From an uncultured Verrucomicrobiota bacterium (lineage in GTDB: Bacteria > Verrucomicrobiota > Verrucomicrobiia > Limisphaerales > UBA9464): a stretch of DNA of 64,000 bases. A program made the position numbers and the translations under genes. Where the stretch lies: the NCBI GenBank assembly GCA_903939515.1, contig CAJAHH010000013.1, forward strand, positions 1 to 64,000, given 5' to 3'. Each line of letters begins with the position of its first letter. Positions within the stretch are counted from its first letter, which is position 1. Below the pieces are notes generated by a model that saw nothing but the letters and a program-made list of their open reading frames with translations, did not search any database and was not told where the DNA came from. Positions 1 through 64,000 of this stretch are shown piece after piece.

Positions 1-381
1 ATTTCTCCGAAAATGCCACGTCTGCAGACATGGAACACCGCAGAGCAGGCCCACCGCGGACACGGACCGCTCGGAGATCGGTCCCTACCTAGGAAGTCTT
101 TGGGCTGCATCTGGGGGGCCAAAACCCAACTGTCCTTAACGGTGTGAAAACCAATGAAACCTGCCGGTTTAAAAACTACTGGAAATAGCGAGGAACCTAT
201 CAACGCGTGAATTCGGACCCTAAGCCCTAAGAGGAAACCTTCGCGCCACGACCCATCGCCCCGCGGCCTGAGTGAACCCAATTTTCCGTCTCCCGTGTGA
301 ACCGAATTTAGGCAGGTTGCTGCGTCCGTCTTAAACCGTTCGGGTTCCTCCTTGCGGTGACCCCTCCAAACAGCGTTTCGT
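1..381. other. Intergenic/edge region, no gene recognised
   Basis: No convincing reading frame or RNA gene is visible. A 20-base stretch at 178-197 matches 14250-14269 at 18 of 20 positions; both copies lie outside genes, so this may be a fragment of a dispersed intergenic element. The 3' end presumably carries the promoter of the following membrane protein gene, but no clear -35/-10 pair was seen. Confidence 0.4.
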
Positions 382-1077
382 TTGCCCGCGGTGAATCAGG
401 ACTCCTTGTTGACCTCTCTGGCCCGCGTTGTACGCGGGTTGTCCTGCCTTTTCTGGGGACTGCCGTTGGCCTTGCTCGCCTGCACTCGAACCGCCCTCGG
501 TGAATTATGGTCCCAGTTCGGCATCGGCCTGCCGGTGGCTTCCTGCGGACTCATCTGGTTTGGACTGAAGCAATTGGAGCAATTCCAGACCCAAGAACGA
601 GTCTGGGTGCGATCCGTGAATCGGGCCGAGTTGCTGGCTCTGCTGAATCTGGCTCTTTCACCCTTCACTTGGTGGTGGAGCCGACGCCCCGACGTTGCGC
701 TATTCGGTGCGAGCCTCCTGCTCATGCTCTTTTCAGGGCTGGGGTTTCTTCTGGCCTTGAACCATTCGCTCCGTCGTTTGGCCGCCTTGCTTCCGGACGA
801 AACCCTCCGCTCGGACATGCGCCTCTTTACCACCATTAACACCACCCTGCTGAGCACGTTGTTAGCCTTCGCATCCGCATGGACGCTGGCTCGGGAGTTT
901 CAATCTCTCCCGAACCACCTCCAAGAAATCCTCGAAGTTTTGGAGCAAGCCCGAGTGCTCCTGGTGGTCTCCCTGGGACTACTGCCCGTGGCTCTGACCA
1001 TGACACTCGTTTGGAAGGCTAAGGAAGCCATCGTCACCGATGTCTACCGCGGGAACCATCCCGCACGACTTCCATAA
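382..1077 (+). CDS. Uncharacterised multi-pass membrane protein
   Basis: A 231-residue protein with about four to five hydrophobic segments, near residues 20-38, 48-62, 104-128, 150-170 and 190-212. The loops are short and the protein ends in a basic tail. No family is recognised. The start is ambiguous: TTG at 382 or GTG at 391, neither with a strong ribosome binding site. It is transcribed toward the end of the minus-strand operon and the two converge with a gap of about 46 bases. The hydrophobic pattern and continuous frame support a real gene; the function is unknown. Confidence 0.6.
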   Translation: MPAVNQDSLLTSLARVVRGLSCLFWGLPLALLACTRTALGELWSQFGIGLPVASCGLIWFGLKQLEQFQTQERVWVRSVNRAELLALLNLALSPFTWWWSRRPDVALFGASLLLMLFSGLGFLLALNHSLRRLAALLPDETLRSDMRLFTTINTTLLSTLLAFASAWTLAREFQSLPNHLQEILEVLEQARVLLVVSLGLLPVALTMTLVWKAKEAIVTDVYRGNHPARLP

Positions 1078-1082
1078 ACGGC

Positions 1083-1111
1083 CAGTGCCGTGGCATTCCC
1101 ATCCGGCACTG
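1083..1111. terminator. Possible bidirectional hairpin between converging genes
   Basis: An 8-base inverted repeat (CAGTGCCG at 1083-1090 and CGGCACTG at 1104-1111) separated by 13 bases sits in the short gap between two convergent genes. Neither side has a clear T run, so this is only a candidate. Confidence 0.3.
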
Positions 1112-1123
1112 ATGACTCCAAAC

Positions 1124-3988
1124 CTATCGCCCCGCCAAGACCTTCGGGATGTAACCGATGGAAGTCTGGATCGCGTGGGTGCAGGAGCAGCCCGCGCTCG
1201 TCTCCGGAGCCAACAACATTCCTCCCGCCGGGATCATGCTCAGCCAGCACCCAGAACGAATGCCCTCGAATTGGGTCCGTTTGTTGGATTCCAGATCCCA
1301 CATGCCGTGGAAGTGATGACGGAAGAAAATCGCATTGCGACCCGCCGACATCACCCCGCAACCCCGACGCTCGGGCAGATCCTTGCGAACCAAGTCTCCC
1401 GAGGTGAGTTTGAAAGCCCGTTGATCCGAATAATAGGTGTCCCCAATAACCACGGGATGCTGGAGGTGCCCGCTGTGGTGCCCCTTGTCTTCTTTGTGGG
1501 ATTCCGACCAAAGAACACGGCCACCGATGGCGCTGATGATGTCGTCGCCGCTGTCTTGATTCCCACGAGGGGACGGTGCGTTGAAGGCAAAGGTGTGGAA
1601 GTTCTTGGAGGCGTCGGTGCCGGTGACAACGACGGTGTTCTTCCCGTAGACCAAGTAGGTCATGAACTTGCAGGCGCTGAAGTCGTGGGTTTTCTGCCAG
1701 AGTTTCTTTCCGGTCTTTAAATCCAGCGCGACCAACCATTGATCGGTGAGGACATTGGGGTTCTGCCGGGCAAAGGGCGCGGCGATGGCCTCCGGGTTTC
1801 GGCTCTCGAGGAAGAAGAGCATTCCATCACCCAGGGTGATCGTGGAATTGAGAACGGCTCCGCCCGAGTACTGCCAAACCAGTTTGCCCGTCTCCGGATC
1901 CGTGGCGAAAAGCAGGTCGCTGGTCACCCGGGCGATTTGGTCGGCGGCGTACTCCTCGTACCACTCGCCGTCATCCCCCAAATAGGCCGATCCCGGCTTC
2001 ACACGACTCCCGATGAGGAGACCTCCCTCGGCGGCCACGTAGCCCCAGTCCCGGGCCTCCTCGCCGGCGGCCGGAACCGAGTAGCGGCGAGACCGCGCGC
2101 CCGTCTGGGCATCAATCCCCACGCAATGACGCCCGTGAGCCACAAAGAGCCTGTCCCCGGCGGCCGTCATGTTGGAACTGTCGCGGGTGACGTTTGCTCG
2201 GCGAATTTCCGGACAAGAAAACGACCACAAGATGGCACCGTTGTAGGCATCCAAGCCGAACAGGATCCGTTCTCCCTGAATCATCAGGCGCCCGTTGACG
2301 CTCAAGGGAGCCGGATTGCGATTGCCGCGATCAGGCATCGGCCGCGGACCCGGGTCGCCCCACCAAGCCACCTGAAGGTCGCCGCGAACCAAGTCATCCT
2401 GACTACACGAAGAATTGTCGGCGCCGCCATATTGATGAGCCCAATCGCCCGCACCCACCAAACGACCCCGAACCCATCGGTGCCAATCGCCCCCACCTGC
2501 CGCCGGGTTCCACTGAGCCATGTCGGAGCCCATCATCCAACGAGCCCAGGCCTCGGATTGGCGGCGGGGCACCTCGGCCATAAATGCGCCGCCCACGGGT
2601 CGCAACAATCGGTGGATCTCGGCCGCCGGAATTTCTGGCGGAGCACCTGAAGCCACAACGATGAGGTTGGCGGTCAGGCCACCGAAGGGCAGTTGGGCGG
2701 ATTCGGAGCGCATCACCGTGGCTCGTACACCGTAGATGCCCGCCTCGTCCAAACGCGCGCGCAGGCGCTGGATTAATGCGGCATCCTTCTCCACCAAAAC
2801 CACTTCCAGGTCGCTTTGGCGGACCAACTCGATCGCGAGATCAGCATCGGTCGCACCCAGGATCAGCGCATACCCCTGGTGCACCCCGGAGGCCTGAATC
2901 ACCTGTGCCGCGCGGGAGGCTGCGGGCGTTTTCAGAGATACCGCTGGCTGGGCCGGGCGATAGTAAAACGACGAGTCGAAGAGGTACCGACGACTAGTGA
3001 CTCGACGCCCCTCGCGATCCGGGAAAATCAACCGGTAGTGGTACTCCCGATCGGGCAGCAATCCAGTGAGTGTCACCGAATGATTCCGTGTCTGGCCGAC
3101 GCCCGAGCGACGTTGTGTGCCATCGGGCATTTCCAGTTCCAACACCGTCGGTTCATCCGTGAGGGTCTCCCAGGACACGTGCACCGTCGTGCGATCCACC
3201 CAGTCAACGAACGGACCAAAATCGGGCTTGGCGAAGATCGGCTCGGGAGCCGGTTCCGGAAACAAGCGCTTCCGAGCCTCGTAGTGAGACAACAACTCCG
3301 CCGAGGGCACGGCGCGACGGAACAAGCCCACTTCGTGCAAGGCACCGCTCAAACGGAAGTGCTCATCGTCGTCCTGATACGCCCCAATGACCATAGGTCC
3401 GGAAGGGGCATACAAAATGGGACCCGACTGATCGCGACTGGTCGCCACCACTGCGCCATCCACCACTAGGCGCATCTCGGCGCCGTCATACACTCCAGCG
3501 ACATGATACCACCGGTTGGTCTGGAAGGCCGTCGGAGCGGTCAGAAAGGTAATCCGTTGGCCACCTTCGGAGGCGAGGGCGAACGAGAATTTGGATTCGA
3601 CGAATCCCAGCACCCAACCGCGCTCAAAGTCGCCATTGTCCTGCACCTGGCCGATGAACCCACCCCACGGGGTAATGCGGTCGACGCGAACCCAGGCTTC
3701 GGCTGTCAAATCACGCTCGGGCAGCAGCGCCCGATCCGGCGCGTTGGCCACCACAATGCGCTCATCGCGGCCCGGAAGCTCGATCCGCGGTGGACTGGGA
3801 TCCTTCACCAGTCTGGGTTTGCCCACGAAGGTCAACTCCTTGCCGACGGGCGATCGCATGCCCGCGTTCTGTGCCCACTCCGGGGCAAAGACCCAGCGCC
3901 CGATGCGGCCGGTTTCCTGGGCACACAAACTCAGTGCGGTGGAAAGAAGGACGGAGACTCCGAGGCGTATTAAGGAAGCAGAATTCAT
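1124..3988 (-). CDS. LamG / fibronectin-like / methyltransferase-like / PQQ-type beta-propeller fusion protein
   Basis: A secreted multidomain protein of 954 residues. After an N-terminal signal peptide there is a LamG/concanavalin-type domain (about 70-240) and an FN3/phosphatase-N-like beta domain (about 255-345). A Rossmann segment resembling a class I SAM methyltransferase follows (about 360-490; ALILGATDADL then VVLVEKD). The C-terminal half is a PQQ-type propeller with repeats such as DAYNGAILWSF and DPETGKLVWQY, ending in a cysteine-containing segment (GCSCTHAIQ). The start was placed at the ATG at 3988 because it precedes the signal peptide and overlaps the upstream stop as ATGA; a longer frame begins at 4054. 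It is the last gene of the nine-gene operon. Propeller proteins of this kind are often called BamB-like or PQQ-dependent, but the true substrate is unknown. Confidence 0.8.
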   Translation of the reverse strand: MNSASLIRLGVSVLLSTALSLCAQETGRIGRWVFAPEWAQNAGMRSPVGKELTFVGKPRLVKDPSPPRIELPGRDERIVVANAPDRALLPERDLTAEAWVRVDRITPWGGFIGQVQDNGDFERGWVLGFVESKFSFALASEGGQRITFLTAPTAFQTNRWYHVAGVYDGAEMRLVVDGAVVATSRDQSGPILYAPSGPMVIGAYQDDDEHFRLSGALHEVGLFRRAVPSAELLSHYEARKRLFPEPAPEPIFAKPDFGPFVDWVDRTTVHVSWETLTDEPTVLELEMPDGTQRRSGVGQTRNHSVTLTGLLPDREYHYRLIFPDREGRRVTSRRYLFDSSFYYRPAQPAVSLKTPAASRAAQVIQASGVHQGYALILGATDADLAIELVRQSDLEVVLVEKDAALIQRLRARLDEAGIYGVRATVMRSESAQLPFGGLTANLIVVASGAPPEIPAAEIHRLLRPVGGAFMAEVPRRQSEAWARWMMGSDMAQWNPAAGGGDWHRWVRGRLVGAGDWAHQYGGADNSSCSQDDLVRGDLQVAWWGDPGPRPMPDRGNRNPAPLSVNGRLMIQGERILFGLDAYNGAILWSFSCPEIRRANVTRDSSNMTAAGDRLFVAHGRHCVGIDAQTGARSRRYSVPAAGEEARDWGYVAAEGGLLIGSRVKPGSAYLGDDGEWYEEYAADQIARVTSDLLFATDPETGKLVWQYSGGAVLNSTITLGDGMLFFLESRNPEAIAAPFARQNPNVLTDQWLVALDLKTGKKLWQKTHDFSACKFMTYLVYGKNTVVVTGTDASKNFHTFAFNAPSPRGNQDSGDDIISAIGGRVLWSESHKEDKGHHSGHLQHPVVIGDTYYSDQRAFKLTSGDLVRKDLPERRGCGVMSAGRNAIFFRHHFHGMWDLESNKRTQFEGIRSGCWLSMIPAGGMLLAPETSAGCSCTHAIQTSIGYIPKVLAGR

Positions 3989-5412
3989 GGCCGGGAAGAG
4001 GTCGAAGCGTTGGAAGAGGCAGAGGGTTCCGAGGCACTCGGGGAACGAAGGCACAAAACGGCCCCGCGATCGGTGCTAACAAACACCGCGTCATCGGCGG
4101 CGGCCAACCCGTAGGCGATGCCGGGAACCGGAAGTTTCCACCCCAGTTTGCCGGAGGCTACCGGCATGCCAGCCACTTCGCTGGAGCCGCCGAGGATGAG
4201 TGTGTCGCCCGACAAAATCACACAGTGGGGCCAGATCGAAGGCGCCTTCCACAGCAGGCATTGGTCCATGGCCAGGGTGGCTTCATCGAGGCGTTTGCCC
4301 AAGTCGGCCAACTGCTTCTTGATGGCTTCGCGCTCAGCCTCGGTGCCCGCCTTACTGGCCAGGGATTTGGCCTTCTTGGCCAACTCGGCTTGCTGGCGCG
4401 AAATGGATTTCCGCTCGCGCGCCAGTTGCAAATAACGACCCCGATCGAGGGCGCTGATTTCTGAATCCGAGTGCAAGTACGACCGGCTGCCCGTAACGAT
4501 CATGTGGTTGCCCTGGAAGCTAGCTAGTTGATCGGAACTCCCGTCCTCCACCGCTCCCAATTGCCCGGTTTTGCCCGGTCCAAAGACGAGCAAATCATCG
4601 GTCAAGAGGGCGTACGTTCCGCCAGCTCCCTCGACCACGCGCACCCGCTTGCCTGTCGCAATGTCGCAGACAGCTGGATTGTTGCGCCCCGCCGGCACGT
4701 ACAGGCGACTGCGGGACGCCAACAGATAACCCTGAGCCGGGAGGTCATTCTGAACCTGCCGCCAGACTTCCGTTCCGGTACCCGCATCCAATGCGACTAA
4801 GTGAACTCCGTCGGCCGGAAACATTCCCGCGGTCACATACACCTTGCCGTCTTGGACCACCACGGAGGTGCGCACCGGCCAGGCCGAAATGATGCGACTA
4901 TTGCCCGGAATCCGTCGATCCGTCGGGACAGCCCGAGTCTTCCAAATCAACTGTCCATCGTCCGACTTCAGGCAATAGACGCAGCCATCATCGCTCCCGA
5001 AATAAATGCGACCCTCTTGAAGGGTCGGAGCCAATCGGACCGGCCCCTCGGTAAAAAAGCTCCAGAGTACTTTTCCCGATCGGGTATCCAAGCAGCGTAC
5101 CTGATCATCGGCCGAAGAACCGAAGTAGGCCCGAGGTCCGGAGACTACGACATGGAAGGCACGGTCGAAGGCCTGACGGGGCTTTAGATCGAAGACCTTG
5201 TTCCAACCATCCCACTTGGCTTCTCCCTGCCACGCGGGTTGTGGTGGGTGCTTGGATTGCCAAGTCCACGAGACCACGGGCGTCCCGGCCAAACTCTGGG
5301 TGGAGACACCACTGCGAGAATAGTCTCCACGGTAGGTGGGCCAGTCGGCGGCTCGGGCGGAAGCCACGGCCCAGACGGCGGCCGATGTGATCAAAGTGCA
5401 GAATCGGTTCAT
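3985..5412 (-). CDS. PQQ-type beta-propeller protein with internal coiled coil
   Basis: 475 residues with a signal peptide (cleavage likely after ASARA) and the usual opening DWPTYRGDYSRSG. Propeller repeats follow: CLDTRSGKVLW, CLKSDDGQLIWK, ALDAGTGTEVW and others. Near residues 330-385 there is a charged helical insertion rich in Lys, Ala and Glu that looks like a coiled coil inserted into one blade. The C-terminus is Ser-rich. The family is periplasmic and structural; some members are quinoprotein dehydrogenases, but no cofactor ligand set was confirmed. It lies 12 bases after the LolD-like gene and overlaps the next propeller gene by 4 bases, so the two propeller proteins are probably made together. 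Confidence 0.85.
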   Translation of the reverse strand: MNRFCTLITSAAVWAVASARAADWPTYRGDYSRSGVSTQSLAGTPVVSWTWQSKHPPQPAWQGEAKWDGWNKVFDLKPRQAFDRAFHVVVSGPRAYFGSSADDQVRCLDTRSGKVLWSFFTEGPVRLAPTLQEGRIYFGSDDGCVYCLKSDDGQLIWKTRAVPTDRRIPGNSRIISAWPVRTSVVVQDGKVYVTAGMFPADGVHLVALDAGTGTEVWRQVQNDLPAQGYLLASRSRLYVPAGRNNPAVCDIATGKRVRVVEGAGGTYALLTDDLLVFGPGKTGQLGAVEDGSSDQLASFQGNHMIVTGSRSYLHSDSEISALDRGRYLQLARERKSISRQQAELAKKAKSLASKAGTEAEREAIKKQLADLGKRLDEATLAMDQCLLWKAPSIWPHCVILSGDTLILGGSSEVAGMPVASGKLGWKLPVPGIAYGLAAADDAVFVSTDRGAVLCLRSPSASEPSASSNASTSSRP

Positions 5413-5424
5413 GATGCAGAGTCG

Positions 5425-6111
5425 TTACAAAGGGGGAAATGCGGATGGAACCGCCCAGCGCCCGGCCTCCAACCGGAGACGTTGGGTAGCATACCGATTG
5501 GCCTCGGAACCGTGGGTCACCAGCACCACCGTACCGCCAGAGCGACGGTAGTGGTCCAAGTGCTCCAGCACCCGGGCCGCATTGTCGGGATCTAGATTGC
5601 CGGTCGGTTCGTCGGCCAAAATCAATGGTGGTCGTTTGACCAAGGCTCGAGCCAAGGCCACCCGCTGCCGCTCACCCGCACTCAGTGTCGCGGGGTTTGC
5701 GTCACGGCGCTCGGTCAACCCCAGCGCATCGATCCACCGATCGGCTTCCGACAACTCGACAGCACTGCCCGAAGGCAGTCCGGAAAGAACGTTGCGGTGC
5801 ACGCTCAGGTAAGGAACGAGGTGGAATAATTGGAAGACGAAGCCCACCGAACGCGCCCGATATCCGGACCTCTCAACGGCGCTGAGGCGAGTCAACTCCA
5901 CACCGTCGATTCGCAAGGTTCCACGCTCCGCCCGGAGCAGCGCTCCCAACATCAGTAACAAGGTGCTCTTGCCCGATCCGCTCGCGCCTTGGATCACCAC
6001 AAACTCACCGCGCTCCACGCGCAGGGACAAATCGATGACACCGGCCACCACGCCGGGTTTGGAGGCGTAATTCCGGGTGAGGCCCGAAGCTTCGACAAGG
6101 GGGGAGTTCAT
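5425..6111 (-). CDS. ABC transporter ATP-binding protein, LolD/MacB type
   Basis: About 228 residues with all ABC ATPase motifs: Walker [11 protein letters not shown]-loop VFQLFHL, signature LSAGERQRV, Walker [13 protein letters not shown] and switch histidine VTHG. The ADEPTGNLD wording and small size fit the LolD/FtsE/MacB group, which works with FtsX-like permeases rather than with importers. The partner is the FtsX-like gene directly upstream. The start is either ATG 6111, 4 bases after the permease stop, or ATG 6123, which overlaps it; 6111 gives the usual N-terminus. The cargo is unknown. The pair may be a mechanotransmission or lipoprotein-release system rather than a classical transporter. 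Confidence 0.9.
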
Positions 6112-6115
6112 GGCG

Positions 6116-7273
6116 TCATCCATCGGCTCGGAGTGTTTCGGCTGGGTCCTGCGACACCGCCATCATCGCCGGCAGGAAACTGGAGGCGGCCGCGAAGAGC
6201 GGCGTCCAGGTCAGGGCCGGCCCAATCAGAGAGAGATCCATTTTCAACGAGGCCGCCGTCACCGGAAACAGCACAGGCCCCCAGCGCAACGCCACGAGGG
6301 TCCCGACAACCCATCCCAACGCACCGCCTAATCCGCCCAGCAACACCGCCTTGCCCAAGAACAGCGCGGCAATGCGCGAAGAGCCTGTCCCTAAGGCACG
6401 CCAGAGACCGATCTCCACCCGGCGCTGACGCACGTTCAAAATGGCCAGCACCAAAATCCACACGGCCGCCACCAGCAAGGTCATCGGCACGGCGAAGGCG
6501 CTCACCCGTTCCGAGGCCTGACGTTGCTTGGCCCGCGCGTCGGCCAAGGCGCGCATTTGAATTACCCGAGCCTCCGGCAACAATTGCAACAGCGCCTCGC
6601 GGATCTTCGGCAAAGGATCCTGATCGGCTGTGAGGCACAGGCAATCGATGGCCTTGATCTCGCTAATGCGACCCGGCAACCCGAGGGCGATTTGCGCATC
6701 GGACAAGGCGGTGTAAAGCCGCACGTCTTCGTCCGTTCCCGCCTCCAACAGAACCCGTTCCACGCGGAGTGTTCGGCCGGCCACTTCGACGGTTCCACCG
6801 ACCTTCACTCCCAACCGCTCGGCCAGAATGCTCCCGAGTTGAGCCGTTCCCGGGGCGATGCGAAAACCCATGGGCTGTTTCTTTTCACCCGGCCCGACGA
6901 CCGTATCACCCAGTCCCGTGAGCAGGCACTCGTGGCCACCCAGGCGAATGCGCCGTTCCAAGACGGGTGTCAGGTGATTGAAGGTGATGAAGGTCCCAGC
7001 GCCCGCCGCCAAGCGAGTCACGGTGTCCGCCGGCAGCGTGTTCTCCGAATAGCCTTCCAGAAAAAAACGCTCGGGATCGGTGTCCTTGGGAAGAATTCGC
7101 AAGTTGAACCCCATGTCCCGAACCACACGCCGGGTCTCGCGTTCTGCGGCCGCGGTGAGCAGGTGCACGGCCGTAAGCAAGGTCACCGCTCCGGTCAATG
7201 CGACGAGCATCAGCGCGGAATTGAGGCGGGAGTGCCACCCTTCCCTCAAAATGTTCTGGAGAGTGAAGTTCAT
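6116..7273 (-). CDS. FtsX/MacB-like ABC transporter permease
   Basis: 385 residues. One transmembrane helix lies near the N-terminus (SALMLVALTGAVTLLTAVHLL), followed by a large extracytoplasmic MacB-PCD-like domain (about 50-260). Three C-terminal helices form the FtsX core (about 265-385). This is the type VII ABC layout. ATG 7273 was chosen because it overlaps the upstream stop as ATGA and leaves a short cytoplasmic N-terminus; the frame itself is open up to 7348. It pairs with the LolD-like ATPase downstream and is coupled to the unknown two-anchor protein upstream, suggesting a three-part envelope machine. Confidence 0.85.
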   Translation of the reverse strand: MNFTLQNILREGWHSRLNSALMLVALTGAVTLLTAVHLLTAAAERETRRVVRDMGFNLRILPKDTDPERFFLEGYSENTLPADTVTRLAAGAGTFITFNHLTPVLERRIRLGGHECLLTGLGDTVVGPGEKKQPMGFRIAPGTAQLGSILAERLGVKVGGTVEVAGRTLRVERVLLEAGTDEDVRLYTALSDAQIALGLPGRISEIKAIDCLCLTADQDPLPKIREALLQLLPEARVIQMRALADARAKQRQASERVSAFAVPMTLLVAAVWILVLAILNVRQRRVEIGLWRALGTGSSRIAALFLGKAVLLGGLGGALGWVVGTLVALRWGPVLFPVTAASLKMDLSLIGPALTWTPLFAAASSFLPAMMAVSQDPAETLRADG

Positions 7274-8475
7274 CGCTTGGACGCACGAAACCAAAGACCG
7301 AGACCCGCAGCAAAGAAGGCGGTCAAAGCCCCCGCCAAGACGAACCAAAGGCCGCGACCCGGGTTCGTTGGCGTAGGAGCGGGCGGTGGCTTCGACAGCG
7401 CGGTCGATGAGGTCAACGCCGTCGGAGCGATCGCAGCACTCGGGTCCGTCGAAGTCGCGGAAGTAGCCGGAGCAGCCTGAGTATTCGATGGCTCGGCTGG
7501 ATCAGATTCCGACCCGGTCGCCGTTTCGACCGACTCCTCGGAGTAACCCAGCGAGGTCCCGGATGAGGGCGGCCGACGACGCCCAGGATTCTGAGGTCCG
7601 CGTTCAACAATGCGGCTAATTTCGGCGCGCACCATCGGGTTGCCCGGATCAAAGCCCAGCGTGTCCAAGGCGGCCTGCTGCAACTCGCGTCCCCAACGCC
7701 CGGGCAGGAGCGGTCCCTTCAACCAGGCCCGATCCAAATCGCATTCGCAGTCCTGACCAATGAGCAGTAACCGATCCCGCAAGGCCGTTTGGGTGATGAG
7801 CGGCCCTTCCAAGGGTAAACCCAACCGACGTCCTCGACCAAAAACAAGGACCACCCGAGGTGACTCGATGGACGCAGGATCCAAGCCCAAACCCCAGACC
7901 AGCCCTCTCTCGGCCGCCTGTTCCTTCAACGACACGGCCACCAATTGCGGCGGAGTCTCCACGGGCTTGGGCATCGAAGACAGCAACCGCGCCGTGGCGG
8001 TAATGGCGGAGTCGACATCCTGACGGACTCGGGCATTGGCCACCCCATCGGTGCCTTCGAGCAATAAAACCAGCGCGTAAGCACGGAGCCCTTCGCGATA
8101 CACCCGCTCCCGTAGCGGCGACGTCACCGCCATCTCGACGCCCCGCAGCACCGCCGTTGCATCGGAAGGATTCGGCAACGGCAGGCTCAGGATGCGCCCT
8201 TCCACATCGCGCAAGTACAACCCAGCAGCGCGCGGGAAGCCCCCGCCCGTGGGATCTTCGTCCCAAACAATGTTGGAATCGCGCAGCAGCGATTCGGCCT
8301 TGGAACGCACTTCCGCCGAAGCTCCCGATTCGGTCACCCATCGCAATCGATAGGCTTCTAGTCCCAGATCCACAAAGCCGGTGTCGCGGACCGAGTAGCG
8401 GCACGCCCAGGCGGACACAGCGACAAAAAACACGAACCACCCCATCCTCTGCCGGAATCGATTCCAACCCTTCAT
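7270..8475 (-). CDS. Uncharacterised protein with N- and C-terminal membrane anchors
   Basis: 401 residues, no family recognised. It has a signal-anchor-like helix near residues 12-25, then an extracytoplasmic region of roughly 270 residues with mixed alpha/beta character. A 70-residue linker rich in Pro, Ser, Thr and Ala follows (about 300-370), then one C-terminal helix (GLWFVLAGALTAFFAAGLGLWF) and a basic end. A pair of close cysteines (CEC) occurs near residue 240. It overlaps the MoeB-like gene and the FtsX-like gene by 4 bases each, so it is locked into the operon. The topology suggests a periplasmic domain tethered by a flexible linker. It may be an accessory subunit of the neighbouring ABC pair; this is inference. 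Confidence 0.7.
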   Translation of the reverse strand: MKGWNRFRQRMGWFVFFVAVSAWACRYSVRDTGFVDLGLEAYRLRWVTESGASAEVRSKAESLLRDSNIVWDEDPTGGGFPRAAGLYLRDVEGRILSLPLPNPSDATAVLRGVEMAVTSPLRERVYREGLRAYALVLLLEGTDGVANARVRQDVDSAITATARLLSSMPKPVETPPQLVAVSLKEQAAERGLVWGLGLDPASIESPRVVLVFGRGRRLGLPLEGPLITQTALRDRLLLIGQDCECDLDRAWLKGPLLPGRWGRELQQAALDTLGFDPGNPMVRAEISRIVERGPQNPGRRRPPSSGTSLGYSEESVETATGSESDPAEPSNTQAAPATSATSTDPSAAIAPTALTSSTALSKPPPAPTPTNPGRGLWFVLAGALTAFFAAGLGLWFRASKR

Positions 8476-9275
8476 AATACCTTACCTCCAGTGCCTTGAG
8501 CACAGTCCACACAGCCGGGAATCCGCCCGATCTTCAACCGGGACATCCGATAAGTTCGCAAATCGAAGGTCAGCAATCTCCCCGCCAGAGGAGGCGCACA
8601 CCCGGTGATGACCTTGATGGCCTCAAGGGCAGCCATCCCTCCGGCCGTTCCCGAGACGGCCCCGAGCACGGGAAATTTCCGCATCCATGTCGGGCTTTGC
8701 TGCGGGTACAGGCACCGCAGGCATCCGGTGACTCCCGGCACGAATGTGGTCAGGTGAAACTCCAGATCATAGACGGCCGCTTCCACCATCGGCCTCCCCT
8801 GACGCAGGGCCTCGCGGTTCATCAAATAGCGCTCTTCAAAGAGTGGGGCGCAATCCACCACGACGTCGGCCAGGCCCACCAATCGCGCGGCATTGCCTTC
8901 CGAGATGTTGGCCGGCTCGGCTACGATTTCTACCCGCGGATTCAAGGCCTTCAAGCGCGCCACGGCGCAGTCGATGCGAGGCTTGCCAATGTTGTCATGG
9001 GTCATGAGCAATTGGCGGTTGAGGTCGTCGGACCGCAAATTGCCTCCGTGGGCGAGAATTAACCGCCCGACTCCGGCCGCCGCCAATTCAAAGGCCACCA
9101 TGCCTCCCAGTCCGCCCACGCGAGACACCAGCACCGAGGCCCCCTTGAGACGGCGCTGGGCCAACTCACCAAAGCCGCCCACAGGAATTTGCCAGCCGTA
9201 GGCCTCCACCTCATCGGTGGTCAGCTCGGGCAATCGGGCCACCTCGGCTAGAAGCTCAGGATTCAAGGCGTCCAT
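8472..9275 (-). CDS. MoeB/ThiF/HesA-family E1-like protein, divergent
   Basis: 267 residues with a Rossmann E1-like fold. The glycine-rich loop is at 54-58 (GGLGG), the DDLNRQ helix at 83-88, and two zinc-binding Cys pairs sit at 185/188 and 255/258. Canonical MoeB activates the C-terminus of MoaD with ATP for molybdopterin synthesis; its place in an operon with modABC suggests a molybdenum cofactor role. Several usual nucleotide-site residues look changed: the acidic residue after the second strand is replaced by the HGG of HGGNL (76-80), and the conserved Asp of the DCTDN motif is Pro in DCAPL (141-145). The gene overlaps modC by 20 bases and the next gene by 4. It could be a specialised E1-like or an inactive paralogue. 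Confidence 0.75.
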   Translation of the reverse strand: MDALNPELLAEVARLPELTTDEVEAYGWQIPVGGFGELAQRRLKGASVLVSRVGGLGGMVAFELAAAGVGRLILAHGGNLRSDDLNRQLLMTHDNIGKPRIDCAVARLKALNPRVEIVAEPANISEGNAARLVGLADVVVDCAPLFEERYLMNREALRQGRPMVEAAVYDLEFHLTTFVPGVTGCLRCLYPQQSPTWMRKFPVLGAVSGTAGGMAALEAIKVITGCAPPLAGRLLTFDLRTYRMSRLKIGRIPGCVDCAQGTGGKVL

Positions 9276-9891
9276 CGCGCAAGTGAAGGATTCGGTCGGC
9301 CAATCGCTCGGCTTCGGAGCGATTGTGGGTGATGTGCAAAATCGTGATTCCGGTGCGATTCCGGATCTCAGTCAGAACGGCAACGATTTCGCCCCGTGTT
9401 TGATCATCGAGGGCCGACAAGGGTTCATCGAGGCATAGCACCGGCGGATGAAAGGCCAGGGCCCGCCCCAAGGCGACCCGCTGGCGTTCTCCGCCGCTCA
9501 TGCCGGCCGGCAACCGGTCCAGAAGCGAGGTTAATCCCAGCCATTCGGCCAGTTCCTGGGAACGGGTTTCCCGGCGCTCAGTAGCCCAGCCCCGCACTTC
9601 CAAGGCAAACTCCAAATGCTGACGCACGGTCAGGTGATCAAAGAGAGCGCCATCTTGCGGAACCAATCCAATACCTCGCTGTCCGGGCAGCAAATTTGTC
9701 ACCTCGCGGTCTCCGACCCAAATCGATCCCGAACGAACCGAACGCAAACCGCAAATCCCTTCAAGCAAAGTGGTTTTGCCCGACCCCGTTCGCCCCATGA
9801 GAGCGGTATGGCTTCCAGTGGGAATCTCCATCGAGAGATCCCGAAGGTGGAAACTCCCTGCCTGGATAGTGATGTGACGGAGGGAGATCAT
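9256..9891 (-). CDS. modC: ABC importer ATP-binding protein, ModC-like short form
   Basis: 211 residues with Walker A GRTGSGKTT, Q-loop VPQDGALF, signature MSGGERQRV, Walker B VLCLDEPLSALD and switch His in LHITHN. The sequence fits the molybdate/sulfate importer ATPases. At 211 residues it lacks the C-terminal molybdate-binding (MOP) domain of classical ModC (about 350 residues), so transport is probably not gated by intracellular molybdate through that domain. The start ATG overlaps the ModB stop as ATGA. It energises the ModB permease for import of molybdate or a related oxyanion such as tungstate. Confidence 0.8.
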   Translation of the reverse strand: MISLRHITIQAGSFHLRDLSMEIPTGSHTALMGRTGSGKTTLLEGICGLRSVRSGSIWVGDREVTNLLPGQRGIGLVPQDGALFDHLTVRQHLEFALEVRGWATERRETRSQELAEWLGLTSLLDRLPAGMSGGERQRVALGRALAFHPPVLCLDEPLSALDDQTRGEIVAVLTEIRNRTGITILHITHNRSEAERLADRILHLRDGRLES

Positions 9892-10757
9892 CCGTTTCGA
9901 AAAGAAGAGACTCCCGCGAGCCCGGTCCCGCCCCAGGTACGCACCAAGAGCAAGGCCACCACGGCCGAACCCATCATCAGCAATGAGACGGCGACCGCCG
10001 CTTCCAATCGGCCGACGGAGAGTTCCAGAAAGACGGTGGTTGGCAGCACCTCGGTCTTCATGCGGGTGGCTCCTGAGAAGACGAGGATCGGCCCAAATTC
10101 ACCGAGAGCCCGAGCCCACGCCAAAGTGGCTGCCGTGAGGATGCCCGGGCGCGCAGCCGGCAGCACCACTCGCCAGAAGGCTTGGGCCCGGTTGCAACCC
10201 AAGGTCATGGCCACTTGTTCTTGGCGAGGATTGATTTGGGCAAAGGTTGTTCGGAGCGTGCGGACGGCAAACGCACAGGCGACCATGAACTGCGCCAGGA
10301 TGACCGAAGGCACCGCATAGGTGACCGGAAACACCGTTTCGAGGGCCCGAAGCGGGGCCGTCTGGAAGAGGATCAACAAACTCAATCCAATCACCAAGGG
10401 TGGGAGCACGATCGGGATGTCCAACAAGGCGTCCAAGAAGGCCCGACCCGGAAACTCAAAGCGGGCCATCAAGTACCCGATCGGCACCGCCACCCACAGC
10501 GAGAGCAGCGTCGTGAGTGTACAACTCAAGAGACTCAATCGGATGGCATACCGGATTTCGGGCGAACCCAAGGCATGCCACAGGTGTCCGGGCGTGGTGT
10601 AGAACAAATCGGCGACCACCATCGCCAAGAGCAAGCTCACATAAGTACCTCCCAAGAGGATTAAGGCGGCCAGAAAACGACGGTCCGAACCAAGATCCAA
10701 GCCGCGGCGAGACTCGTCGATCGAGGGGGACGAAGGGGTGTCAGATCGAGGACTCAA
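9888..10757 (-). CDS. modB: ABC importer permease, ModB type
   Basis: 289 residues with six predicted transmembrane helices and the EAA-like loop near RPGILTAATLAWARALGEFGP, typical of ModB/CysT permeases. The true start is inferred to be TTG at 10757: its T-T-G overlaps the upstream modA TGA stop (TTGA), an AGGAG lies eight bases before it, and no in-frame ATG precedes the first helix. A long open frame extends upstream to 11120 but is a shadow of modA. It forms the membrane channel of the oxyanion importer with ModC and the tandem ModA. Confidence 0.85.
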   Translation of the reverse strand: MSPRSDTPSSPSIDESRRGLDLGSDRRFLAALILLGGTYVSLLLAMVVADLFYTTPGHLWHALGSPEIRYAIRLSLLSCTLTTLLSLWVAVPIGYLMARFEFPGRAFLDALLDIPIVLPPLVIGLSLLILFQTAPLRALETVFPVTYAVPSVILAQFMVACAFAVRTLRTTFAQINPRQEQVAMTLGCNRAQAFWRVVLPAARPGILTAATLAWARALGEFGPILVFSGATRMKTEVLPTTVFLELSVGRLEAAVAVSLLMMGSAVVALLLVRTWGGTGLAGVSSFRNG

Positions 10758-12244
10758 GGGAGAGACTCCTGCAATTGAAATCCGGCCGACACGAAGCGGT
10801 CGCGCGACACTTTCGATTCCAACGCCTGCTGCAGGCGGGACATCAACTGCGCATGGTCCGAGTTGCGGCTCACGGCATACGGCTGAATGGCTATGGTTCC
10901 CGGTCCCGTGAGTCGAACCACGTCCACCGCATCCAACACTGCGGCCGTGTTCGCGGCATACACCAGTGCGACGTCCAAGGCTCCCGAACGCAATTGGTTG
11001 ATGAGCAAATCGCCCGTCGGCGCCTGCACCGCCAAGTTGGATTTCACCGAATCCCAGAGCCCCACGGAGCGCAGCAATCGAGCACTCAAGGCACCGAGGG
11101 CACTTTGTTCTTCCTGACACAACCCCACCTTCAAGGTCGTGCGAGTCAAATCGGACAACCCACCAATCGCCTTCGGATTACCCTTCCGCACGGCCAATAC
11201 TAACGGCGTTCGAGCCAGAGCTACCGCCGGCTGAAAGTAGCTTTGGACGGTGTCCATAAAGGAGACATCGCAGGCGAAGTAGGCGTCCGGACGCTGACCC
11301 GAACGAATTTGGGACGTGAGGATGCCACAGCCATTGTAAACCCGGGTAATGTCCACGCCTTCCCGCTGCTCAAACTCCCGCAAGGTGGGTTCCGCGGCCA
11401 AGCGGTTGACCGACCCGCTGTAGAAGAGCACCGACGGATGGGGGTTCCAGACATCCCCAGGCATCACCTCGAAGCCGGACTCCTGAAAGCGACGCAGCCC
11501 ACGGTCTCTGGCACTAAGATACCGCGCAAAGCGCAGAGCCTCGGTGGGTTGGGTGCTCGATTGCAGCACACACACCGACACTTCGGAACGGGCCGAGGAC
11601 AATTCGGGCACCGCCACCGCCTCCAATTCCGGATATTGGGCCACCGTCATATCCCACACGATGCCTGCGTCCACCGCTCCCAACTTCACGTCATTGGCCA
11701 CATCGTTGACCGTCGGCTTGAAGACCAGTGCCCGAGCCGACAACGCCGCCCAATCACCGCTACGGGTCAGGGCCGCCCGGGCCACCGTCCCGATGGCCAC
11801 CGAGTCAGGGTTTCCTAAGCTCACGCGAACCCCGTCGCGGAGAAGGTCCCGAATCGAACGGATGTTCTTGGGATTGCCTTTGGCCACCGTAATAACGGCG
11901 GACATGCGAGCCAGTGGAAGCACCTCGGCCAGCAAGTGATTGGAGTTTCCTAACTCAATGAAACTGGCATCGCCGGGGATAAATAAGTCGCCGCGTTGGG
12001 CCACCCGAAGATTACTCAACAGCGTGCCCGAGCCTCCGTATTGAAGCTGGACGGCGACTTTCTGTTCCCGCTCGTAGTCTTTCGCAACCGCCTCGATCAC
12101 CGGCTTAAGCCCGGCTGCGCAGTAGACCACCAGCGGTTCTGCCGCGGGAGAGTTGGCAGGTGGCCTCTGGTTCCAGATCAACAATCCCACCAACACCCCG
12201 ATCGCCACCAGCGATCCCCAGACCATGGATCTCATCGGATTCAT
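10754..12244 (-). CDS. modA: Tandem two-domain molybdate-type substrate-binding protein
   Basis: 496 residues containing two complete ModA-like periplasmic binding domains in one chain. The first spans about 40-270 (VVYCAAGLKPVIEAV start, YGGSGTLLSNL, LFIPGDASFIE). The second spans about 275-490 (VLFYSGSVNRLAAEP start, YNGCGILTSQI, AYFACDVSFMD). Usual ModA has one domain of about 230-250 residues. An N-terminal helix (SMVWGSLVAIGVLVGLLIW) without a lipobox suggests membrane anchoring. ATG 12244 is favoured because AGGAGG lies nine bases upstream; the frame is open to 12271. It heads the operon. One chain carrying both binding lobes could dock as a built-in dimer or deliver two ligands. Confidence 0.85.
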   Translation of the reverse strand: MNPMRSMVWGSLVAIGVLVGLLIWNQRPPANSPAAEPLVVYCAAGLKPVIEAVAKDYEREQKVAVQLQYGGSGTLLSNLRVAQRGDLFIPGDASFIELGNSNHLLAEVLPLARMSAVITVAKGNPKNIRSIRDLLRDGVRVSLGNPDSVAIGTVARAALTRSGDWAALSARALVFKPTVNDVANDVKLGAVDAGIVWDMTVAQYPELEAVAVPELSSARSEVSVCVLQSSTQPTEALRFARYLSARDRGLRRFQESGFEVMPGDVWNPHPSVLFYSGSVNRLAAEPTLREFEQREGVDITRVYNGCGILTSQIRSGQRPDAYFACDVSFMDTVQSYFQPAVALARTPLVLAVRKGNPKAIGGLSDLTRTTLKVGLCQEEQSALGALSARLLRSVGLWDSVKSNLAVQAPTGDLLINQLRSGALDVALVYAANTAAVLDAVDVVRLTGPGTIAIQPYAVSRNSDHAQLMSRLQQALESKVSRDRFVSAGFQLQESLP

Positions 12245-12252
12245 CCGACTCG

Positions 12253-12258
12253 GCCTCC
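12253..12258 (-). promoter_or_regulatory. Strong Shine-Dalgarno of modA
   Basis: AGGAGG nine bases before the ATG at 12244. It lies inside the longer open frame that starts at 12271, so it decides in favour of the downstream start. Most genes in this window lack such a perfect site. Confidence 0.6.
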
Positions 12259-12418
12259 TGCTTTGAGACATGGGGTTCCACGATCCATCTCAACAAATCT
12301 TCGCCGGAACTGCCGGTTTGATTCAACCACACAGACACCCCGACACTCGATCGTTACCGGAAACCGCAGCGGTGCGAGACAACACCGACGGTTGCCCCGC
12401 ACCCCGAATTGCCGACCA

Positions 12419-13783
12419 TCAATCCAAGGTATGGATGCGAACATTCCGGAAAGCGACCGCACCGTGATCGCCCTGGAGCAGAATAGGCCCGGGTTGGTCG
12501 ACCTGGTCGTCGAGTTGACCACCGGTGCCCTTCGGGCTGAGCACCCCGTCGTGCACCTTCACGCCATTGAGAGTCAGGGTGATCTTCTGGCCCACAATCT
12601 TGGCTTCCGCCGTCTGCCACTGTCCGGCCTTGCGAGAAACAAAGAGCGAGGTCGGTTGGAGGTTGTAAATAGCCCCATTGCCACCGTTAGAGGCCTTGCC
12701 GGACTTCACATCATCCAAGATCTGGATCTCGTGACGTCCCCTTAAATAAAGCCCGGAGTTCGATTTCGGAGCCACCTGGTACTCATAGCGAATAACGAAG
12801 TCCTTGAACTTCTCCTCGGTGAGCAAGTCCGTGCCGTGCTCGGTGAAATTGCCCTCGCGGTCCACCTTAAGCACGTTGCACAGCATGCCGTTCTGAACGC
12901 TCCACGACTTCATCCCGTCGTCGCGGCGGTACTTCCAACCCTTCATGGACGTGCCGTCGAACAGCAGCTTGAAGCCTGCCTTTTTCTCGGCCGCGCTCAG
13001 CCCATTGGCTGTATCGGTCACCGCACCGGAACCCTTAGCCAGACCCAAGCCCCAGCGAATGCCGCCGAGTATGTGCTTCTGGTAGGCGGCGCTGGTCCAC
13101 ACATCTTCGCGGTGACCCAGTGAGGTGTAGAACATGCGACCACCGCCCTTGAGGTCTTTGCACCAGGACACGGGGTAATCGCCGGGCAAGTGATTCTGCG
13201 GGTGCTTGTCGAGGGTCAGCAGCCCGTGCACGCGATCGCGGTGGAACTCCTTAAACTCGTAGATTTCGTCATACATCGACCACGTGTCGCCCAGGTGTTG
13301 GTTGGCCGGGTGCGACTGATCCTGGTTGGCCATGTCGACGTTGACTTGCGCGCCGTGGGTCAAAAACAACCCGCCCAACATGCCGTAAAACGCCGGAAAC
13401 CCATGGAACGTGTCGCTGCACGAGTGCATGCCGATGAGGGCGTGTCCCTGCTCCACCCAGCGGATGAAGCCTTCGCGATCGGGAATCGCCAAATCACCGG
13501 TGGTGTTGGCGAAGATCACCGCATCGACCTTGGCCAGATTGGCCATGGAAAGCTTCTCGCGGACTTCGTTGTCGTCCTTGCCGTCGGTTCCGCCCCGAAC
13601 GTAATCCACCACGGTGAATTCCCCGGTGGTTTCACCAAGCGTCGCGATGACGTTCTCGGCGGTGGCGATGGAGCTATGGCGGAAGCCCTTGGTGGCCGTG
13701 ACCACGAGGACCTTCTTCGGCGCAGCCGCAGAAAGGGTCATCGCCGCCAGCAGGCAACTGGATACGAGGGAGACGGTGTTCAT
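12419..13783 (-). CDS. ThuA domain plus 3-keto-disaccharide hydrolase (DUF1080) secreted protein
   Basis: 454 residues with a signal peptide (VSLVSSCLLAAMTLSAAA). Residues about 22-240 form a ThuA-like class I amidotransferase-fold domain (KKVLVVTATKGFRHSS, GMHSCSDTFHGFPAFYGMLGG). Residues about 255-450 form a concanavalin-like DUF1080 domain (FKLLFDGTSMKGWK, SGLYLRGRHEIQILD). Such fusions are common in Verrucomicrobia and Planctomycetes and are linked to breakdown of sugars and keto-sugars outside the cytoplasm. ATG 13783 was preferred over a GTG at 13813 because it starts the signal peptide. It is separated from modA by about 170 bases and is probably its own transcription unit. Confidence 0.85.
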   Translation of the reverse strand: MNTVSLVSSCLLAAMTLSAAAPKKVLVVTATKGFRHSSIATAENVIATLGETTGEFTVVDYVRGGTDGKDDNEVREKLSMANLAKVDAVIFANTTGDLAIPDREGFIRWVEQGHALIGMHSCSDTFHGFPAFYGMLGGLFLTHGAQVNVDMANQDQSHPANQHLGDTWSMYDEIYEFKEFHRDRVHGLLTLDKHPQNHLPGDYPVSWCKDLKGGGRMFYTSLGHREDVWTSAAYQKHILGGIRWGLGLAKGSGAVTDTANGLSAAEKKAGFKLLFDGTSMKGWKYRRDDGMKSWSVQNGMLCNVLKVDREGNFTEHGTDLLTEEKFKDFVIRYEYQVAPKSNSGLYLRGRHEIQILDDVKSGKASNGGNGAIYNLQPTSLFVSRKAGQWQTAEAKIVGQKITLTLNGVKVHDGVLSPKGTGGQLDDQVDQPGPILLQGDHGAVAFRNVRIHTLD

Positions 13784-14488
13784 GAGAGAATGAAAACGGG
13801 TGATGGAATCCACTGAACTTCGCAGTCGAAGCCGAGAAAACGCAAGCCTCTGAAAAGATTCAATGATCCCTTTTCAACGACTATCGCCGCGGACCCAGTC
13901 CATCGAACGATCGCTGTGAATCGGGGATTTCGCCAATTCCAAGTCAACCAACGCCCATCGCTCCATCTCGAAATGAAAACTCCTCATCCGAAGAAACTAC
14001 TTTCGCGTGGGGCCCGAGTGAGAGAACTCCCTCCGCGAGGAATTGGATGGATGGGGAGTGCCCTCCCTGAATCAACAGCAGGCACGACCCTGGGCTCACC
14101 ACTGGAAAACCAATGTTTAATTAGTTTTTGACTACTACACCCTGCGCCCGCGCCTCTGGCCCCACGAAGCTCGTCTTTCCCCCAAGTATTACCTGCCCCG
14201 AAGGAAACTTAAATGAGCAAGAACAAGCCCCACGGCGGGCTACTGACCCACTGAAAGTAGCGAGGAACCAAAAACCGAACCTCAAAGAGAACTATTACCC
14301 AACTTGAATCACCTGCAAACTGGTTGAGATTTTACGGGTATGGAAGTCGACCCATAGCATTTCGAAGTTCGATGATCAAAAGCCGCTGAATGATCGGCTT
14401 AGGATGTCCCTTGGGGTTTCTGCGGCACCCCACTGGGTGCCCGATTGCGCCACTTGCCTTGTGCCGATGGGTGTGGACTCTCTCAGGT
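13784..14488. other. Long non-coding stretch with possible decayed repeat
   Basis: About 700 bases without a convincing gene. A weak frame at 13916-14131 translates to MKTPHPKKLLSRGARVREL and similar, the style of spurious peptides read from degenerate intergenic repeats rather than of a protein. The 14250-14269 segment matches 178-197 at 18 of 20 positions. The divergent promoters of the flanking genes must lie here but no clear consensus was seen. Confidence 0.4.
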
Positions 14489-15409
14489 ATGTCCCCCTTT
14501 CAGTGGCCCCAGCAGCCGAACCAACTGTCCCCTTTGAGGTGGCTACGCAGCTCAATCTTTCTGTTGATGCTGCTGCCCTTGGTCCGGGCCGACTCGCTGA
14601 CGCTGCGCTTCAAGGCACCGCATTGGCTGTACATCGAGGGCGATCACTTGCCGGGTAAATCCATTGAGGTGAACTACCTGGAGGCCTATTGCCGAGCCGG
14701 ATCCACCGAGGCGGATTGGGTGAAGCACACGGTCATCCCGCACCGGGCCGAATTAATTAGCCTGAGCGCCGATCGAAAAACTCTGAAACTCCGAGACACT
14801 TTGGCAGACGGGGTGGTGGTCGATCACACCATCCGCGCGGGGAGCGATGATGTGGACTTCCGCCTGATAGCCCACAACCCCGGTCCGAAACGCTCCGAGG
14901 CCCACTGGGCGCAAGCCTGCGTGCGGTTAGGGAATTTCACCGGCTTTCCGGCCTCCAGCACGAATCTCGACGACTACCTGCCGCAGTGTTTCCTGATCTT
15001 GAGCAACCGGGTCACGCGTTTCCCCGAAATCCAGCCGTGGGTCAAAGCCGCGCGGTATATTCCTGGGCAAACCTGGTGTCCTCTCCACGTCCCCCGCACC
15101 GATGTGAACCCTCGGCCCTTGAGCCCGGTGGTGCCTGATGACGGACTGATCGGGGCCTTCAGCGGCGACGGCCAATGGATCTTCGCCACGGCCTGGGAGC
15201 CTTATCAGGAACTCTTCCAAGGGGTCATTCGCTGCCTGCACTCGGATTTACGTCTCGGAGGCCTGCAACCCGGTGAAACTAAACAAATCCGTGGCCGCAT
15301 CTACCTGATGAAGGCCGATCCTCAGGCACTACGAGACCGCTATGCCCACGATTTCCCGGAACACCGCCCTTCCCGGATCCTCCACAAGGCGGCCTCGACC
15401 CCGAAGTGA
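14489..15409 (+). CDS. Uncharacterised secreted protein
   Basis: 306 residues with an N-terminal hydrophobic segment (SSIFLLMLLPLVRA) that looks like a signal peptide, followed by a beta-rich soluble region (LTLRFKAPHWLYIEGDHLPGKSIEVNYLEAYCRAGSTEAD). A later segment reads GAFSGDGQWIFATAWEPYQELFQGVIRC. I recognise the general style of secreted proteins of Planctomycetes and Verrucomicrobia but cannot name a family. The start is uncertain: ATG 14489 gives a tidy signal peptide, while the frame is open from 14390. It converges with the tricorn gene. Confidence 0.65.
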   Translation: MSPFQWPQQPNQLSPLRWLRSSIFLLMLLPLVRADSLTLRFKAPHWLYIEGDHLPGKSIEVNYLEAYCRAGSTEADWVKHTVIPHRAELISLSADRKTLKLRDTLADGVVVDHTIRAGSDDVDFRLIAHNPGPKRSEAHWAQACVRLGNFTGFPASSTNLDDYLPQCFLILSNRVTRFPEIQPWVKAARYIPGQTWCPLHVPRTDVNPRPLSPVVPDDGLIGAFSGDGQWIFATAWEPYQELFQGVIRCLHSDLRLGGLQPGETKQIRGRIYLMKADPQALRDRYAHDFPEHRPSRILHKAASTPK

Positions 15410-15606
15410 TCGACTCCGGGACCCCATTCAGTCTCCCGCTGAGAAACCCATCGAATCCGGGATCCCCGCGCCGAAAGGATGAAGCTGGGACTTCTCGGTA
15501 CGCGGGCTCCGTGGGCCATTGGCCACTGCCCCGCCCGCCGCAGAAAACAAGCCTCCGATTCGGACTGGGGGCAAAGCCATTTTGGTGCCCCCGGAGATCC
15601 CGCCCC

Positions 15607-18600
15607 TCACTTCGATTTATTAGGATAGGCCGGCGGTTGCGGGATCTTCACCGGCTTGGCTGCCATCGCCTTCTTCAGCTCGTCGATGGCGCGGTTGAGT
15701 TGGTCGTCAATACCCGAAAACTCGCGGGTGGGATCATTGTCCACTTCGATGTCCGGCTCCACTCCGGTGCCTTCCATGATCCATTCCTTGGCCTCGAGGT
15801 CGAAGCGGCTGAACTCGGGCCGGTTCAGAATGCCTCCGTCCAGCAACGGCAAGCTGCCTCGAATGCCCACCACCCCGCCCCAGGAGCGCTGACCGATGAT
15901 CGGACCCAGCCGATGCTTGCGGAAGCGGTAGCCGACAATGTCGCCATCGCTAGCGCTGTGCTGGTCGATGAGCAGCACCTTGGGCCCCAACACCTGACCG
16001 CTCGGATCCACGTTCACCGCACCGTTGCGCGCGACCGTCCACATCGCCGGTTCACGCCGCAGACGCTCGATGATCATCGGTGAAACGTTCCCGCCGCCAT
16101 TGCCGCGGCAATCGACCACCAGCGCATCTTTGTGGAGCTGTGGGTAGTAGAACTTAGTGAACTCATTGAGTCCCGGAACCCCCATGTCCGGAATATGCAC
16201 ATAGCCAATCTTGCCCCCGCTGGCCTTGTCCACCTTCTCGATATTGCTCAAGACCCATTCGAGATAATACAGCGGCTGCTCGTCGGCCGTAGGAATGACC
16301 GTCTGGTCGCGGGCTCCGGCTTCTTGGGGTTCGCGATTGACCCGCAGAACCACCGGCTTGCCGGCTGTACCCACCAGTGCCGAGTAGAGGTCGGTCATGC
16401 CCCGGGTGGTCTTACCTTGGACGGCCACGATGTAGTCGCCCGGCCGGATCGCGACCCCAATTTCAGTCAACGGACTGCGGTACTTCGGGTCCCAATTCTG
16501 TCCTCGAAGAATGCGCTCGATGCGGAAATATCCACTGGCATCGGACCGGATGACCGCCCCGAGTAGGCCCAGGGAAATTCGCTCCGGCTTGGGCAAATCG
16601 CCGCCGCCCACATAGGCATGCCCAATGTTCAACTCGCCGATCATCTCCCCAATAATGAAGGTGAGGTCAGCTCGATGCTGCACATGCGCCAGCAAGGGCT
16701 CATAACGGCGGCGCATGCCTTCCCAGTCCACGCCGTGCAGCTTCGGATCGAAGAGGAAATCCCGCATCTGGCGCCAGCACTCGTTGTAGATCTGGTTCCA
16801 TTCCGCACGGCGATCCAGACGCACCTTCAGATCGGTCAAACTCAGCTTGCGGTCGGCGAGGTCGAGCTTGGCAGAAGGAAGATCCAAAATCGCCAGTTCC
16901 GAGCCCACCTTGACCAGCATCTTCTTGCGATCGGCCGAGACCCGGAAGCCGGCCGCCTCACCCAACTCCGTCTCCTTTTCCTTCTCGAGGTCGAAGAGGT
17001 GGAGCTTGCCCTTCTTGAGATAAAACAGCGTGTCGCCCACCGAGGTCAGCGATCCATAATTCGAGGCTGGAGGCGGCAGCACGGTGATGCGCTGGGTCAA
17101 CCCCTCGACGTCCACGCTCACCACCACCTTGGAAGGCTTGGCGGCCTTGGCACCATCACCGTCCTTGTCCTTATCTTTGTCCGATACCGCTTTGGCCTCA
17201 GCGCCACTGATCGCCGCCTTGTCGTCGCGCGGTTTCACCTCGTCGGACTTCGGCGCCATGGGTGACTTCGTGGCAGCGGCTAATGTGACCAGGTAGATCC
17301 GCTCCATGTCGCTGTAAGTGTGATTCCACTCCGTCTGACCGTAGGTAGGATTGAAGGAGCGCTCTGAAACGAAGAACAGGTACTTGCCGTCGCTGCTGAA
17401 TTCCGGCGAACCCACATTAAACCACCCATCGGTGACTTGGACCTGATTTTTCTGCGCCAGCCCGTAGAGGTAGATGTTCGCGAATCGGCGCACCTCCGGC
17501 TGCGTGTAGGCCAACCACTGGCTGTCCGGAGACCAGACGAAATCGCGGATTTCGAAGGCGTCGGATTGAGCCACCGGAGTCACCTGCTTCGACTCCACCT
17601 CCACGAATTGAAGGCGGTTGAGCTTGTCGGTCCAGGCGATGCGTTTGGAATCCGGAGACCAGGCGATCTCGTACTTGTAGGTGTCGGCCCCAGAGGTCAG
17701 CGCCCGCGGTTCACCCGATCCCTCTTGCGGGCGGATCCAAACCTCATCCCCGCCACTTTGGTCACTGACATAGGCGATCCATTTGCCGTCTGGAGACCAC
17801 ACCGCATTGCGCTCATGCACCCCAGGCGATTGCGTCAGGTTGCGGGTGGCCCCGTTCTTGGCCGGTACCGTGAACACGTCCCCTCGCGCACCGATCAGCC
17901 CACGAGCACCGTCCGGGGCAATTTCATAAGTAGTGATCTCCTTGCTGACATCACGCAAACCACCGCGGCCGATCGCCATGTCCTCATGGATTTCCACCGG
18001 AATCTGCACCGCTTTCTCTGTCTGGAAATCGAGTCGGTACAAATATCCGCCATTCTCGAAGACGATGCCCGTGTCACCCATCGAGGGGAACTTGACGGCG
18101 AATTCCGTGAACTCGGTCAGTCGGCGGGGCTTCCGGGTTTTCATGTCCATCACATAGAGGTTGGCCTGATGGGACTCCTCGCGTTCCGAGACGAAGTACA
18201 TCTGATCTCCGTGCCACATGGGGAAGATGTCTTGAGCGGGATCGGTGGTCAGCCGGGTGGTCTGACCCGTCCCAAAATCGTGCAACCAAATTTCATCGGC
18301 CTGGCCGCCGCGGTAGCGTTTCCAGGTGCGAAACTCGCGAAAGACCCGGTTGTAGGCCATCTGCCGGCCATCCGGCGAGAAACTGCACCAACCGCCACGG
18401 GGCACCGGCAACGTCTCCGGAACGCCGCCCGAGAGGCGGGCCAAGGTGAGTTCACCTTTGAACGGGTTCCAATGGTTCCGGCGCGAACGGTACACCACCG
18501 TCTCATTGTCCTTCCAGGCCATGACAATGTTGTTAGGCCCCATCCGGTCCGAGACATCGTCCCGTTCCAGGGTCGCGGTATGGGTAAGCCGCCGGGGTTC

Positions 18601-18900
18601 GCCCCCCTCGGAAGGCATCACATAAACCTCGGTGTTGCCGTCATATTGACCGGTGAAGGCCAGCGTTTTGCCGTCGGGTGAGAAGCGGGCGAACATCTCA
18701 AATCCCTTCGGGTCGGAGGTCAGGCGCCGCGCGACGCCTCCTTGAACCGAGACGGTGTACAAATCACCGGCATAGGTGAACACCACCCGATTTCCGTTCA
18801 GGGAGGGAAACCGCAACAACCGAGCCTCTTCGGCCTGCAACGCCAGTGCGGCGATACCCCCCAACAGCCATGGACCGATCCAAGAGAAAAACCCTCGCAT
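15607..18900 (-). CDS. Tricorn-type protease with PDZ and S41 peptidase domains
   Basis: 1097 residues: a signal peptide, six- and seven-bladed propeller regions of TolB/WD40-like repeats (about 25-620; FSPDGKTLAFTG, WSPDGKWIAYVS and others), and a short Asp/Lys/Ala-rich linker (about 550-590). The C-terminal half holds the tricorn core domain, a PDZ domain (about 790-870) and an S41 tail-specific protease domain. The tricorn catalytic set appears intact: His in GHAYV (about 760), Ser in HSASDGD (about 981) and Glu in GVEPDIEV (about 1048). Tricorn cuts peptides into short oligopeptides. Here the signal peptide puts it in the periplasm, unlike the archaeal cytosolic enzyme. It is monocistronic. 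Confidence 0.9.
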   Translation of the reverse strand: MRGFFSWIGPWLLGGIAALALQAEEARLLRFPSLNGNRVVFTYAGDLYTVSVQGGVARRLTSDPKGFEMFARFSPDGKTLAFTGQYDGNTEVYVMPSEGGEPRRLTHTATLERDDVSDRMGPNNIVMAWKDNETVVYRSRRNHWNPFKGELTLARLSGGVPETLPVPRGGWCSFSPDGRQMAYNRVFREFRTWKRYRGGQADEIWLHDFGTGQTTRLTTDPAQDIFPMWHGDQMYFVSEREESHQANLYVMDMKTRKPRRLTEFTEFAVKFPSMGDTGIVFENGGYLYRLDFQTEKAVQIPVEIHEDMAIGRGGLRDVSKEITTYEIAPDGARGLIGARGDVFTVPAKNGATRNLTQSPGVHERNAVWSPDGKWIAYVSDQSGGDEVWIRPQEGSGEPRALTSGADTYKYEIAWSPDSKRIAWTDKLNRLQFVEVESKQVTPVAQSDAFEIRDFVWSPDSQWLAYTQPEVRRFANIYLYGLAQKNQVQVTDGWFNVGSPEFSSDGKYLFFVSERSFNPTYGQTEWNHTYSDMERIYLVTLAAATKSPMAPKSDEVKPRDDKAAISGAEAKAVSDKDKDKDGDGAKAAKPSKVVVSVDVEGLTQRITVLPPPASNYGSLTSVGDTLFYLKKGKLHLFDLEKEKETELGEAAGFRVSADRKKMLVKVGSELAILDLPSAKLDLADRKLSLTDLKVRLDRRAEWNQIYNECWRQMRDFLFDPKLHGVDWEGMRRRYEPLLAHVQHRADLTFIIGEMIGELNIGHAYVGGGDLPKPERISLGLLGAVIRSDASGYFRIERILRGQNWDPKYRSPLTEIGVAIRPGDYIVAVQGKTTRGMTDLYSALVGTAGKPVVLRVNREPQEAGARDQTVIPTADEQPLYYLEWVLSNIEKVDKASGGKIGYVHIPDMGVPGLNEFTKFYYPQLHKDALVVDCRGNGGGNVSPMIIERLRREPAMWTVARNGAVNVDPSGQVLGPKVLLIDQHSASDGDIVGYRFRKHRLGPIIGQRSWGGVVGIRGSLPLLDGGILNRPEFSRFDLEAKEWIMEGTGVEPDIEVDNDPTREFSGIDDQLNRAIDELKKAMAAKPVKIPQPPAYPNKSK

Positions 18901-18986
18901 GGACCCATGCTATCCACCTGTTCGAACCGGAGCCAGTGGTGACTCACTCCGTGAGACGAGTGAGGCCGGAAAATCGGACCAACCGT

Positions 18987-19745
18987 TCAATCCCGAGTAA
19001 AATCAGCGGAAAGAAAACGACGGAGCAACGGATCCTGCGAAGCACGGATCACTTCCGGCGTGCCCACGGCCACGATCCGCCCTTCGCTGAGGAAGGCGAT
19101 ACGGTTGGCGATGCCAAAAGCGAGGTCGCGGTCATGGGTCACCACCAGCGTAGTGGCTCGGGTCACAGCATTGGCCCGCACAATTTCTCGTCCGACCGTC
19201 ACTGCGACCAGCGGATCCAATTCACTGGTCGGCTCATCGTAAAGAACAACCTGCGGCTCCATCACCAGTGCCCGAGCAATGGCTACTCGTTTTTTCATGC
19301 CGCCCGAAAGTTCCGACGGATACTTCAGGGAATCCTTCGGCCCCAGGTGCACCAACGCCAGTTTCTCTTGGACGATTCGTTCAATCTCTACCGCGGGTTT
19401 CAGTCGATGTTCCGACAGATAAAGGCCGACATTTTCACCCACCGTGAGCGAGTTGAGCAAACCTCCGCTCTGGAACACCATCGCCAAACGGAACCGATCA
19501 CGGATGCCTTCGTCTTCGATGCGCGTCTCGTTGAGATGAATCTCGCCGGAGTCGGCCGTCTCAAGACCGATAAGATGACGCAGCAACACCGATTTCCCGG
19601 AGCCGCTCGGCCCCATCAGAACAAAAATCTCCCCGGGTTGAATTTCTAGGTCGACGCCATCGAGAACGATCTGGGACCCGAAGGATTTTCGGAGTTGGCG
19701 AACTCGGACGGCCACGCCCGATTCAGCGATCTTCGCAGAAGTCAT
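18987..19745 (-). CDS. mlaF: Lipid-transport ABC ATP-binding protein, MlaF type
   Basis: 252 residues with Walker A GPSGSGKSV, Q-loop VFQSGGLLNSLTV, signature LSGGMKKRV, Walker B VVLYDEPTSELDP and switch His in VVTHD. The FQSGGLLNSLTVGENV and SGGMKKRVAIARAL wording is typical of MlaF, the ATPase of the phospholipid transport system that maintains outer-membrane asymmetry. The Walker B motif reads PTSELDP where most MlaF have PTSGLDP. It follows mlaE by five bases. No MlaD substrate-binding gene follows; the next gene is the tricorn protease. Confidence 0.88.
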   Translation of the reverse strand: MTSAKIAESGVAVRVRQLRKSFGSQIVLDGVDLEIQPGEIFVLMGPSGSGKSVLLRHLIGLETADSGEIHLNETRIEDEGIRDRFRLAMVFQSGGLLNSLTVGENVGLYLSEHRLKPAVEIERIVQEKLALVHLGPKDSLKYPSELSGGMKKRVAIARALVMEPQVVLYDEPTSELDPLVAVTVGREIVRANAVTRATTLVVTHDRDLAFGIANRIAFLSEGRIVAVGTPEVIRASQDPLLRRFLSADFTRD

Positions 19746-19750
19746 GGATT

Positions 19751-20518
19751 TTAAAACCCTCCCGCCATCGATGCCTGGGTGAACGGTAAGAGCATCCGAG
19801 TGATGACATAGTCGAGCACTAGAATGAACACGATCGAGTTCACAACCGCCTTGGTGACGCTGCGCCCGATTCCGCGAGGACCGCCCATGGTGTCGAGGCC
19901 TTGATTGCAGCAGACCACACCCACCGTGATGGCAAAGATAAAGGTCTTAATCAGTCCGTGGATGATGTCCCGCGGTTCCAAAGTCGCCTTGAGACTGTTG
20001 AAGAAGGCCGTTGCCGACACAGCCACTTCCGGGTTGAGAGCCGCCACGAAGGCACCACCAGCTGAACCAATGAGCAGCGAAAACACCAGCAGGCAGGGCA
20101 GTGCCAGTGATATGGCGACGACCCGCGGCAGTACGAGGTACTCGACCGGGTCGATGTTCAGGGTGCGCAGGGCATCGATTTCCTGGTAAACTCTCATGGA
20201 CCCCAACTCGGCCGCCATCGCCGAACCGATGCGACCCGCGATGAGGATCGACATCATCACCGGCCCCAGTTCTTTAGCGAGCGAGGCACCGACCAAGCCG
20301 CCCAGCATGGAACCGAGACCTCGCTGAGCCAGCAATGGCCCCGCCTGCAACGACAACACGCCGCCAATGAAGAGCGAGAGCACGCACGCCATGAAGAGAC
20401 TGGCGTTGCCAATCTCGAACAACTGCTCGGCCAAATTGCGCCGATAGCGAAAAATTCTCGGCAATGCCCTCAGGGTCACCCCAAAAAGCACCAGCATCTT
20501 GCCCAGTTCACGAAACAC
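19751..20518 (-). CDS. mlaE: Lipid-transport ABC permease, MlaE type
   Basis: 255 residues with about five transmembrane helices and the MlaE signature region RGLGSMLGGLVGASLAKELGPVM together with GSMAAELGSM-like and EIDALRTL segments (GRIGSAMAAELGSMRVYQEIDALRTLNIDP). MlaE forms the inner-membrane channel for phospholipid exchange with MlaF. The gene lies immediately upstream of mlaF, and a usual third gene (mlaD) is missing from this window, so it is either encoded elsewhere or replaced. Confidence 0.9.
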   Translation of the reverse strand: MFRELGKMLVLFGVTLRALPRIFRYRRNLAEQLFEIGNASLFMACVLSLFIGGVLSLQAGPLLAQRGLGSMLGGLVGASLAKELGPVMMSILIAGRIGSAMAAELGSMRVYQEIDALRTLNIDPVEYLVLPRVVAISLALPCLLVFSLLIGSAGGAFVAALNPEVAVSATAFFNSLKATLEPRDIIHGLIKTFIFAITVGVVCCNQGLDTMGGPRGIGRSVTKAVVNSIVFILVLDYVITRMLLPFTQASMAGGF

Positions 20519-20587
20519 AGTTGTAGGATTGCTGCAGCAGGCCTAGTCGGCAATGCCCAAGGTTTTCAGCCTAAGATCTCCTCAAGT

Positions 20588-21655
20588 TCAGCCGCCCGGA
20601 AAGCATTGCTGCAACCCGGCAGCCACCGCTGAGAAAGCACGGGCCGCCTCACCCATCGGGTCGGCCACCACCACTGGTTCGCCACGATCTCCGCCCTCGC
20701 GGATCGCGACAACCAACGGAATTTCTCCCAGGAACGTGACTCCTTTGCGCTCGGCTTCAAGACGCCCTCCGCCATGCCCGAAGATGTCCACGCGTGTTCC
20801 ATCGGCGAGACGGAAACCACTCATGTTCTCCACGATGCCTAGGATCGGAACCTGAACCTTCTCAAAGAGCGACATCCCCTTGCGAACCACTCCCAAGGAG
20901 GCTTCCTGCGGTGTAGTGATGATGACGCCTCCATCTAGCGGCACCGACTGGCACAAGGACAACTGGGCATCGCCGGTGCCCGGCGGCAGATCCACTAACA
21001 AGTAGTCCAAGTCACCCCACGCCACCTGATTAATGAACTGATGGATGGTTTTCTGGATCATCGGTCCCCGCCAGATGACGGCCTGTTCTGGATCAATGAG
21101 AAAGCCCATGCTCATGAGCTTCACCCCATGGCGCACCGGTGGCACCAAGCGCTCATCATCGGTGAGAGTGGGCCGCTCCTGGATACCCATCATCAGCGGA
21201 ATGCTCGGGCCGTAGATGTCACAATCTAAGAGACCTACCCGCAATCCGGCACGCGCCAAGGCGCACGCCAAATTGACCGAGCAAGTAGACTTTCCTACCC
21301 CTCCCTTGCCCGAAGCCACCGCAACCACCCGACGAACTCCGGGCATGCGATTTCGCTGAGCAACCCCGGTATTGGCCGGAGTAGCCGAAACCGCCGAGGT
21401 CGGCGGCGGTACCTGGACCTGCACATGGGCGTCAGTGATTCCCTCGATCTGGTCCCGCAATGCTGCTTTTGCTGCGTCGGCGATTTGATTGCCGATCTCC
21501 GGATTCGGAGTGGTCAATTCCAGAAGCACCCCGACAGCGCTGCCGTCGATTTGAACACCCTTCACCAACCCGAAAGAAACGATGTCCCGGCTGTATCCGG
21601 GGTACTTGACCGTGCGCAGCGCTTCCATCACGGAGGACTCTAGAATGGTTAGCAT
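20588..21655 (-). CDS. Mrp/ApbC/NBP35-family P-loop ATPase (iron-sulfur carrier type)
   Basis: About 355 residues. A MIP18/DUF59 domain (residues about 8-85) is followed by the P-loop ATPase with the deviant Walker A SGKGGVGKST, CDIYGPSIP and VDLPPGTGDAQLSL. Family members carry or transfer Fe-S clusters, using a CxxC pair after ENMS in many species. In this protein that segment reads VENMSGFRLADGTRVDIFGHGG, with no CxxC. I recall similar cysteine-less versions from Alphaproteobacteria, so this is probably a recognised branch, perhaps with a different mode of cluster binding. ATG 21655 was chosen as the start (MLTILESSVMEAL); the frame is open to 21730. Confidence 0.85.
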   Translation of the reverse strand: MLTILESSVMEALRTVKYPGYSRDIVSFGLVKGVQIDGSAVGVLLELTTPNPEIGNQIADAAKAALRDQIEGITDAHVQVQVPPPTSAVSATPANTGVAQRNRMPGVRRVVAVASGKGGVGKSTCSVNLACALARAGLRVGLLDCDIYGPSIPLMMGIQERPTLTDDERLVPPVRHGVKLMSMGFLIDPEQAVIWRGPMIQKTIHQFINQVAWGDLDYLLVDLPPGTGDAQLSLCQSVPLDGGVIITTPQEASLGVVRKGMSLFEKVQVPILGIVENMSGFRLADGTRVDIFGHGGGRLEAERKGVTFLGEIPLVVAIREGGDRGEPVVVADPMGEAARAFSAVAAGLQQCFPGG

Positions 21656-21693
21656 GGATGATTTTGTTCGGAATACGAGGGTCTTAGCCGTTG

Positions 21694-21733
21694 TAAAAAC
21701 GGGGTGGAGCATCCTAAAGGACGGCTCCACCCC
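21694..21733 (-). terminator. Rho-independent terminator after the cytochrome c peroxidase gene
   Basis: A perfect 10-base stem (GGGGTGGAGC at 21701-21710, GCTCCACCCC at 21724-21733) with an inner TCC/GGA pairing. On the minus strand it is followed by GTTTTTAC. It lies just after the stop of the peroxidase gene and before the Mrp start, separating the two units. Confidence 0.8.
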
Positions 21734-21754
21734 TTAAATAAATTCGTCAGCAGT

Positions 21755-22759
21755 TCACTTAGCCGCGACGACCGACCGCTTTTTGTCGGAAAGCGCCCGG
21801 AGGAAGGCTGTCAAGTCGCTCGTTTCTTCGGCGGAGAGCTTCTTGCCCAATTGCAGCCAAGCCATCTTCTGAACCGTCTGCTCCAAAGTCTTCTGGGAGC
21901 CGTCGTGGAAGTACGGCGCAGTCAAAGCGATATTGCGCAAGCTGGGCACCTTGAAGACAAATTCGTCGTAGTCTTCCTTGGTTACCTCGATGCGCCCTTT
22001 GTCCGCAGTGTTTTCGTAGGCGTTGAGGATTCCGAGCTTCTTGTAGTCGTTACCTCCAAGGAGCGGACCTGTATGGCAGGTGGTGCAACCAATCGACAAG
22101 AAGGTGTCGAGTCCCTTCAGTTCAGCAGCGGTGAGAGCTTTGTCGTCACCTTTGAGAAAATCGTCAAATCGGTCGTGCGTGCGGAGGGTTCGCTCGAATG
22201 AGCCGACCGCCTTAGCGAAATTGTCGTAGGTAACCGGATCAGACTCGCCCGGAAACGCCTTCTTGAAGGCTCCGACGTACTTCTTCTCAGCTTTAAGCTT
22301 CTCGACCACCGCCGCCTCGCTGGGCATGCCCATTTCACCGGGGTTGAGCACGGGGCCCTTGGCCTGATCCTCTAAGGTCTTGGCGCGACCATCCCAGAAC
22401 TGAGCGATATGGAAGCCCGCGTTGAGCACTGTCGGAGAATTTCGACCACCCCGCTTGCCGAAGGCACCCGGAGAAGTTGGCTCATTGTCGACGCCGCCAC
22501 GGTTGTGATCCACCGCATGGCAGGAGTTACAAGATTGGGTATTGTTGGCCGAGAGCTTCTTCTCAAAGAACAGATCCCGACCCAGTTTTACACGAGCAGG
22601 GGTGTCGTTTTCGCCACCCGGCATTTTCTCGGGAATCGGCGCCAGAACCTTCAAGGCACCAGCTCGCAACTCCGACGGAGTGGCAGCATTCACCGCAGCA
22701 GGAACCAGCAAGAAGGCCGACACGGTCAAGGCATGAGCCAAAGTCATGTTTATGGTCAT
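21755..22759 (-). CDS. Di-heme cytochrome c peroxidase (CcpA/MauG family)
   Basis: 334 residues with a signal peptide (LTVSAFLLVPAAVNA) and two heme c motifs, CNSCH at 77-81 and CTTCH near residue 223. The family layout of CcpA/MauG is visible: LGRDLFFEKKLS, RNSPTVLNAGF, FWDGRAKTLEDQA, FKVPSLRNIALTAPYFHDGS. These periplasmic enzymes reduce hydrogen peroxide with electrons from a small cytochrome or copper protein. It appears to be a single-gene unit with its own terminator. The neighbouring Mrp gene downstream is probably unrelated in transcription. Confidence 0.92.
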   Translation of the reverse strand: MTINMTLAHALTVSAFLLVPAAVNAATPSELRAGALKVLAPIPEKMPGGENDTPARVKLGRDLFFEKKLSANNTQSCNSCHAVDHNRGGVDNEPTSPGAFGKRGGRNSPTVLNAGFHIAQFWDGRAKTLEDQAKGPVLNPGEMGMPSEAAVVEKLKAEKKYVGAFKKAFPGESDPVTYDNFAKAVGSFERTLRTHDRFDDFLKGDDKALTAAELKGLDTFLSIGCTTCHTGPLLGGNDYKKLGILNAYENTADKGRIEVTKEDYDEFVFKVPSLRNIALTAPYFHDGSQKTLEQTVQKMAWLQLGKKLSAEETSDLTAFLRALSDKKRSVVAAK

Positions 22760-22857
22760 AAACGGAATGTTATTGCAGGAATCAAATTGTGCAAATCAAG
22801 GAAACCGCCCAAAGAAACAGATCTTGGATCGACGGTTTTCAAATCTGCGGATCGAGT

Positions 22858-24123
22858 CTAGTGCGCCGGTTTTCCAGACACTTCCGCCGCATGCTGGCTG
22901 AAGGACTTTCCACGACCGGTGGGTGCAATGACCGAGTCGATCACACCGTGTTCAAATTCATCCCACATCGGGGACATCCCCCGGAGCTTGGAGGCAATCT
23001 TGGCGAAGGTTTCAACCACGTAGTCAATGTCGGCTTCGGTATTGACCTCGCCAAGAGTCATAATGATGTTCCCTTGGGCCAGAGCGTGATCCAAGCCAAT
23101 GGCTCCCAGGACATGGGACACTTTGAGACTCTTGCTCACGCAACTCGACCCACTCGCCACGGCGATTCCGTTCATATCGCAGAGCAACAACTGGCCCTCT
23201 CCCTCGATGAACTCGGTGGAAAGATTCAAATTAGTCGCAATGCGATCGGGGCCCGGTTCCGAGCCGTTGAGCTGGATGTAAGGAACATTCAGCTTCAGTC
23301 CCTCCCAAAGACGTTTCTGCAAAGGAGCCACGTGCGCAACCCGTTGTGTCAGCCGTTCCTGAGCAATTTCTGCGGCCACTCCGCCACCCACGATAGCGGG
23401 AATATTCTCGGTGCCAGCCCGACGCCCCCCTTCCTGCACCCCGCCATGAATCATACTGACGATGCGGGCTTTGCGATTGCGATAGAGCACACCAACCCCT
23501 TTGGGACCGTAGAACCGATGGGGAGAGAAACTCACCATGGCCGCCCCCCACTCCTTCACATCGATGGGCAACCACCCGGCGCTGGCCTCACAGTCCACAT
23601 AAAGGGGCACGTTTTTGGTGGTACAAATCTGCCCCACCTCACGCATCGGTTGAATAGTACCGATGTCGTGGTTCACATGGTGCACCGCCACAAGCACCGT
23701 CTGGGGCGTGATGGCTGCCTCGAGTTCGTCCAACCGAATCATCCCCTGAGGCGTCACACCGACTCGCGTGCAAGTCCATCCCTGCTTTTCCAAGAAATCC
23801 AAGGAGTTCATCACACTCGGATGCTCCGTCGCGGAAATCACCAAGTGCTTGCCCTTGCGCTCGTTCGCATAGGCCGCGCCCTTGATGGCTAAGTTCGAGG
23901 ATTCGGTGCCATCCGAGGTGAAGTAGATTTCCTCTTCGCTCTCGGCGCCGATCAATGAGGCCATTTGCTGGCGAGCTCGCTTCAGAGCGTCCCGGACCCG
24001 AAGACCATGTTGGTGAAGCGAAGAAGCATTACCAAAGTACTCGGTGAAGTACGGCCGCATGGCATCGAAGACCTCCGGAAGGACCGGAGTCGAAGACTGG
24101 TGATCAAGGAAAACCTGGCGCAT
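22858..24123 (-). CDS. IscS/NifS-like protein lacking the PLP lysine
   Basis: 421 residues, class V aminotransferase fold, clearly homologous to IscS along its whole length. The loop cysteine is present (C328 in SGSSCVSK), as are H101 (ATEHPSV) and D177 (YVDCEA). The residue that forms the PLP Schiff base is Arg203: the motif reads SFSPHRFYGPKG where IscS has GHKIYGPKG, and the codon CGG at 23517-23515 is unambiguous. The Gln after the Asp is Ala180, and the Arg of the SIRFSLG motif is Met355. From memory, Archaeoglobus fulgidus IscS shares this pattern (no lysine, Ala for Gln) and sits next to IscU. The protein may be a scaffold or persulfide partner rather than a desulfurase. It is encoded after iscU and a terminator. 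Confidence 0.88.
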   Translation of the reverse strand: MRQVFLDHQSSTPVLPEVFDAMRPYFTEYFGNASSLHQHGLRVRDALKRARQQMASLIGAESEEEIYFTSDGTESSNLAIKGAAYANERKGKHLVISATEHPSVMNSLDFLEKQGWTCTRVGVTPQGMIRLDELEAAITPQTVLVAVHHVNHDIGTIQPMREVGQICTTKNVPLYVDCEASAGWLPIDVKEWGAAMVSFSPHRFYGPKGVGVLYRNRKARIVSMIHGGVQEGGRRAGTENIPAIVGGGVAAEIAQERLTQRVAHVAPLQKRLWEGLKLNVPYIQLNGSEPGPDRIATNLNLSTEFIEGEGQLLLCDMNGIAVASGSSCVSKSLKVSHVLGAIGLDHALAQGNIIMTLGEVNTEADIDYVVETFAKIASKLRGMSPMWDEFEHGVIDSVIAPTGRGKSFSQHAAEVSGKPAH

Positions 24124-24233
24124 GGGTGGGACAATCAGGGGATCAGACGGTGCAAAGTTGGCTGAGAATAACCCCGGTAGGCCGACAGCAAGGTAAGCCA
24201 ACAGCAATCAACCGGGAACGGCTTCAAATCACC

Positions 24234-24274
24234 AAAAAAGCCTGCAGTCGTCGAAACTTTCTCCGACTGCAGGC
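24234..24274 (-). terminator. Rho-independent terminator between iscU and the iscS-like gene
   Basis: A perfect 11-base stem (GCCTGCAGTCG at 24240-24250, CGACTGCAGGC at 24264-24274) with a 13-base loop, followed on the minus strand by TTTTTT. It lies directly after the iscU stop. It would end or attenuate the iscR-iscU transcript before the iscS-like gene, which therefore needs readthrough or its own promoter. Confidence 0.85.
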
Positions 24275-24291
24275 CGCTCAAGATAAGCAAA

Positions 24292-24720
24292 TTAAGCAGC
24301 AACCGAATCCGTCATCGCCACCTTGGCGGCCGCGGAAGGGTTTCTCTTCACATAATCTTCCAATGCCGCCTTGAGAGCCTCCTCGGCAAGCACCGAACAG
24401 TGGATCTTAACCGGAGGCAACCCGCCGAGGGCGTCTACAACCTCCTGGTTGGAGAAGGACATAGCCTCGTCGATGGTGCGTCCCTTGATCAGTTCGGTGG
24501 CCATGCTCGAACTGGCAATGGCTGAGCCGCAACCGAAGGTCTTGAAGCGGGCGTCCTCAATTCGTCCGTCCTTGATCTTGATGGAGATCTTCATGATGTC
24601 TCCGCAGGCCGCAGCCCCCACCTCACCCACACCATCGGCATCCTTCAAATCCCCCATATTGCGGGGATTCATGAAGTGCTCCATCACCGTGGAATTGTAC
24701 AACGTGTAAGTTTCGCTCAT
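24292..24720 (-). CDS. iscU: Fe-S cluster scaffold IscU
   Basis: 142 residues, the usual IscU length plus a short Ala-rich tail. All cluster ligands are present: Cys and Asp in AACGDIMK, Cys in FGCGSAIASSS, Cys in KIHCSVLAE, and the LPPVK chaperone-binding motif. IscU builds [2Fe-2S] clusters, normally with sulfur from IscS. The scaffold here looks fully functional even though the adjacent IscS-like protein is not a normal desulfurase. It lies 10 bases after the Rrf2 regulator and is followed by a strong terminator. Confidence 0.95.
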   Translation of the reverse strand: MSETYTLYNSTVMEHFMNPRNMGDLKDADGVGEVGAAACGDIMKISIKIKDGRIEDARFKTFGCGSAIASSSMATELIKGRTIDEAMSFSNQEVVDALGGLPPVKIHCSVLAEEALKAALEDYVKRNPSAAAKVAMTDSVAA

Positions 24721-24730
24721 AAAATTGAAA

Positions 24731-25255
24731 TTAATTTAGACTTGGGGCCACTGCGGTTCCGTCTGACTGCAGGTCAACGGTCGCCTCAGAGGTCGTCAAA
24801 GAAATCTTGGGGTTTCGAACCGAACGGGCCTGCTGAACCAGACCATTGGGCAAGTGGCGTCCCGCCAAGGTGGCCAAACTTGTGCCGGCAAAAACTTCTT
24901 TCATCCGCTCCTGAGCCTCGGCCAACAAGCCACACAGCGCGCAACCACGACTGTGTTCGCAGCCCACATCGATTTCGAGGCATCGCTGAAGAGCGATTGG
25001 CCCCTCGATGGACTCCAAAATCTCCAGCACCGTAATGTCAGATGCTGGGCGGGTGAGGTAGAAGCCCCCACCGGATCCGCGGGCCGAGCCCACCAAGCCC
25101 GTCTTGCTGAGATTCTGGAAAATTTTACCCAGAAAACTTTTCGGGACACACTCTTCATCGCAGAGGATGTCGATCATAACCACCTCACCCAATGGGCGGC
25201 GGGAAAGGGCAATTAGCCCTAAAACCCCGTATTCTCCTGCCTTGGTGATTTGCAT
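24731..25255 (-). CDS. iscR: Rrf2-family regulator, IscR-like
   Basis: 174 residues with a winged-helix N-terminus (MQITKAGEYGVLGLIAL, SARGSGGGFYLTRPASDITVLEILESIEG). Cysteines suited to a [2Fe-2S] cluster follow (LQRCLEIDVGCEHSRGCALC, three or more in the usual spacing). IscR senses Fe-S status and represses the isc operon. It is the first gene of the unit with iscU, and candidate operator sequences sit at its own promoter. The C-terminal 35 residues are not conserved in style. Confidence 0.88.
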   Translation of the reverse strand: MQITKAGEYGVLGLIALSRRPLGEVVMIDILCDEECVPKSFLGKIFQNLSKTGLVGSARGSGGGFYLTRPASDITVLEILESIEGPIALQRCLEIDVGCEHSRGCALCGLLAEAQERMKEVFAGTSLATLAGRHLPNGLVQQARSVRNPKISLTTSEATVDLQSDGTAVAPSLN

Positions 25256-25263
25256 CCCTTGAA

Positions 25264-25334
25264 CCAGACCATTTCCGTCTGGAATGAAACCAACTTACCC
25301 GCCTCTCCTGCACTGTCAAAACCATTTCCAGACC
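25264..25334 (-). promoter_or_regulatory. Candidate iscR promoter with flanking operator-like repeats
   Basis: On the minus strand a perfect -35 TTGACA (25319-25314) is followed after 16 bases by a weak -10 TAAGTT (25297-25292). Between the promoter and the start codon is the palindrome CCAGAC-N7-GTCTGG (25264-25282). A second copy of its GTCTGGAAATGG-type core lies just upstream of the -35 (25322-25334). Two related sites flanking a promoter ahead of an Rrf2 gene suggest autoregulation. Confidence 0.5.
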
Positions 25335-25358
25335 AAATTCATCCGATTCCCCAAAAAA

Positions 25359-25530
25359 GGGACAGGCTCCTAAAAGGGACAGGCTCCTAAAAGGGACAGG
25401 CTCCTAAAAGGGACAGGCTCCTAAAAGGGACAGGCTCTCAAAAGGGACAGGCTCTTCAAGAGGGACAGGCTCTTCAAGAGGGACAGGCTCTTCAAGAGGG
25501 ACAGGCTCTTCAAGGGGGACAGGCTATTTT
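25359..25530 (+). repeat. Tandem array of a GGGACAGGCT unit, ten copies
   Basis: Ten copies of GGGACAGGCT start at 25359, 25376, 25393, 25410, 25427, 25444, 25462, 25480, 25498 and 25516. The first six are spaced 17 bases apart with CCTAAAA-type spacers; the later ones are 18 apart with CTTCAAGA-type spacers. There are no unique spacers, so this is not CRISPR. It lies between iscR and nuoA. The core resembles the short GGGACAGGC-type repeats linked in other bacteria to REP-associated transposases. Confidence 0.9.
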
Positions 25531-25592
25531 GAATAACCGGACTCAATGTCCGCTTGCCGGGAAACGGCTTTGATTCCATCTTCTCTCCATTG

Positions 25593-25976
25593 ATGGATAC
25601 TCAACTGAACCAGTACCTTCCGGTGCTGATGCTGCTGTTCGTGGCTGCCAATTTCGCCGTTGGAACTTTGGCTGTGTCCGTGTTGCTCGGAAAATCAGGG
25701 CGACGGACTCAAACCAAGGACATCCCCTACGAGTGCGGAATGCTCCCTCAGGGCGAGGGCAGCGCTCGACTCAGCATTAAGTTCTATCTGGTCGCCCTGC
25801 TCTTCGTCCTGTTCGATATCGAGGTGGTCTTCATGTACCCTTGGGCCGTTACTTTTAAGGAACTGGCCCGAACGGATCTGGTACTCGGCCTCGGCGGAAT
25901 GCTCTCTTTCCTGGGAATCGTCTTTGTCGGATACATTTACGCCGTCAAAAAACGCGCGTTTGACTGGAAGAGCTGA
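25593..25976 (+). CDS. nuoA: NADH-quinone oxidoreductase subunit A, isolated
   Basis: 127 residues with three transmembrane helices and the NuoA hallmarks YECGMLPQGEGSARLSIKFYLVALLFVLFDIEVVFMYPW. NuoA is a small membrane subunit of complex I at the junction of the arms. The start ATG 25593 gives the usual N-terminus; an in-frame TTG at 25554 is upstream. nuoB normally follows at once, but here the next gene is gltB 170 bases later, so nuoA stands alone. Confidence 0.92.
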   Translation: MDTQLNQYLPVLMLLFVAANFAVGTLAVSVLLGKSGRRTQTKDIPYECGMLPQGEGSARLSIKFYLVALLFVLFDIEVVFMYPWAVTFKELARTDLVLGLGGMLSFLGIVFVGYIYAVKKRAFDWKS

Positions 25977-26147
25977 ACTCCCCGGATTCATCTCAAACCA
26001 CCGGGCAATTCTCGGCGTAATCGTCATGCGGTTCCGCCCTCGAAAGTTATTTCCCGGTCCGTTTCAAAAAATATTTTGCTCCCCACCATTTCGATTGGTT
26101 CACTTTGCTCACTTGGACCCAAACAAGGTCTCACTATTCCCCGTTGA

Positions 26148-29100
26148 ATGAACTCGTACCCGTCCGTACCGAACTCACTCTACCGGCCTGACTTCGAACA
26201 CGACGCGTGTGGCGTCGGTTTTGTGGCCAACATCAAGGGAACCCAGACTCATTCTGTGGTCCAACAAGGGCTCCAAATTCTGCGGAATCTGGACCACCGC
26301 GGCGCGTGTGGCTGCGAAGCCAATACGGGCGATGGCGCTGGCATCCTCATCCAGATGCCTCACGAGTTCTTGGCCAGCGAAACCCAGCGTGTGGGCATCA
26401 CTCTGCCTCCCCCCGGTCAGTACGGCGTGGGCATGGTGTACTTGCCCCGGGATCCGCGGCAGCGCCGCAAGCTGGAGATGGCCTTCGAGAAGATCATCCA
26501 ATCGGAAGGCCAAGACCTCTTGGGCTGGCGCACCGTACCGACCGACAACAGTTCGCTCGGCGAGACTGCAAAGTCTTCGGAACCCCATGTTCGACAGGTC
26601 TTCATCGGCAAGAACCCGGAACTCAGCGACGACCTAGCCTTCGAGCGGAAACTCTACGTCATTCGCAAGCGCTCTTACTCCGAGATTCGTTGCTCCACCA
26701 AGGACGGCGCCGGGTACTGGTACATTTGCAGCCTTTCCTGCCGCACCCTCGTGTACAAGGGAATGCTGATGACCGAACAGGTCGACAAGTACTTCCTGGA
26801 CCTCAAGAACCCGGACATGAAGTCAGGTCTGGCACTGGTCCACTCCCGCTTCAGCACCAACACGTTCCCGAGTTGGGCCCGTTCGCACCCCTACCGTTAC
26901 ATCGCCCACAACGGCGAGATCAACACGCTGCGCGGCAACATCAATTGGATGCGTGCCCGCGAGGCCTTGTTCCAATCCGATGCCTTCGGTGACGACATCC
27001 ACAAGATCCTGCCCATCGTCGACCCAGACGGCAGCGATTCAGCCATGTTCGACAACGTGCTAGAATTGCTGGTGCTGGCCGGCCGCTCCTTGCCGCATGC
27101 GATGATGATGATGATCCCAGAACCCTGGGCCAATCACGAGTCGATGAGCGACGAGAAGAAGGCGTTCTACGAGTACCACTCCTGCCTAATGGAACCGTGG
27201 GACGGCCCTGCTTGCGTGGCCTTCACCGACGGCGTCCGCATCGGAGCATCTTTGGACCGCAACGGCCTGCGCCCGTCGCGCTATTACATCACCAAAGACG
27301 ATCAGGTCATCATGGCCTCAGAGGTCGGCGTACTCGATATCGCTCCGGAGAACATCGCCCATAAGGGCCGTCTCCAACCCGGCCGCATGTTCTACATCGA
27401 TACGGCCCTAGGCCGGATCGTGGATGATGCCGAGATCAAGGAGCAAATCGCCATCGAACAACCCTATCGTCAGTGGCTTAACCAGCACTTGATCGAGTTG
27501 TCCTCGTTGCCAGACACGGAGCACCTGCCCGAGCCCGGCCACTCCACGGTTTTGCAGCGTCAGCAGGCCTTCGGTTATTCCTTCGAAGACTTGCGAATGC
27601 TGCTAGTTCCCATGGCTCGCGACGGCGTCGAAGCCATCGGATCGATGGGTACCGACACGCCCTTGGCGGTGTTGTCCAACCACTCGCAGCTGCTCTACAA
27701 CTACTTCCACCAGCTCTTCGCGCAGGTCACCAATCCTCCGATCGACTGTATTCGCGAAGAGATTGTCACCAGTGCGATTACCACCATCGGCTCCGAGAAG
27801 AACCTGCTCACCCCGTCAGCGGAGAGTTGCCACCTCATCGAGTTGAAGTCGCCGGTGCTGACTAACGAAGAACTGGCCAAGCTCAAAAGCATCAATCAGT
27901 CGGGCTACAAGTCGGTCACGCTCCCCATCCTTTACAAGGTGGATAAGGGCTCCAAAGGACTCGAGAAGGCCCTGAAAGACCTGTTCAAGGCAGCTTCCAA
28001 AGCGATTAACGACGGGGTCAATATTTTGATCCTGTCCGACCGCGGCCTCAGCGCCAAGAGCGCGGCCATCCCGGCATTGCTGGCTGTCAGCGGCCTCCAT
28101 CATCACTTGATTCGCGAAGGCGACCGGAACCGCGTCGGGCTCGTTCTCGAATCGGGCGAACCGCGTGAGGTTCACCACTTCTCGCTGCTCATCGGCTACG
28201 GGTGCGGAGCCATTAATCCGTATCTGGCCTTTGAATCGATCGACGACATGATCCATCAGGGGTTGCTGACCAACGTCGACTCCAAGACCGCCTACAAGAA
28301 CTTCGTTAAGTCCGCGGTCAAGGGCGTCATCAAGGTGGCCTCCAAGATGGGTATCTCAACCATCCAGTCCTACCGCGGCGCTCAAATCTTCGAGGCGGTC
28401 GGCATCAACGAGGCCGTTGTGGATCGCTACTTCACCTGGACACCGACCCGCGTGGAAGGTGTCGGTATGGAGGAGATCGCCCGCGACATCGAAATCCGTC
28501 ACCGAACCGCCTTCCCCGACCGAAAGTCGCAGAACCCCACGCTCGATGTCGGTGGCCGGTATCAGTGGCGTCGCGATGGCGAGTACCACCTGTTCAATCC
28601 CGATACGGTGCACAAGCTGCAAAAAGCGGTGCGCAACGGAGATTTCAAGGCTTTTCAAGACTACTCCAAGTCGGTCAATGACCAGTTCAAGCATTGGGCC
28701 ACACTGCGGGGACTCCTCGACTTCAAGTCGTCGAGCCCGATCCCCATCGAAGAGGTGGAATCGGTCGAGTCCATCGTGAAGCGGTTTAAGACCGGCGCGA
28801 TGAGCTATGGATCCATCTCCCAGGAGGCCCATGAGACATTGGCTATCGCCATGAACCGCCTAGGCGGCAAATCCAACACCGGCGAGGGCGGCGAAGATCC
28901 GGAACGTTTTATTCCCCTGCCCAACGGCGACTCCAAGAATTCCGCCATCAAGCAGGTGGCTTCGGGACGCTTTGGTGTGACCAGCCAATATTTGGTCAAT
29001 GCCCAAGAACTCCAGATCAAGATGGCTCAGGGTGCCAAGCCCGGTGAGGGCGGCCAGTTGCCCGGCACCAAGGTGTACCCTTGGGTGGCCAAGACCCGTC

Positions 29101-30737
29101 ACTCGACCCCGGGTGTCGGTCTGATTTCCCCGCCGCCGCACCACGACATCTATTCCATCGAGGATCTCGCCGAACTCATCCACGATTTGAAGAACGCCAA
29201 CATCCACGCCCGAATCAGCGTCAAGCTGGTGTCCGAGGTGGGCGTCGGCACCATCGCCGCCGGCGTGGCTAAGGCGCATGCCGACGTGGTACTTATCTCG
29301 GGTTACGATGGCGGCACGGGTGCTTCACCCCAGACCTCCACCAAGCACGCGGGCATTCCTTGGGAACTCGGCTTGGCCGAAACTCACCAGACCCTAGTGC
29401 TCAACAACTTGCGCTCGCGCATCGTGGTCGAGACCGACGGCCAACTGAAAACCGGCCGCGACGTAGTCATCGCCGCGCTGCTGGGTGCCGAGGAGTTCGG
29501 ATTTGCGACCGCGCCCCTGGTGTCACTGGGCTGCATCATGATGCGCGTGTGTCACCTGAACACGTGTCCTGTGGGCGTCGCCACTCAAGACCCTGAACTG
29601 CGCAAGCGCTTCACCGGCGAACCGGAGCATGCGATCAACTTCATGCGCTTCATTGCTCAAGAAGTTCGCGAGATCATGGCGCAACTCGGTTTCCGCTCCA
29701 TCACCGAGATGGTGGGCCGCACCGACCGGCTCGAGCCCCGTAAGGCCATCGAGCACTGGAAGGCCAAGGGGGTCGACTTCAGCAAGATCCTCTATCAGCC
29801 GGAGGCCGGGCCCGAAGTTGGACGTTACTGCCAGATGATCCAAGATCACGGCATCGACAAATCGCTGGATATCACCCAGCTCCTTCCGTTGTGCCTACCC
29901 GCCATCGAGCGAGGAGAGAAGGTCAAAGCGACCCTTCCCATTCGCAACGTCAACCGCGTGGCTGGAACCATCACTGGCAGCGAGCTGACCCGCCAACGCG
30001 GTGCGGCCGGACTGCCCGAAGACACTATCCAGATTACCTTCCAAGGCAGTGCTGGTCAGAGTTTCGGTGCGTTCATGCCCAAGGGCATGTCCTTCACGCT
30101 CGAGGGCGATGCCAACGACTACTTCGGCAAGGGCCTGAGCGGCGGCAAACTGATCTTGTATCCGCCGGCGGCCAGCACCTTTGCGCCAGAAGAGAACATG
30201 ATCGTCGGCAACGTTGCGTTGTATGGCGCGACCCAGGGTGAGGTTTTCATCCGAGGCATGGCGGGTGAGCGATTTGGCGTCCGCAATTCCGGCGTCAAGG
30301 CCGTCGTCGAAGCCGTGGGTGACCATGGCTGCGAGTACATGACCGGCGGAACGGTGGTCATCCTCGGTCCGACGGGCCGCAATTTCGCTGCGGGTATGTC
30401 CGGTGGCGTGGCCTATATCTATGATGAGGTCGGAGACTTCGCCTCCAAGTGCAACACGCAAATGGTCGCCTTGGAGAAGCTAGAAGAGTCCGACAACGCA
30501 GTGCTCCAAGAGATGATCCAAAACCATGCGATCAACACCAAGAGCACCCGGGCCTCCTCCATCCTGAGGGATTGGAGCACCACTCAACCGAAGTTCATCA
30601 AGGTGATGCCCCGCGACTACAAGCGCGTGCTCACAGCGCTACTCAAAGCCCAGGCCGATGGTCTCACGGGCGATGACGCGCTGAATGCCGCCTTCGAAGC
30701 CAACTCCAAAGACGTCTCCCGATCCGGTGGGGGCTAA
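26148..30737 (+). CDS. gltB: Glutamate synthase large subunit
   Basis: 1529 residues, full length for the family. The class II glutaminase nucleophile Cys is in [11 protein letters not shown] after a short propeptide. The central domain and FMN-binding synthase domain follow ([24 protein letters not shown]), then the [3Fe-4S] cysteines ([16 protein letters not shown]) and the C-terminal beta-helix domain ([12 protein letters not shown]). It converts glutamine and 2-oxoglutarate to two glutamates, with electrons from the small subunit. It is followed by gltD after 66 bases, and the pair is probably one operon ended by a hairpin near 32314. Confidence 0.97.
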
Positions 30738-30803
30738 GATCCAAGCGCGACACAGAACCCCGCAAATTGTCACGAGACCAAGTCCTTCAAACGACATAGA
30801 GAT

Positions 30804-32282
30804 ATGGGAAAACCCACAGGATTCCTAGAATACGCCCGCGCGCTTCCTCTCGACCGTAGCGCCCTGAAACGCATCAAAGACTGGAATGAGTTCCATGAAC
30901 ACATGGACGACCAGAGCCTGCGCCAGCAAGGAGCCCGATGCATGGATTGCGGCGTGCCCTTCTGCCACAACGGTTCGCTGATCAGCGGCATGGCCAGCGG
31001 ATGCCCTATCAACAACTTGATCCCCGAGTGGAACGATCTCGTGTACCGGGGGCTATGGAAAGAAGCGCTGGACCGTCTGCACAAGACCAACAACTTCCCG
31101 GAATTCACCGGCCGAGTCTGCCCGGCACCCTGCGAAGGTTCTTGCGTCCTCGGCATCAATGCGCCGCCGGTGACCATTAAGAACATCGAGTGCACCATCA
31201 TCGACCACGCCTGGGAAAAGGGCTGGGTCAAGCCGCAGCCGCCCAAGAAGCGCACCGGCAAGAAGGTGGCCGTCATCGGTTCAGGCCCTGCGGGACTCTC
31301 CGCCGCGGCCCAGCTCAACAAGGCGGGCCATTACGTCACGGTGTTTGAGCGTGCTGACCGTCCCGGCGGCTTGCTCATGTACGGCATCCCGAACATGAAG
31401 CTCGACAAGCAGAAGGTCGTGCTGCGCCGCATCAAGCAAATGGAGCGCGAGGGTATCGCCTTCCGCTGCAACAGCGAGGTCGGTCGCGACATTACATCGG
31501 CCCAACTGGTCGAAGATTTCGACGCCGTGGTGCTGTGCACCGGTGCCACCAAGCCGCGAGATTTGCCGATCGAAGGCCGGCAATCCAAGGGTGTCCACTT
31601 CGCCATGGAGTTCCTCCACGGCAACACCAAGTCCCTGCTCGACAAGGCTCAGCCTCCGATCTCTGCGGCCGGCAAGGACGTCATCATTATCGGTGGTGGC
31701 GACACCGGCACTGACTGCGTGGGCACGTCCATGCGTCACGGCTGCAAGAGCCTGATCCAGGTTGAAATCCTGCCCAAGCCGCCCACCGAGCGCGCCAAAG
31801 ACAATCCGTGGCCAGAATGGCCCAAGACCTACAAGATGGACTACGGTCAGGAAGAGGCTGCCGCTGCGTACGGCTCCGATCCGCGGGTCTACCTGACGAC
31901 CGCTAAGAAGTTTCTCACCGACGATCAGGGCAACGTGTCCGGTGTGCATCTGGTAGAGATCCGCTGGGAGCGCAACGATAAGGGCCAATTCACCCCCGTG
32001 GATGTGCCTGGCACCGATCGAGTGGTTCCGGCCCAGCTCGTTCTCTTAGCCATGGGCTTTGTCGGGCCTGAGCAGCCGTTGCTCGAGTCCCTGGGCCTGG
32101 AACGGGACCCGCGTTCCAACATCAAGGCCGAGCATGGCAACTTCGCCACCAGCATCCCCAAGGTGTTCGCCGCCGGTGACTGTCGCCGGGGCCAAAGCCT
32201 TGTGGTTTGGGCCTTCAATGAAGGCCGCGGGGCAGCCCGTGAATGCGACCGTTATCTGATGGGTTCCACCTCATTGCCCTGA
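30804..32282 (+). CDS. gltD: Glutamate synthase small subunit
   Basis: 492 residues. The N-terminal [4Fe-4S] cysteine sets are present ([32 protein letters not shown]). The FAD-binding motif [12 protein letters not shown] and the NAD(P)H-binding motif [11 protein letters not shown] follow. The protein oxidises NADPH and feeds electrons to GltB. The length and motif order are standard. It is co-directional with gltB. Confidence 0.97.
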
Positions 32283-32313
32283 TCGCCGGAACTTTTTTCC
32301 TGCATCCAACATC

Positions 32314-32344
32314 GGAAGGCGAAGAGACTCCCTCTTCGCCTTCC
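32314..32344 (+). terminator. Hairpin after gltD
   Basis: A perfect 13-base stem (GGAAGGCGAAGAG at 32314-32326, its complement at 32332-32344) with a five-base loop. The T run behind it is weak (TGCGTT), so termination strength is uncertain, but the position between gltD and the next gene fits. Confidence 0.6.
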
Positions 32345-32393
32345 TGCGTTCGATCCTTCCGCTTCCAGCCAAACCTCTCCTCCTCCACCTGCC

Positions 32394-32618
32394 ATGCCCA
32401 AAGAAGATGCCATCCACGTCCCGGCCCAGGTCCTAAGTCCGCTGGGAGTCGCCGCCTATCGCATGCGCCTGAGCAACGGCTATGAACTGGTGGCCCATGT
32501 CACCCGCAAGCTCCAACCGGTGATCGGTGCGATCCAACCCGGCGACACCGTGGAACTCGAACTATCTCCATTCGATCTGTCTCGAGGACGCATCATCGGC
32601 CGCTGCGTCACGCCCTAA
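32394..32618 (+). CDS. infA: Translation initiation factor IF-1-like protein
   Basis: 74 residues, the IF-1 length, forming one S1/OB fold: KEDAIHVPAQVL, NGYELVAHVTRKL, IQPGDTVELELSPFDLSRGRIIGRC. The SPFDLSRGRI end matches the TPYDLSKGRI of IF-1. IF-1 binds the ribosomal A site during initiation. It is diverged from the classical sequence (TRKLQPVIGAIQPGD replaces the usual KMRKNYIRILTGD), so it may be a second copy rather than the main factor. It stands apart from any ribosomal protein cluster. Confidence 0.8.
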   Translation: MPKEDAIHVPAQVLSPLGVAAYRMRLSNGYELVAHVTRKLQPVIGAIQPGDTVELELSPFDLSRGRIIGRCVTP

Positions 32619-32691
32619 GCCCTGCCCCGGAAATTCTCCCGACAATGCTCTCGGGATTGCCCGAATCCGCAGATCGGAGCAGCCTGAGGTC

Positions 32692-34602
32692 ATGTTCCCT
32701 CCGGCCCGCACCGCCTTGTCGCTGCTGCTGTCGTCGCTGCTGTCGTCGTCCCTATTGCCTGCGATCCTCGAAGGTCAAACCGCTAGCCGGGCCAACGAAT
32801 CCGGGGCAGCCCGATTGAAGGTAGACCTGTTGGGTGTCTTCGCCCATCCCGACGACGAAACCGGTGTGGCGGCCACCATCGCCTCGCTGAGCCATGGTTC
32901 TGGTCGTTCCATTGCCCATGTCTACTGCACTCGGGGCGAAGGAGGAGGCAACATGGTGGGAACCCAGTCGGGACCGGCTCTGGGAATCCTGCGCGAGATC
33001 GAGCTGCGGGATGCCCTTCGGGGCCTGGGGGTGCAGCAAGTGCATTTCCTCGATAAGGCCGACTTCGCCTACACCGAAAGTCTCGGTGTCACCCTAGAGC
33101 GATGGAACCACTCGGACACCCTCGGCCGCTTAGTTCGGGTTATCCGCACCCTGAGACCGGAGGTGGTGGTCACTATGAACCCCGCCCCGTCGCCCGGGCA
33201 GCACGGCAACCATCAAGCTGCCGGATGGCTAGCCACCGAGGCCTTCGAGGCCGCGGCGGATCCCAACCAATTTCCCGACCACCTGCGCCTGGAAGGCCTG
33301 TCCCCATGGCGACCGCGGAAGCTTTTCTATTCCGGGGCCGCCGCCAATCCGGGGCAGGCTTTGTCGATCGCGCTCACTCAGCCCCTACCCGACGGACGCC
33401 TGCCGGTGATCGTTGCCGCCGAGGCTCTGTCCAACCACCGATCTCAGGCCTTTGGTTCCATTGCGCAATCGACGTGGTTTCGTCGTACCACCAACCAATG
33501 GTTCACCCCGGTTTGCAGCGTCCTGCCCATCCACCCGACCGAAACGGATCTCTTCCAAGGGCTTCCCCTCCCCGAGGCTTTAAGAGCCTGTCCCCCGCGT
33601 TGGGATGGGTTTCCAGTGCCGGAGACTATCGAAGACCCTGACCTGTTTTTCGTCCCGAGACCCGCTGTGGCTCGGTACCGGGAGTTTGTTCGCGTCCACC
33701 GGATCGCCCATGCAGCCCAGTCCTTTCAGGCCGATGTCTCCGTCGTCGCCGGCCAAGAAACGAGCCTGTCCCTTTTCCGGGGCCGTTCTTTGGCCAAGGG
33801 AACGGTGCAGTTCCAAACTCCACCGGGCTGGTCGGCGCGAGTGATATCGGGAGGTCGAGTGGGCATCACGGCCCCGACGACTGCCCGTGAAGACGTCACG
33901 CTGCTGGCGTGGGTCGGCGACCACCGGGCTTCGGTCCGCCTGCACCCAGTGCCATTCCTGAAGGTCCCTCGGATCGCCTCGCTCCCCTGGAATCACCACG
34001 GCGAGGACTCAGCCTGGATGGCCTTGCCCGCCACCACCATCGGGCCCGAGCTATCCTGGCAGGGCCGCTCCGACGGTGCTTCAGACTGCAGCGGTCAATT
34101 CCGATTGGGACATGACGGGAAGCACCTCTGGGTGGAAATCCAAATCCGAGATGACCATGTGGTTTCCAACATCGAAACCAATGACATCAAGGGGCACTGG
34201 CGAAGCGATTCGGTGGAGCTGTGTGTGGACCCGTCGGCCGGCGCCGAGCACACGCTGGGCTGCTGGAAAGCAGGCATCTTCCCCTTCGACCGGAGCGGTC
34301 AGGTGCGGGGTGCCCGCGATGCCGACGCCGATCCAGGGCCTCTGGAAACCCATTCTCTGGGCACCCGCCTGCTTTCGTGGCGCACTGCCGCTGGCTACAC
34401 CCTCCGTGCGCTCATCCCCTTGCGGGAGTTGGGATTGAAAGGCAAGTCCGGCTCCGGTGCTGGGTTCAATGTGTTGATCTATGACGGCGACAAGGTCGAT
34501 GCCCAGCCAGGAGAAAACATCAATCGCACCCGACTGGCTTGGTCCCCGCGACCTGGCGTCCAGGGACGACCGGAAGATTGGGGACGGATCGTCCTAGAGT
34601 AG
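32692..34602 (+). CDS. PIG-L/LmbE-type deacetylase with C-terminal carbohydrate-binding-like domain
   Basis: 636 residues: a signal peptide (LSLLLSSLLSSSLLPAI), then a GlcNAc-PI de-N-acetylase domain with the metal motif AHPDDE and the distal HGNHQAAGW histidines (about 40-250). A middle beta-rich region follows. The C-terminal domain (about 440-636; LGHDGKHLWVEIQIRDDHV, SDSVELCVDP) resembles family 9 carbohydrate-binding modules. PIG-L enzymes are zinc hydrolases removing acetyl groups from amino sugars. ATG 32692 has a GAGG five bases upstream. The domain pair suggests an extracytoplasmic enzyme acting on a polysaccharide. Confidence 0.85.
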   Translation: MFPPARTALSLLLSSLLSSSLLPAILEGQTASRANESGAARLKVDLLGVFAHPDDETGVAATIASLSHGSGRSIAHVYCTRGEGGGNMVGTQSGPALGILREIELRDALRGLGVQQVHFLDKADFAYTESLGVTLERWNHSDTLGRLVRVIRTLRPEVVVTMNPAPSPGQHGNHQAAGWLATEAFEAAADPNQFPDHLRLEGLSPWRPRKLFYSGAAANPGQALSIALTQPLPDGRLPVIVAAEALSNHRSQAFGSIAQSTWFRRTTNQWFTPVCSVLPIHPTETDLFQGLPLPEALRACPPRWDGFPVPETIEDPDLFFVPRPAVARYREFVRVHRIAHAAQSFQADVSVVAGQETSLSLFRGRSLAKGTVQFQTPPGWSARVISGGRVGITAPTTAREDVTLLAWVGDHRASVRLHPVPFLKVPRIASLPWNHHGEDSAWMALPATTIGPELSWQGRSDGASDCSGQFRLGHDGKHLWVEIQIRDDHVVSNIETNDIKGHWRSDSVELCVDPSAGAEHTLGCWKAGIFPFDRSGQVRGARDADADPGPLETHSLGTRLLSWRTAAGYTLRALIPLRELGLKGKSGSGAGFNVLIYDGDKVDAQPGENINRTRLAWSPRPGVQGRPEDWGRIVLE

Positions 34603-34674
34603 CCGCCAACGGACCCGTGCCCGACACACCCAAGTCCAACGGACCGGTTGATCACCGCCCCAACTTGAACCACT

Positions 34675-36006
34675 GTGTGGCTCATGCTTCCCGAGTACGT
34701 TGAACGCGTCGTCAACCTCCTGGATCCCACGCTGAACCGTCTGCGCAACGTTTCGCAGGCCGAGGCTGTTGAACGGGTCTTCAGCGGTGATGCAGCCCGT
34801 GTGGCAGAGATCGACGGTTCCTTCGCTCTCCTAGCCCGCGACGGCAAGACAGTGCGCATGGCTCGCTCCCTCGATCGCCCCATGCGTTACTTCTTGGCCA
34901 AACGCGCCGAGGGTCCGGCCCTCATCGTGGCCGACCGCATGGATAGCATCCACGCCCAACTAGAGCTCGAGGGTTTGGCCGACCAGTTTCATCCGAGCTA
35001 CACACGCATGGTACCCGCGCACTACGTGGTGGAAATTCAGCTCATCGGCTGCCCGGATCCGGATCCGGTCTACACCCGCTACTTCAACCCCCTACCCAAT
35101 TCACTGCCGGCTGACCTCGACACCATCGGCCACCAATACATCGGGGCTCTGGCCGACGAAATCGGCAAGCAACTCGGCTCCATCGATCCGAAGGAACCCA
35201 TCGGGGTCGCCTTCTCCGGCGGGGTCGACAGCGGTGCGGTCTTCTTGGCCACCTACTTCCAGATGCAACGGTTGGGCATGAGCCTCTCGCGCCTCAAAGC
35301 CTTCACCCTTCACCTGGGCGATGGACCCGATTTAGCTCAGGCCCGAGCGTTCCTGGAGCCACTCGGACTCGGGCTCTTTCTGGAAGAGATTTCCGGAGAT
35401 CCGCGAACTTTGAATCCGTCGGAAACCCTGCGGGTGCTGGAAGATTACAAACCACTCGACGTGGAATGCGGCACCATGGCTCTGGCCCTTTGCCGTGGAA
35501 TTCGTGAGCGGCATCCGGACTGGAAACACCTTTTCGACGGGGACGGTGGTGATGAGAATCTCAAGGACTACCCGATCGAAGAGAACCCCGAGCTAACCAT
35601 CCGCTCGGTGGTCCACAACCTGATGCTCTACCACGAAGGCTGGGGCGTAGGGCGCATCAAGCACTCGCTCACCTACAGCGGCGGTCTCAGCCGCGGCTAC
35701 GTCCGAACCTACGCACCCGCCCGAAGGCACGGATTCGAGGGCTACAGCCCACTCATGAGCCGCGCCGTCATGGCCGTCAGTGAAGCCATTCCATTCATCG
35801 AACTCACCCGCTACGACGTCCCGACGCTGTACTCTCTCAAAGGTGAAGTGGTGCGGCGCGGCATCCAGTCGGTATTCGGCGTGAATATGCCCATTTTTGA
35901 AAAGCGACGCTTCCAGCACGGGGCTATTTCAAAGGAAACCCTCCGGCAACAATTCCCAGCTCAAGAGGCCCGCTATCGCCGAGAATTCATGGCCTTGTAT
36001 TCCTAA
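34675..36006 (+). CDS. Asparagine-synthetase-like ATP-pyrophosphatase without glutaminase nucleophile
   Basis: 443 residues. The C-terminal AsnB-type synthetase domain is well preserved: the ATP-binding SGGVDSGA at 181-186 and GDGGDENLKDYP near 285-295, equivalent to the GEGSDE loop. The N-terminal part (about 45-120; IDGSFALLARDGKTVRMARS) matches only the end of the class II glutaminase domain. The Cys at position 2 and the first strands are missing, so glutamine cannot be used by this chain. It may use ammonia or another amine, like beta-lactam synthetase relatives, or have a separate partner. The start is GTG 34675 or ATG 34684. The substrate is not known. Confidence 0.75.
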   Translation: MWLMLPEYVERVVNLLDPTLNRLRNVSQAEAVERVFSGDAARVAEIDGSFALLARDGKTVRMARSLDRPMRYFLAKRAEGPALIVADRMDSIHAQLELEGLADQFHPSYTRMVPAHYVVEIQLIGCPDPDPVYTRYFNPLPNSLPADLDTIGHQYIGALADEIGKQLGSIDPKEPIGVAFSGGVDSGAVFLATYFQMQRLGMSLSRLKAFTLHLGDGPDLAQARAFLEPLGLGLFLEEISGDPRTLNPSETLRVLEDYKPLDVECGTMALALCRGIRERHPDWKHLFDGDGGDENLKDYPIEENPELTIRSVVHNLMLYHEGWGVGRIKHSLTYSGGLSRGYVRTYAPARRHGFEGYSPLMSRAVMAVSEAIPFIELTRYDVPTLYSLKGEVVRRGIQSVFGVNMPIFEKRRFQHGAISKETLRQQFPAQEARYRREFMALYS

Positions 36007-36144
36007 GCTGCACAAACAAGGGACACCCAGAACGGGGCAAGACCACGAAACTCATTAGAATCGTTATCCAGCAAAACCCTTCGATTTCAGGAGACATCAC
36101 GAGTTCCCCAGAGGGTTCTCTTCTCCGGATACTGGCAATCTCAC

Positions 36145-36897
36145 TCACTCGACCAACGGCGGCAATTCCGAAGCCTGTTGAGATCTATCCTGGGTCAGAC
36201 TCAGGAGTTTTCTCTCGGCCTGAGAACGATTGTGAACCCCCAATTTAACGTATATCCGCCGAATGTAGGTCCGAACAGTCGCATAAGTCAGTCCCATGGC
36301 TTCGGAAACATGCTTCACCGAGTCGCCGGTGGCGGCCATCTGCCGCATCAACTCGTTCTCCTTGGCAGTTAACTCCGGCAGGTCTTGAAATTTCGGTTGC
36401 TCACGCGCCCCGTGGAATCGCCAGACTTCGAGCAGGCGACGGGCAATCTGGGCATTCAGCGGTGATCCGCCGCCGGCAGCCAGGTTGATCCCTTCAACGA
36501 TCGACCGCCAACCCGAGCGCTTGAGCATGTATCCCACGGCACCGCTGCTCAGTGCTTCACGAATGGTGGCATCGTCCTCGAAAACAGTGAGGATGATAAA
36601 CGCACTCTGAGTCATCGTTGGACTCAACGCCCGAAGCACATCGATGCCCGTGCCATCGGGAAGCCCCAGGTCCAGCAGGATGATGTTCGGTTGCCAGAGT
36701 GGCAGTCGTTTTACTGCATCTTGAACAGTTCGAACTCCGCCCTGGAACTCGAACTCCGGCTGGTTCTCTAGGCATGCGGCGAGCATTTCACCAAAGCCAG
36801 TGGAATCCTCCACCATAGCCACCTTGATCCGGGGCTTGTTCCAGAGCATTTCGGGAGGCTCCGAACTCGTTGCTGGCTCAATCTTAAAGTCTTTCAT
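36145..36897 (-). CDS. NarL/FixJ-family response regulator
   Basis: 250 residues: a receiver domain with the acidic pair (MVEDS) and phospho-Asp in LLDLGLPDG, Thr in FIILTVFED, Lys in YMLKRSG; then a LuxR-type helix-turn-helix (LTAKENELMRQMAATGDSVKHVSEAMGLTYATVRTYIRRIYVKLGV). The N-terminal 25 residues are an extension. The start ATG overlaps the histidine kinase stop as ATGA, so kinase and regulator are made together. The target genes are unknown. Confidence 0.92.
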   Translation of the reverse strand: MKDFKIEPATSSEPPEMLWNKPRIKVAMVEDSTGFGEMLAACLENQPEFEFQGGVRTVQDAVKRLPLWQPNIILLDLGLPDGTGIDVLRALSPTMTQSAFIILTVFEDDATIREALSSGAVGYMLKRSGWRSIVEGINLAAGGGSPLNAQIARRLLEVWRFHGAREQPKFQDLPELTAKENELMRQMAATGDSVKHVSEAMGLTYATVRTYIRRIYVKLGVHNRSQAERKLLSLTQDRSQQASELPPLVE

Positions 36898-39800
36898 CGG
36901 ACAACTCGAGGAACTCGAAGGACGATAACCGAATGGCCGGGCTGGGAAACCAAGGAAACCGAGCCACCAACATCCCCCACCCGGCTCATCAGACTGAACA
37001 AACCACGGCCCAACGCGAGAGCCGATTGGACGGCGAACCCAACGCCATTGTCCTCAATTTGATAACAAATCCAATCCGTGCTGACCCTCAATTCAAGTCC
37101 AACCTGGGTCGCTCGACCGTGTCGAACGGCATTTCGGGTCAATTCTTGAGTCGCAGCGATGAGCAACTGCCGAATCCACCCACCGATCTCAATATTGTGT
37201 CCGGTGAGGATTTTAAAATCTAAGCCCACTGAGCAAACACTCAGATAATTACGAGCCAATCGCTCGATATGCCCACTCAGGTCGATGGCCGGTTCCGACA
37301 CATCGCGCAGAAGCCATACCAGATTATCCAGAGCCTCCGTCGCCTCCACCGACCGGGAACAAATGCGATCGATCGTCGGATTTGCCTGCTTTTGCTGTTC
37401 CATATTGAAGATCACTTGCTCGGTCAGCAATTGGATCTCGCTCAATCGATTGCCTAAATCATCGTGCAAACTCCGAGCGATACGAACTCGATCGCTCTGC
37501 ATTCCTTCCAAAGCCCGAAGTTGGATCTGCCGCCGTTGGAGACTGGATCGATACGATTGCCATGCCATCAGTGCCCCAAACACAAGGAATGAGCCCAAGA
37601 TGCTCACCCTCCATGCAGCGGGAATATTGGCGGATTGATCCACCTCCACCCGAGTCGTATGGGTTGGACTCCACGCTCCTCCGGGCAGTTTATTCTGAAT
37701 GCGCAGGGAGAACTGTTTTTTCGAAGGTGCGACGAGGCGAAAAGAGTCCACCACGCCCAATTGAATCCAGGAATGATTGTCTTCCAAGATGGAGTAGCGA
37801 ACTAACGGCGGTTGCAACGTGGCCGTCAGATTTCTTCGGAGGCTCACCAGCGAATCGTACCCTTCCGGAATGCAAACAACGTTCTTTTCATGAGAGTCGT
37901 TGAAAGTCCTGCCCAAGCCGGTAGGGATCACTAAGTTTTGAACAACGGGGAGTTGCTCACCGGCATCCCATCCGTCCTGTCGCACCAGCAACACACCTTT
38001 GTTGGAGGGTAACGCCACTTCTCCGGAAGGCAGGACCCACGGGGCGGCGCTGCGTTTCGAGTTGAGTTGGATCTCCGACAAGAGAGAGAACCCGATCACA
38101 CGCCCCACGGCCTCCAACGTGTCTGTTGACTGCGAATGCCCGCGGTCCGCGGCCAACGCCCGATCGATCCACGCCGAATTCAACTCCATGATTCCGTCAT
38201 CCGTCGCCAACCAGAGGTTGGACTGGAGATCCTCAAAGACCTTCGAGTGCACGCGGGGGAAAACACCCTGTTTGGGGCCGAGATAGGCAACTTTTCGCCC
38301 ACTCCATATGGCTACTTCAGAGCTTCCAACGACCGTCAATCGGCCCTGACGGTCCACAAACAACGACTGGGGACTCCGCACCGTTTCCAACTCCAGAGGC
38401 ACCGGTTCCCAATGCCCACGATCCCAGCAGCGCAATTGATCTCCTGCGATAACCCATAACCGGTTTGTTTGGACCGCCAAATCAAAGACCGGGTTTCCCA
38501 CGGGAATGATCTCGGGTTGGGTGGCATTCGGGAGCAAGTGCAGTAGTTCTCCTAAATCGGTACCCGCCCAGATTCCGCCGGAGCTATCCACGGCGAGAGC
38601 TTTTACCGAAGCAGCTCCCACCCTCCCCGAATGGTCGTGACCGGAGACACACCTCCCCTCGCCATCGATAAGCATCAAAAGGTTGCCGCCTCCCACCACC
38701 ATCCCCCGGGGTGAAGGTGCCAGGGCATTGACATAGGTTCCGCCTTTGAGGACTGCCGGCGCCTGAGAGAGAGCGCTGAGATGGTTCCCTTCCCGGACAA
38801 ACAAACCGTGTGCCCCGGCTGCAGCCCACAACCGATCTCGGGAATCCAAAGCGATACTCTGTATGTGAAACGCCTCCCGTTCGCCGATAGCCTGAGCCTG
38901 CAAATTTTCAACCACGTCGATTTTCTTGTCCGTGGTTGCTTCCGTTGGGGTCAGCAGAAGATTGGAATCCCGACAAATCAGCCGAAGCCCTGACTCCTCC
39001 GTTCCTACCCACCAATTGCCCAAGGTATCCTCATGGATAGCCCGAATGGGCTCCGGGTGGGTGACAATCCGAAACAACTGTGGATCGGACCGGATATTCG
39101 TGAATCGATACAGCAACCCGTACTCGGCCCCAATTAATAGTTCCCCACGCAAGGTCTCATGGAAGCAGTGTGCCAATGGAACTTTCGCAGCCTTGGATGG
39201 AAATACCGTCCGCCACTGTTGGCCAGTGCGGTGAACCAATAGCGCCTCTCCCGACTGGGTCAGGATGGACATCCATATTCGCTGCTGCCGATCCTCGAAA
39301 ACCTCACACCAGCGGATACGGGCGTCGGGCGGAAGGGCTCCGGGAATAATGTTCCATCCTTGCAGCGTTCCTCGCCAAAGATTTCCCCGATCATCGACTT
39401 GGTAGACCCCTCCCTCGCGAGCGCCCCACAAGGCCGGTATCATTTTGAGAGGTTTTCTATCCGGGACAGGCCCCGGCGGCAACACTGCCTCCAGACCTCC
39501 CAACCGACCCCGAATAACCGAGCCGTACTGCCACCACACCCAATTCTTGCCGTCCTTCACCACATCGCTCGCTGAAAGTTCTTCCTTCTGATAGCCACTA
39601 ACGGGGTGAGGCTTGAGGCAGTATGCGGACCCCTGGCCTTGGAGCCATATTTGGCCATTGCCATCAAAAAAGACCCGCCGCACCGGTTGATCGCTCAGAC
39701 CTTCGAGCCCCTCCGGAACAAAGAACCGGGCTCCATCAAACGCGCGGAGTCCAAATCGGGTAACCACCCACAACGACCCATCGGGTGATTGATCCACGTC

Positions 39801-40085
39801 CAGAATGGATCCACCCGGAAGACCATCGCGCTCGCTCCAATGGGAATTCAGAAAGGGCTTGGATACCGGACGCTCCATTGGAACTGCTGCCACCGGCTCG
39901 GCCCGACCAGGTCGCAACAAAACTATGCACAAAAAGACCGACAGGAGAGGCCCCCGCAAGATTGGTATCAGTGAACTCAATCTGTGCAAGGCCCGTAGGG
40001 AGCCCGAGTCCGAGGGCTCGATCTGAGAATGCAAATCCAGAGGCGCAGGAATCCGACCTCGGAAGTGCGGCAATGGGTGTTTCAT
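36894..40085 (-). CDS. Reg_prop sensor histidine kinase (DesK/NarX-like)
   Basis: 1063 residues with the layout of propeller-sensor kinases. A hydrophobic segment near 40-60 probably acts as a signal peptide. It is followed by two-component regulator propeller repeats (about 85-690; VDQSPDGSLWVVTRFGLRAFDG, DRQGRLTVVG), a Y_Y_Y-like beta region, one transmembrane helix (about 830-848) and the kinase core. The H-box is ARSLHDDLGNRLSE (His near 871), with N-box ELTRNAVRHG, G1 EDNGVGF and G2 GRGLFSLMSRV. The kinase belongs to the HisKA_3 class. It pairs with the NarL regulator downstream. The true N-terminus is uncertain. Confidence 0.88.
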   Translation of the reverse strand: MKHPLPHFRGRIPAPLDLHSQIEPSDSGSLRALHRLSSLIPILRGPLLSVFLCIVLLRPGRAEPVAAVPMERPVSKPFLNSHWSERDGLPGGSILDVDQSPDGSLWVVTRFGLRAFDGARFFVPEGLEGLSDQPVRRVFFDGNGQIWLQGQGSAYCLKPHPVSGYQKEELSASDVVKDGKNWVWWQYGSVIRGRLGGLEAVLPPGPVPDRKPLKMIPALWGAREGGVYQVDDRGNLWRGTLQGWNIIPGALPPDARIRWCEVFEDRQQRIWMSILTQSGEALLVHRTGQQWRTVFPSKAAKVPLAHCFHETLRGELLIGAEYGLLYRFTNIRSDPQLFRIVTHPEPIRAIHEDTLGNWWVGTEESGLRLICRDSNLLLTPTEATTDKKIDVVENLQAQAIGEREAFHIQSIALDSRDRLWAAAGAHGLFVREGNHLSALSQAPAVLKGGTYVNALAPSPRGMVVGGGNLLMLIDGEGRCVSGHDHSGRVGAASVKALAVDSSGGIWAGTDLGELLHLLPNATQPEIIPVGNPVFDLAVQTNRLWVIAGDQLRCWDRGHWEPVPLELETVRSPQSLFVDRQGRLTVVGSSEVAIWSGRKVAYLGPKQGVFPRVHSKVFEDLQSNLWLATDDGIMELNSAWIDRALAADRGHSQSTDTLEAVGRVIGFSLLSEIQLNSKRSAAPWVLPSGEVALPSNKGVLLVRQDGWDAGEQLPVVQNLVIPTGLGRTFNDSHEKNVVCIPEGYDSLVSLRRNLTATLQPPLVRYSILEDNHSWIQLGVVDSFRLVAPSKKQFSLRIQNKLPGGAWSPTHTTRVEVDQSANIPAAWRVSILGSFLVFGALMAWQSYRSSLQRRQIQLRALEGMQSDRVRIARSLHDDLGNRLSEIQLLTEQVIFNMEQQKQANPTIDRICSRSVEATEALDNLVWLLRDVSEPAIDLSGHIERLARNYLSVCSVGLDFKILTGHNIEIGGWIRQLLIAATQELTRNAVRHGRATQVGLELRVSTDWICYQIEDNGVGFAVQSALALGRGLFSLMSRVGDVGGSVSLVSQPGHSVIVLRVPRVVR

Positions 40086-40441
40086 TCGTTTTTCCGATCA
40101 AATTGCTCAGACGCACAAAAACACGCCGCCGTGTCTCTCCTCCAATGCTGACCGCTTTTCGGGACCAAGAGTTCACCCGACCTGCGATCGGGATGTCCAC
40201 AAAAGAATACATCAAAACCCTCACACCGCACCCGATATCGCCTCAAATAATAATATGAACACCGATTTTACCGATTTTACAAGTCAACTTGATCGTAACT
40301 CCAGAGGCTCATTACTGCTTTTGTGGATCTTCCGTTATAGGGTTTTGTTGGGTAATTTATTACTCGTATCCAACTTCATCCGATCGTCACGAGCGCAACC
40401 CATGCACTTCAGACGGTCTGATAAGAATAAATTTGATCTCC
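40086..40441. other. Divergent intergenic region
   Basis: About 350 bases between the divergent kinase gene and a small hypothetical gene. It is AT-richer than its surroundings, with ACCGATTTT repeated directly at 40261-40279. Open frames here lack a coding look. It must hold promoters for both sides, but none can be assigned with confidence. Confidence 0.35.
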
Positions 40442-40780
40442 ATGCACAGCGCCTCAGTCACCCTCGGAAAGGCCCTCAATGGGCAATCCGTCTACCTCCG
40501 GTGGTTTTTGGGGGAACACCCCTTGGAGCGGCAGTGCCTGCTCGATATGTACCCGGTGAGTCGTAGGTGGTTGGTGCGCATGCTTCTGTCCACCCGCTGG
40601 ATCTCCTTGCTGGAGACCGAAATCAACGTGGCGGCGGCACTCGCCGGGATCAACTCTCAAGACCGCTCCAACACCTTGAAATCGATATCGGATGCCTACC
40701 TTCGAAGACCGATTCCCAGCGGATTTCCCCGTTGGGTCCTGAGAATTCTGAATGCTGACCCCCTACTATTGGGTAGATAA
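40442..40780 (+). CDS. Small hypothetical protein upstream of a LuxR-type regulator
   Basis: 112 residues from ATG 40442 (MHSASVTLGKALNGQSVYLRWF). It is helical and basic-hydrophobic, with no recognised domain and no clear membrane helix. A longer frame from 40289 is less likely to be coding. It precedes the LuxR-type regulator by 46 bases in the same direction, so the two may be cotranscribed. Confidence 0.45.
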   Translation: MHSASVTLGKALNGQSVYLRWFLGEHPLERQCLLDMYPVSRRWLVRMLLSTRWISLLETEINVAAALAGINSQDRSNTLKSISDAYLRRPIPSGFPRWVLRILNADPLLLGR

Positions 40781-40826
40781 AGGTTGCCTAGTTTTTAAAT
40801 TTTAATTACACAAAATCTAATATTTC

Positions 40827-41747
40827 ATGTACCGCTCCGCCAGATCCCCTGAAACCTCCTCGGAAGCCACCGTTCGCCTCTACAGTTGGACGCTTATCGA
40901 ATCCAAAGCCGGCCTCCGCCTCAAGGGCTACGCTACCGACCCGACTCGGGGCGAGCGCGGCAAGATGTTGCTGACCGCCCCACTGGTCGGGCGCATCGGC
41001 CAATACCTTCTCTCCCAGAAGGGGTGCTTGTACCGATTGGAGACCCCGGCCACCAATGATCTGGAGAAGCAGGCCTCCATGCGAGCTGCCTTGGAGCAGA
41101 TCAAGCCCGTGGGCGACGACCCCAGCAGCCCCGGTCGCGTTCTCCAGACTATTGTGGCCGACCAGGATCCCAAGATTCGGGCTTTTCTGACGGAACTGTG
41201 CCAAGCTCAAGGGCTCAACGTCCACGAAGCCGATTCCGCCGAACAGGCGGTGGATCTCATTCTTCAGGGCAAGGGTGACGGCGCCATCCTCCGCATCTTT
41301 GGCAACGGAGCTCTGGGCGTGCCAGTTTTCCGGATGTTGGCAGCTGTTCAGTGGCCACGGAAAACGCTCTTCATCCCACTAGAAACCATCTCCAACTGGG
41401 TCGAAATCCAGAACACCATCGAGAGCGGCACGCCCGTCGCCTACGCGGAGTCGCGGCGTATGTCCTTGGCCATCGAAGCCCTGCTCGATGGTCGGATCGG
41501 CCTCTCACGGGATGTTCTCGTCGAGAGCGCTCCCTCTCCTCTCAAGAGCATCTACCCGCTTTCCGACCGGGAGCGTAACATCGCCGCGATGCGGGGTGGT
41601 GGTGTCTCCTGCCAAGATATCGCCGATCAATTGGGTTTATCGGTGAACACCGTCTACGCGCACACACGGAACATCGCCCGAAAAACACGCCCCCTTCGTG
41701 GAAGCTTTGCGGTGATAGCAAACACCGGTGACGGTGTGGTTGCTTGA
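40827..41747 (+). CDS. LuxR-type transcriptional regulator with degenerate receiver-like domain
   Basis: 306 residues. The C-terminus has a clear LuxR helix-turn-helix (LSDRERNIAAMRGGGVSCQDIADQLGLSVNTVYAHTRNIARK). The middle (about 105-220) has receiver-like alternation (TIVADQDPKIRAFLTELCQAQGLNVHEADSAEQAVDLIL), but the strand that should carry the phospho-Asp reads GDGAILRIFGNG. The Asp is absent, so phosphorylation control is unlikely. The N-terminal 90 residues match nothing I recognise. It may respond to a ligand or protein partner. It is an orphan: no kinase gene is adjacent in the same direction. Confidence 0.8.
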   Translation: MYRSARSPETSSEATVRLYSWTLIESKAGLRLKGYATDPTRGERGKMLLTAPLVGRIGQYLLSQKGCLYRLETPATNDLEKQASMRAALEQIKPVGDDPSSPGRVLQTIVADQDPKIRAFLTELCQAQGLNVHEADSAEQAVDLILQGKGDGAILRIFGNGALGVPVFRMLAAVQWPRKTLFIPLETISNWVEIQNTIESGTPVAYAESRRMSLAIEALLDGRIGLSRDVLVESAPSPLKSIYPLSDRERNIAAMRGGGVSCQDIADQLGLSVNTVYAHTRNIARKTRPLRGSFAVIANTGDGVVA

Positions 41748-41793
41748 CGCTGGATTCAGGTAGCGATTTAGGCTCCCATAGCCGGAACAAGCT

Positions 41794-43215
41794 ATGGGAG
41801 CCATTCAATTTGGGACCGATGGTTGGCGAGCCATCATCGCCGAAGATTTCACATTTAGTAACCTGGACCGCGTGGCCCAGGCGACCGCAGATTATTGGCA
41901 GGCCAACCGGGTTCCTGGCGTTCATAATGACCGGGCCGTCGTCGGTTACGACCGGCGCTTTCTTTCCCCAGAATTCGCAGCCCGGGTGGCCGAAGTGTTG
42001 GCCGGCAACGGCTTCACCGTCACATTGACCGACCGCCCGACCCCCACGCCCAGCGTCTCTTTCGAGGTAAAACGCCAAAAGGCTATTGGTGGCGTGATGC
42101 TGACGGCCAGCCACAATCCGGCTGCATTCAACGGATTCAAGCTCAAGGCCTGGTATGGAGGCTCAGCTGAACCGGCCATTTGCAAGGCAGTGGAAGGACT
42201 TCTCGACCGGAATCCGGTCCGCTCCATCCCTCTGCCTCAAGGAGTACGGTCTCGTTTGATTTCAGTCCGAGACATTCGTGGGGCCCACTATGCCGCCCTA
42301 AAAAAACTGGTCGATTTTCCACTCATCGCCGCATCTGGGTTAAAATTTGCGCATGAGGCCCTGCACGGGGTGGGCGCAGGCTGCTTCGACGAACTCTTGG
42401 CGGGTACCACCTGCCGTGTGACCACCCTCAATGCCGAGCACAACCCGGGCTTTGCAGGCATCAACCCCGAGCCCATTGCTCGGAATTACATTCGATCGAT
42501 TCCCTTCCTCCAGAAACACCCCCACGACCTTTGCCTCGTCACCGATGGGGACGCCGACCGAGTGGGCGGATTGATGGGAAACGGAGCGCCACTAACCACC
42601 CACCAGATCATCTGCCTTCTGCTCAGGCATTACGTCAAGAACCGAGGCATGACCGGAAAGGTGGTCAAGGCGTTGACCACGACCTCCATGGTAGACCGCA
42701 TGTGCGCGCAACTCGGTCTTGAACTCATCGAGACGGGTGTGGGCTTCAAATACATCGCCAGCGAGATCCTCAAAGGCGGCGTTCTTCTTGGCTTCGAGGA
42801 AAGCGGCGGCATTGGTTTCCCCGGTCATATTCCTGAACGCGACGGCATCGCCGCCGGACTCGTGCTATTGGAAATGCTGGCCATGGAGCGCAAACCCCTG
42901 AAAGTCCTCCTCCGCGAATTGGAAAAGGACTTTGGGCCGCACCGATATGCCCGCATCGACACCACTTTCCCTCTGGAAAAGCGCTCAGCACTAATGAGTT
43001 TCTGCTCAGAACACCCCCCGGCCCGACTGCTGAAGTCAAAACTCGCCACGGTGAAGGCCTACGACGGGGTGAAGTTTATCGCTCAGGACGGATCTTGGTT
43101 GATGCTGCGAGGCTCTGGGACCGAGCCCATCCTACGAATCTACGCCGAGGCCAAAACCGACGAAGACGCCCAAGCCCTACTCCGGCAGGGAGTTGGGTTA
43201 ACCCGCAGGGTCTGA
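41794..43215 (+). CDS. Phosphohexomutase (phosphoglucomutase/phosphomannomutase family)
   Basis: 473 residues with all four active-site loops: phosphoserine TASHNP (104-109), metal-binding DGDADR, sugar-binding GFEESGGIG and phosphate-binding RGSGTEP. The enzyme interconverts hexose 1- and 6-phosphates, feeding glycogen, cell-wall or exopolysaccharide precursors; substrate preference cannot be told from the sequence alone. It follows the LuxR-type regulator by 46 bases and converges with deoC 22 bases away. Confidence 0.93.
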   Translation: MGAIQFGTDGWRAIIAEDFTFSNLDRVAQATADYWQANRVPGVHNDRAVVGYDRRFLSPEFAARVAEVLAGNGFTVTLTDRPTPTPSVSFEVKRQKAIGGVMLTASHNPAAFNGFKLKAWYGGSAEPAICKAVEGLLDRNPVRSIPLPQGVRSRLISVRDIRGAHYAALKKLVDFPLIAASGLKFAHEALHGVGAGCFDELLAGTTCRVTTLNAEHNPGFAGINPEPIARNYIRSIPFLQKHPHDLCLVTDGDADRVGGLMGNGAPLTTHQIICLLLRHYVKNRGMTGKVVKALTTTSMVDRMCAQLGLELIETGVGFKYIASEILKGGVLLGFEESGGIGFPGHIPERDGIAAGLVLLEMLAMERKPLKVLLRELEKDFGPHRYARIDTTFPLEKRSALMSFCSEHPPARLLKSKLATVKAYDGVKFIAQDGSWLMLRGSGTEPILRIYAEAKTDEDAQALLRQGVGLTRRV

Positions 43216-43237
43216 GCACCCTCCAAAGGCTCAGTCA

Positions 43238-43915
43238 CTACTCCCCGACCGCAGCGGCGTGTCCACTTAAGATGGCCACACCGGCACTGGTGCCTAGCCG
43301 AGTGGCTCCGGCTTCCAGCATCGCCAAGGCCATGGCCGTGTCCCGGATACCGCCACTGGCCTTGACGCCCAAAGCAGAACCCACAGCCTGCCGCATGAGG
43401 CGGATGTCCTCGACAGTAGCCCCGCCGGAACCAAATCCGGTGGAAGTCTTCACGAAACGGGCTCCTGCCTCGACGCTGAGGGAGCAGGCACGAAGTTTTT
43501 CTTCTTCTGAAAGCAGACACGTCTCGAGGATGACCTTCACCCAAACACCCTGAGCAGCCTCCACCACATCCCGAATTTCCCGAAACACAGCGCGGTCATC
43601 CCCGTCCTTTAGTCGACCGATATTTAGAACCATATCAATTTCCTGAGCCCCGAGATCAATGGCCACCTCGGTCTCATACCGCTTGGAATCACCGTCCATG
43701 GCACCGAAAGGAAATCCGATCACCGCCGCCACCTTCACTTCCGAACCTTCCAGCAAAGCAGCGGCCTGAGCCACCCGACCCCCGTGGACACAGACACCCC
43801 AGAACTGGTGTTCCAGAGCCTCGGCGCACAGTTTTGCAACATCCGCCGCCCGCGCCTCCGGCTTGAGTAGGGTGTGATCGATGTGACGGGCCAAATCGCG
43901 GACGCTCCATTGCAT
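43238..43915 (-). CDS. deoC: Deoxyribose-phosphate aldolase
   Basis: 225 residues, standard DeoC length. The Schiff-base lysine is in RFVKTSTGFG, the second active-site lysine in LGVKASGGIRD, and the Asp in EIDMVLNIG. The enzyme splits 2-deoxyribose 5-phosphate into glyceraldehyde 3-phosphate and acetaldehyde in nucleoside degradation. Its upstream side is taken up by a repeat array that separates it from the TonB receptor terminator, so its promoter must lie in or next to the array. Confidence 0.95.
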   Translation of the reverse strand: MQWSVRDLARHIDHTLLKPEARAADVAKLCAEALEHQFWGVCVHGGRVAQAAALLEGSEVKVAAVIGFPFGAMDGDSKRYETEVAIDLGAQEIDMVLNIGRLKDGDDRAVFREIRDVVEAAQGVWVKVILETCLLSEEEKLRACSLSVEAGARFVKTSTGFGSGGATVEDIRLMRQAVGSALGVKASGGIRDTAMALAMLEAGATRLGTSAGVAILSGHAAAVGE

Positions 43916-43961
43916 TCGTGTAATGTCCCGGTCCTCCGCTGCGGGTTCAAGCTTGCAAGGG

Positions 43962-44105
43962 AGCCTGTCCCTTGAAAGGAGCCTGTCCCTTGAAAGGAGC
44001 CTGTCCCTTGAAAGGAGCCTGTCCCTTGAAAGGAGCCTGTCCCTTGGAGAGCCTGTCCCTTGGAGAGCCTGTCCCTTGGAGAGCCTGTCCCTTGGAGAGC
44101 CTGTA
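43962..44105 (-). repeat. Second tandem array of the GGGACAGGCT unit, nine copies, inverted
   Basis: AGCCTGTCCC, the reverse complement of the unit in the other array, starts at 43962, 43980, 43998, 44016, 44034, 44050, 44066 and 44082. A degenerate ninth copy starts at 44098. The spacing is 18 bases for the first five copies (spacer TTGAAAGG) and 16 after that. It lies between the receptor terminator and deoC. Confidence 0.9.
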
Positions 44106-44110
44106 GATGC

Positions 44111-44141
44111 AAAAAGGCCGGCCTCTGGGATGAGGCCGGCC
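44111..44141 (-). terminator. Rho-independent terminator of the TonB receptor gene
   Basis: A perfect 10-base stem (GGCCGGCCTC at 44116-44125, GAGGCCGGCC at 44132-44141) with a six-base loop, followed on the minus strand by TTTTT. It is placed 40 bases after the receptor stop codon. Confidence 0.9.
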
Positions 44142-44180
44142 CTGTCTGGCCGTTGACCACGCGTGCGGTGGTTCAGTTGT

Positions 44181-47100
44181 TTAGAACTTCTTGCTCAACT
44201 CGAGGTAGTAGAACCGGCCTCGGAGGTCGGCGAACTGACGAGCGACATTGCTCTCGAAGGCCGAGAAAACGGCCGGCGGGCGCTCGTCGAACACGTTGTT
44301 GATACCGAAGCTGAGGTTGGCCTCGACCTTCGGGATGGTGTACCGCGTGCGGAGGTCGATCGTGTTGTAGTCTCGACCCGAACGAGTGTCGGGCGCGTTC
44401 CCATCGATCGTCTCGTAGTTCTGTCCGCTCTGATCTTCACGATAGGCAGAGGTGAAGTTCCAGGCGACAGCAGCATAATAACGCTCGTACTCCCAGGCCA
44501 CCGACGCCGTGGCGCGGTATTCGGGAAATCCCACATCAGACATGGCTGCACCGGAGGCCCAGAAGCTTCCAAGGTAATCGATCGGAGCCGAACCCGGGAA
44601 GTTCTCCATATTCATGGACAGCACCTTGGTGGCATTGCCTGCCAGGAAGAGCTTACCCATCGAAGTTTCGATTTCTTGGGTCATCGATAAGTCGAGACCG
44701 TCGGTCGAACGGGTCCCCGTATTGATCGGACCCACGTTGCGGATCTGGTCGAGATCGCCGGTCGTGGGATCCACGGCCACCTGAGCGCCCAGCGGATTGG
44801 CCGCGCTTGGAGTGGCAGAGGCCCCGTAGGGGTTCTTGGCGTTGCCAGCGCCACCGTTCATGGCCCATTGGTTGACAATGTACTGTTCGCTGGCGAACGG
44901 AATGCCCGTCTGGGTGATCTTGTAGTAGTCCAGACCCACGGTGAAGCCCTTGAGGAAGTTCGGGGAGAACTTAGCACCGATCAGCCAGTTCTCGGCCTGT
45001 TCGGGCTTCAAGTTCGGGTTGTTGACGGCGAGGACGCCATTCTGGGGCTGGGTACGGATCTGAGTGATCGGGTTGTAGACTTCCGGAAAGTCCTGACCGC
45101 CGGACGGCTGATAAATCGAGACCAGTGACGGGGCGATGAAACCCGGACCGTAAGATCCGCGGATCACCACCTGCTTGTCGATTGGCTGCCAGCGGAAGTT
45201 CACACGAGGCTTGGCACCGGTGTCACCCGCGTCGGAGAACTGCTCATAACGAACAGCAGTGCCTACGGTGAAGGATTCCATGCCGGTGAACTTGAGATCA
45301 TTGCCAAAGATGGGCACCTGAACCTCACTGTAGACGGCGTCCGTCTGACGACCAGCAGCCCACTGGACAGCCGTGTTGAACGGAGCCACCGAGCCATTCT
45401 GGAGGGCGAAGTCCGGGGCGATGTCCAAGGAATCACGACGGGTCTGGGCGCCGAGGGAGGCTTGGATAGCCCCACCGGGCAAGTCGAACACTTCGCCGCG
45501 TACCAAGCCGTCGAACTGCTGGGTAACATAAGCGTTCTGCTGGGTGGCCGAACCTTTGAAGCCGTTAAGGACGTCCGCTGAATTCACCGCCGAGCTTCCG
45601 TTGATCGGGGTGTAACCGAACGGATTGAACGCGGACGATACGTCGCCGGAGTCCAGTGCCGCCTGGTACTTGTCGGTTAGCACGCCGCCAGTGATGACTG
45701 TGTCGTTCTGGGTGCGGTCGTACAGGAATGCCGTCTCCCAGTTCCAGGTCGATTCACCGATGCGACCGCGGAGGCCCGCCACCGTGTGAATGCTCTGGTA
45801 CAGGTCGTTGTAAATGCGGGGACCATTTTCAACCGGGCGATAGGTGATGTTGAACTTGTCGTTCGCAGCGCTGCCCGGGAAAACCTGCTGCCACCAGTGG
45901 TTGCCTGAAGACATCGAGTAGCCACCCAGAGGACCCGGGGGCCAAAGTGTACGACGACTTGTTGCTCATGTAGTAGGCATCAGCAAACGCCTCGAGGTGT
46001 TCCCCGAAGAGTTGATGGGCCACGGAGGTGTCGAAGCCGTAGCGATCGTGCGGACGATAAGCCGTGGTGTAGTAACCGTAGGGGAATCCAGCGCTGGTTC
46101 CGGGAACCAGGCTCTCGTTGCCGCCATAGCGCAACTGGGAACCCGCCGGAAGAACTCCACGCAAGGCGGCCTCGGCTGCGGTCCGGGCCGCGGTGACCTG
46201 TGAAGCCGCCGTCGCCTTGGAAGTATCCACATACGCGCTGGGGTCGAACTTATTACCAGCCACCACGATGGGGAAATCAATCCCACCGACACTCACCGAA
46301 GCCGGTACCGGACCCGTGAAGGTCGGAACCTGGGAGGCATTGGTCAGACCGCGGGTGTTCGAGAAGGCCGGGGTCTAGCCCAAGGCGATGCCATCGGCCA
46401 CGCTCTGCGCGTCTCCAGAAGCGCTGGTCACCAAATGAGTACCAAAGCTGCGTTTGTTGAAGAAAAGGCCCGGGTTAGAGGTACCCGAGACGTTGTTACC
46501 GGCCGGGAAGCTGCGCTCGCGGTCGATGCTCAGCAGATCGTTGGCAGAATTATACTCGGCAGAGAAAAACGCACGAGTCTTCTCGTTAGAGGCACCGAAA
46601 TTGACCTGGAAACGGCGCTGGGAAATGTCCTTGTCCATCGTGTTGCCGTAGAACGCGCTGAACTGGGTGCCCTGAAAGTTTTTCTTGAGTTTGATGTTCA
46701 CCACGCCCGCGACGGCATCCGTACCGTAGATGGCGCCGGCGCCGTCATTGAGCACCTCGATGCTCTCAATGGCCGCCTGCGGAATCATGTTTAGGTCGGA
46801 GGTCGAAGTACGACGACCGTCCACCAGCAACAAGGTCGCATTGCCCGGCAGGCCACGAAGACCCACGAACGACTCTCCCGAACCATCATTGCCGTAACTT
46901 TCGTTGGAGTTTCCGGTACCTCCAATTTGAGGTAACTTAAGGCGAAACACGTCACTCAGGTTCGCAAATCCGCCATTGACTGGGGAGGCCATGTCGATAG
47001 CAGTGACAGATAAAGATCCTTCAGCCTCGGCTCCTGAAAGGAGGGATCCGGTGACGACCGTAGACTCGAGGGTCTTGGTCGCAGGATCAGCGTTCTGGGC

Positions 47101-47199
47101 CCAAAGAGCGGGCACGGCAATCAATTGGGATCCGAGCCCGACCGTGATGGTACTCCGGAGAACTGTACCCAAGAACTGGCGATAGTTTTGGTACGACAT
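44181..47199 (-). pseudogene. TonB-dependent receptor, disrupted
   Basis: A receptor of about 1000 codons split by two lesions. The N-terminal part (47199-46375) has a signal peptide (VGLGSQLIAVPALWA), a TonB-box-like start (LESTVVTGS) and the plug domain (SFVGLRGLPGNATLLLVDGRRTS, GAIYGTDAVAGVVNI). It stops at an amber codon at 46377-46375. The same frame continues at once as TPAFSNTRGLTN through 45950 or so. There it shifts at the run CCCGGGGG (45934-45941), and the barrel continues in another frame from about 45914 to 44181, ending in a terminal phenylalanine (ELSKKF). Pieces before and after each lesion align as one protein. Whether the lesions are real or sequencing errors is open. The outer-membrane cargo is unknown. 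Confidence 0.85.
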
Positions 47200-47426
47200 A
47201 AATTGATTTATCTAAGACACCCTAGTTATATTTATCTGACAGCGGGAATTGCATCGCACGAAAAACCCGCATCGCAAGCGGCGCAAGCAATTTTATTTTA
47301 AAACGAACAAAAAACACTTCCTGCAGCCCCGGTCACACGCAAACCGACAAAATCGTCCGGTTAACAGCCACGGCCGTTGACAGTTTTCCAAGCACCGTCC
47401 TAGTGTCCGCCCAACAACTCTCTTTC

Positions 47427-48179
47427 ATGTACCGAGTAGCCCTTATCCTTGCCGTACTGGCCGCCATCGGAAGCTTGGCGCTGAGCTTCACCGTCACCAA
47501 GCCCAAGATCGAAGGTTTGGTTCAGGAGCGCACCGACCTCCAGACCAACCTCGCGGCTTCAGAATCTGCCAAGGCCGAGGCTGAAAAAAAGGCCAAGGTG
47601 GCCACAGCAACAGCCGACAAGAAAAGCTCAGAGCTAGCCGCCACTCAGAAGGAGTTGGAAGCGGCCACATCGACTGCAACGACTCAACAGGCCCGTGCTG
47701 ACAAATACTTCGCCGATTACAACAAGACTCTGGCTGACAAGAACGCCGCCCAAGAGCAGTTGGCCCGGTGGAGCGGTACCGGCCTCAATCCCGATCAGAT
47801 TCTAGCCATGAAGGTCGAATTGAAGGCCTCAAAAGAGTTGACCGGCGTGCTGGCCGACGAAAAATCAATTTTGCAGCGCAACGTTGCCTCGCTGAAGAAC
47901 AAGCTTTCCAAGTACGAAGACGATAACCGCGTTGTTGCCATGCCCGGCCTCAAAGGAGCCGTTCTGGCTGTGGATCCGAAGTGGGAGTTTGTGGTTCTCA
48001 ACGTAGGCTCTCAGCACGGTGCCTTAGAAGGTGGTTTGCTGATGGTTCGCCGGGGTGACAAGCTGGTAGGTAAGGTCAAGATCGTCACCGTGGAAGCCAA
48101 TCGCTGCGTCGCCAACGTCCTTCCGACTTGGAAACAGGGGGATGTCGCTGTTGCCGCCGGTGATCAGGTGCTGTACTGA
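47427..48179 (+). CDS. Membrane-anchored coiled-coil protein with MreC-like C-terminal beta domain
   Basis: 250 residues from ATG 47427 (an in-frame GTG lies at 47403). An N-terminal helix (VALILAVLAAIGSLALSF) is followed by a long Ala/Lys/Glu-rich coiled coil (about 25-160). The beta-rich end reads LKGAVLAVDPKWEFVVLNVGSQHGALEGGLLMVRRGDKLVGKVKI, resembling the barrel repeats of MreC. No family is certain. It lies upstream of a tiny lipoprotein gene and the mre cluster, all on the plus strand, so a role in envelope shape is plausible. Confidence 0.7.
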   Translation: MYRVALILAVLAAIGSLALSFTVTKPKIEGLVQERTDLQTNLAASESAKAEAEKKAKVATATADKKSSELAATQKELEAATSTATTQQARADKYFADYNKTLADKNAAQEQLARWSGTGLNPDQILAMKVELKASKELTGVLADEKSILQRNVASLKNKLSKYEDDNRVVAMPGLKGAVLAVDPKWEFVVLNVGSQHGALEGGLLMVRRGDKLVGKVKIVTVEANRCVANVLPTWKQGDVAVAAGDQVLY

Positions 48180-48186
48180 TCCGTCC

Positions 48187-48348
48187 ATGAAGTCACTCAC
48201 TCAGCGGTGGAAAGGGGTCGTATTGGCTGGAATGGTGATCATGCTTCTTTCTGGCTGCAGAACGGAAGATGAACTCATCGGCCGCCCTTGGAACACCCCC
48301 AAGTCTTGGGAATCTGGCCTCCCCTCGGCCATGACCGAGGGTCGCTGA
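48187..48348 (+). CDS. Tiny lipoprotein
   Basis: 53 residues with a lipoprotein signal: basic start (MKSLTQRWK), hydrophobic stretch (VVLAGMVIMLLSGC) and lipobox cysteine. The mature part is only about 30 residues (RTEDELIGRPWNTPKSWESGLPSAMTEGR). The RPWNTPKSWESGLP style is one I associate with small lipoproteins of Verrucomicrobia. It begins 7 bases after the coiled-coil protein stop, so the two are probably cotranscribed. Confidence 0.7.
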   Translation: MKSLTQRWKGVVLAGMVIMLLSGCRTEDELIGRPWNTPKSWESGLPSAMTEGR

Positions 48349-48676
48349 CTCAATCATTTTGATCGGAAACCTGCTAAAAACTTGCCCGGAATGGTTTAGG
48401 AGTTGGCATGGCTGGATATCTTCAGCTCCCCCAATCACAGTCGTTTCTTCCGAAACCGCTGCATTCATTGGAAGCCGATAAACTGTTTACCATAATTCCG
48501 ATCAGTCACCTTTAGAGAGTCGGGGAATAAACCCGAGTTCAGAATCCGCTCAACACTTCTGTCCTATCCAAGCCGCGGCCGATCAAAACCAGACCCCGCC
48601 GAGGTCAATTTCCCATTTACCTTGACTGGACGGTGGTCCCCCACCCATCCTCCGGATCCGTCCAAAAGGCTTCTCA
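48349..48676 (+). promoter_or_regulatory. Intergenic region with candidate mreB promoter
   Basis: About 330 bases without a gene. A candidate promoter has TTGGAA (48468-48473), a 17-base spacer and CATAAT (48491-48496), 4 and 5 matches of 6 to the sigma-70 consensus. It is 180 bases ahead of mreB, leaving a long leader. No riboswitch was recognised. Confidence 0.4.
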
Positions 48677-49705
48677 ATGTTTGCGCAGATCAAAGGTCTC
48701 TTCTCGAACGATATCGGAATCGACCTCGGAACCGCCAACTCCCTCGTTTATGTGAGGGATCAGGGAATCGTTTTGCGCGAACCCTCAGTGGTGGCCATCC
48801 AAGCCGGGACAACCAATGTTCTAGCAGTCGGCGAAGAAGCCAAGCGCATGCTCGGCCGAACCCCCGGCAACATCGTCGCCATCCGACCCATGAAAGACGG
48901 CGTCATCGCCGACTTTGAGATCACCGAGGCGATGCTTCGGCACTTCATTCAAAAGGTACACCACCGCAAGCTGATCATGCCGCGAGTGGTCGTCGCCGTA
49001 CCCTCGGGCATCACCGAGGTCGAAAAACGGGCCGTGAAGGACTCTGCCACCCACGCTGGGGCCCGCGAAGTGTACCTCATCGAGCAACCCATGGCTTCGG
49101 CTATCGGAGTAGGCCTGCCGGTTCACGAACCCTCAGGCAACATGATTGTCGACATCGGCGGTGGCACCTGCGAGATCGCGATCATCTCGCTGGCAGGCAT
49201 CGTCTTCAGTCGCAGCGTCCGAGTGGGCGGCGATGAATTCGACGAAACGATCGTCGCGCACATGAAGCGCGCTCACAATTTAATGATCGGCGAACGTACC
49301 GCCGAGGAGATCAAGATCCGTGTCGGGTCGGCGTTTCCGTTGGACCAGGAATTGACCATGGAGGTGAAGGGCCGCGACCTCAGTGCGGGCCTCCCCAAGA
49401 CGGTCCTCATCCGGTCCGAAGAAATCAGAGCCGCCCTACAAGAACCGCTCTCGAGTATTTTGGAGTCTGTCCGCATCACATTGGAACGATGCCCGCCGGA
49501 ATTGTCTGCCGACTTGGTAGACAAGGGCATCATGATGGCCGGCGGTGGAGCGCTGTTGCGCAACATCGACCGCTTGGTCTCTCAAGAAACCGGTCTTCCG
49601 GTCCACATCGCCGACGATCCGTTGAGCGCCGTGGCCACGGGCACCGGACGTGTGCTGCAGGAACTTTCCTTCCTCCGAAGAGTCGCTTCTTCCACGACTA
49701 CCTGA
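48677..49705 (+). CDS. mreB: Rod-shape-determining actin homologue MreB
   Basis: 342 residues with the actin-fold motifs IGIDLGTANSLVYV, MIVDIGGGTCEIAII and GGGALLRNIDRLVSQETGLPV. MreB forms membrane-associated filaments that guide sidewall peptidoglycan synthesis. It is the first of a plus-strand run mreB-mreC-mreD-mrdA-rodA-rne/rng with close spacing. This indicates a rod or elongated cell with a conventional elongasome. Confidence 0.97.
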   Translation: MFAQIKGLFSNDIGIDLGTANSLVYVRDQGIVLREPSVVAIQAGTTNVLAVGEEAKRMLGRTPGNIVAIRPMKDGVIADFEITEAMLRHFIQKVHHRKLIMPRVVVAVPSGITEVEKRAVKDSATHAGAREVYLIEQPMASAIGVGLPVHEPSGNMIVDIGGGTCEIAIISLAGIVFSRSVRVGGDEFDETIVAHMKRAHNLMIGERTAEEIKIRVGSAFPLDQELTMEVKGRDLSAGLPKTVLIRSEEIRAALQEPLSSILESVRITLERCPPELSADLVDKGIMMAGGGALLRNIDRLVSQETGLPVHIADDPLSAVATGTGRVLQELSFLRRVASSTTT

Positions 49706-49742
49706 TCTCCCCGGGGTTCGTTCGTCCGTCACCGGATCGAAC

Positions 49743-50549
49743 GTGCTGAAGCGGACCCATTACCTTGCATTGGCCGGCGTAGGACTCCTCACGCTGAGCC
49801 TACTGAACTTGCCTGCCTCTCTCCAGACGCAGGTCAAGTCGGCTATTGGCGCATCGTTTCTGCCTCTCTTCGGCATCCGGGCGGCCGCAGATAACTTGCT
49901 CGACCGGGCTGGTTATCAAGTCCTCCCCCGCTCCACGTTAATTGACAACCTCTTGCGCCTAGAGCGTGAGAACGCCGAGCTCCGGGTCTCGACTCTGCAG
50001 GGGGCGGATGCCCTGGCAGAGAATCAGCGGCTTCGGAGCGCTATCGGAGCGGCTCCACGCGGCCCCTGGCACCTCAAGCTGGCGCGAGTGGTGGGGCGAG
50101 ACCCAACAACCTGGTGGAGAACAATCCAAGTCAATCTGGGATCCCGGGATAACTTGAAACCCGACCAAGTCGTGATGAGCGGCGCGGGCCTCGTTGGCCG
50201 AATTAGCCAGGCAGGCCTGAGTCATTCCCAGGTGGCTTTAGTGGGTGATGCCGAATGCGGGGTGGCGGTCGTGGTCAAGGAGACCCGCGATCTGGGAATC
50301 ATCAAACCGGGGCAAACCCTTTCAGGCGATGGCGGGTTGGTGGAAATGACCTTGCTGCAGAATTGCCCAGGAATTATGGCCGGTCAGGTGGTGCTCACCA
50401 GCGGCTTAGGCGGGGTCTTTCCGGCAGGCCTCCCGGTCGGTACCATTGTCGACACCCGGAACGAGGACGGCAACGTGTTCACCACCGCCCGAGTCCGCCT
50501 GACTGCTAATCTCAACCGACTCGAAGAGGTGTGGGTGTTGCAGCCATGA
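49743..50549 (+). CDS. mreC: Rod-shape-determining protein MreC
   Basis: 268 residues from GTG 49743 (an in-frame extension upstream overlaps mreB). There is an N-terminal transmembrane helix (YLALAGVGLLTLSLLNL), a short coiled coil (LLRLERENAELRV), and the two-barrel MreC domain (ARVVGRDPTTWWRTIQVNLGSRDNLKPDQVVMSGAGLVGRI). MreC links MreB, PBP2 and RodA in the periplasm. It overlaps mreD by four bases (ATGA). Confidence 0.93.
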   Translation: MLKRTHYLALAGVGLLTLSLLNLPASLQTQVKSAIGASFLPLFGIRAAADNLLDRAGYQVLPRSTLIDNLLRLERENAELRVSTLQGADALAENQRLRSAIGAAPRGPWHLKLARVVGRDPTTWWRTIQVNLGSRDNLKPDQVVMSGAGLVGRISQAGLSHSQVALVGDAECGVAVVVKETRDLGIIKPGQTLSGDGGLVEMTLLQNCPGIMAGQVVLTSGLGGVFPAGLPVGTIVDTRNEDGNVFTTARVRLTANLNRLEEVWVLQP

Positions 50550-51109
50550 ACCGCTTCACCCTAATCCTGCTCTTCTTGGTGACATGGCTGTCGGTGTTCG
50601 CCCAGACCCAGTTTTCAGGGCTTCGACTATGGCTCACCGTCCCGATGGCGCTTAGTCCGGCGCTCATTTGCTATGCGGCCTTGACCCACGGCTTTGGGAT
50701 CACCGTTTCCCTGGCCGTCTTGAGCGGTCTCTGGGCTGACTCCCTGTCCGCCTCACCTCTGGGGATGAGTGTCATGCCTTTGTTTCTGTTGGGATTCACC
50801 CTGCAGTTGCAGCGTCACCTCATCCTTCGCGACCAGGGTTTTGCTCAGTTCTGGATCGGATTGGGAGCCGGGGCCGGTGTGCCTCTCCTCACCTTGGGGA
50901 TCCTTTCCCTCACCGGATCCCAACCCGTGACGGGCCGGTTCACTTTTATCCAACTCCTGCTGCTAGGATTACTCAATGGCATCGCCTGCCCAGTCCTCTT
51001 CCGGATATTCGATTTGCTCCACCGGAGCTTCGACTACCGCCCGCTGACAACCTCCAGCTTCAGGGCTGATCGAGAAACCGTCCGGGGTCGCCAATTTCGC
51101 CTGCGTTGA
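50546..51109 (+). CDS. mreD: Rod-shape-determining membrane protein MreD
   Basis: 187 residues, five or so transmembrane helices, small and hydrophobic, located between mreC and PBP2 as expected for MreD. Segments such as LAVLSGLWADSLSASPLGMSVMPLFLLGF match the MreD pattern around a conserved D-x-x-x-x-x-P-L-G. ATG 50546 overlaps the mreC stop. The assignment rests partly on gene order because MreD proteins diverge fast. Confidence 0.85.
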   Translation: MNRFTLILLFLVTWLSVFAQTQFSGLRLWLTVPMALSPALICYAALTHGFGITVSLAVLSGLWADSLSASPLGMSVMPLFLLGFTLQLQRHLILRDQGFAQFWIGLGAGAGVPLLTLGILSLTGSQPVTGRFTFIQLLLLGLLNGIACPVLFRIFDLLHRSFDYRPLTTSSFRADRETVRGRQFRLR

Positions 51110-51112
51110 ACC

Positions 51113-53143
51113 ATGCTCATCTTCGACCAGTTCAACAAAGGAGAGCGGCCATTGAGATGGCTGGCTGGCGTGGTGGGTGCAGGCCTGCTGCTGTTGCTCA
51201 TCGGGCTTCTGCGAGTGCAAATCTTCGGCCACCATCGCTTTGAGCAGTCACTGCAAACCCAAAGTTTCCAGTCGGTACGGGTTCCCGCCCTCCGGGGTCG
51301 CATCCTCGACCGGCAGGGGCGTGAATGCGTGGGAAATGTCCCCCGTTACCGCTTGGACGTGTATCTCGAAACCCTGAGCCGAGACTTCACGCGAGAATAC
51401 GGACGACTCCGTCGCGAGGTCGTGGCGGCACGCGGAGGCACCAATACTCTCACCCCCGAACTCTGGGATCGGATGATGTCGAAGCTCCGCCGCGATCAAC
51501 CCCGGGTCCTAATCCGCCCCGAGGAGAACACCCTTCTCTGGAGGCAGGCTCGCTACAATGTCCTGAGTAATGTGGTCTCCCGGGTCGCCAACAAGGTCGG
51601 ACTACCACTGACACTGACCGAATCGGAACTGCACCGTCACTGGGCCAACAGTCGTGCCCTGCCGCTGGCCGTGCTCAAGAAACTGACTCCGCAGCAGGTC
51701 TCGCTTCTAACCGAGCAATCTTGGTCTATCCGGGGAATTAGCATCGAACTGCAGGCGGTCCGTCATTATCCGCAGGGACCATTGGCCGCACACACACTGG
51801 GGTATCTGGTTCGCGCGGATGATTTCGAAGGCGAGGAAGGCGAATCCTTCGACTACCGCCTGCGGGATTATCGAGGGGCTGCCGGTCTGGAAGCGGCCTT
51901 CGACACCGCCCTCCGAGGCACTTCGGGCTCCAAGAGTATCCTCGTTAACAGCGATGGGTATCGGGTCGGAGAGACCATGACCACGGCGCCGGTGCCCGGG
52001 CAGAACCTGATCACCACCCTCGACATCGAGGTTCAGAAGGCAACCGAGTCAGCGCTGGCTGCAGTGAGCGGCGAGGAACGCGGTGCGGTGGTCGTGCTGG
52101 ACGTCCGCAATGGGGATGTCTTGGCCGTGGCCAGCGCCCCAAGCTTCGATCCCGGCGAGTGGATCGATGGCATCAGCCGGGCCCGGTGGACCAACTACTA
52201 CGATGTCCCGAAGCGGACGCCGCTAATGAACCGGGCCACCGACGGCGCTTATTCACCAGGTTCCACCTTCAAGATCGTGACTGCCTTGGCCGCCTTAGAG
52301 AGCGGGTTGGACCCCGATCGAGTGCAAATTGTCGAAGCCAACCCCTCCAAACCGGGCAAGGGTCTCTATAACCGCGGGAACATCAAAATCGAGGACACCG
52401 CACCACCGGGTCCCTACGACTTTCGTCGCGCTTTCATTCGATCCTCCAACGCCTACTTCATCCAGCTAGGACTCGACGCCGGCTACGACCGCCTGCTCGC
52501 GACGGCCCACCGATTCCACTTCGGAGAACAGACACGCATCCAATTGCGCCCCACCGAAGAGCGGTCCGGCTGGATGCCCGAACCCGCCGAGGCGCGGGCC
52601 GAGCGCTGGCCCCAAGGAAGACTGGCTAACTTCAGCATCGGCCAAGAGGTCACGGTCACCCCATTGCAACTCGCGGTGATGGTCGCTGCGGTGGCCAATG
52701 GCGGCACGGTCTATTACCCACGCCTGGTCGACCGCCTCGAGTCGGGAGATCCGCTCAGCGAAGAGGCACCCAGCACCATTCGCCCCGGTCAGGTGCGCAG
52801 CCGCCTAGAAACCCGCCCCGAATACCTCGCCCGGATCCGAGCCGCCATGCGCGATGACGTCCTGGATCCCGAAGGTACGGGCACCAGTGCTCGCGTTGCC
52901 GATTACACAGTCTGCGGCAAGACAGGAACCGCCGAGATCAAGGGCAACGGAGTGAAGGACAAAGTAACCTGGTTCGCCAGCTTCGCCCCCTTCGAGTCCC
53001 CGCGCTATGCTGTGGTCGTGATGGTGGAAAGCGGCGCCTCCGGAGGTCGCACCTGCGGCCCGGTAGCCCAGAAGATTTACGAACACCTGCGCGCACGGGA
53101 CGCAGGGTCCGGCAGGCCTATCGCCCTCAACCCGGCGCCCTAA
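51113..53143 (+). CDS. mrdA: Penicillin-binding protein 2 (elongation transpeptidase)
   Basis: 676 residues: one N-terminal membrane helix, a PBP dimerisation domain (RVPALRGRILDRQG), and the transpeptidase domain with the active-site Ser in SPGSTFK (about residue 382), SSN (about 443) and KTGTAE (about 600). It cross-links peptidoglycan in the sidewall with RodA. It lies three bases after mreD and three before rodA. Confidence 0.95.
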   Translation: MLIFDQFNKGERPLRWLAGVVGAGLLLLLIGLLRVQIFGHHRFEQSLQTQSFQSVRVPALRGRILDRQGRECVGNVPRYRLDVYLETLSRDFTREYGRLRREVVAARGGTNTLTPELWDRMMSKLRRDQPRVLIRPEENTLLWRQARYNVLSNVVSRVANKVGLPLTLTESELHRHWANSRALPLAVLKKLTPQQVSLLTEQSWSIRGISIELQAVRHYPQGPLAAHTLGYLVRADDFEGEEGESFDYRLRDYRGAAGLEAAFDTALRGTSGSKSILVNSDGYRVGETMTTAPVPGQNLITTLDIEVQKATESALAAVSGEERGAVVVLDVRNGDVLAVASAPSFDPGEWIDGISRARWTNYYDVPKRTPLMNRATDGAYSPGSTFKIVTALAALESGLDPDRVQIVEANPSKPGKGLYNRGNIKIEDTAPPGPYDFRRAFIRSSNAYFIQLGLDAGYDRLLATAHRFHFGEQTRIQLRPTEERSGWMPEPAEARAERWPQGRLANFSIGQEVTVTPLQLAVMVAAVANGGTVYYPRLVDRLESGDPLSEEAPSTIRPGQVRSRLETRPEYLARIRAAMRDDVLDPEGTGTSARVADYTVCGKTGTAEIKGNGVKDKVTWFASFAPFESPRYAVVVMVESGASGGRTCGPVAQKIYEHLRARDAGSGRPIALNPAP

Positions 53144-53146
53144 CCC

Positions 53147-54358
53147 ATGACCCCGCTCTCCCTCCAAAATCGCCGTGCCGAGGCAGACATCCTGTGGCCC
53201 CTTTGGCTCTCGGTATTGGGTCTGATGATCATCAGCGCGATGTTCATCTTCAGCACCACCGGCGGTACCGAGATAACGCGAGGTGTCCCGTGGTACCAAT
53301 GGACGGCCACCCGTCAGGTGATCGCCTTCGGTATTGGTCTCTTCGTGGTTCTCGGACTCAGCCTGGTGGACTACAGCCGAATGGCACGGTGGGCCATGGT
53401 CGGCTACTGGGTGTCCATCGCCCTGCTGTTGGCGGTCCATGTCCTAGGAACCTCCCGCAACGGTGCGCGGCGGTGGCTAGATCTCGGCCCGATCCAATTC
53501 CAGCCCAGCGAATTGGCCAAACTGACCTTCCTGTTCGCCATGGCTAACTTCTTGGCGCGCCCCTCTTCGGAGCTCCGCTCGCCAAGCGTCTTCCTGAAGG
53601 CCCTCATGCTCACACTCCTGCCACTGGGCCTGATCCTCAAACAACCCGATCTGGGTTCATCGCTCGTCTTTCTACCTATCACCCTGGTCATGATGCTGGT
53701 CGCTGGGGTTCCACAGCGCTTTGTAATCAAGCTTTTGGGGGGAGCGTTTCTCATCGTCAGCCTGATCGCCATCGACATCTTCGTGGCTCCTGAGAACTGG
53801 CGACTCATCCGCCTTCAAGACTATCAGCGCGAACGGTTGCTGGTTTATTTCAACGCCGATTTTGCCCCAGCTTCAGCCACCCCAGAACAACGCCAGAGGG
53901 CCGCACAGCGCAAGCGGCAGATGTCTTGGAACGTTGAGCAAGCGCTCATCTCAGTCGGCTCAGGCGGTTTCACTGGCAAAGGGTGGCGCGAGGGCACTCA
54001 GCACCGTCTGGGTTACCTGCCCCGACTGGGCGCCCACAATGACTTCATCTTCTCGGTCATCGCCGAGGAGCGTGGCTTCATCGGAAGCGTCGCTGTCGTG
54101 ACCCTCTACGGCATCGTCCTGTTCAGCGGCATCAAGACCGCTGGAGAATCACGCGATCGGCTCGGGCGCCTACTGGCCACCGGCATCGTCACCCTCTTCT
54201 TCACACACATCTTCGTGAACATCGGCATGAACATCAAACTGATGCCGGTCACGGGCATTCCACTGCCCCTGCTCAGTGCAGGCGGAACCTCAGTGCTCTG
54301 CTCACTGATCGCGGTCGGTGTTCTTCAAAACATCCATTTGTACCGGAAACGGTACTAA
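53147..54358 (+). CDS. rodA: RodA/FtsW-family peptidoglycan glycosyltransferase
   Basis: 403 residues with about ten transmembrane helices and the SEDS signatures GARRWLDLGPIQFQPSELAKL, LGYLPRLGAHNDFIFSVIAEERGFIG and GIPLPLLSAGGTSVLCSLIAVG. RodA polymerises glycan strands in the elongasome with PBP2. Position after mrdA supports RodA rather than FtsW. A charged insertion (about 235-265, rich in Gln and Arg) occurs in the large periplasmic or cytoplasmic loop. Confidence 0.95.
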   Translation: MTPLSLQNRRAEADILWPLWLSVLGLMIISAMFIFSTTGGTEITRGVPWYQWTATRQVIAFGIGLFVVLGLSLVDYSRMARWAMVGYWVSIALLLAVHVLGTSRNGARRWLDLGPIQFQPSELAKLTFLFAMANFLARPSSELRSPSVFLKALMLTLLPLGLILKQPDLGSSLVFLPITLVMMLVAGVPQRFVIKLLGGAFLIVSLIAIDIFVAPENWRLIRLQDYQRERLLVYFNADFAPASATPEQRQRAAQRKRQMSWNVEQALISVGSGGFTGKGWREGTQHRLGYLPRLGAHNDFIFSVIAEERGFIGSVAVVTLYGIVLFSGIKTAGESRDRLGRLLATGIVTLFFTHIFVNIGMNIKLMPVTGIPLPLLSAGGTSVLCSLIAVGVLQNIHLYRKRY

Positions 54359-54376
54359 AACTCGAATCCTACAGAC

Positions 54377-56362
54377 ATGAGTCAACAGACATTCAAACGC
54401 GGCAAGGTGCCGATGCGTTTCAAGCCCACCCGGGGAATCGGCTCTCCGAACCTCAACCGATCTGCGGCCAACGCCCGCATGGAAGCCATCGGCGAGAAAG
54501 CCGTTGAAGAACGGGTGTTCGACATCCGCCGCCACGAGTCCGAAATTCGGCGCGCCGAAAACCGGGCCGCCGGACTTCCCGAGGACACCATCGACGCCCC
54601 TGAGGTTAATCTAACCAAGAACGGCCGGGACCAGACCTACCGCTCCCCCGATCTCACTCGCCCGGAGGAGGCTCACGAGGAACCTGCAGAACAGGCACCC
54701 AAACCACCTCGCGAGCCTAAGGGGCTTATCGAGAAAGCGCGGGCCGCGGTCAAAGAGGTGGTCAAGAAGGTCAAACAACTCATCCGACCCGAGGAAAAGA
54801 TCATCAAGGAAGTGGTGATTAACGCCGAACCGCTGGAAACCCGCGTCGCGGTTCTGGAGGAGAGCAAACTGGAAGACCTCACGGTTGAACGAACCGGCGA
54901 TGACCGGCTGGTTGGCTCCATCTACAAGGGCAAGGTGAAGAACCTCGAAGATGGGCTCAAGGCCGCCTTCGTGGATATTGGCTTCGAGAAGAACGCCTTC
55001 CTGCATTACTGGGACATCATCCCCAACACGTTCGATTCCAGCGTCGAAATCGTGGAGCGCGATGACACAGGCAAATCTCGCCGGAAAGAAAAACCCAAAA
55101 TCACCCAGAAGGATGTCCCCCGACTGTTCCCGCCGGGCAGCGAGATCATTATCCAAGTGACCAAGGGACCGATCGGCACCAAGGGACCCCGCGTCACCAC
55201 CAACCTATCTCTGCCCGGGCGCTATCTCGTCCTGTTGCCCAATTCCGACCAATCGGGCATCAGCCGCAAGATCGAGAACGTCGAGGAGCGCCATCGACTC
55301 AAGAAAATTGTCCGCGAACTAACCATTCCTGAGGGCATGGGAGTGATCATTCGCACGGCCGGTGAAGAAAAGCGCAAGGCGTACTTCGTCCGTGATCTCG
55401 CCCTGCTGCTGGAGGAATGGAAGCTCATCCAAGAACGGATCAAGAGCCAGCCGATGGCCTCCTGCGTTTATCAAGAGCCCGACCTCATCGAACGCACTGT
55501 CCGCGACTTCCTCACCGAAGACGTCGACAAGATCGTTATCGACGACCTCAAGAAGTTCGAATCCATCCGCGACAGCATTAAGCGCATCAGCCCCCGTTCC
55601 GTGCGCAAGGTGCACTTCTACAACGAGGCGGAGCCGCTGTTCGACCGCTACAACATCACCCGCCAACTTGAGGCTGCTTTTAGCCGCCAAGTGAATCTCA
55701 AGAGCGGCGGCTACCTCATCATCGACGAAACCGAAGCCCTCGTGGCCATCGACGTGAACACCGGCAAGCACAAGCAGGCCGGCACCAAGGATCACGACGC
55801 GACGATCCTCAAGGTGAACCAAGACGCCGCCGACGAAATCGCCCGCCAGCTCCGCCTGCGAAACATGGGCGGCATTATCGTACTAGACTTCATCGACATG
55901 AAGTCGCGCCGCGACCAGCAGTCCATTTATCAGCGGATGAAGGACAACCTCAAGCGGGACAAGGCTAAGACGCACGTCCTGCCTCTCTCGCAGCTCGGGC
56001 TCATGGAAATGACCCGCCAGCGCCAGACGGAGAGTGTGCGTTCATCGCTCTACGACGACTGCGAGCACTGCACGGGCCGTGGTGTCATCAAGAGCGCCGA
56101 GACCATGAGTGTCGAAATCCAGCGCAAGCTGACCCAGATCCTCAAGGGTCGCCCGCGGGACGACGGCGACTTCCAAGTTAAGATCGTCTGCAACCCGCGC
56201 GTCCTCGATCGCTTGCGGACCCGCGACGAGAAGCTCCTCATCGAGTTGGAGAAGAAATTCTTCGCCAAGCTCAGCTTCCGCCCGGACCCCACCTTTCACA
56301 ATGAGGAGTGGAAGATCTTCAACGCCATGAACAACGACGAGTTGGCCAAGTCGCGGAACTAA
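54377..56362 (+). CDS. Ribonuclease E/G
   Basis: 661 residues. The first 140 form a charged extension rich in Glu, Arg, Lys and Pro, not part of the catalytic core. An S1 domain follows (LVGSIYKGKVKNLEDGLKAAFVDIGFEKNAFLH), then the RNase H-like/DNase I-like catalytic region with metal-binding aspartates in AIDVNTGK and VLDFIDMK, and the zinc link CEHCTGRG. Length and missing C-terminal scaffold fit RNase G-type enzymes, but the N-terminal extension is unusual. RNase E/G processes rRNA and mRNA. It ends the rod-shape run and is followed by a strong terminator; linkage of RNase G to mre genes is common in bacteria. Confidence 0.93.
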   Translation: MSQQTFKRGKVPMRFKPTRGIGSPNLNRSAANARMEAIGEKAVEERVFDIRRHESEIRRAENRAAGLPEDTIDAPEVNLTKNGRDQTYRSPDLTRPEEAHEEPAEQAPKPPREPKGLIEKARAAVKEVVKKVKQLIRPEEKIIKEVVINAEPLETRVAVLEESKLEDLTVERTGDDRLVGSIYKGKVKNLEDGLKAAFVDIGFEKNAFLHYWDIIPNTFDSSVEIVERDDTGKSRRKEKPKITQKDVPRLFPPGSEIIIQVTKGPIGTKGPRVTTNLSLPGRYLVLLPNSDQSGISRKIENVEERHRLKKIVRELTIPEGMGVIIRTAGEEKRKAYFVRDLALLLEEWKLIQERIKSQPMASCVYQEPDLIERTVRDFLTEDVDKIVIDDLKKFESIRDSIKRISPRSVRKVHFYNEAEPLFDRYNITRQLEAAFSRQVNLKSGGYLIIDETEALVAIDVNTGKHKQAGTKDHDATILKVNQDAADEIARQLRLRNMGGIIVLDFIDMKSRRDQQSIYQRMKDNLKRDKAKTHVLPLSQLGLMEMTRQRQTESVRSSLYDDCEHCTGRGVIKSAETMSVEIQRKLTQILKGRPRDDGDFQVKIVCNPRVLDRLRTRDEKLLIELEKKFFAKLSFRPDPTFHNEEWKIFNAMNNDELAKSRN

Positions 56363-56376
56363 TCGAAACCCAAACC

Positions 56377-56417
56377 GCCGCCCCGGCCGATTCATCGGCC
56401 GGGGCGGCTTTGTTTTT
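56377..56417 (+). terminator. Rho-independent terminator after RNase E/G
   Basis: A perfect 14-base GC-rich stem (56377-56390 and 56395-56408) with a TTCA loop, followed by TTTGTTTTT. It closes the rod-shape gene run. Confidence 0.93.
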
Positions 56418-56632
56418 AAACCCCTCGTTTTTCCCAACGCCCCCACCCGATCCTTGCCGCCCAGTCGGCGGTGGCAGGACGGGACAAAGGGGGCCATGGA
56501 TCGCCTGACATTTCCTCCGACCGCGAGCCCTTCCCGCGAGGAACCATTTTCACCGTTCCGAAAATTTCACTGGCTCTGACCGTCCGGAACGTTAGAAATA
56601 GAGAGTATCCCCAAAGTCCGTCACCCCAAGCC

Positions 56633-57418
56633 ATGAACAGCCAACGCTTCCGCTGCACCCGTGCCTTCACCCTGATCGAGTTGCTGGTGGTCATCGCCAT
56701 CATCGCAATCCTCGCCGGCATGCTCTTGCCCGCCTTGTCTCGGGCCAAATCTAAGGCAGTGAAAACCCTCTGCGCGAGCAACTGCAAGCAGTGGGGTATC
56801 GCGGTCAATTTGTACGCCTCCGACAACCAGAACTCCTTCCCGGACAACAGCGGTGGCGCCGGATTCAGCTGGATGATGCCCACCATGAGCAACTTCTGGA
56901 ACGGCTACCTCATCAAGAATCGCCGCACCTCGGCCAACAACACCCGTGCCGCCAACGACGTCCTGTTCTGCCCGACCGATGACTGGCACCGCGCCGCAGA
57001 ACGCGGGATGATCACCACCGATAATGAGCCCCAATTGACCGGTTACTTCTACTTGCCAGGTCGGCGAACCGGAGACGCCGATGTCACCGGAGGAGCCCAG
57101 GGTACTTCTGAGTGGTTTTTTAAGAAGAAGCTCGGTGGCATGTACGAAGCAGCTCCCATCATCATCGACCGCATGCAGGCCTTGGGTTCCAAGACCACCA
57201 ACATGCTCGACCCTAAGCTGAACTGGTTCACCGATTACAATGGCAAGAAAGTGGCCACAGCCGTTCACCGAATCACCCGGGGTGCACCCGAAGGCGGCAA
57301 CTTCGGCTTCGAAGACGGCCACGTTGAATGGCAGTCCAACAAGCGCGTCTCGCTCGGCTCCGACTACGGCGGTTGGCAGTGCTTCTTCAAGATCTCAGTA
57401 GCCACCCCTGTTCCGTGA
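56633..57418 (+). CDS. Prepilin-type secreted protein (type II pseudopilin-like)
   Basis: 261 residues. It begins with a short basic leader and the prepilin motif [20 protein letters not shown] followed by LLPALSRAK, the hallmark of a large protein family in Verrucomicrobia and Planctomycetes. The rest is a globular beta domain with [15 protein letters not shown] near the end (the H-x-G-x-x-N-x-x-F-x-D-G-H pattern of the family). Such proteins are numerous per genome and have no settled function. The residue before the cleavage site is Ala, not the usual Gly. It is a single-gene unit converging with the gspK-like gene. Confidence 0.88.
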
Positions 57419-57530
57419 TTCATCTCGTGAGCTCTCTCGTGAGCCGGCCTTCCAACTCACAGAGAACGCGCCCGGCGATTTTAAATCGGATCTGAGGCCC
57501 TCTTTTCTCGGACCATACTCCGCGCGAAGG

Positions 57531-58682
57531 TTACTCCCGGCGGAAAGTCAGCACGGGCATGTCCCGCAGGCTAGATCGTCGCAAGACTGCAATGTACCGG
57601 CGGGACAAAGCCCCCAAACGCGCAGTGACGCGAACTTCGAAGGTGCTGCTGACGGTAGAGAAAACCGCCAGCGGCGTGCCTTGGTTGGGCATCACCGGAA
57701 CCCCCTGCAAGCGGGCGATGTCTTGGGGTCCGCGGGCCGGCGTGTCATCGTAGGTGCCATCCACCCCATCCATGCCCGCGCGTTGTTCTTGGATGTTGCG
57801 GGCAATGTTTTCGTCACCACCGCAGGCCATGACCAAAACAGGGTACGGAGCCGTGTTGATATTCACCTGACCGCTGGACACCGCCGAGAACACGTCCGCC
57901 AAGCCCACCGACCCTGCGATACTCTGTCCCAGAAAGGTGGATTGGACACGCCGCCCCATTGAATCAACCGAGTGCCTACCGCCACTGCCGCCACTTTCGC
58001 CAGTACCACCGCCACTGCGGGGTCCCCAGTACAACTGCGGAGTGATTCCTCGGATTTTGAGCAATTCCGACATGTCATCGATCGGGCCATTCTTAGCGAC
58101 ATAGGGAGGATTGAGCATCCGGTAAAAATCGCTCTCTGCGCCGCCACCCATGGCCGAATCGTCATTGGGGTCGATCCAGTCCCGGATCGCTGAAGAAACA
58201 TCGGCCGAGTCCGAGCCTCCGGCACCGCACAACTGCAAGATCAACTCCAACAACTGGGGATTGCGGGTGGCGATGGAGTTGATGTTGATGTAGCGCTCTG
58301 CGTCCACGATCTCGATGGAAATGGTGCCATCCCCAAGAGCCACATCCGTCAAGGAGACGCCCTCGAAAGGATTGTCTGCGATGTTCGTCGGACCTACACC
58401 GCCGGCCCAAAACTGGTTGAGTCCGTCGTAAGTCTGTTCACCGGGTATCTGCCGGGACAACGACAGAACCCATTTGGCCATCTCAATGCCTGAGCGTCCC
58501 ATCCACTCCATCTCGCTCTCGCTCTGGGTGCGAGTCGCCAGGCGACCCTCCACCTTCATCGTGTAGGCAAAGGCTGTGACGATGACCGCCATCGCGAAGA
58601 TCAGCAGCATGACCATCAGCAGCGCCACACCCCGCTGGCGGTTTTTGGGGCTCGCCTGCGTCTGGACAAAGTTATTGATCAT
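57531..58682 (-). CDS. gspK: Type II secretion minor pseudopilin GspK-like
   Basis: 383 residues from ATG 58682, which overlaps the gspJ-like stop as ATGA. Prepilin-like N-terminus RGVALLMVMLLIFAMAVIV, then a large alpha domain with the GspK features ISIEIVDAERYININS, SAIRDWIDPNDDS and INTAPYPVLVMACGG. GspK caps the pseudopilus tip with GspI and GspJ. It is the last gene of the operon. A Gly/Ser-rich loop lies near residue 250. Confidence 0.88.
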   Translation of the reverse strand: MINNFVQTQASPKNRQRGVALLMVMLLIFAMAVIVTAFAYTMKVEGRLATRTQSESEMEWMGRSGIEMAKWVLSLSRQIPGEQTYDGLNQFWAGGVGPTNIADNPFEGVSLTDVALGDGTISIEIVDAERYININSIATRNPQLLELILQLCGAGGSDSADVSSAIRDWIDPNDDSAMGGGAESDFYRMLNPPYVAKNGPIDDMSELLKIRGITPQLYWGPRSGGGTGESGGSGGRHSVDSMGRRVQSTFLGQSIAGSVGLADVFSAVSSGQVNINTAPYPVLVMACGGDENIARNIQEQRAGMDGVDGTYDDTPARGPQDIARLQGVPVMPNQGTPLAVFSTVSSTFEVRVTARLGALSRRYIAVLRRSSLRDMPVLTFRRE

Positions 58683-59371
58683 GGGGCGCCTCCGATCACG
58701 CCCTGAGCCTCGCGGGGCACCGCAACGGTCGGCAAGCGAACCACCCGGCTGACGATTTGCGCTGGCTCCCGAGAACCCTTCGACACGCCAAAACCCAGTG
58801 TCACACGAACGATCACGGGCAACTGATTGGTCGAAAGCCACTCCTCAACAAAGTCCCGCTGCTGACCATCCCAAAACTCCAACTGGAAGAGCTGAACCTC
58901 ACGCGCCAAGACAATGCTCGCCGGCTCGCCGCCGCTCTCGAAGTCTGCCAGCAAGGAGTTCTGTTCGAGCACCAAGTCGTTGCCGCCCGGAGGAACGTAG
59001 AAACTGACACGGCGGATACGTTCGCCTCCGAACATTCCGCTGTTCGGGAACGAATCCGAAAGGTCGGCCGCGAAGCTCACCGCGGCAAATTGACCCGCCG
59101 TGTCGGCTTGAAAGAAGTACAGCCGCGGATTGGATGCAAACATCGTGGCCGACGCGAGGGCGTCTTCGACGGTACGCATGGCCATACGAGCCCGCTGAGA
59201 ATCTGTGGTCGAACGGATGGCAGCCTGCGAACTCTGGAAGATCAGCCTCCAAGTCGAGTAGATCATCATGAGGATCAGAGCGAAGAGGAAGATAGCCACC
59301 ATGACCTCCATCACCGTGAAGCCTCCCCGCCGCAAAGATCGGGCGCTGCCCCCCCTCAATTCTCTCATCAT
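58679..59371 (-). CDS. gspJ: Type II secretion minor pseudopilin GspJ-like
   Basis: 230 residues with the prepilin motif RRGG-FTVMEVMVAIFLFALILMMIY. The globular part has the beta-rich GspJ style (RVSFYVPPGGNDLVLEQNSLL, EVQLFQLEFWDGQQ). The assignment rests on size, motif and order H-I-J-K. It overlaps its neighbours by four bases on both sides. Confidence 0.85.
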   Translation of the reverse strand: MMRELRGGSARSLRRGGFTVMEVMVAIFLFALILMMIYSTWRLIFQSSQAAIRSTTDSQRARMAMRTVEDALASATMFASNPRLYFFQADTAGQFAAVSFAADLSDSFPNSGMFGGERIRRVSFYVPPGGNDLVLEQNSLLADFESGGEPASIVLAREVQLFQLEFWDGQQRDFVEEWLSTNQLPVIVRVTLGFGVSKGSREPAQIVSRVVRLPTVAVPREAQGVIGGAP

Positions 59372-59769
59372 CGGGCCCCTTGGACATATTGTTTGGGGAA
59401 ATAGAGCGCGCTCATGCGGCGCTCCGAACCTTTAGGACCACCTATGATGACAAAGTCGGCACGGAATAAACCATTGGTTCCCACCTCGTAGACCGAACGG
59501 CTCCATTGGTAGCCGGGGTAGAGCTTACCAAAATCGCCATGGTCGGACAGTTCTTCCAGGCGATTGGAAATCGACAACTCGGCCGCGAGACTACTGGCGT
59601 CCACCTCGACCCGGTTGAGGGATTTGGCCGATTTAAGCGCCGTGGAACAAACTGAGATAAACCCAAAGAGTGCCAGCGCCATGATGGCTGAGGCGACGGC
59701 CACCTCAATCAACGTGAACGCCGCACCGGCCTGACCACGGCGGGCTGGGATGACAAGATGGCACTTCAT
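59368..59769 (-). CDS. gspI: Type II secretion minor pseudopilin GspI-like
   Basis: 133 residues from ATG 59769. Prepilin motif A-FTLIEVAVASAIMALALFGFISV, then a small domain (ISNRLEELSDHGDFGKLYPGYQWSRSVYEV). The size and the V-A-x-A-I-M-A-L-A pattern fit GspI, the initiator of pseudopilus tip assembly. It overlaps the gspH-like gene upstream as ATGA. The residue at -1 is Ala. Confidence 0.85.
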   Translation of the reverse strand: MKCHLVIPARRGQAGAAFTLIEVAVASAIMALALFGFISVCSTALKSAKSLNRVEVDASSLAAELSISNRLEELSDHGDFGKLYPGYQWSRSVYEVGTNGLFRADFVIIGGPKGSERRMSALYFPKQYVQGAR

Positions 59770-60353
59770 CGAAGATCCTCGATTGAAAGCCGCGCCGTAA
59801 TGACTTCCAAAACAAGTCGCTTCACGTCGAGCCCTCCTTTCAGCCAACTGAGTTCGGCGGTCATCGCATCGCTCGTTCCATTGGGAAAGAACCGGATCGC
59901 AGCCAATGGGGAACTCATCATGTTCTGTCCGTTCACCAAAAGACTTCGGAAGGCGACATCGTCATTGAGTTGCCCATGGTACGGAGGTTTAGCCAAGGGA
60001 CCAGAACTCATGGACTCGGAATCCCGAAGCCGATCAAACGAGGCCATCGAAACCCCGTTGGTGGCCCCCATTACGCCTTCCGGTGCTGGTTCGACCAGAA
60101 CCCGCCCCTCTGCACCGTAGAGTACCACCTGCATCGGCCGATTGCCCATGATGGCCCGGGCCCGCGCTTCATTGCAGGCCGATTCCATAACCTCGAGAGC
60201 CTCGGCCATGGGCCCCTTCTTGTTGGCCATGAAGCGGGGAACCGCCACGAACATCATCACGGACACAAGCATCACCGCCACCACCAGTTCGATCATGGTA
60301 AAGGCGGCGCGGGTGGCGGCACCTTGGAATCGAATGTGGAAGGCCGTCCTCAT
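59766..60353 (-). CDS. gspH: Type II secretion pseudopilin GspH-like
   Basis: 195 residues. Prepilin motif A-FTMIELVVAVMLVSVMMFVAVPRF, then the GspH-style domain (ACNEARARAIMGNRPMQVVLYGAEGRVLVEP). The -1 residue is Ala again. It lies 12 bases after gspF. No gspG (major pseudopilin) or gspE (ATPase) lies in this window. Confidence 0.82.
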   Translation of the reverse strand: MRTAFHIRFQGAATRAAFTMIELVVAVMLVSVMMFVAVPRFMANKKGPMAEALEVMESACNEARARAIMGNRPMQVVLYGAEGRVLVEPAPEGVMGATNGVSMASFDRLRDSESMSSGPLAKPPYHGQLNDDVAFRSLLVNGQNMMSSPLAAIRFFPNGTSDAMTAELSWLKGGLDVKRLVLEVITARLSIEDLR

Positions 60354-60365
60354 CGCTTCAGTCTG

Positions 60366-61664
60366 TTAGCGAGTGGAAATGCTTTCGGTGATCTTGAACA
60401 TTGCCGACATCACACCCAAGAGCATGAAGCCGACCACAAAGGCGATGGCCACGATAATCACCGGTTGGATGAGGTTAGTCATCGCCGTCAAACCGACATT
60501 GAGGTCGTTCTCGTAGGTATCCGCCACATTGGACAAGGCCGCGGGCACGTCGCCGGTCTCCTCACCAATCTTAATCAGGTCGATCATCAGTTGCGGAAAC
60601 AGTCGGCTCTTAGCCAGGGGTTGCGCCAAGGTCTTGCCGTCGGTGACGGCCTCGCGGGTGCGGGCGATGGCCTCCTTGATCACTACGTTGGGCATGACTT
60701 GCTCGGTGATGCGCAGAGCCTGCAACACCGGCACACCATTCTGAAGCAGGGTCGAAAGCGTACGCGCGAACTGCCCAAACAAGTTGAGTCGGACCACCTT
60801 TCCAATGACGGGAAGCTTCATTACCAGACGGTCCAATGACTCGCGACCCGCCTTGCTAGCCCGGTAGCGCCGGAAGCCGGCCACCGCAGCACCACCGGCC
60901 AAAAGCAATGCCCACCAGTAGCCGCTGAGAAAACTGCTCATGGCGATGAGCAGTTTGGTCATGGCCGGCAACTCGATTTTGGTGTTATCGAAGAGCGTCA
61001 TGAACTTCGGCAGCATGACCGTCATGAAGAAGATGACCAGCGCTCCACCGACGACGCAGACCACGGCCGGATAAATCATGGCCGACTTGAACTTCGACTG
61101 AACCTCGGCAAACCGATCAAAATGGGCTGCCTGCCGCCGCAGAACCTCTTCGAGCGCGCCGGACTGCTCACCGGCCCGAACCATGTTGATGACCAGATCC
61201 GGGAAGATGTGGTTCTGGCGAGCCATGGCATCGGAGAGGCTGCGACCCTCGGTCACATCCTGCTTCAGTTGGCGACTGGCCTCACCGGGAATCCCCTTGG
61301 AAGACAGGCTTTCCATGCTGCGCAGGGCCATCGTGAGAGGCATTCCCGCACGAAGCAAATTGGCCAACTGGAGCGTGTACATGGCCAACTCCTTGAGTCC
61401 GGGCTTTTTGGGACCCCGTGCGAACAGACGGCTTAATCCCGCTTTGGATCCTTCGGCGGCCGCGGCCCGGGCTGCGGGTGAACCGGCCGACGACGAAGAC
61501 GAAGACTTCGCCGGCTTGGACGAACCCTTTGCTTGAACCACGGAAACTGGGATCACTCCCAACCGTTCGACCTGCACGACGGCAGCCGCACGGTCCCCCG
61601 CTTCGAGGACTCCTTCGACGACTTCACCCGAACGCCGCCGTGCCTTGTAGTTGAATTGCGCCAT
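60366..61664 (-). CDS. gspF: Type II secretion inner-membrane platform protein GspF
   Basis: 432 residues from ATG 61664 (MAQFNYKARRRSGEVVEG). There are two GspF domains, each with E-Q-S-G/E-E-T-G motifs (MVRAGEQSGALEEVL, LIKIGEETGDVPAAL), and three transmembrane helices including VVCVVGGALVIFFMTVML and IIVAIAFVVGFMLL. A Ser/Ala/Lys-rich linker near 60-85 separates the N-terminal cytoplasmic part. GspF connects the ATPase to the growing pseudopilus. It leads the operon after the CBM48 protein. Confidence 0.93.
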   Translation of the reverse strand: MAQFNYKARRRSGEVVEGVLEAGDRAAAVVQVERLGVIPVSVVQAKGSSKPAKSSSSSSAGSPAARAAAAEGSKAGLSRLFARGPKKPGLKELAMYTLQLANLLRAGMPLTMALRSMESLSSKGIPGEASRQLKQDVTEGRSLSDAMARQNHIFPDLVINMVRAGEQSGALEEVLRRQAAHFDRFAEVQSKFKSAMIYPAVVCVVGGALVIFFMTVMLPKFMTLFDNTKIELPAMTKLLIAMSSFLSGYWWALLLAGGAAVAGFRRYRASKAGRESLDRLVMKLPVIGKVVRLNLFGQFARTLSTLLQNGVPVLQALRITEQVMPNVVIKEAIARTREAVTDGKTLAQPLAKSRLFPQLMIDLIKIGEETGDVPAALSNVADTYENDLNVGLTAMTNLIQPVIIVAIAFVVGFMLLGVMSAMFKITESISTR

Positions 61665-61725
61665 GTCGCGTGCCGTTTGGATAACCGGCGCGCGCCGAAA
61701 GTTCCATCTCCCCGATGCAGAGGCT

Positions 61726-62037
61726 TCAGCTGACCGCCAAGAGAGAGACCCTTTGTCCCTCGGCGTTGCGGCTAATTCCCTGACCGCGCGGGTCCACCTG
61801 CAAGGTGCCATCCACCCAGAAGGCATACTGGTGGTGGCCATGGCGGATGCTCACTGAAGCCTGCCAAGACCCATCAAAGGCTTGAGCCATTGGATTGGAA
61901 TCCGGGTTCCAAGCGTTGAATTCTCCCACGACCGCCACTTTTTGAGCCTGGGGAGCCAGGCAGATGAAGTGGACCGGGACCAGCGCCTTGGAACCAAGGG
62001 ATCGCGGGGGACCTGGAGGACGGGAAGCCGAGTTCAT
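61726..62037 (-). CDS. Stand-alone glycogen-binding-like (CBM48/AMPK1-CBM) domain protein
   Basis: 103 residues consisting of one CBM48-type beta domain: VHFICLAPQAQKVAVVGEFNAWNPDSNPMAQ, GSWQASVSIRHGHHQYAFWVDGTLQVDP. This domain binds glycogen or other alpha-glucans in branching enzymes and AMPK. Here it stands alone, 61 bases upstream of gspF and in the same direction, so it may be cotranscribed with the secretion genes. The functional link is unclear. Confidence 0.85.
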   Translation of the reverse strand: MNSASRPPGPPRSLGSKALVPVHFICLAPQAQKVAVVGEFNAWNPDSNPMAQAFDGSWQASVSIRHGHHQYAFWVDGTLQVDPRGQGISRNAEGQRVSLLAVS

Positions 62038-62226
62038 GAATTCTAGAAAGCGTCTTGGGCGGCACTAAGTCTTACTCTTTAACTCTGCGCGCCATCCGAG
62101 AACCGGCTAAGAAAACCATTTGTAAACCGGGGGCAAGTGGATTTCGCAACAATCCATCGATTCCTCAAATCCACCGCCCTGCAGACGGGTTGCAGATTCA
62201 ACCATTTCCAGAGAGTCTCACTGGCA

Positions 62227-62961
62227 GTGTTGGGCACTTGGATTAATGCCGTTGCCGGGGTTGGGGCCCTCCTGTGGGCTCGACGCCCCCTAGGCAAAGA
62301 CAATCAACCTCCCGACTTGGGGCGATTCCGCTGGGGGGCCGCTGGTTTGGCGGCGCTCATCGGCGGGACCGGGATCATCCATGCCCTGCCCACCCCAATG
62401 TCCGGGGCGATCCGATATTTGGGCATTGCGCTGGTCGGCCTCGTGTTGGGCAACCTCACCGGCCGAATTTTGGGCCTGCAGCGGGTTCTAGACGCCTGGG
62501 GACGCACCCTTTCGAGCCATCTGCCCAGCCCTAATGGAAAGCCCACCGATGTGCCAGGTGCGCTGTCCATCGGGGCCCTTCTGGCTCTCAACCCATTGCT
62601 CATCCCCGCAGCCGTCCAGGACGGACTGGAACATCGGTGGGTCGGACTGGCCTTGAAGTCAGTATTGGACGCAGTTGCGCTCTATGCGTGGGTTCGGAGC
62701 CTATCCCCAATCCGATGGAGCCTGTCCCTTCTGATGCTGGGGGTGATCCTCGTCTGGCAGGCTTGCTGGGCGGCGGGCGCGGCAGCCTTGGCCGGTTGGC
62801 TCCAAGCCCAGGGCGTTTCCAATGGGCTCATGACGGCTTGCAGCCTGCTGATTCTTTGCAGCGCCCCAGCCATCGCCGGTGTGCGTCGAGCCGCTCTGGC
62901 CAATTTGTTGCCGGCGCTCGTCTGGATTCCGGCCCTTACATTCTGGCTCCGCGGTGGATGA
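62227..62961 (+). CDS. DUF554-family membrane protein
   Basis: About 244 residues with six to seven hydrophobic helices. The N-terminus LGTWINAVAGVGALLW and the pattern GALSIGALLALNPLLIPAAVQDGLEHRW resemble the DUF554 (YdfK/YqgA) family of unknown function. GTG 62227 is favoured because it gives the usual family N-terminus; the frame is open back to a GTG at 62137. It contains a single copy of the AGCCTGTCCC motif at 62719. Confidence 0.75.
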   Translation: MLGTWINAVAGVGALLWARRPLGKDNQPPDLGRFRWGAAGLAALIGGTGIIHALPTPMSGAIRYLGIALVGLVLGNLTGRILGLQRVLDAWGRTLSSHLPSPNGKPTDVPGALSIGALLALNPLLIPAAVQDGLEHRWVGLALKSVLDAVALYAWVRSLSPIRWSLSLLMLGVILVWQACWAAGAAALAGWLQAQGVSNGLMTACSLLILCSAPAIAGVRRAALANLLPALVWIPALTFWLRGG

Positions 62962-63027
62962 CCGTTGCGTAATGGCACCTAGAGCCCGCGCTTCCCTCGT
63001 TCACAATCGGTCTTTAAGCTTCAGGCC

Positions 63028-63777
63028 ATGATCCCGAGGTTGAACTCCCTTCCAAGTGGGGCGGCGCTGTGGTCGGTGCTCTTGGCGCTACCCCTCTTTG
63101 CGCAAGTTCCAATCCCTCCGGCCCAGTTGGCCAAACTGCCACCCGCCCTGAAACGACCGGTGGACTTCAAAACGGAGGTTTATCCGCTGTTCAAGGCGGC
63201 CTGTTTCAAGTGCCACGGCCCCGATAAGCAGAAAGGGAAATACCGCATGGATACCCGGGAAGGCGCTTTCAAGGTGACCGACGACCACGGCCCCGCTATC
63301 CAGGCCAGAGACAGTACCAAGAGTGCGATCATCCTCATGGCCGCTGGGTTGATCGAAGAAATGCTCATGCCTCCACCCGGAGGCAAGCCCGGTGAGAGCG
63401 ACCCGCTTACCGCTGAACAAATCGGCCTGCTTCGAGCGTGGATCGATCAAGGAGCCGTTTGGCCCGATGGACCCATCGTCGAAGTAATCCAGTCGGTTCG
63501 CTTCCAGCCAGATATTCAGAAACTCTTGGCCGCTTCCTGTGCCAAATGCCATTCCGGAGCAACCGCCGAGGGCGGGTTCTCGGTGGATTCACTCGAAGGG
63601 TTGCTCACCGGAGGCAAGTCCTACGGTCGGGTCGTTGTGCCCGGCGACCTCCGCAAGTCGTCACTCCTGACCATCCTCGCCGGAAAGGATGAGGACATTC
63701 CCAAGCCAGAAGCCCACCGGGTTTCCGAGAAGTCTCTCAAACAGGTGGAGGAGTGGATTCGGCAGGGTGCGAAATAG
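63028..63777 (+). CDS. Secreted cytochrome c domain protein with two heme motifs
   Basis: 249 residues with a signal peptide (LWSVLLALPLFAQ) and two CxxCH motifs: CFKCH in LFKAACFKCHGPDKQKG and CAKCH in LLAASCAKCHSGATAEG. The FKAACFKCHGPDKQKGKYRMDTREGAF wording is typical of the cytochrome c-like domains of Planctomycetes and Verrucomicrobia, often fused to other parts, here alone. The final 41 bases overlap the convergent RibD-type gene. Heme binding is likely; redox partners are unknown. Confidence 0.88.
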   Translation: MIPRLNSLPSGAALWSVLLALPLFAQVPIPPAQLAKLPPALKRPVDFKTEVYPLFKAACFKCHGPDKQKGKYRMDTREGAFKVTDDHGPAIQARDSTKSAIILMAAGLIEEMLMPPPGGKPGESDPLTAEQIGLLRAWIDQGAVWPDGPIVEVIQSVRFQPDIQKLLAASCAKCHSGATAEGGFSVDSLEGLLTGGKSYGRVVVPGDLRKSSLLTILAGKDEDIPKPEAHRVSEKSLKQVEEWIRQGAK

Positions 63778-64000
63778 CGCTGCGGTCGGCGCGGACATAC
63801 TGCAGGAAGCGCTCATTACCCACCGTTTTCACACGAACCAAGCGGAAGCGCACCGCATCCGCCAGGCAGGCCGCCAAGGGGCCGTCTGCGATCGTGGGTG
63901 CAGCCTGTCCCCCAAAGATCCGGGGCACCCAGGTAAGTCGGATCTCATCGACACAGTCCGCGGCCAAAAGAGTGGCATTCACCCGTCCCCCGCCTTCCGC
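63737..64000 (-). CDS. RibD C-terminal-type reductase, partial
   Basis: Only the C-terminal 87 codons are inside the window; the gene continues past 64000. The visible part matches the end of RibD reductase domains: AEGGGRVNATLLAADCVDEIRLTWVPRIFGGQAAPT. This domain reduces the ribosyl side chain in riboflavin synthesis. It may be full RibD or a stand-alone reductase. It overlaps the convergent cytochrome gene by 41 bases. Confidence 0.8.
   Translation of the reverse strand, partial: AEGGGRVNATLLAADCVDEIRLTWVPRIFGGQAAPTIADGPLAACLADAVRFRLVRVKTVGNERFLQYVRADRSAISHPAESTPPPV

Follow-up and report, generated by a model that had tools for sequence, protein, structure and literature searches.

In the usual description of the ISC system, a desulfurase bound to IscU passes persulfide directly. 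The window, a 64,000-nucleotide stretch of DNA from an uncultured Verrucomicrobiota bacterium, raises the question of what an IscS beside IscU can do when its Schiff-base lysine is lost. On the minus strand it encodes an IscS/NifS-fold protein of 421 amino acids (22858..24123), named IscS* here, which is lysine-less and carries an arginine (R203) at this site. The open reading frame, the coordinates and the motif SFSPHRFYGPKG given by the first-pass annotation were all correct on re-reading.

IscS* has the class V aminotransferase fold and matches Pfam PF00266 (Aminotran_5) with an E-value of 4e-64. Its AlphaFold (AF2) model has a mean pLDDT of 84, with low values in the persulfide loop (residues 326–333), and the closest folds in a PDB comparison are human NFS1, E. 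coli IscS and A. fulgidus IscS. When aligned with E. coli K-12 IscS, 168 of the 396 aligned positions are identical. The scores of IscS* against NCBIfam NifS (TIGR03402, 413.9 bits) and IscS (TIGR02006, 364.9 bits) are below the curated cut-offs of 530.75 and 643.2, respectively, and its nearest named relatives are Verrucomicrobia metagenome-assembled genomes.

The alignment with E. coli IscS locates the substitutions in the active site. The first-pass annotation had read Arg203 (codon CGG, 23515..23517, minus strand) for the Schiff-base lysine and Ala180 (23584..23586, minus strand) for the nearby glutamine, and both agree with the alignment (K206→R203, Q183→A180). It had also assigned Met355 to the arginine of SIRFSLG. 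The loss of this arginine was right, but the replacing residue was not, as the substrate-carboxylate Arg354 aligns with Ile354 of NIIMTLG (23062..23064, minus strand). Arginine is found here in only 1 of 53 family rows, compared with 30 of 30 canonical rows. An extra deviation had been overlooked: Asn155, which is present in all 30 canonical rows, is replaced by His152 (23668..23670, minus strand), and histidine occupies this position in 43 of the 53 family rows. The persulfide-loop cysteine (C328→C328; 23140..23142, minus strand) is retained in IscS* and in all 53 family rows, and the histidine and aspartate noted before are also kept (H104→H101, D180→D177), together with S203→S200, H205→H202, T76→T73 and T243→T238. 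Thus, among the features of group I cysteine desulfurases (IscS/NifS), IscS* has the persulfide-loop cysteine and lacks the Schiff-base lysine, Gln183 and the substrate-binding Arg354. In E. coli IscS, desulfurase activity is abolished by K206A and by Q183E but not by R354K (PMC9978102), so the loss of Arg354 alone is not decisive. Because Lys206, Gln183, Asn155 and Arg354 are all changed, however, the sequence makes PLP-dependent desulfuration by IscS* very unlikely.

The substitutions are a property of the family. Relatives of IscS* (E <= 1e-90) were found in 81 of 156 sampled genomes of the same Verrucomicrobiota order. Across the 82 loci of this sample, the site residue is arginine in 76 and lysine in 6, the Gln183 position is never glutamine, the Arg354 position is arginine once and Cys328 is invariant. 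When further relatives were added, arginine was found in 104 of 110 loci and lysine in 6 (AAA in three, AAG in three), and the tree requires four changes between the two residues. Across the phylum the family is otherwise rare, with three more relatives in 288 further genomes of a phylum-wide sample, one of them with glycine at the site. The six lysine-bearing members (L132, L033, L134, L136, L141 and L036) have nonetheless lost Gln183 and Arg354. Since arginine and lysine alternate while these two residues stay lost, the feature kept at this site seems to be the positive charge rather than the Schiff base.

A conserved positive charge would also suit another function, in which IscS* binds PLP or PMP non-covalently and converts a sulfur compound more slowly or by another reaction, while Arg203 keeps the cofactor or an acid substrate in place. 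Contacts to the phosphate and the ring of PLP are for the most part retained, so that a cofactor could still bind: the equivalents of T76, H104, D180, S203, H205 and T243 are mostly present across the family rows. E. coli IscS K206A retains some PLP (PMC9978102). However, S203 and T243 also vary, as does H205 in part of the family, and the residues that orient the cofactor and the substrate (Q183, N155 and R354) are replaced by varied residues. Such a cofactor-dependent reaction is therefore considered unlikely.

Lysine-less IscS proteins exist elsewhere. The first-pass annotation had pointed to the A. fulgidus pattern, and the 4eb5 sequence does show it, with SSNDIYGPKG at the site, DATA for DATQ, LLLTLG for IRFSLG and SKTLQPSHVL. 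According to PMC7585200, A. fulgidus IscS (Lys to Asp) is inactive as a desulfurase and contributes one of its cysteines as a ligand of the cluster on IscU. This protein (4eb5, 4eb7, 4hvk, and 4r5f, which is titled as the D199K mutant) is similar to IscS* in lacking the Schiff-base lysine and Arg354, in having alanine for Gln183, and in keeping the persulfide cysteine and the IscU partner, with a fold match of TM 0.8–0.9. It differs in having aspartate rather than arginine at the site and asparagine for His205, in retaining Asn155, in belonging to a separate subclade and in having no conserved 42-residue tail; IscU is downstream in the A. fulgidus-type relatives and upstream in IscU-bearing members of the IscS* family. 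Methanosarcina acetivorans IscS1 is likewise described as an IscU partner that has no catalytic lysine (PMC7585200). In contrast, SUF homologues and further copies of IscS occur in that genome, and one of these copies was shown to be active. E. coli IscS and human NFS1 share with IscS* the fold, the persulfide loop, the SPLW/SPMW C-terminal end and the IscU partner, whereas IscS* is without K206, Q183, N155 and R354. HscB and frataxin, which belong to a complete ISC system of the E. coli type, were not found in any of 12 genomes tested; A-type carriers are present.

Other lysine-less types have glutamine (the bacterial L056 from Dehalococcoidia, L066, L069 and L072), asparagine (Bathyarchaeota) or aspartate (deltaproteobacterial and euryarchaeal records, the latter resembling A. 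fulgidus 4eb5) at the site. All of them keep the persulfide cysteine, all except L072 have alanine for Gln183, and none has Arg354. The glutamine type is like IscS* in having no lysine and in keeping the persulfide cysteine, but has its own site residue and its own subclade. Among the lysine-less records read (L056, L059, L066, L069, L072, L103, L110 and L112), IscU lies immediately downstream in several. The IscS* proteins are a bacterial IscS family without the lysine, and part of this family is paired with an IscU gene. In a tree built with the trait columns removed, the Verrucomicrobiota IscS* proteins form one clade (SH-aLRT 100). The A. fulgidus type is placed next to archaeal IscS that have the lysine, and the glutamine type makes up a third group. 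The tree does not recover a simple orthology between IscS* and A. fulgidus IscS, but a constraint to a single lysine-less clade was not rejected by the AU test (p = 0.38). The earlier proposal of a bacterial branch of a desulfurase-dead family is supported as regards a lysine-less branch under strong purifying selection that keeps its cysteine and lies beside IscU, but not as regards its grouping with A. fulgidus IscS. A literature search, with most subscription journals outside its scope, returned no paper on a lysine-less IscS variant in Verrucomicrobia.

The neighboring genes connect IscS* to Fe-S cluster assembly. The minus-strand order in the window is Rrf2, IscU, IscS*, MauG-like and Mrp, and this five-gene order is common to the 11 closest same-genus relatives that were read. 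The Rrf2-family regulator (24731..25255, minus strand; PF02082) has a conserved Cys-x6-Cys-x5-Cys-x2-Cys pattern, with the cysteines present in 24 loci, and is probably an Fe-S sensor. The IscU scaffold (24292..24720, minus strand; PF01592, 1.9e-49; above the cut-off of NCBIfam TIGR03419) contains the LPPVK motif and all five cluster ligands (C39, D41, C64, H107 and C108), which are intact in nearly all relatives too. The last gene encodes an Mrp/ApbC (NUBPL-type) Fe-S carrier P-loop NTPase (20588..21730, minus strand; PF10609, 2e-94) with an N-terminal DUF59 domain (PF01883), and roughly half of the testable family loci carry Mrp downstream of IscS*. Between IscS* and Mrp lies a MauG-like di-haem cytochrome c peroxidase (21755..22759, minus strand; PF03150, 9.7e-56), which sits inside the Fe-S operon in the close same-genus relatives as well. 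Upstream of the Rrf2 gene start, positions 25355–25525 hold 9.8 copies of a 17-base tandem unit (AAAAGGGACAGGCTCCT-like).

Among the 156 genomes of the order sample, a true IscU (PF01592 better than 1e-40) was found in 33 and SUFBD (PF01458) in 120. IscU without SUF occurs in 29 genomes, both in 4, neither in 7 and SUF without IscU in 116, so that 29 of the 33 genomes that have a true IscU gave no SUFBD match. This association gives a Fisher value of 1e-20, but the tree shows just 2–3 events; it is a clade-level pattern and fails as statistically independent evidence. In the genome of the window itself (96% complete), no SUFBD was detected by the PF01458 profile search, and the single NifU_N match is the IscU of the window. 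Five genomes of the sample (G031, G087, G091, G118 and G148) have no SUFBD and no strong IscU or IscS* match; some of them are incomplete, while G087 and G091 are more than 90% complete.

The arrangement around IscS* differs with the presence of IscU. The IscU-bearing genomes have the order Rrf2-IscU-IscS*, and in 27 of their 29 testable loci IscU is the adjacent upstream gene. Of the 47 testable loci from genomes without IscU, 23 have Mrp next after IscS*, and SUF-bearing genomes retain IscS* without IscU, often beside Mrp. The first-pass view that the protein still pairs with IscU is thus right for the part of the family in which IscU adjoins IscS*, but more than half of the sampled members are without an adjacent IscU. 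Docking of IscU therefore cannot be the sole role of IscS*. Mrp is a frequent neighbor even without IscU, which suggests that delivery to Mrp may be the more ancient function. One SUF-bearing relative (L186:2560-5187) has IscS*, then Mrp, then a small DUF59/MIP18-like protein, the third gene being recognized by eye, and this trio is possibly a three-gene Fe-S unit without IscU.

The genomes also encode a candidate for the activity that IscS* has probably lost. Of 30 SUF-less genomes, 27 carry at another locus a canonical desulfurase in which Q, K, C and R are all present, and the three without one are 75–85% complete. The check proposed by the first-pass annotation gave the same result for the genome of the window, which encodes a Lys-type enzyme outside the IscS* locus. 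Its suggestion that sulfur comes from another desulfurase is therefore plausible. The co-occurrence of the two proteins, together with the location of IscS active sites at the dimer interface, could also mean that IscS* acts chiefly on the canonical desulfurase, through mixed dimers or regulation, and not on IscU. However, the two proteins are only about 36–37% identical and are encoded in separate operons, and it is IscU that lies adjacent to IscS*. This role is improbable.

It is even less probable that IscS* does work as a cysteine desulfurase, using another lysine, such as that of GPKG, or the arginine itself. The fold and the persulfide loop are kept, and the GPKG lysine, five residues downstream of the site, is present in most family members. 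In contrast, several members have lost it (GPQG, GPNG, GPPG, GPAG or GPSG), the canonical K206 enzymes have it too, and E. coli K206A is inactive despite GPKG. The GPKG lysine was accordingly rejected as a substitute, being not conserved in the family and equally present in active enzymes. A sequencing error or a decaying gene, for which nothing was found in favor, is practically out of the question, as the earlier argument against a base error had anticipated, because arginine is present in 104 of 110 loci through six codons (CGT 31, CGG 30, CGC 29, CGA 12, AGG 1 and AGA 1) and the dN/dS of IscS* within the genus is 0.03–0.06, which indicates strong purifying selection.

The retained Cys328, the neighboring IscU, the C-terminal tail and the A. 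fulgidus precedent together point to a non-catalytic assembly partner. We infer that IscS* is probably a conserved IscS fold which has lost the PLP-dependent desulfurase reaction and contributes to Fe-S cluster assembly as a structural partner that accepts sulfur. The six lysine-bearing members count against this explanation, though Q183 and R354 are lost there. In IscS-IscU complexes, IscU docks at the C-terminus of IscS. The last 42 residues of IscS* (LRGMSPMWDEF...SGKPAH; 22861..22986, minus strand) are near-invariant in the IscU-bearing genomes of the main clade and are short, variable or absent elsewhere, in genomes without IscU; a second, smaller IscU-bearing branch (f32) has a shorter tail. 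This distribution suggests that the tail may dock IscU.

As a non-catalytic partner, IscS* would form an IscS-like dimer and dock IscU via the C-terminal tail, which would place Cys328 at the IscU assembly site as a transient cluster ligand or as a sulfur acceptor. Sulfur would reach Cys328 from the separate desulfurase or from sulfide, and in E. coli lacking iscS, H2S can feed IscU (PMC13015791). The Mrp/ApbC carrier would then take over the finished clusters. The IscU-IscS* pair would serve the SUF-less branch as its sole known assembly machine, while in the SUF-bearing relatives IscS* may serve Mrp or have another role without IscU. Since IscS* is apparently the sole partner of the sole known scaffold, the clusters of the SUF-less branch probably use sulfur from another enzyme.

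A. fulgidus IscS was an earlier odd exception from an anaerobic archaeon. The same loss is now seen to be fixed in a bacterial clade, where IscS* is apparently the sole IscU partner in genomes in which SUF is undetectable, and Cys328 is untouched. IscS* offers a natural experiment on what cluster formation on IscU cannot do without: catalysis by IscS, or its scaffold with the cysteine loop. There is about an even chance that this large SUF-less lineage divides sulfur mobilization and cluster assembly between two separate IscS-like proteins, with a non-catalytic IscS, which evolved an active-site arginine and an IscU-docking tail of its own, serving the sole known Fe-S scaffold, and that its relatives use the protein without IscU, beside Mrp.
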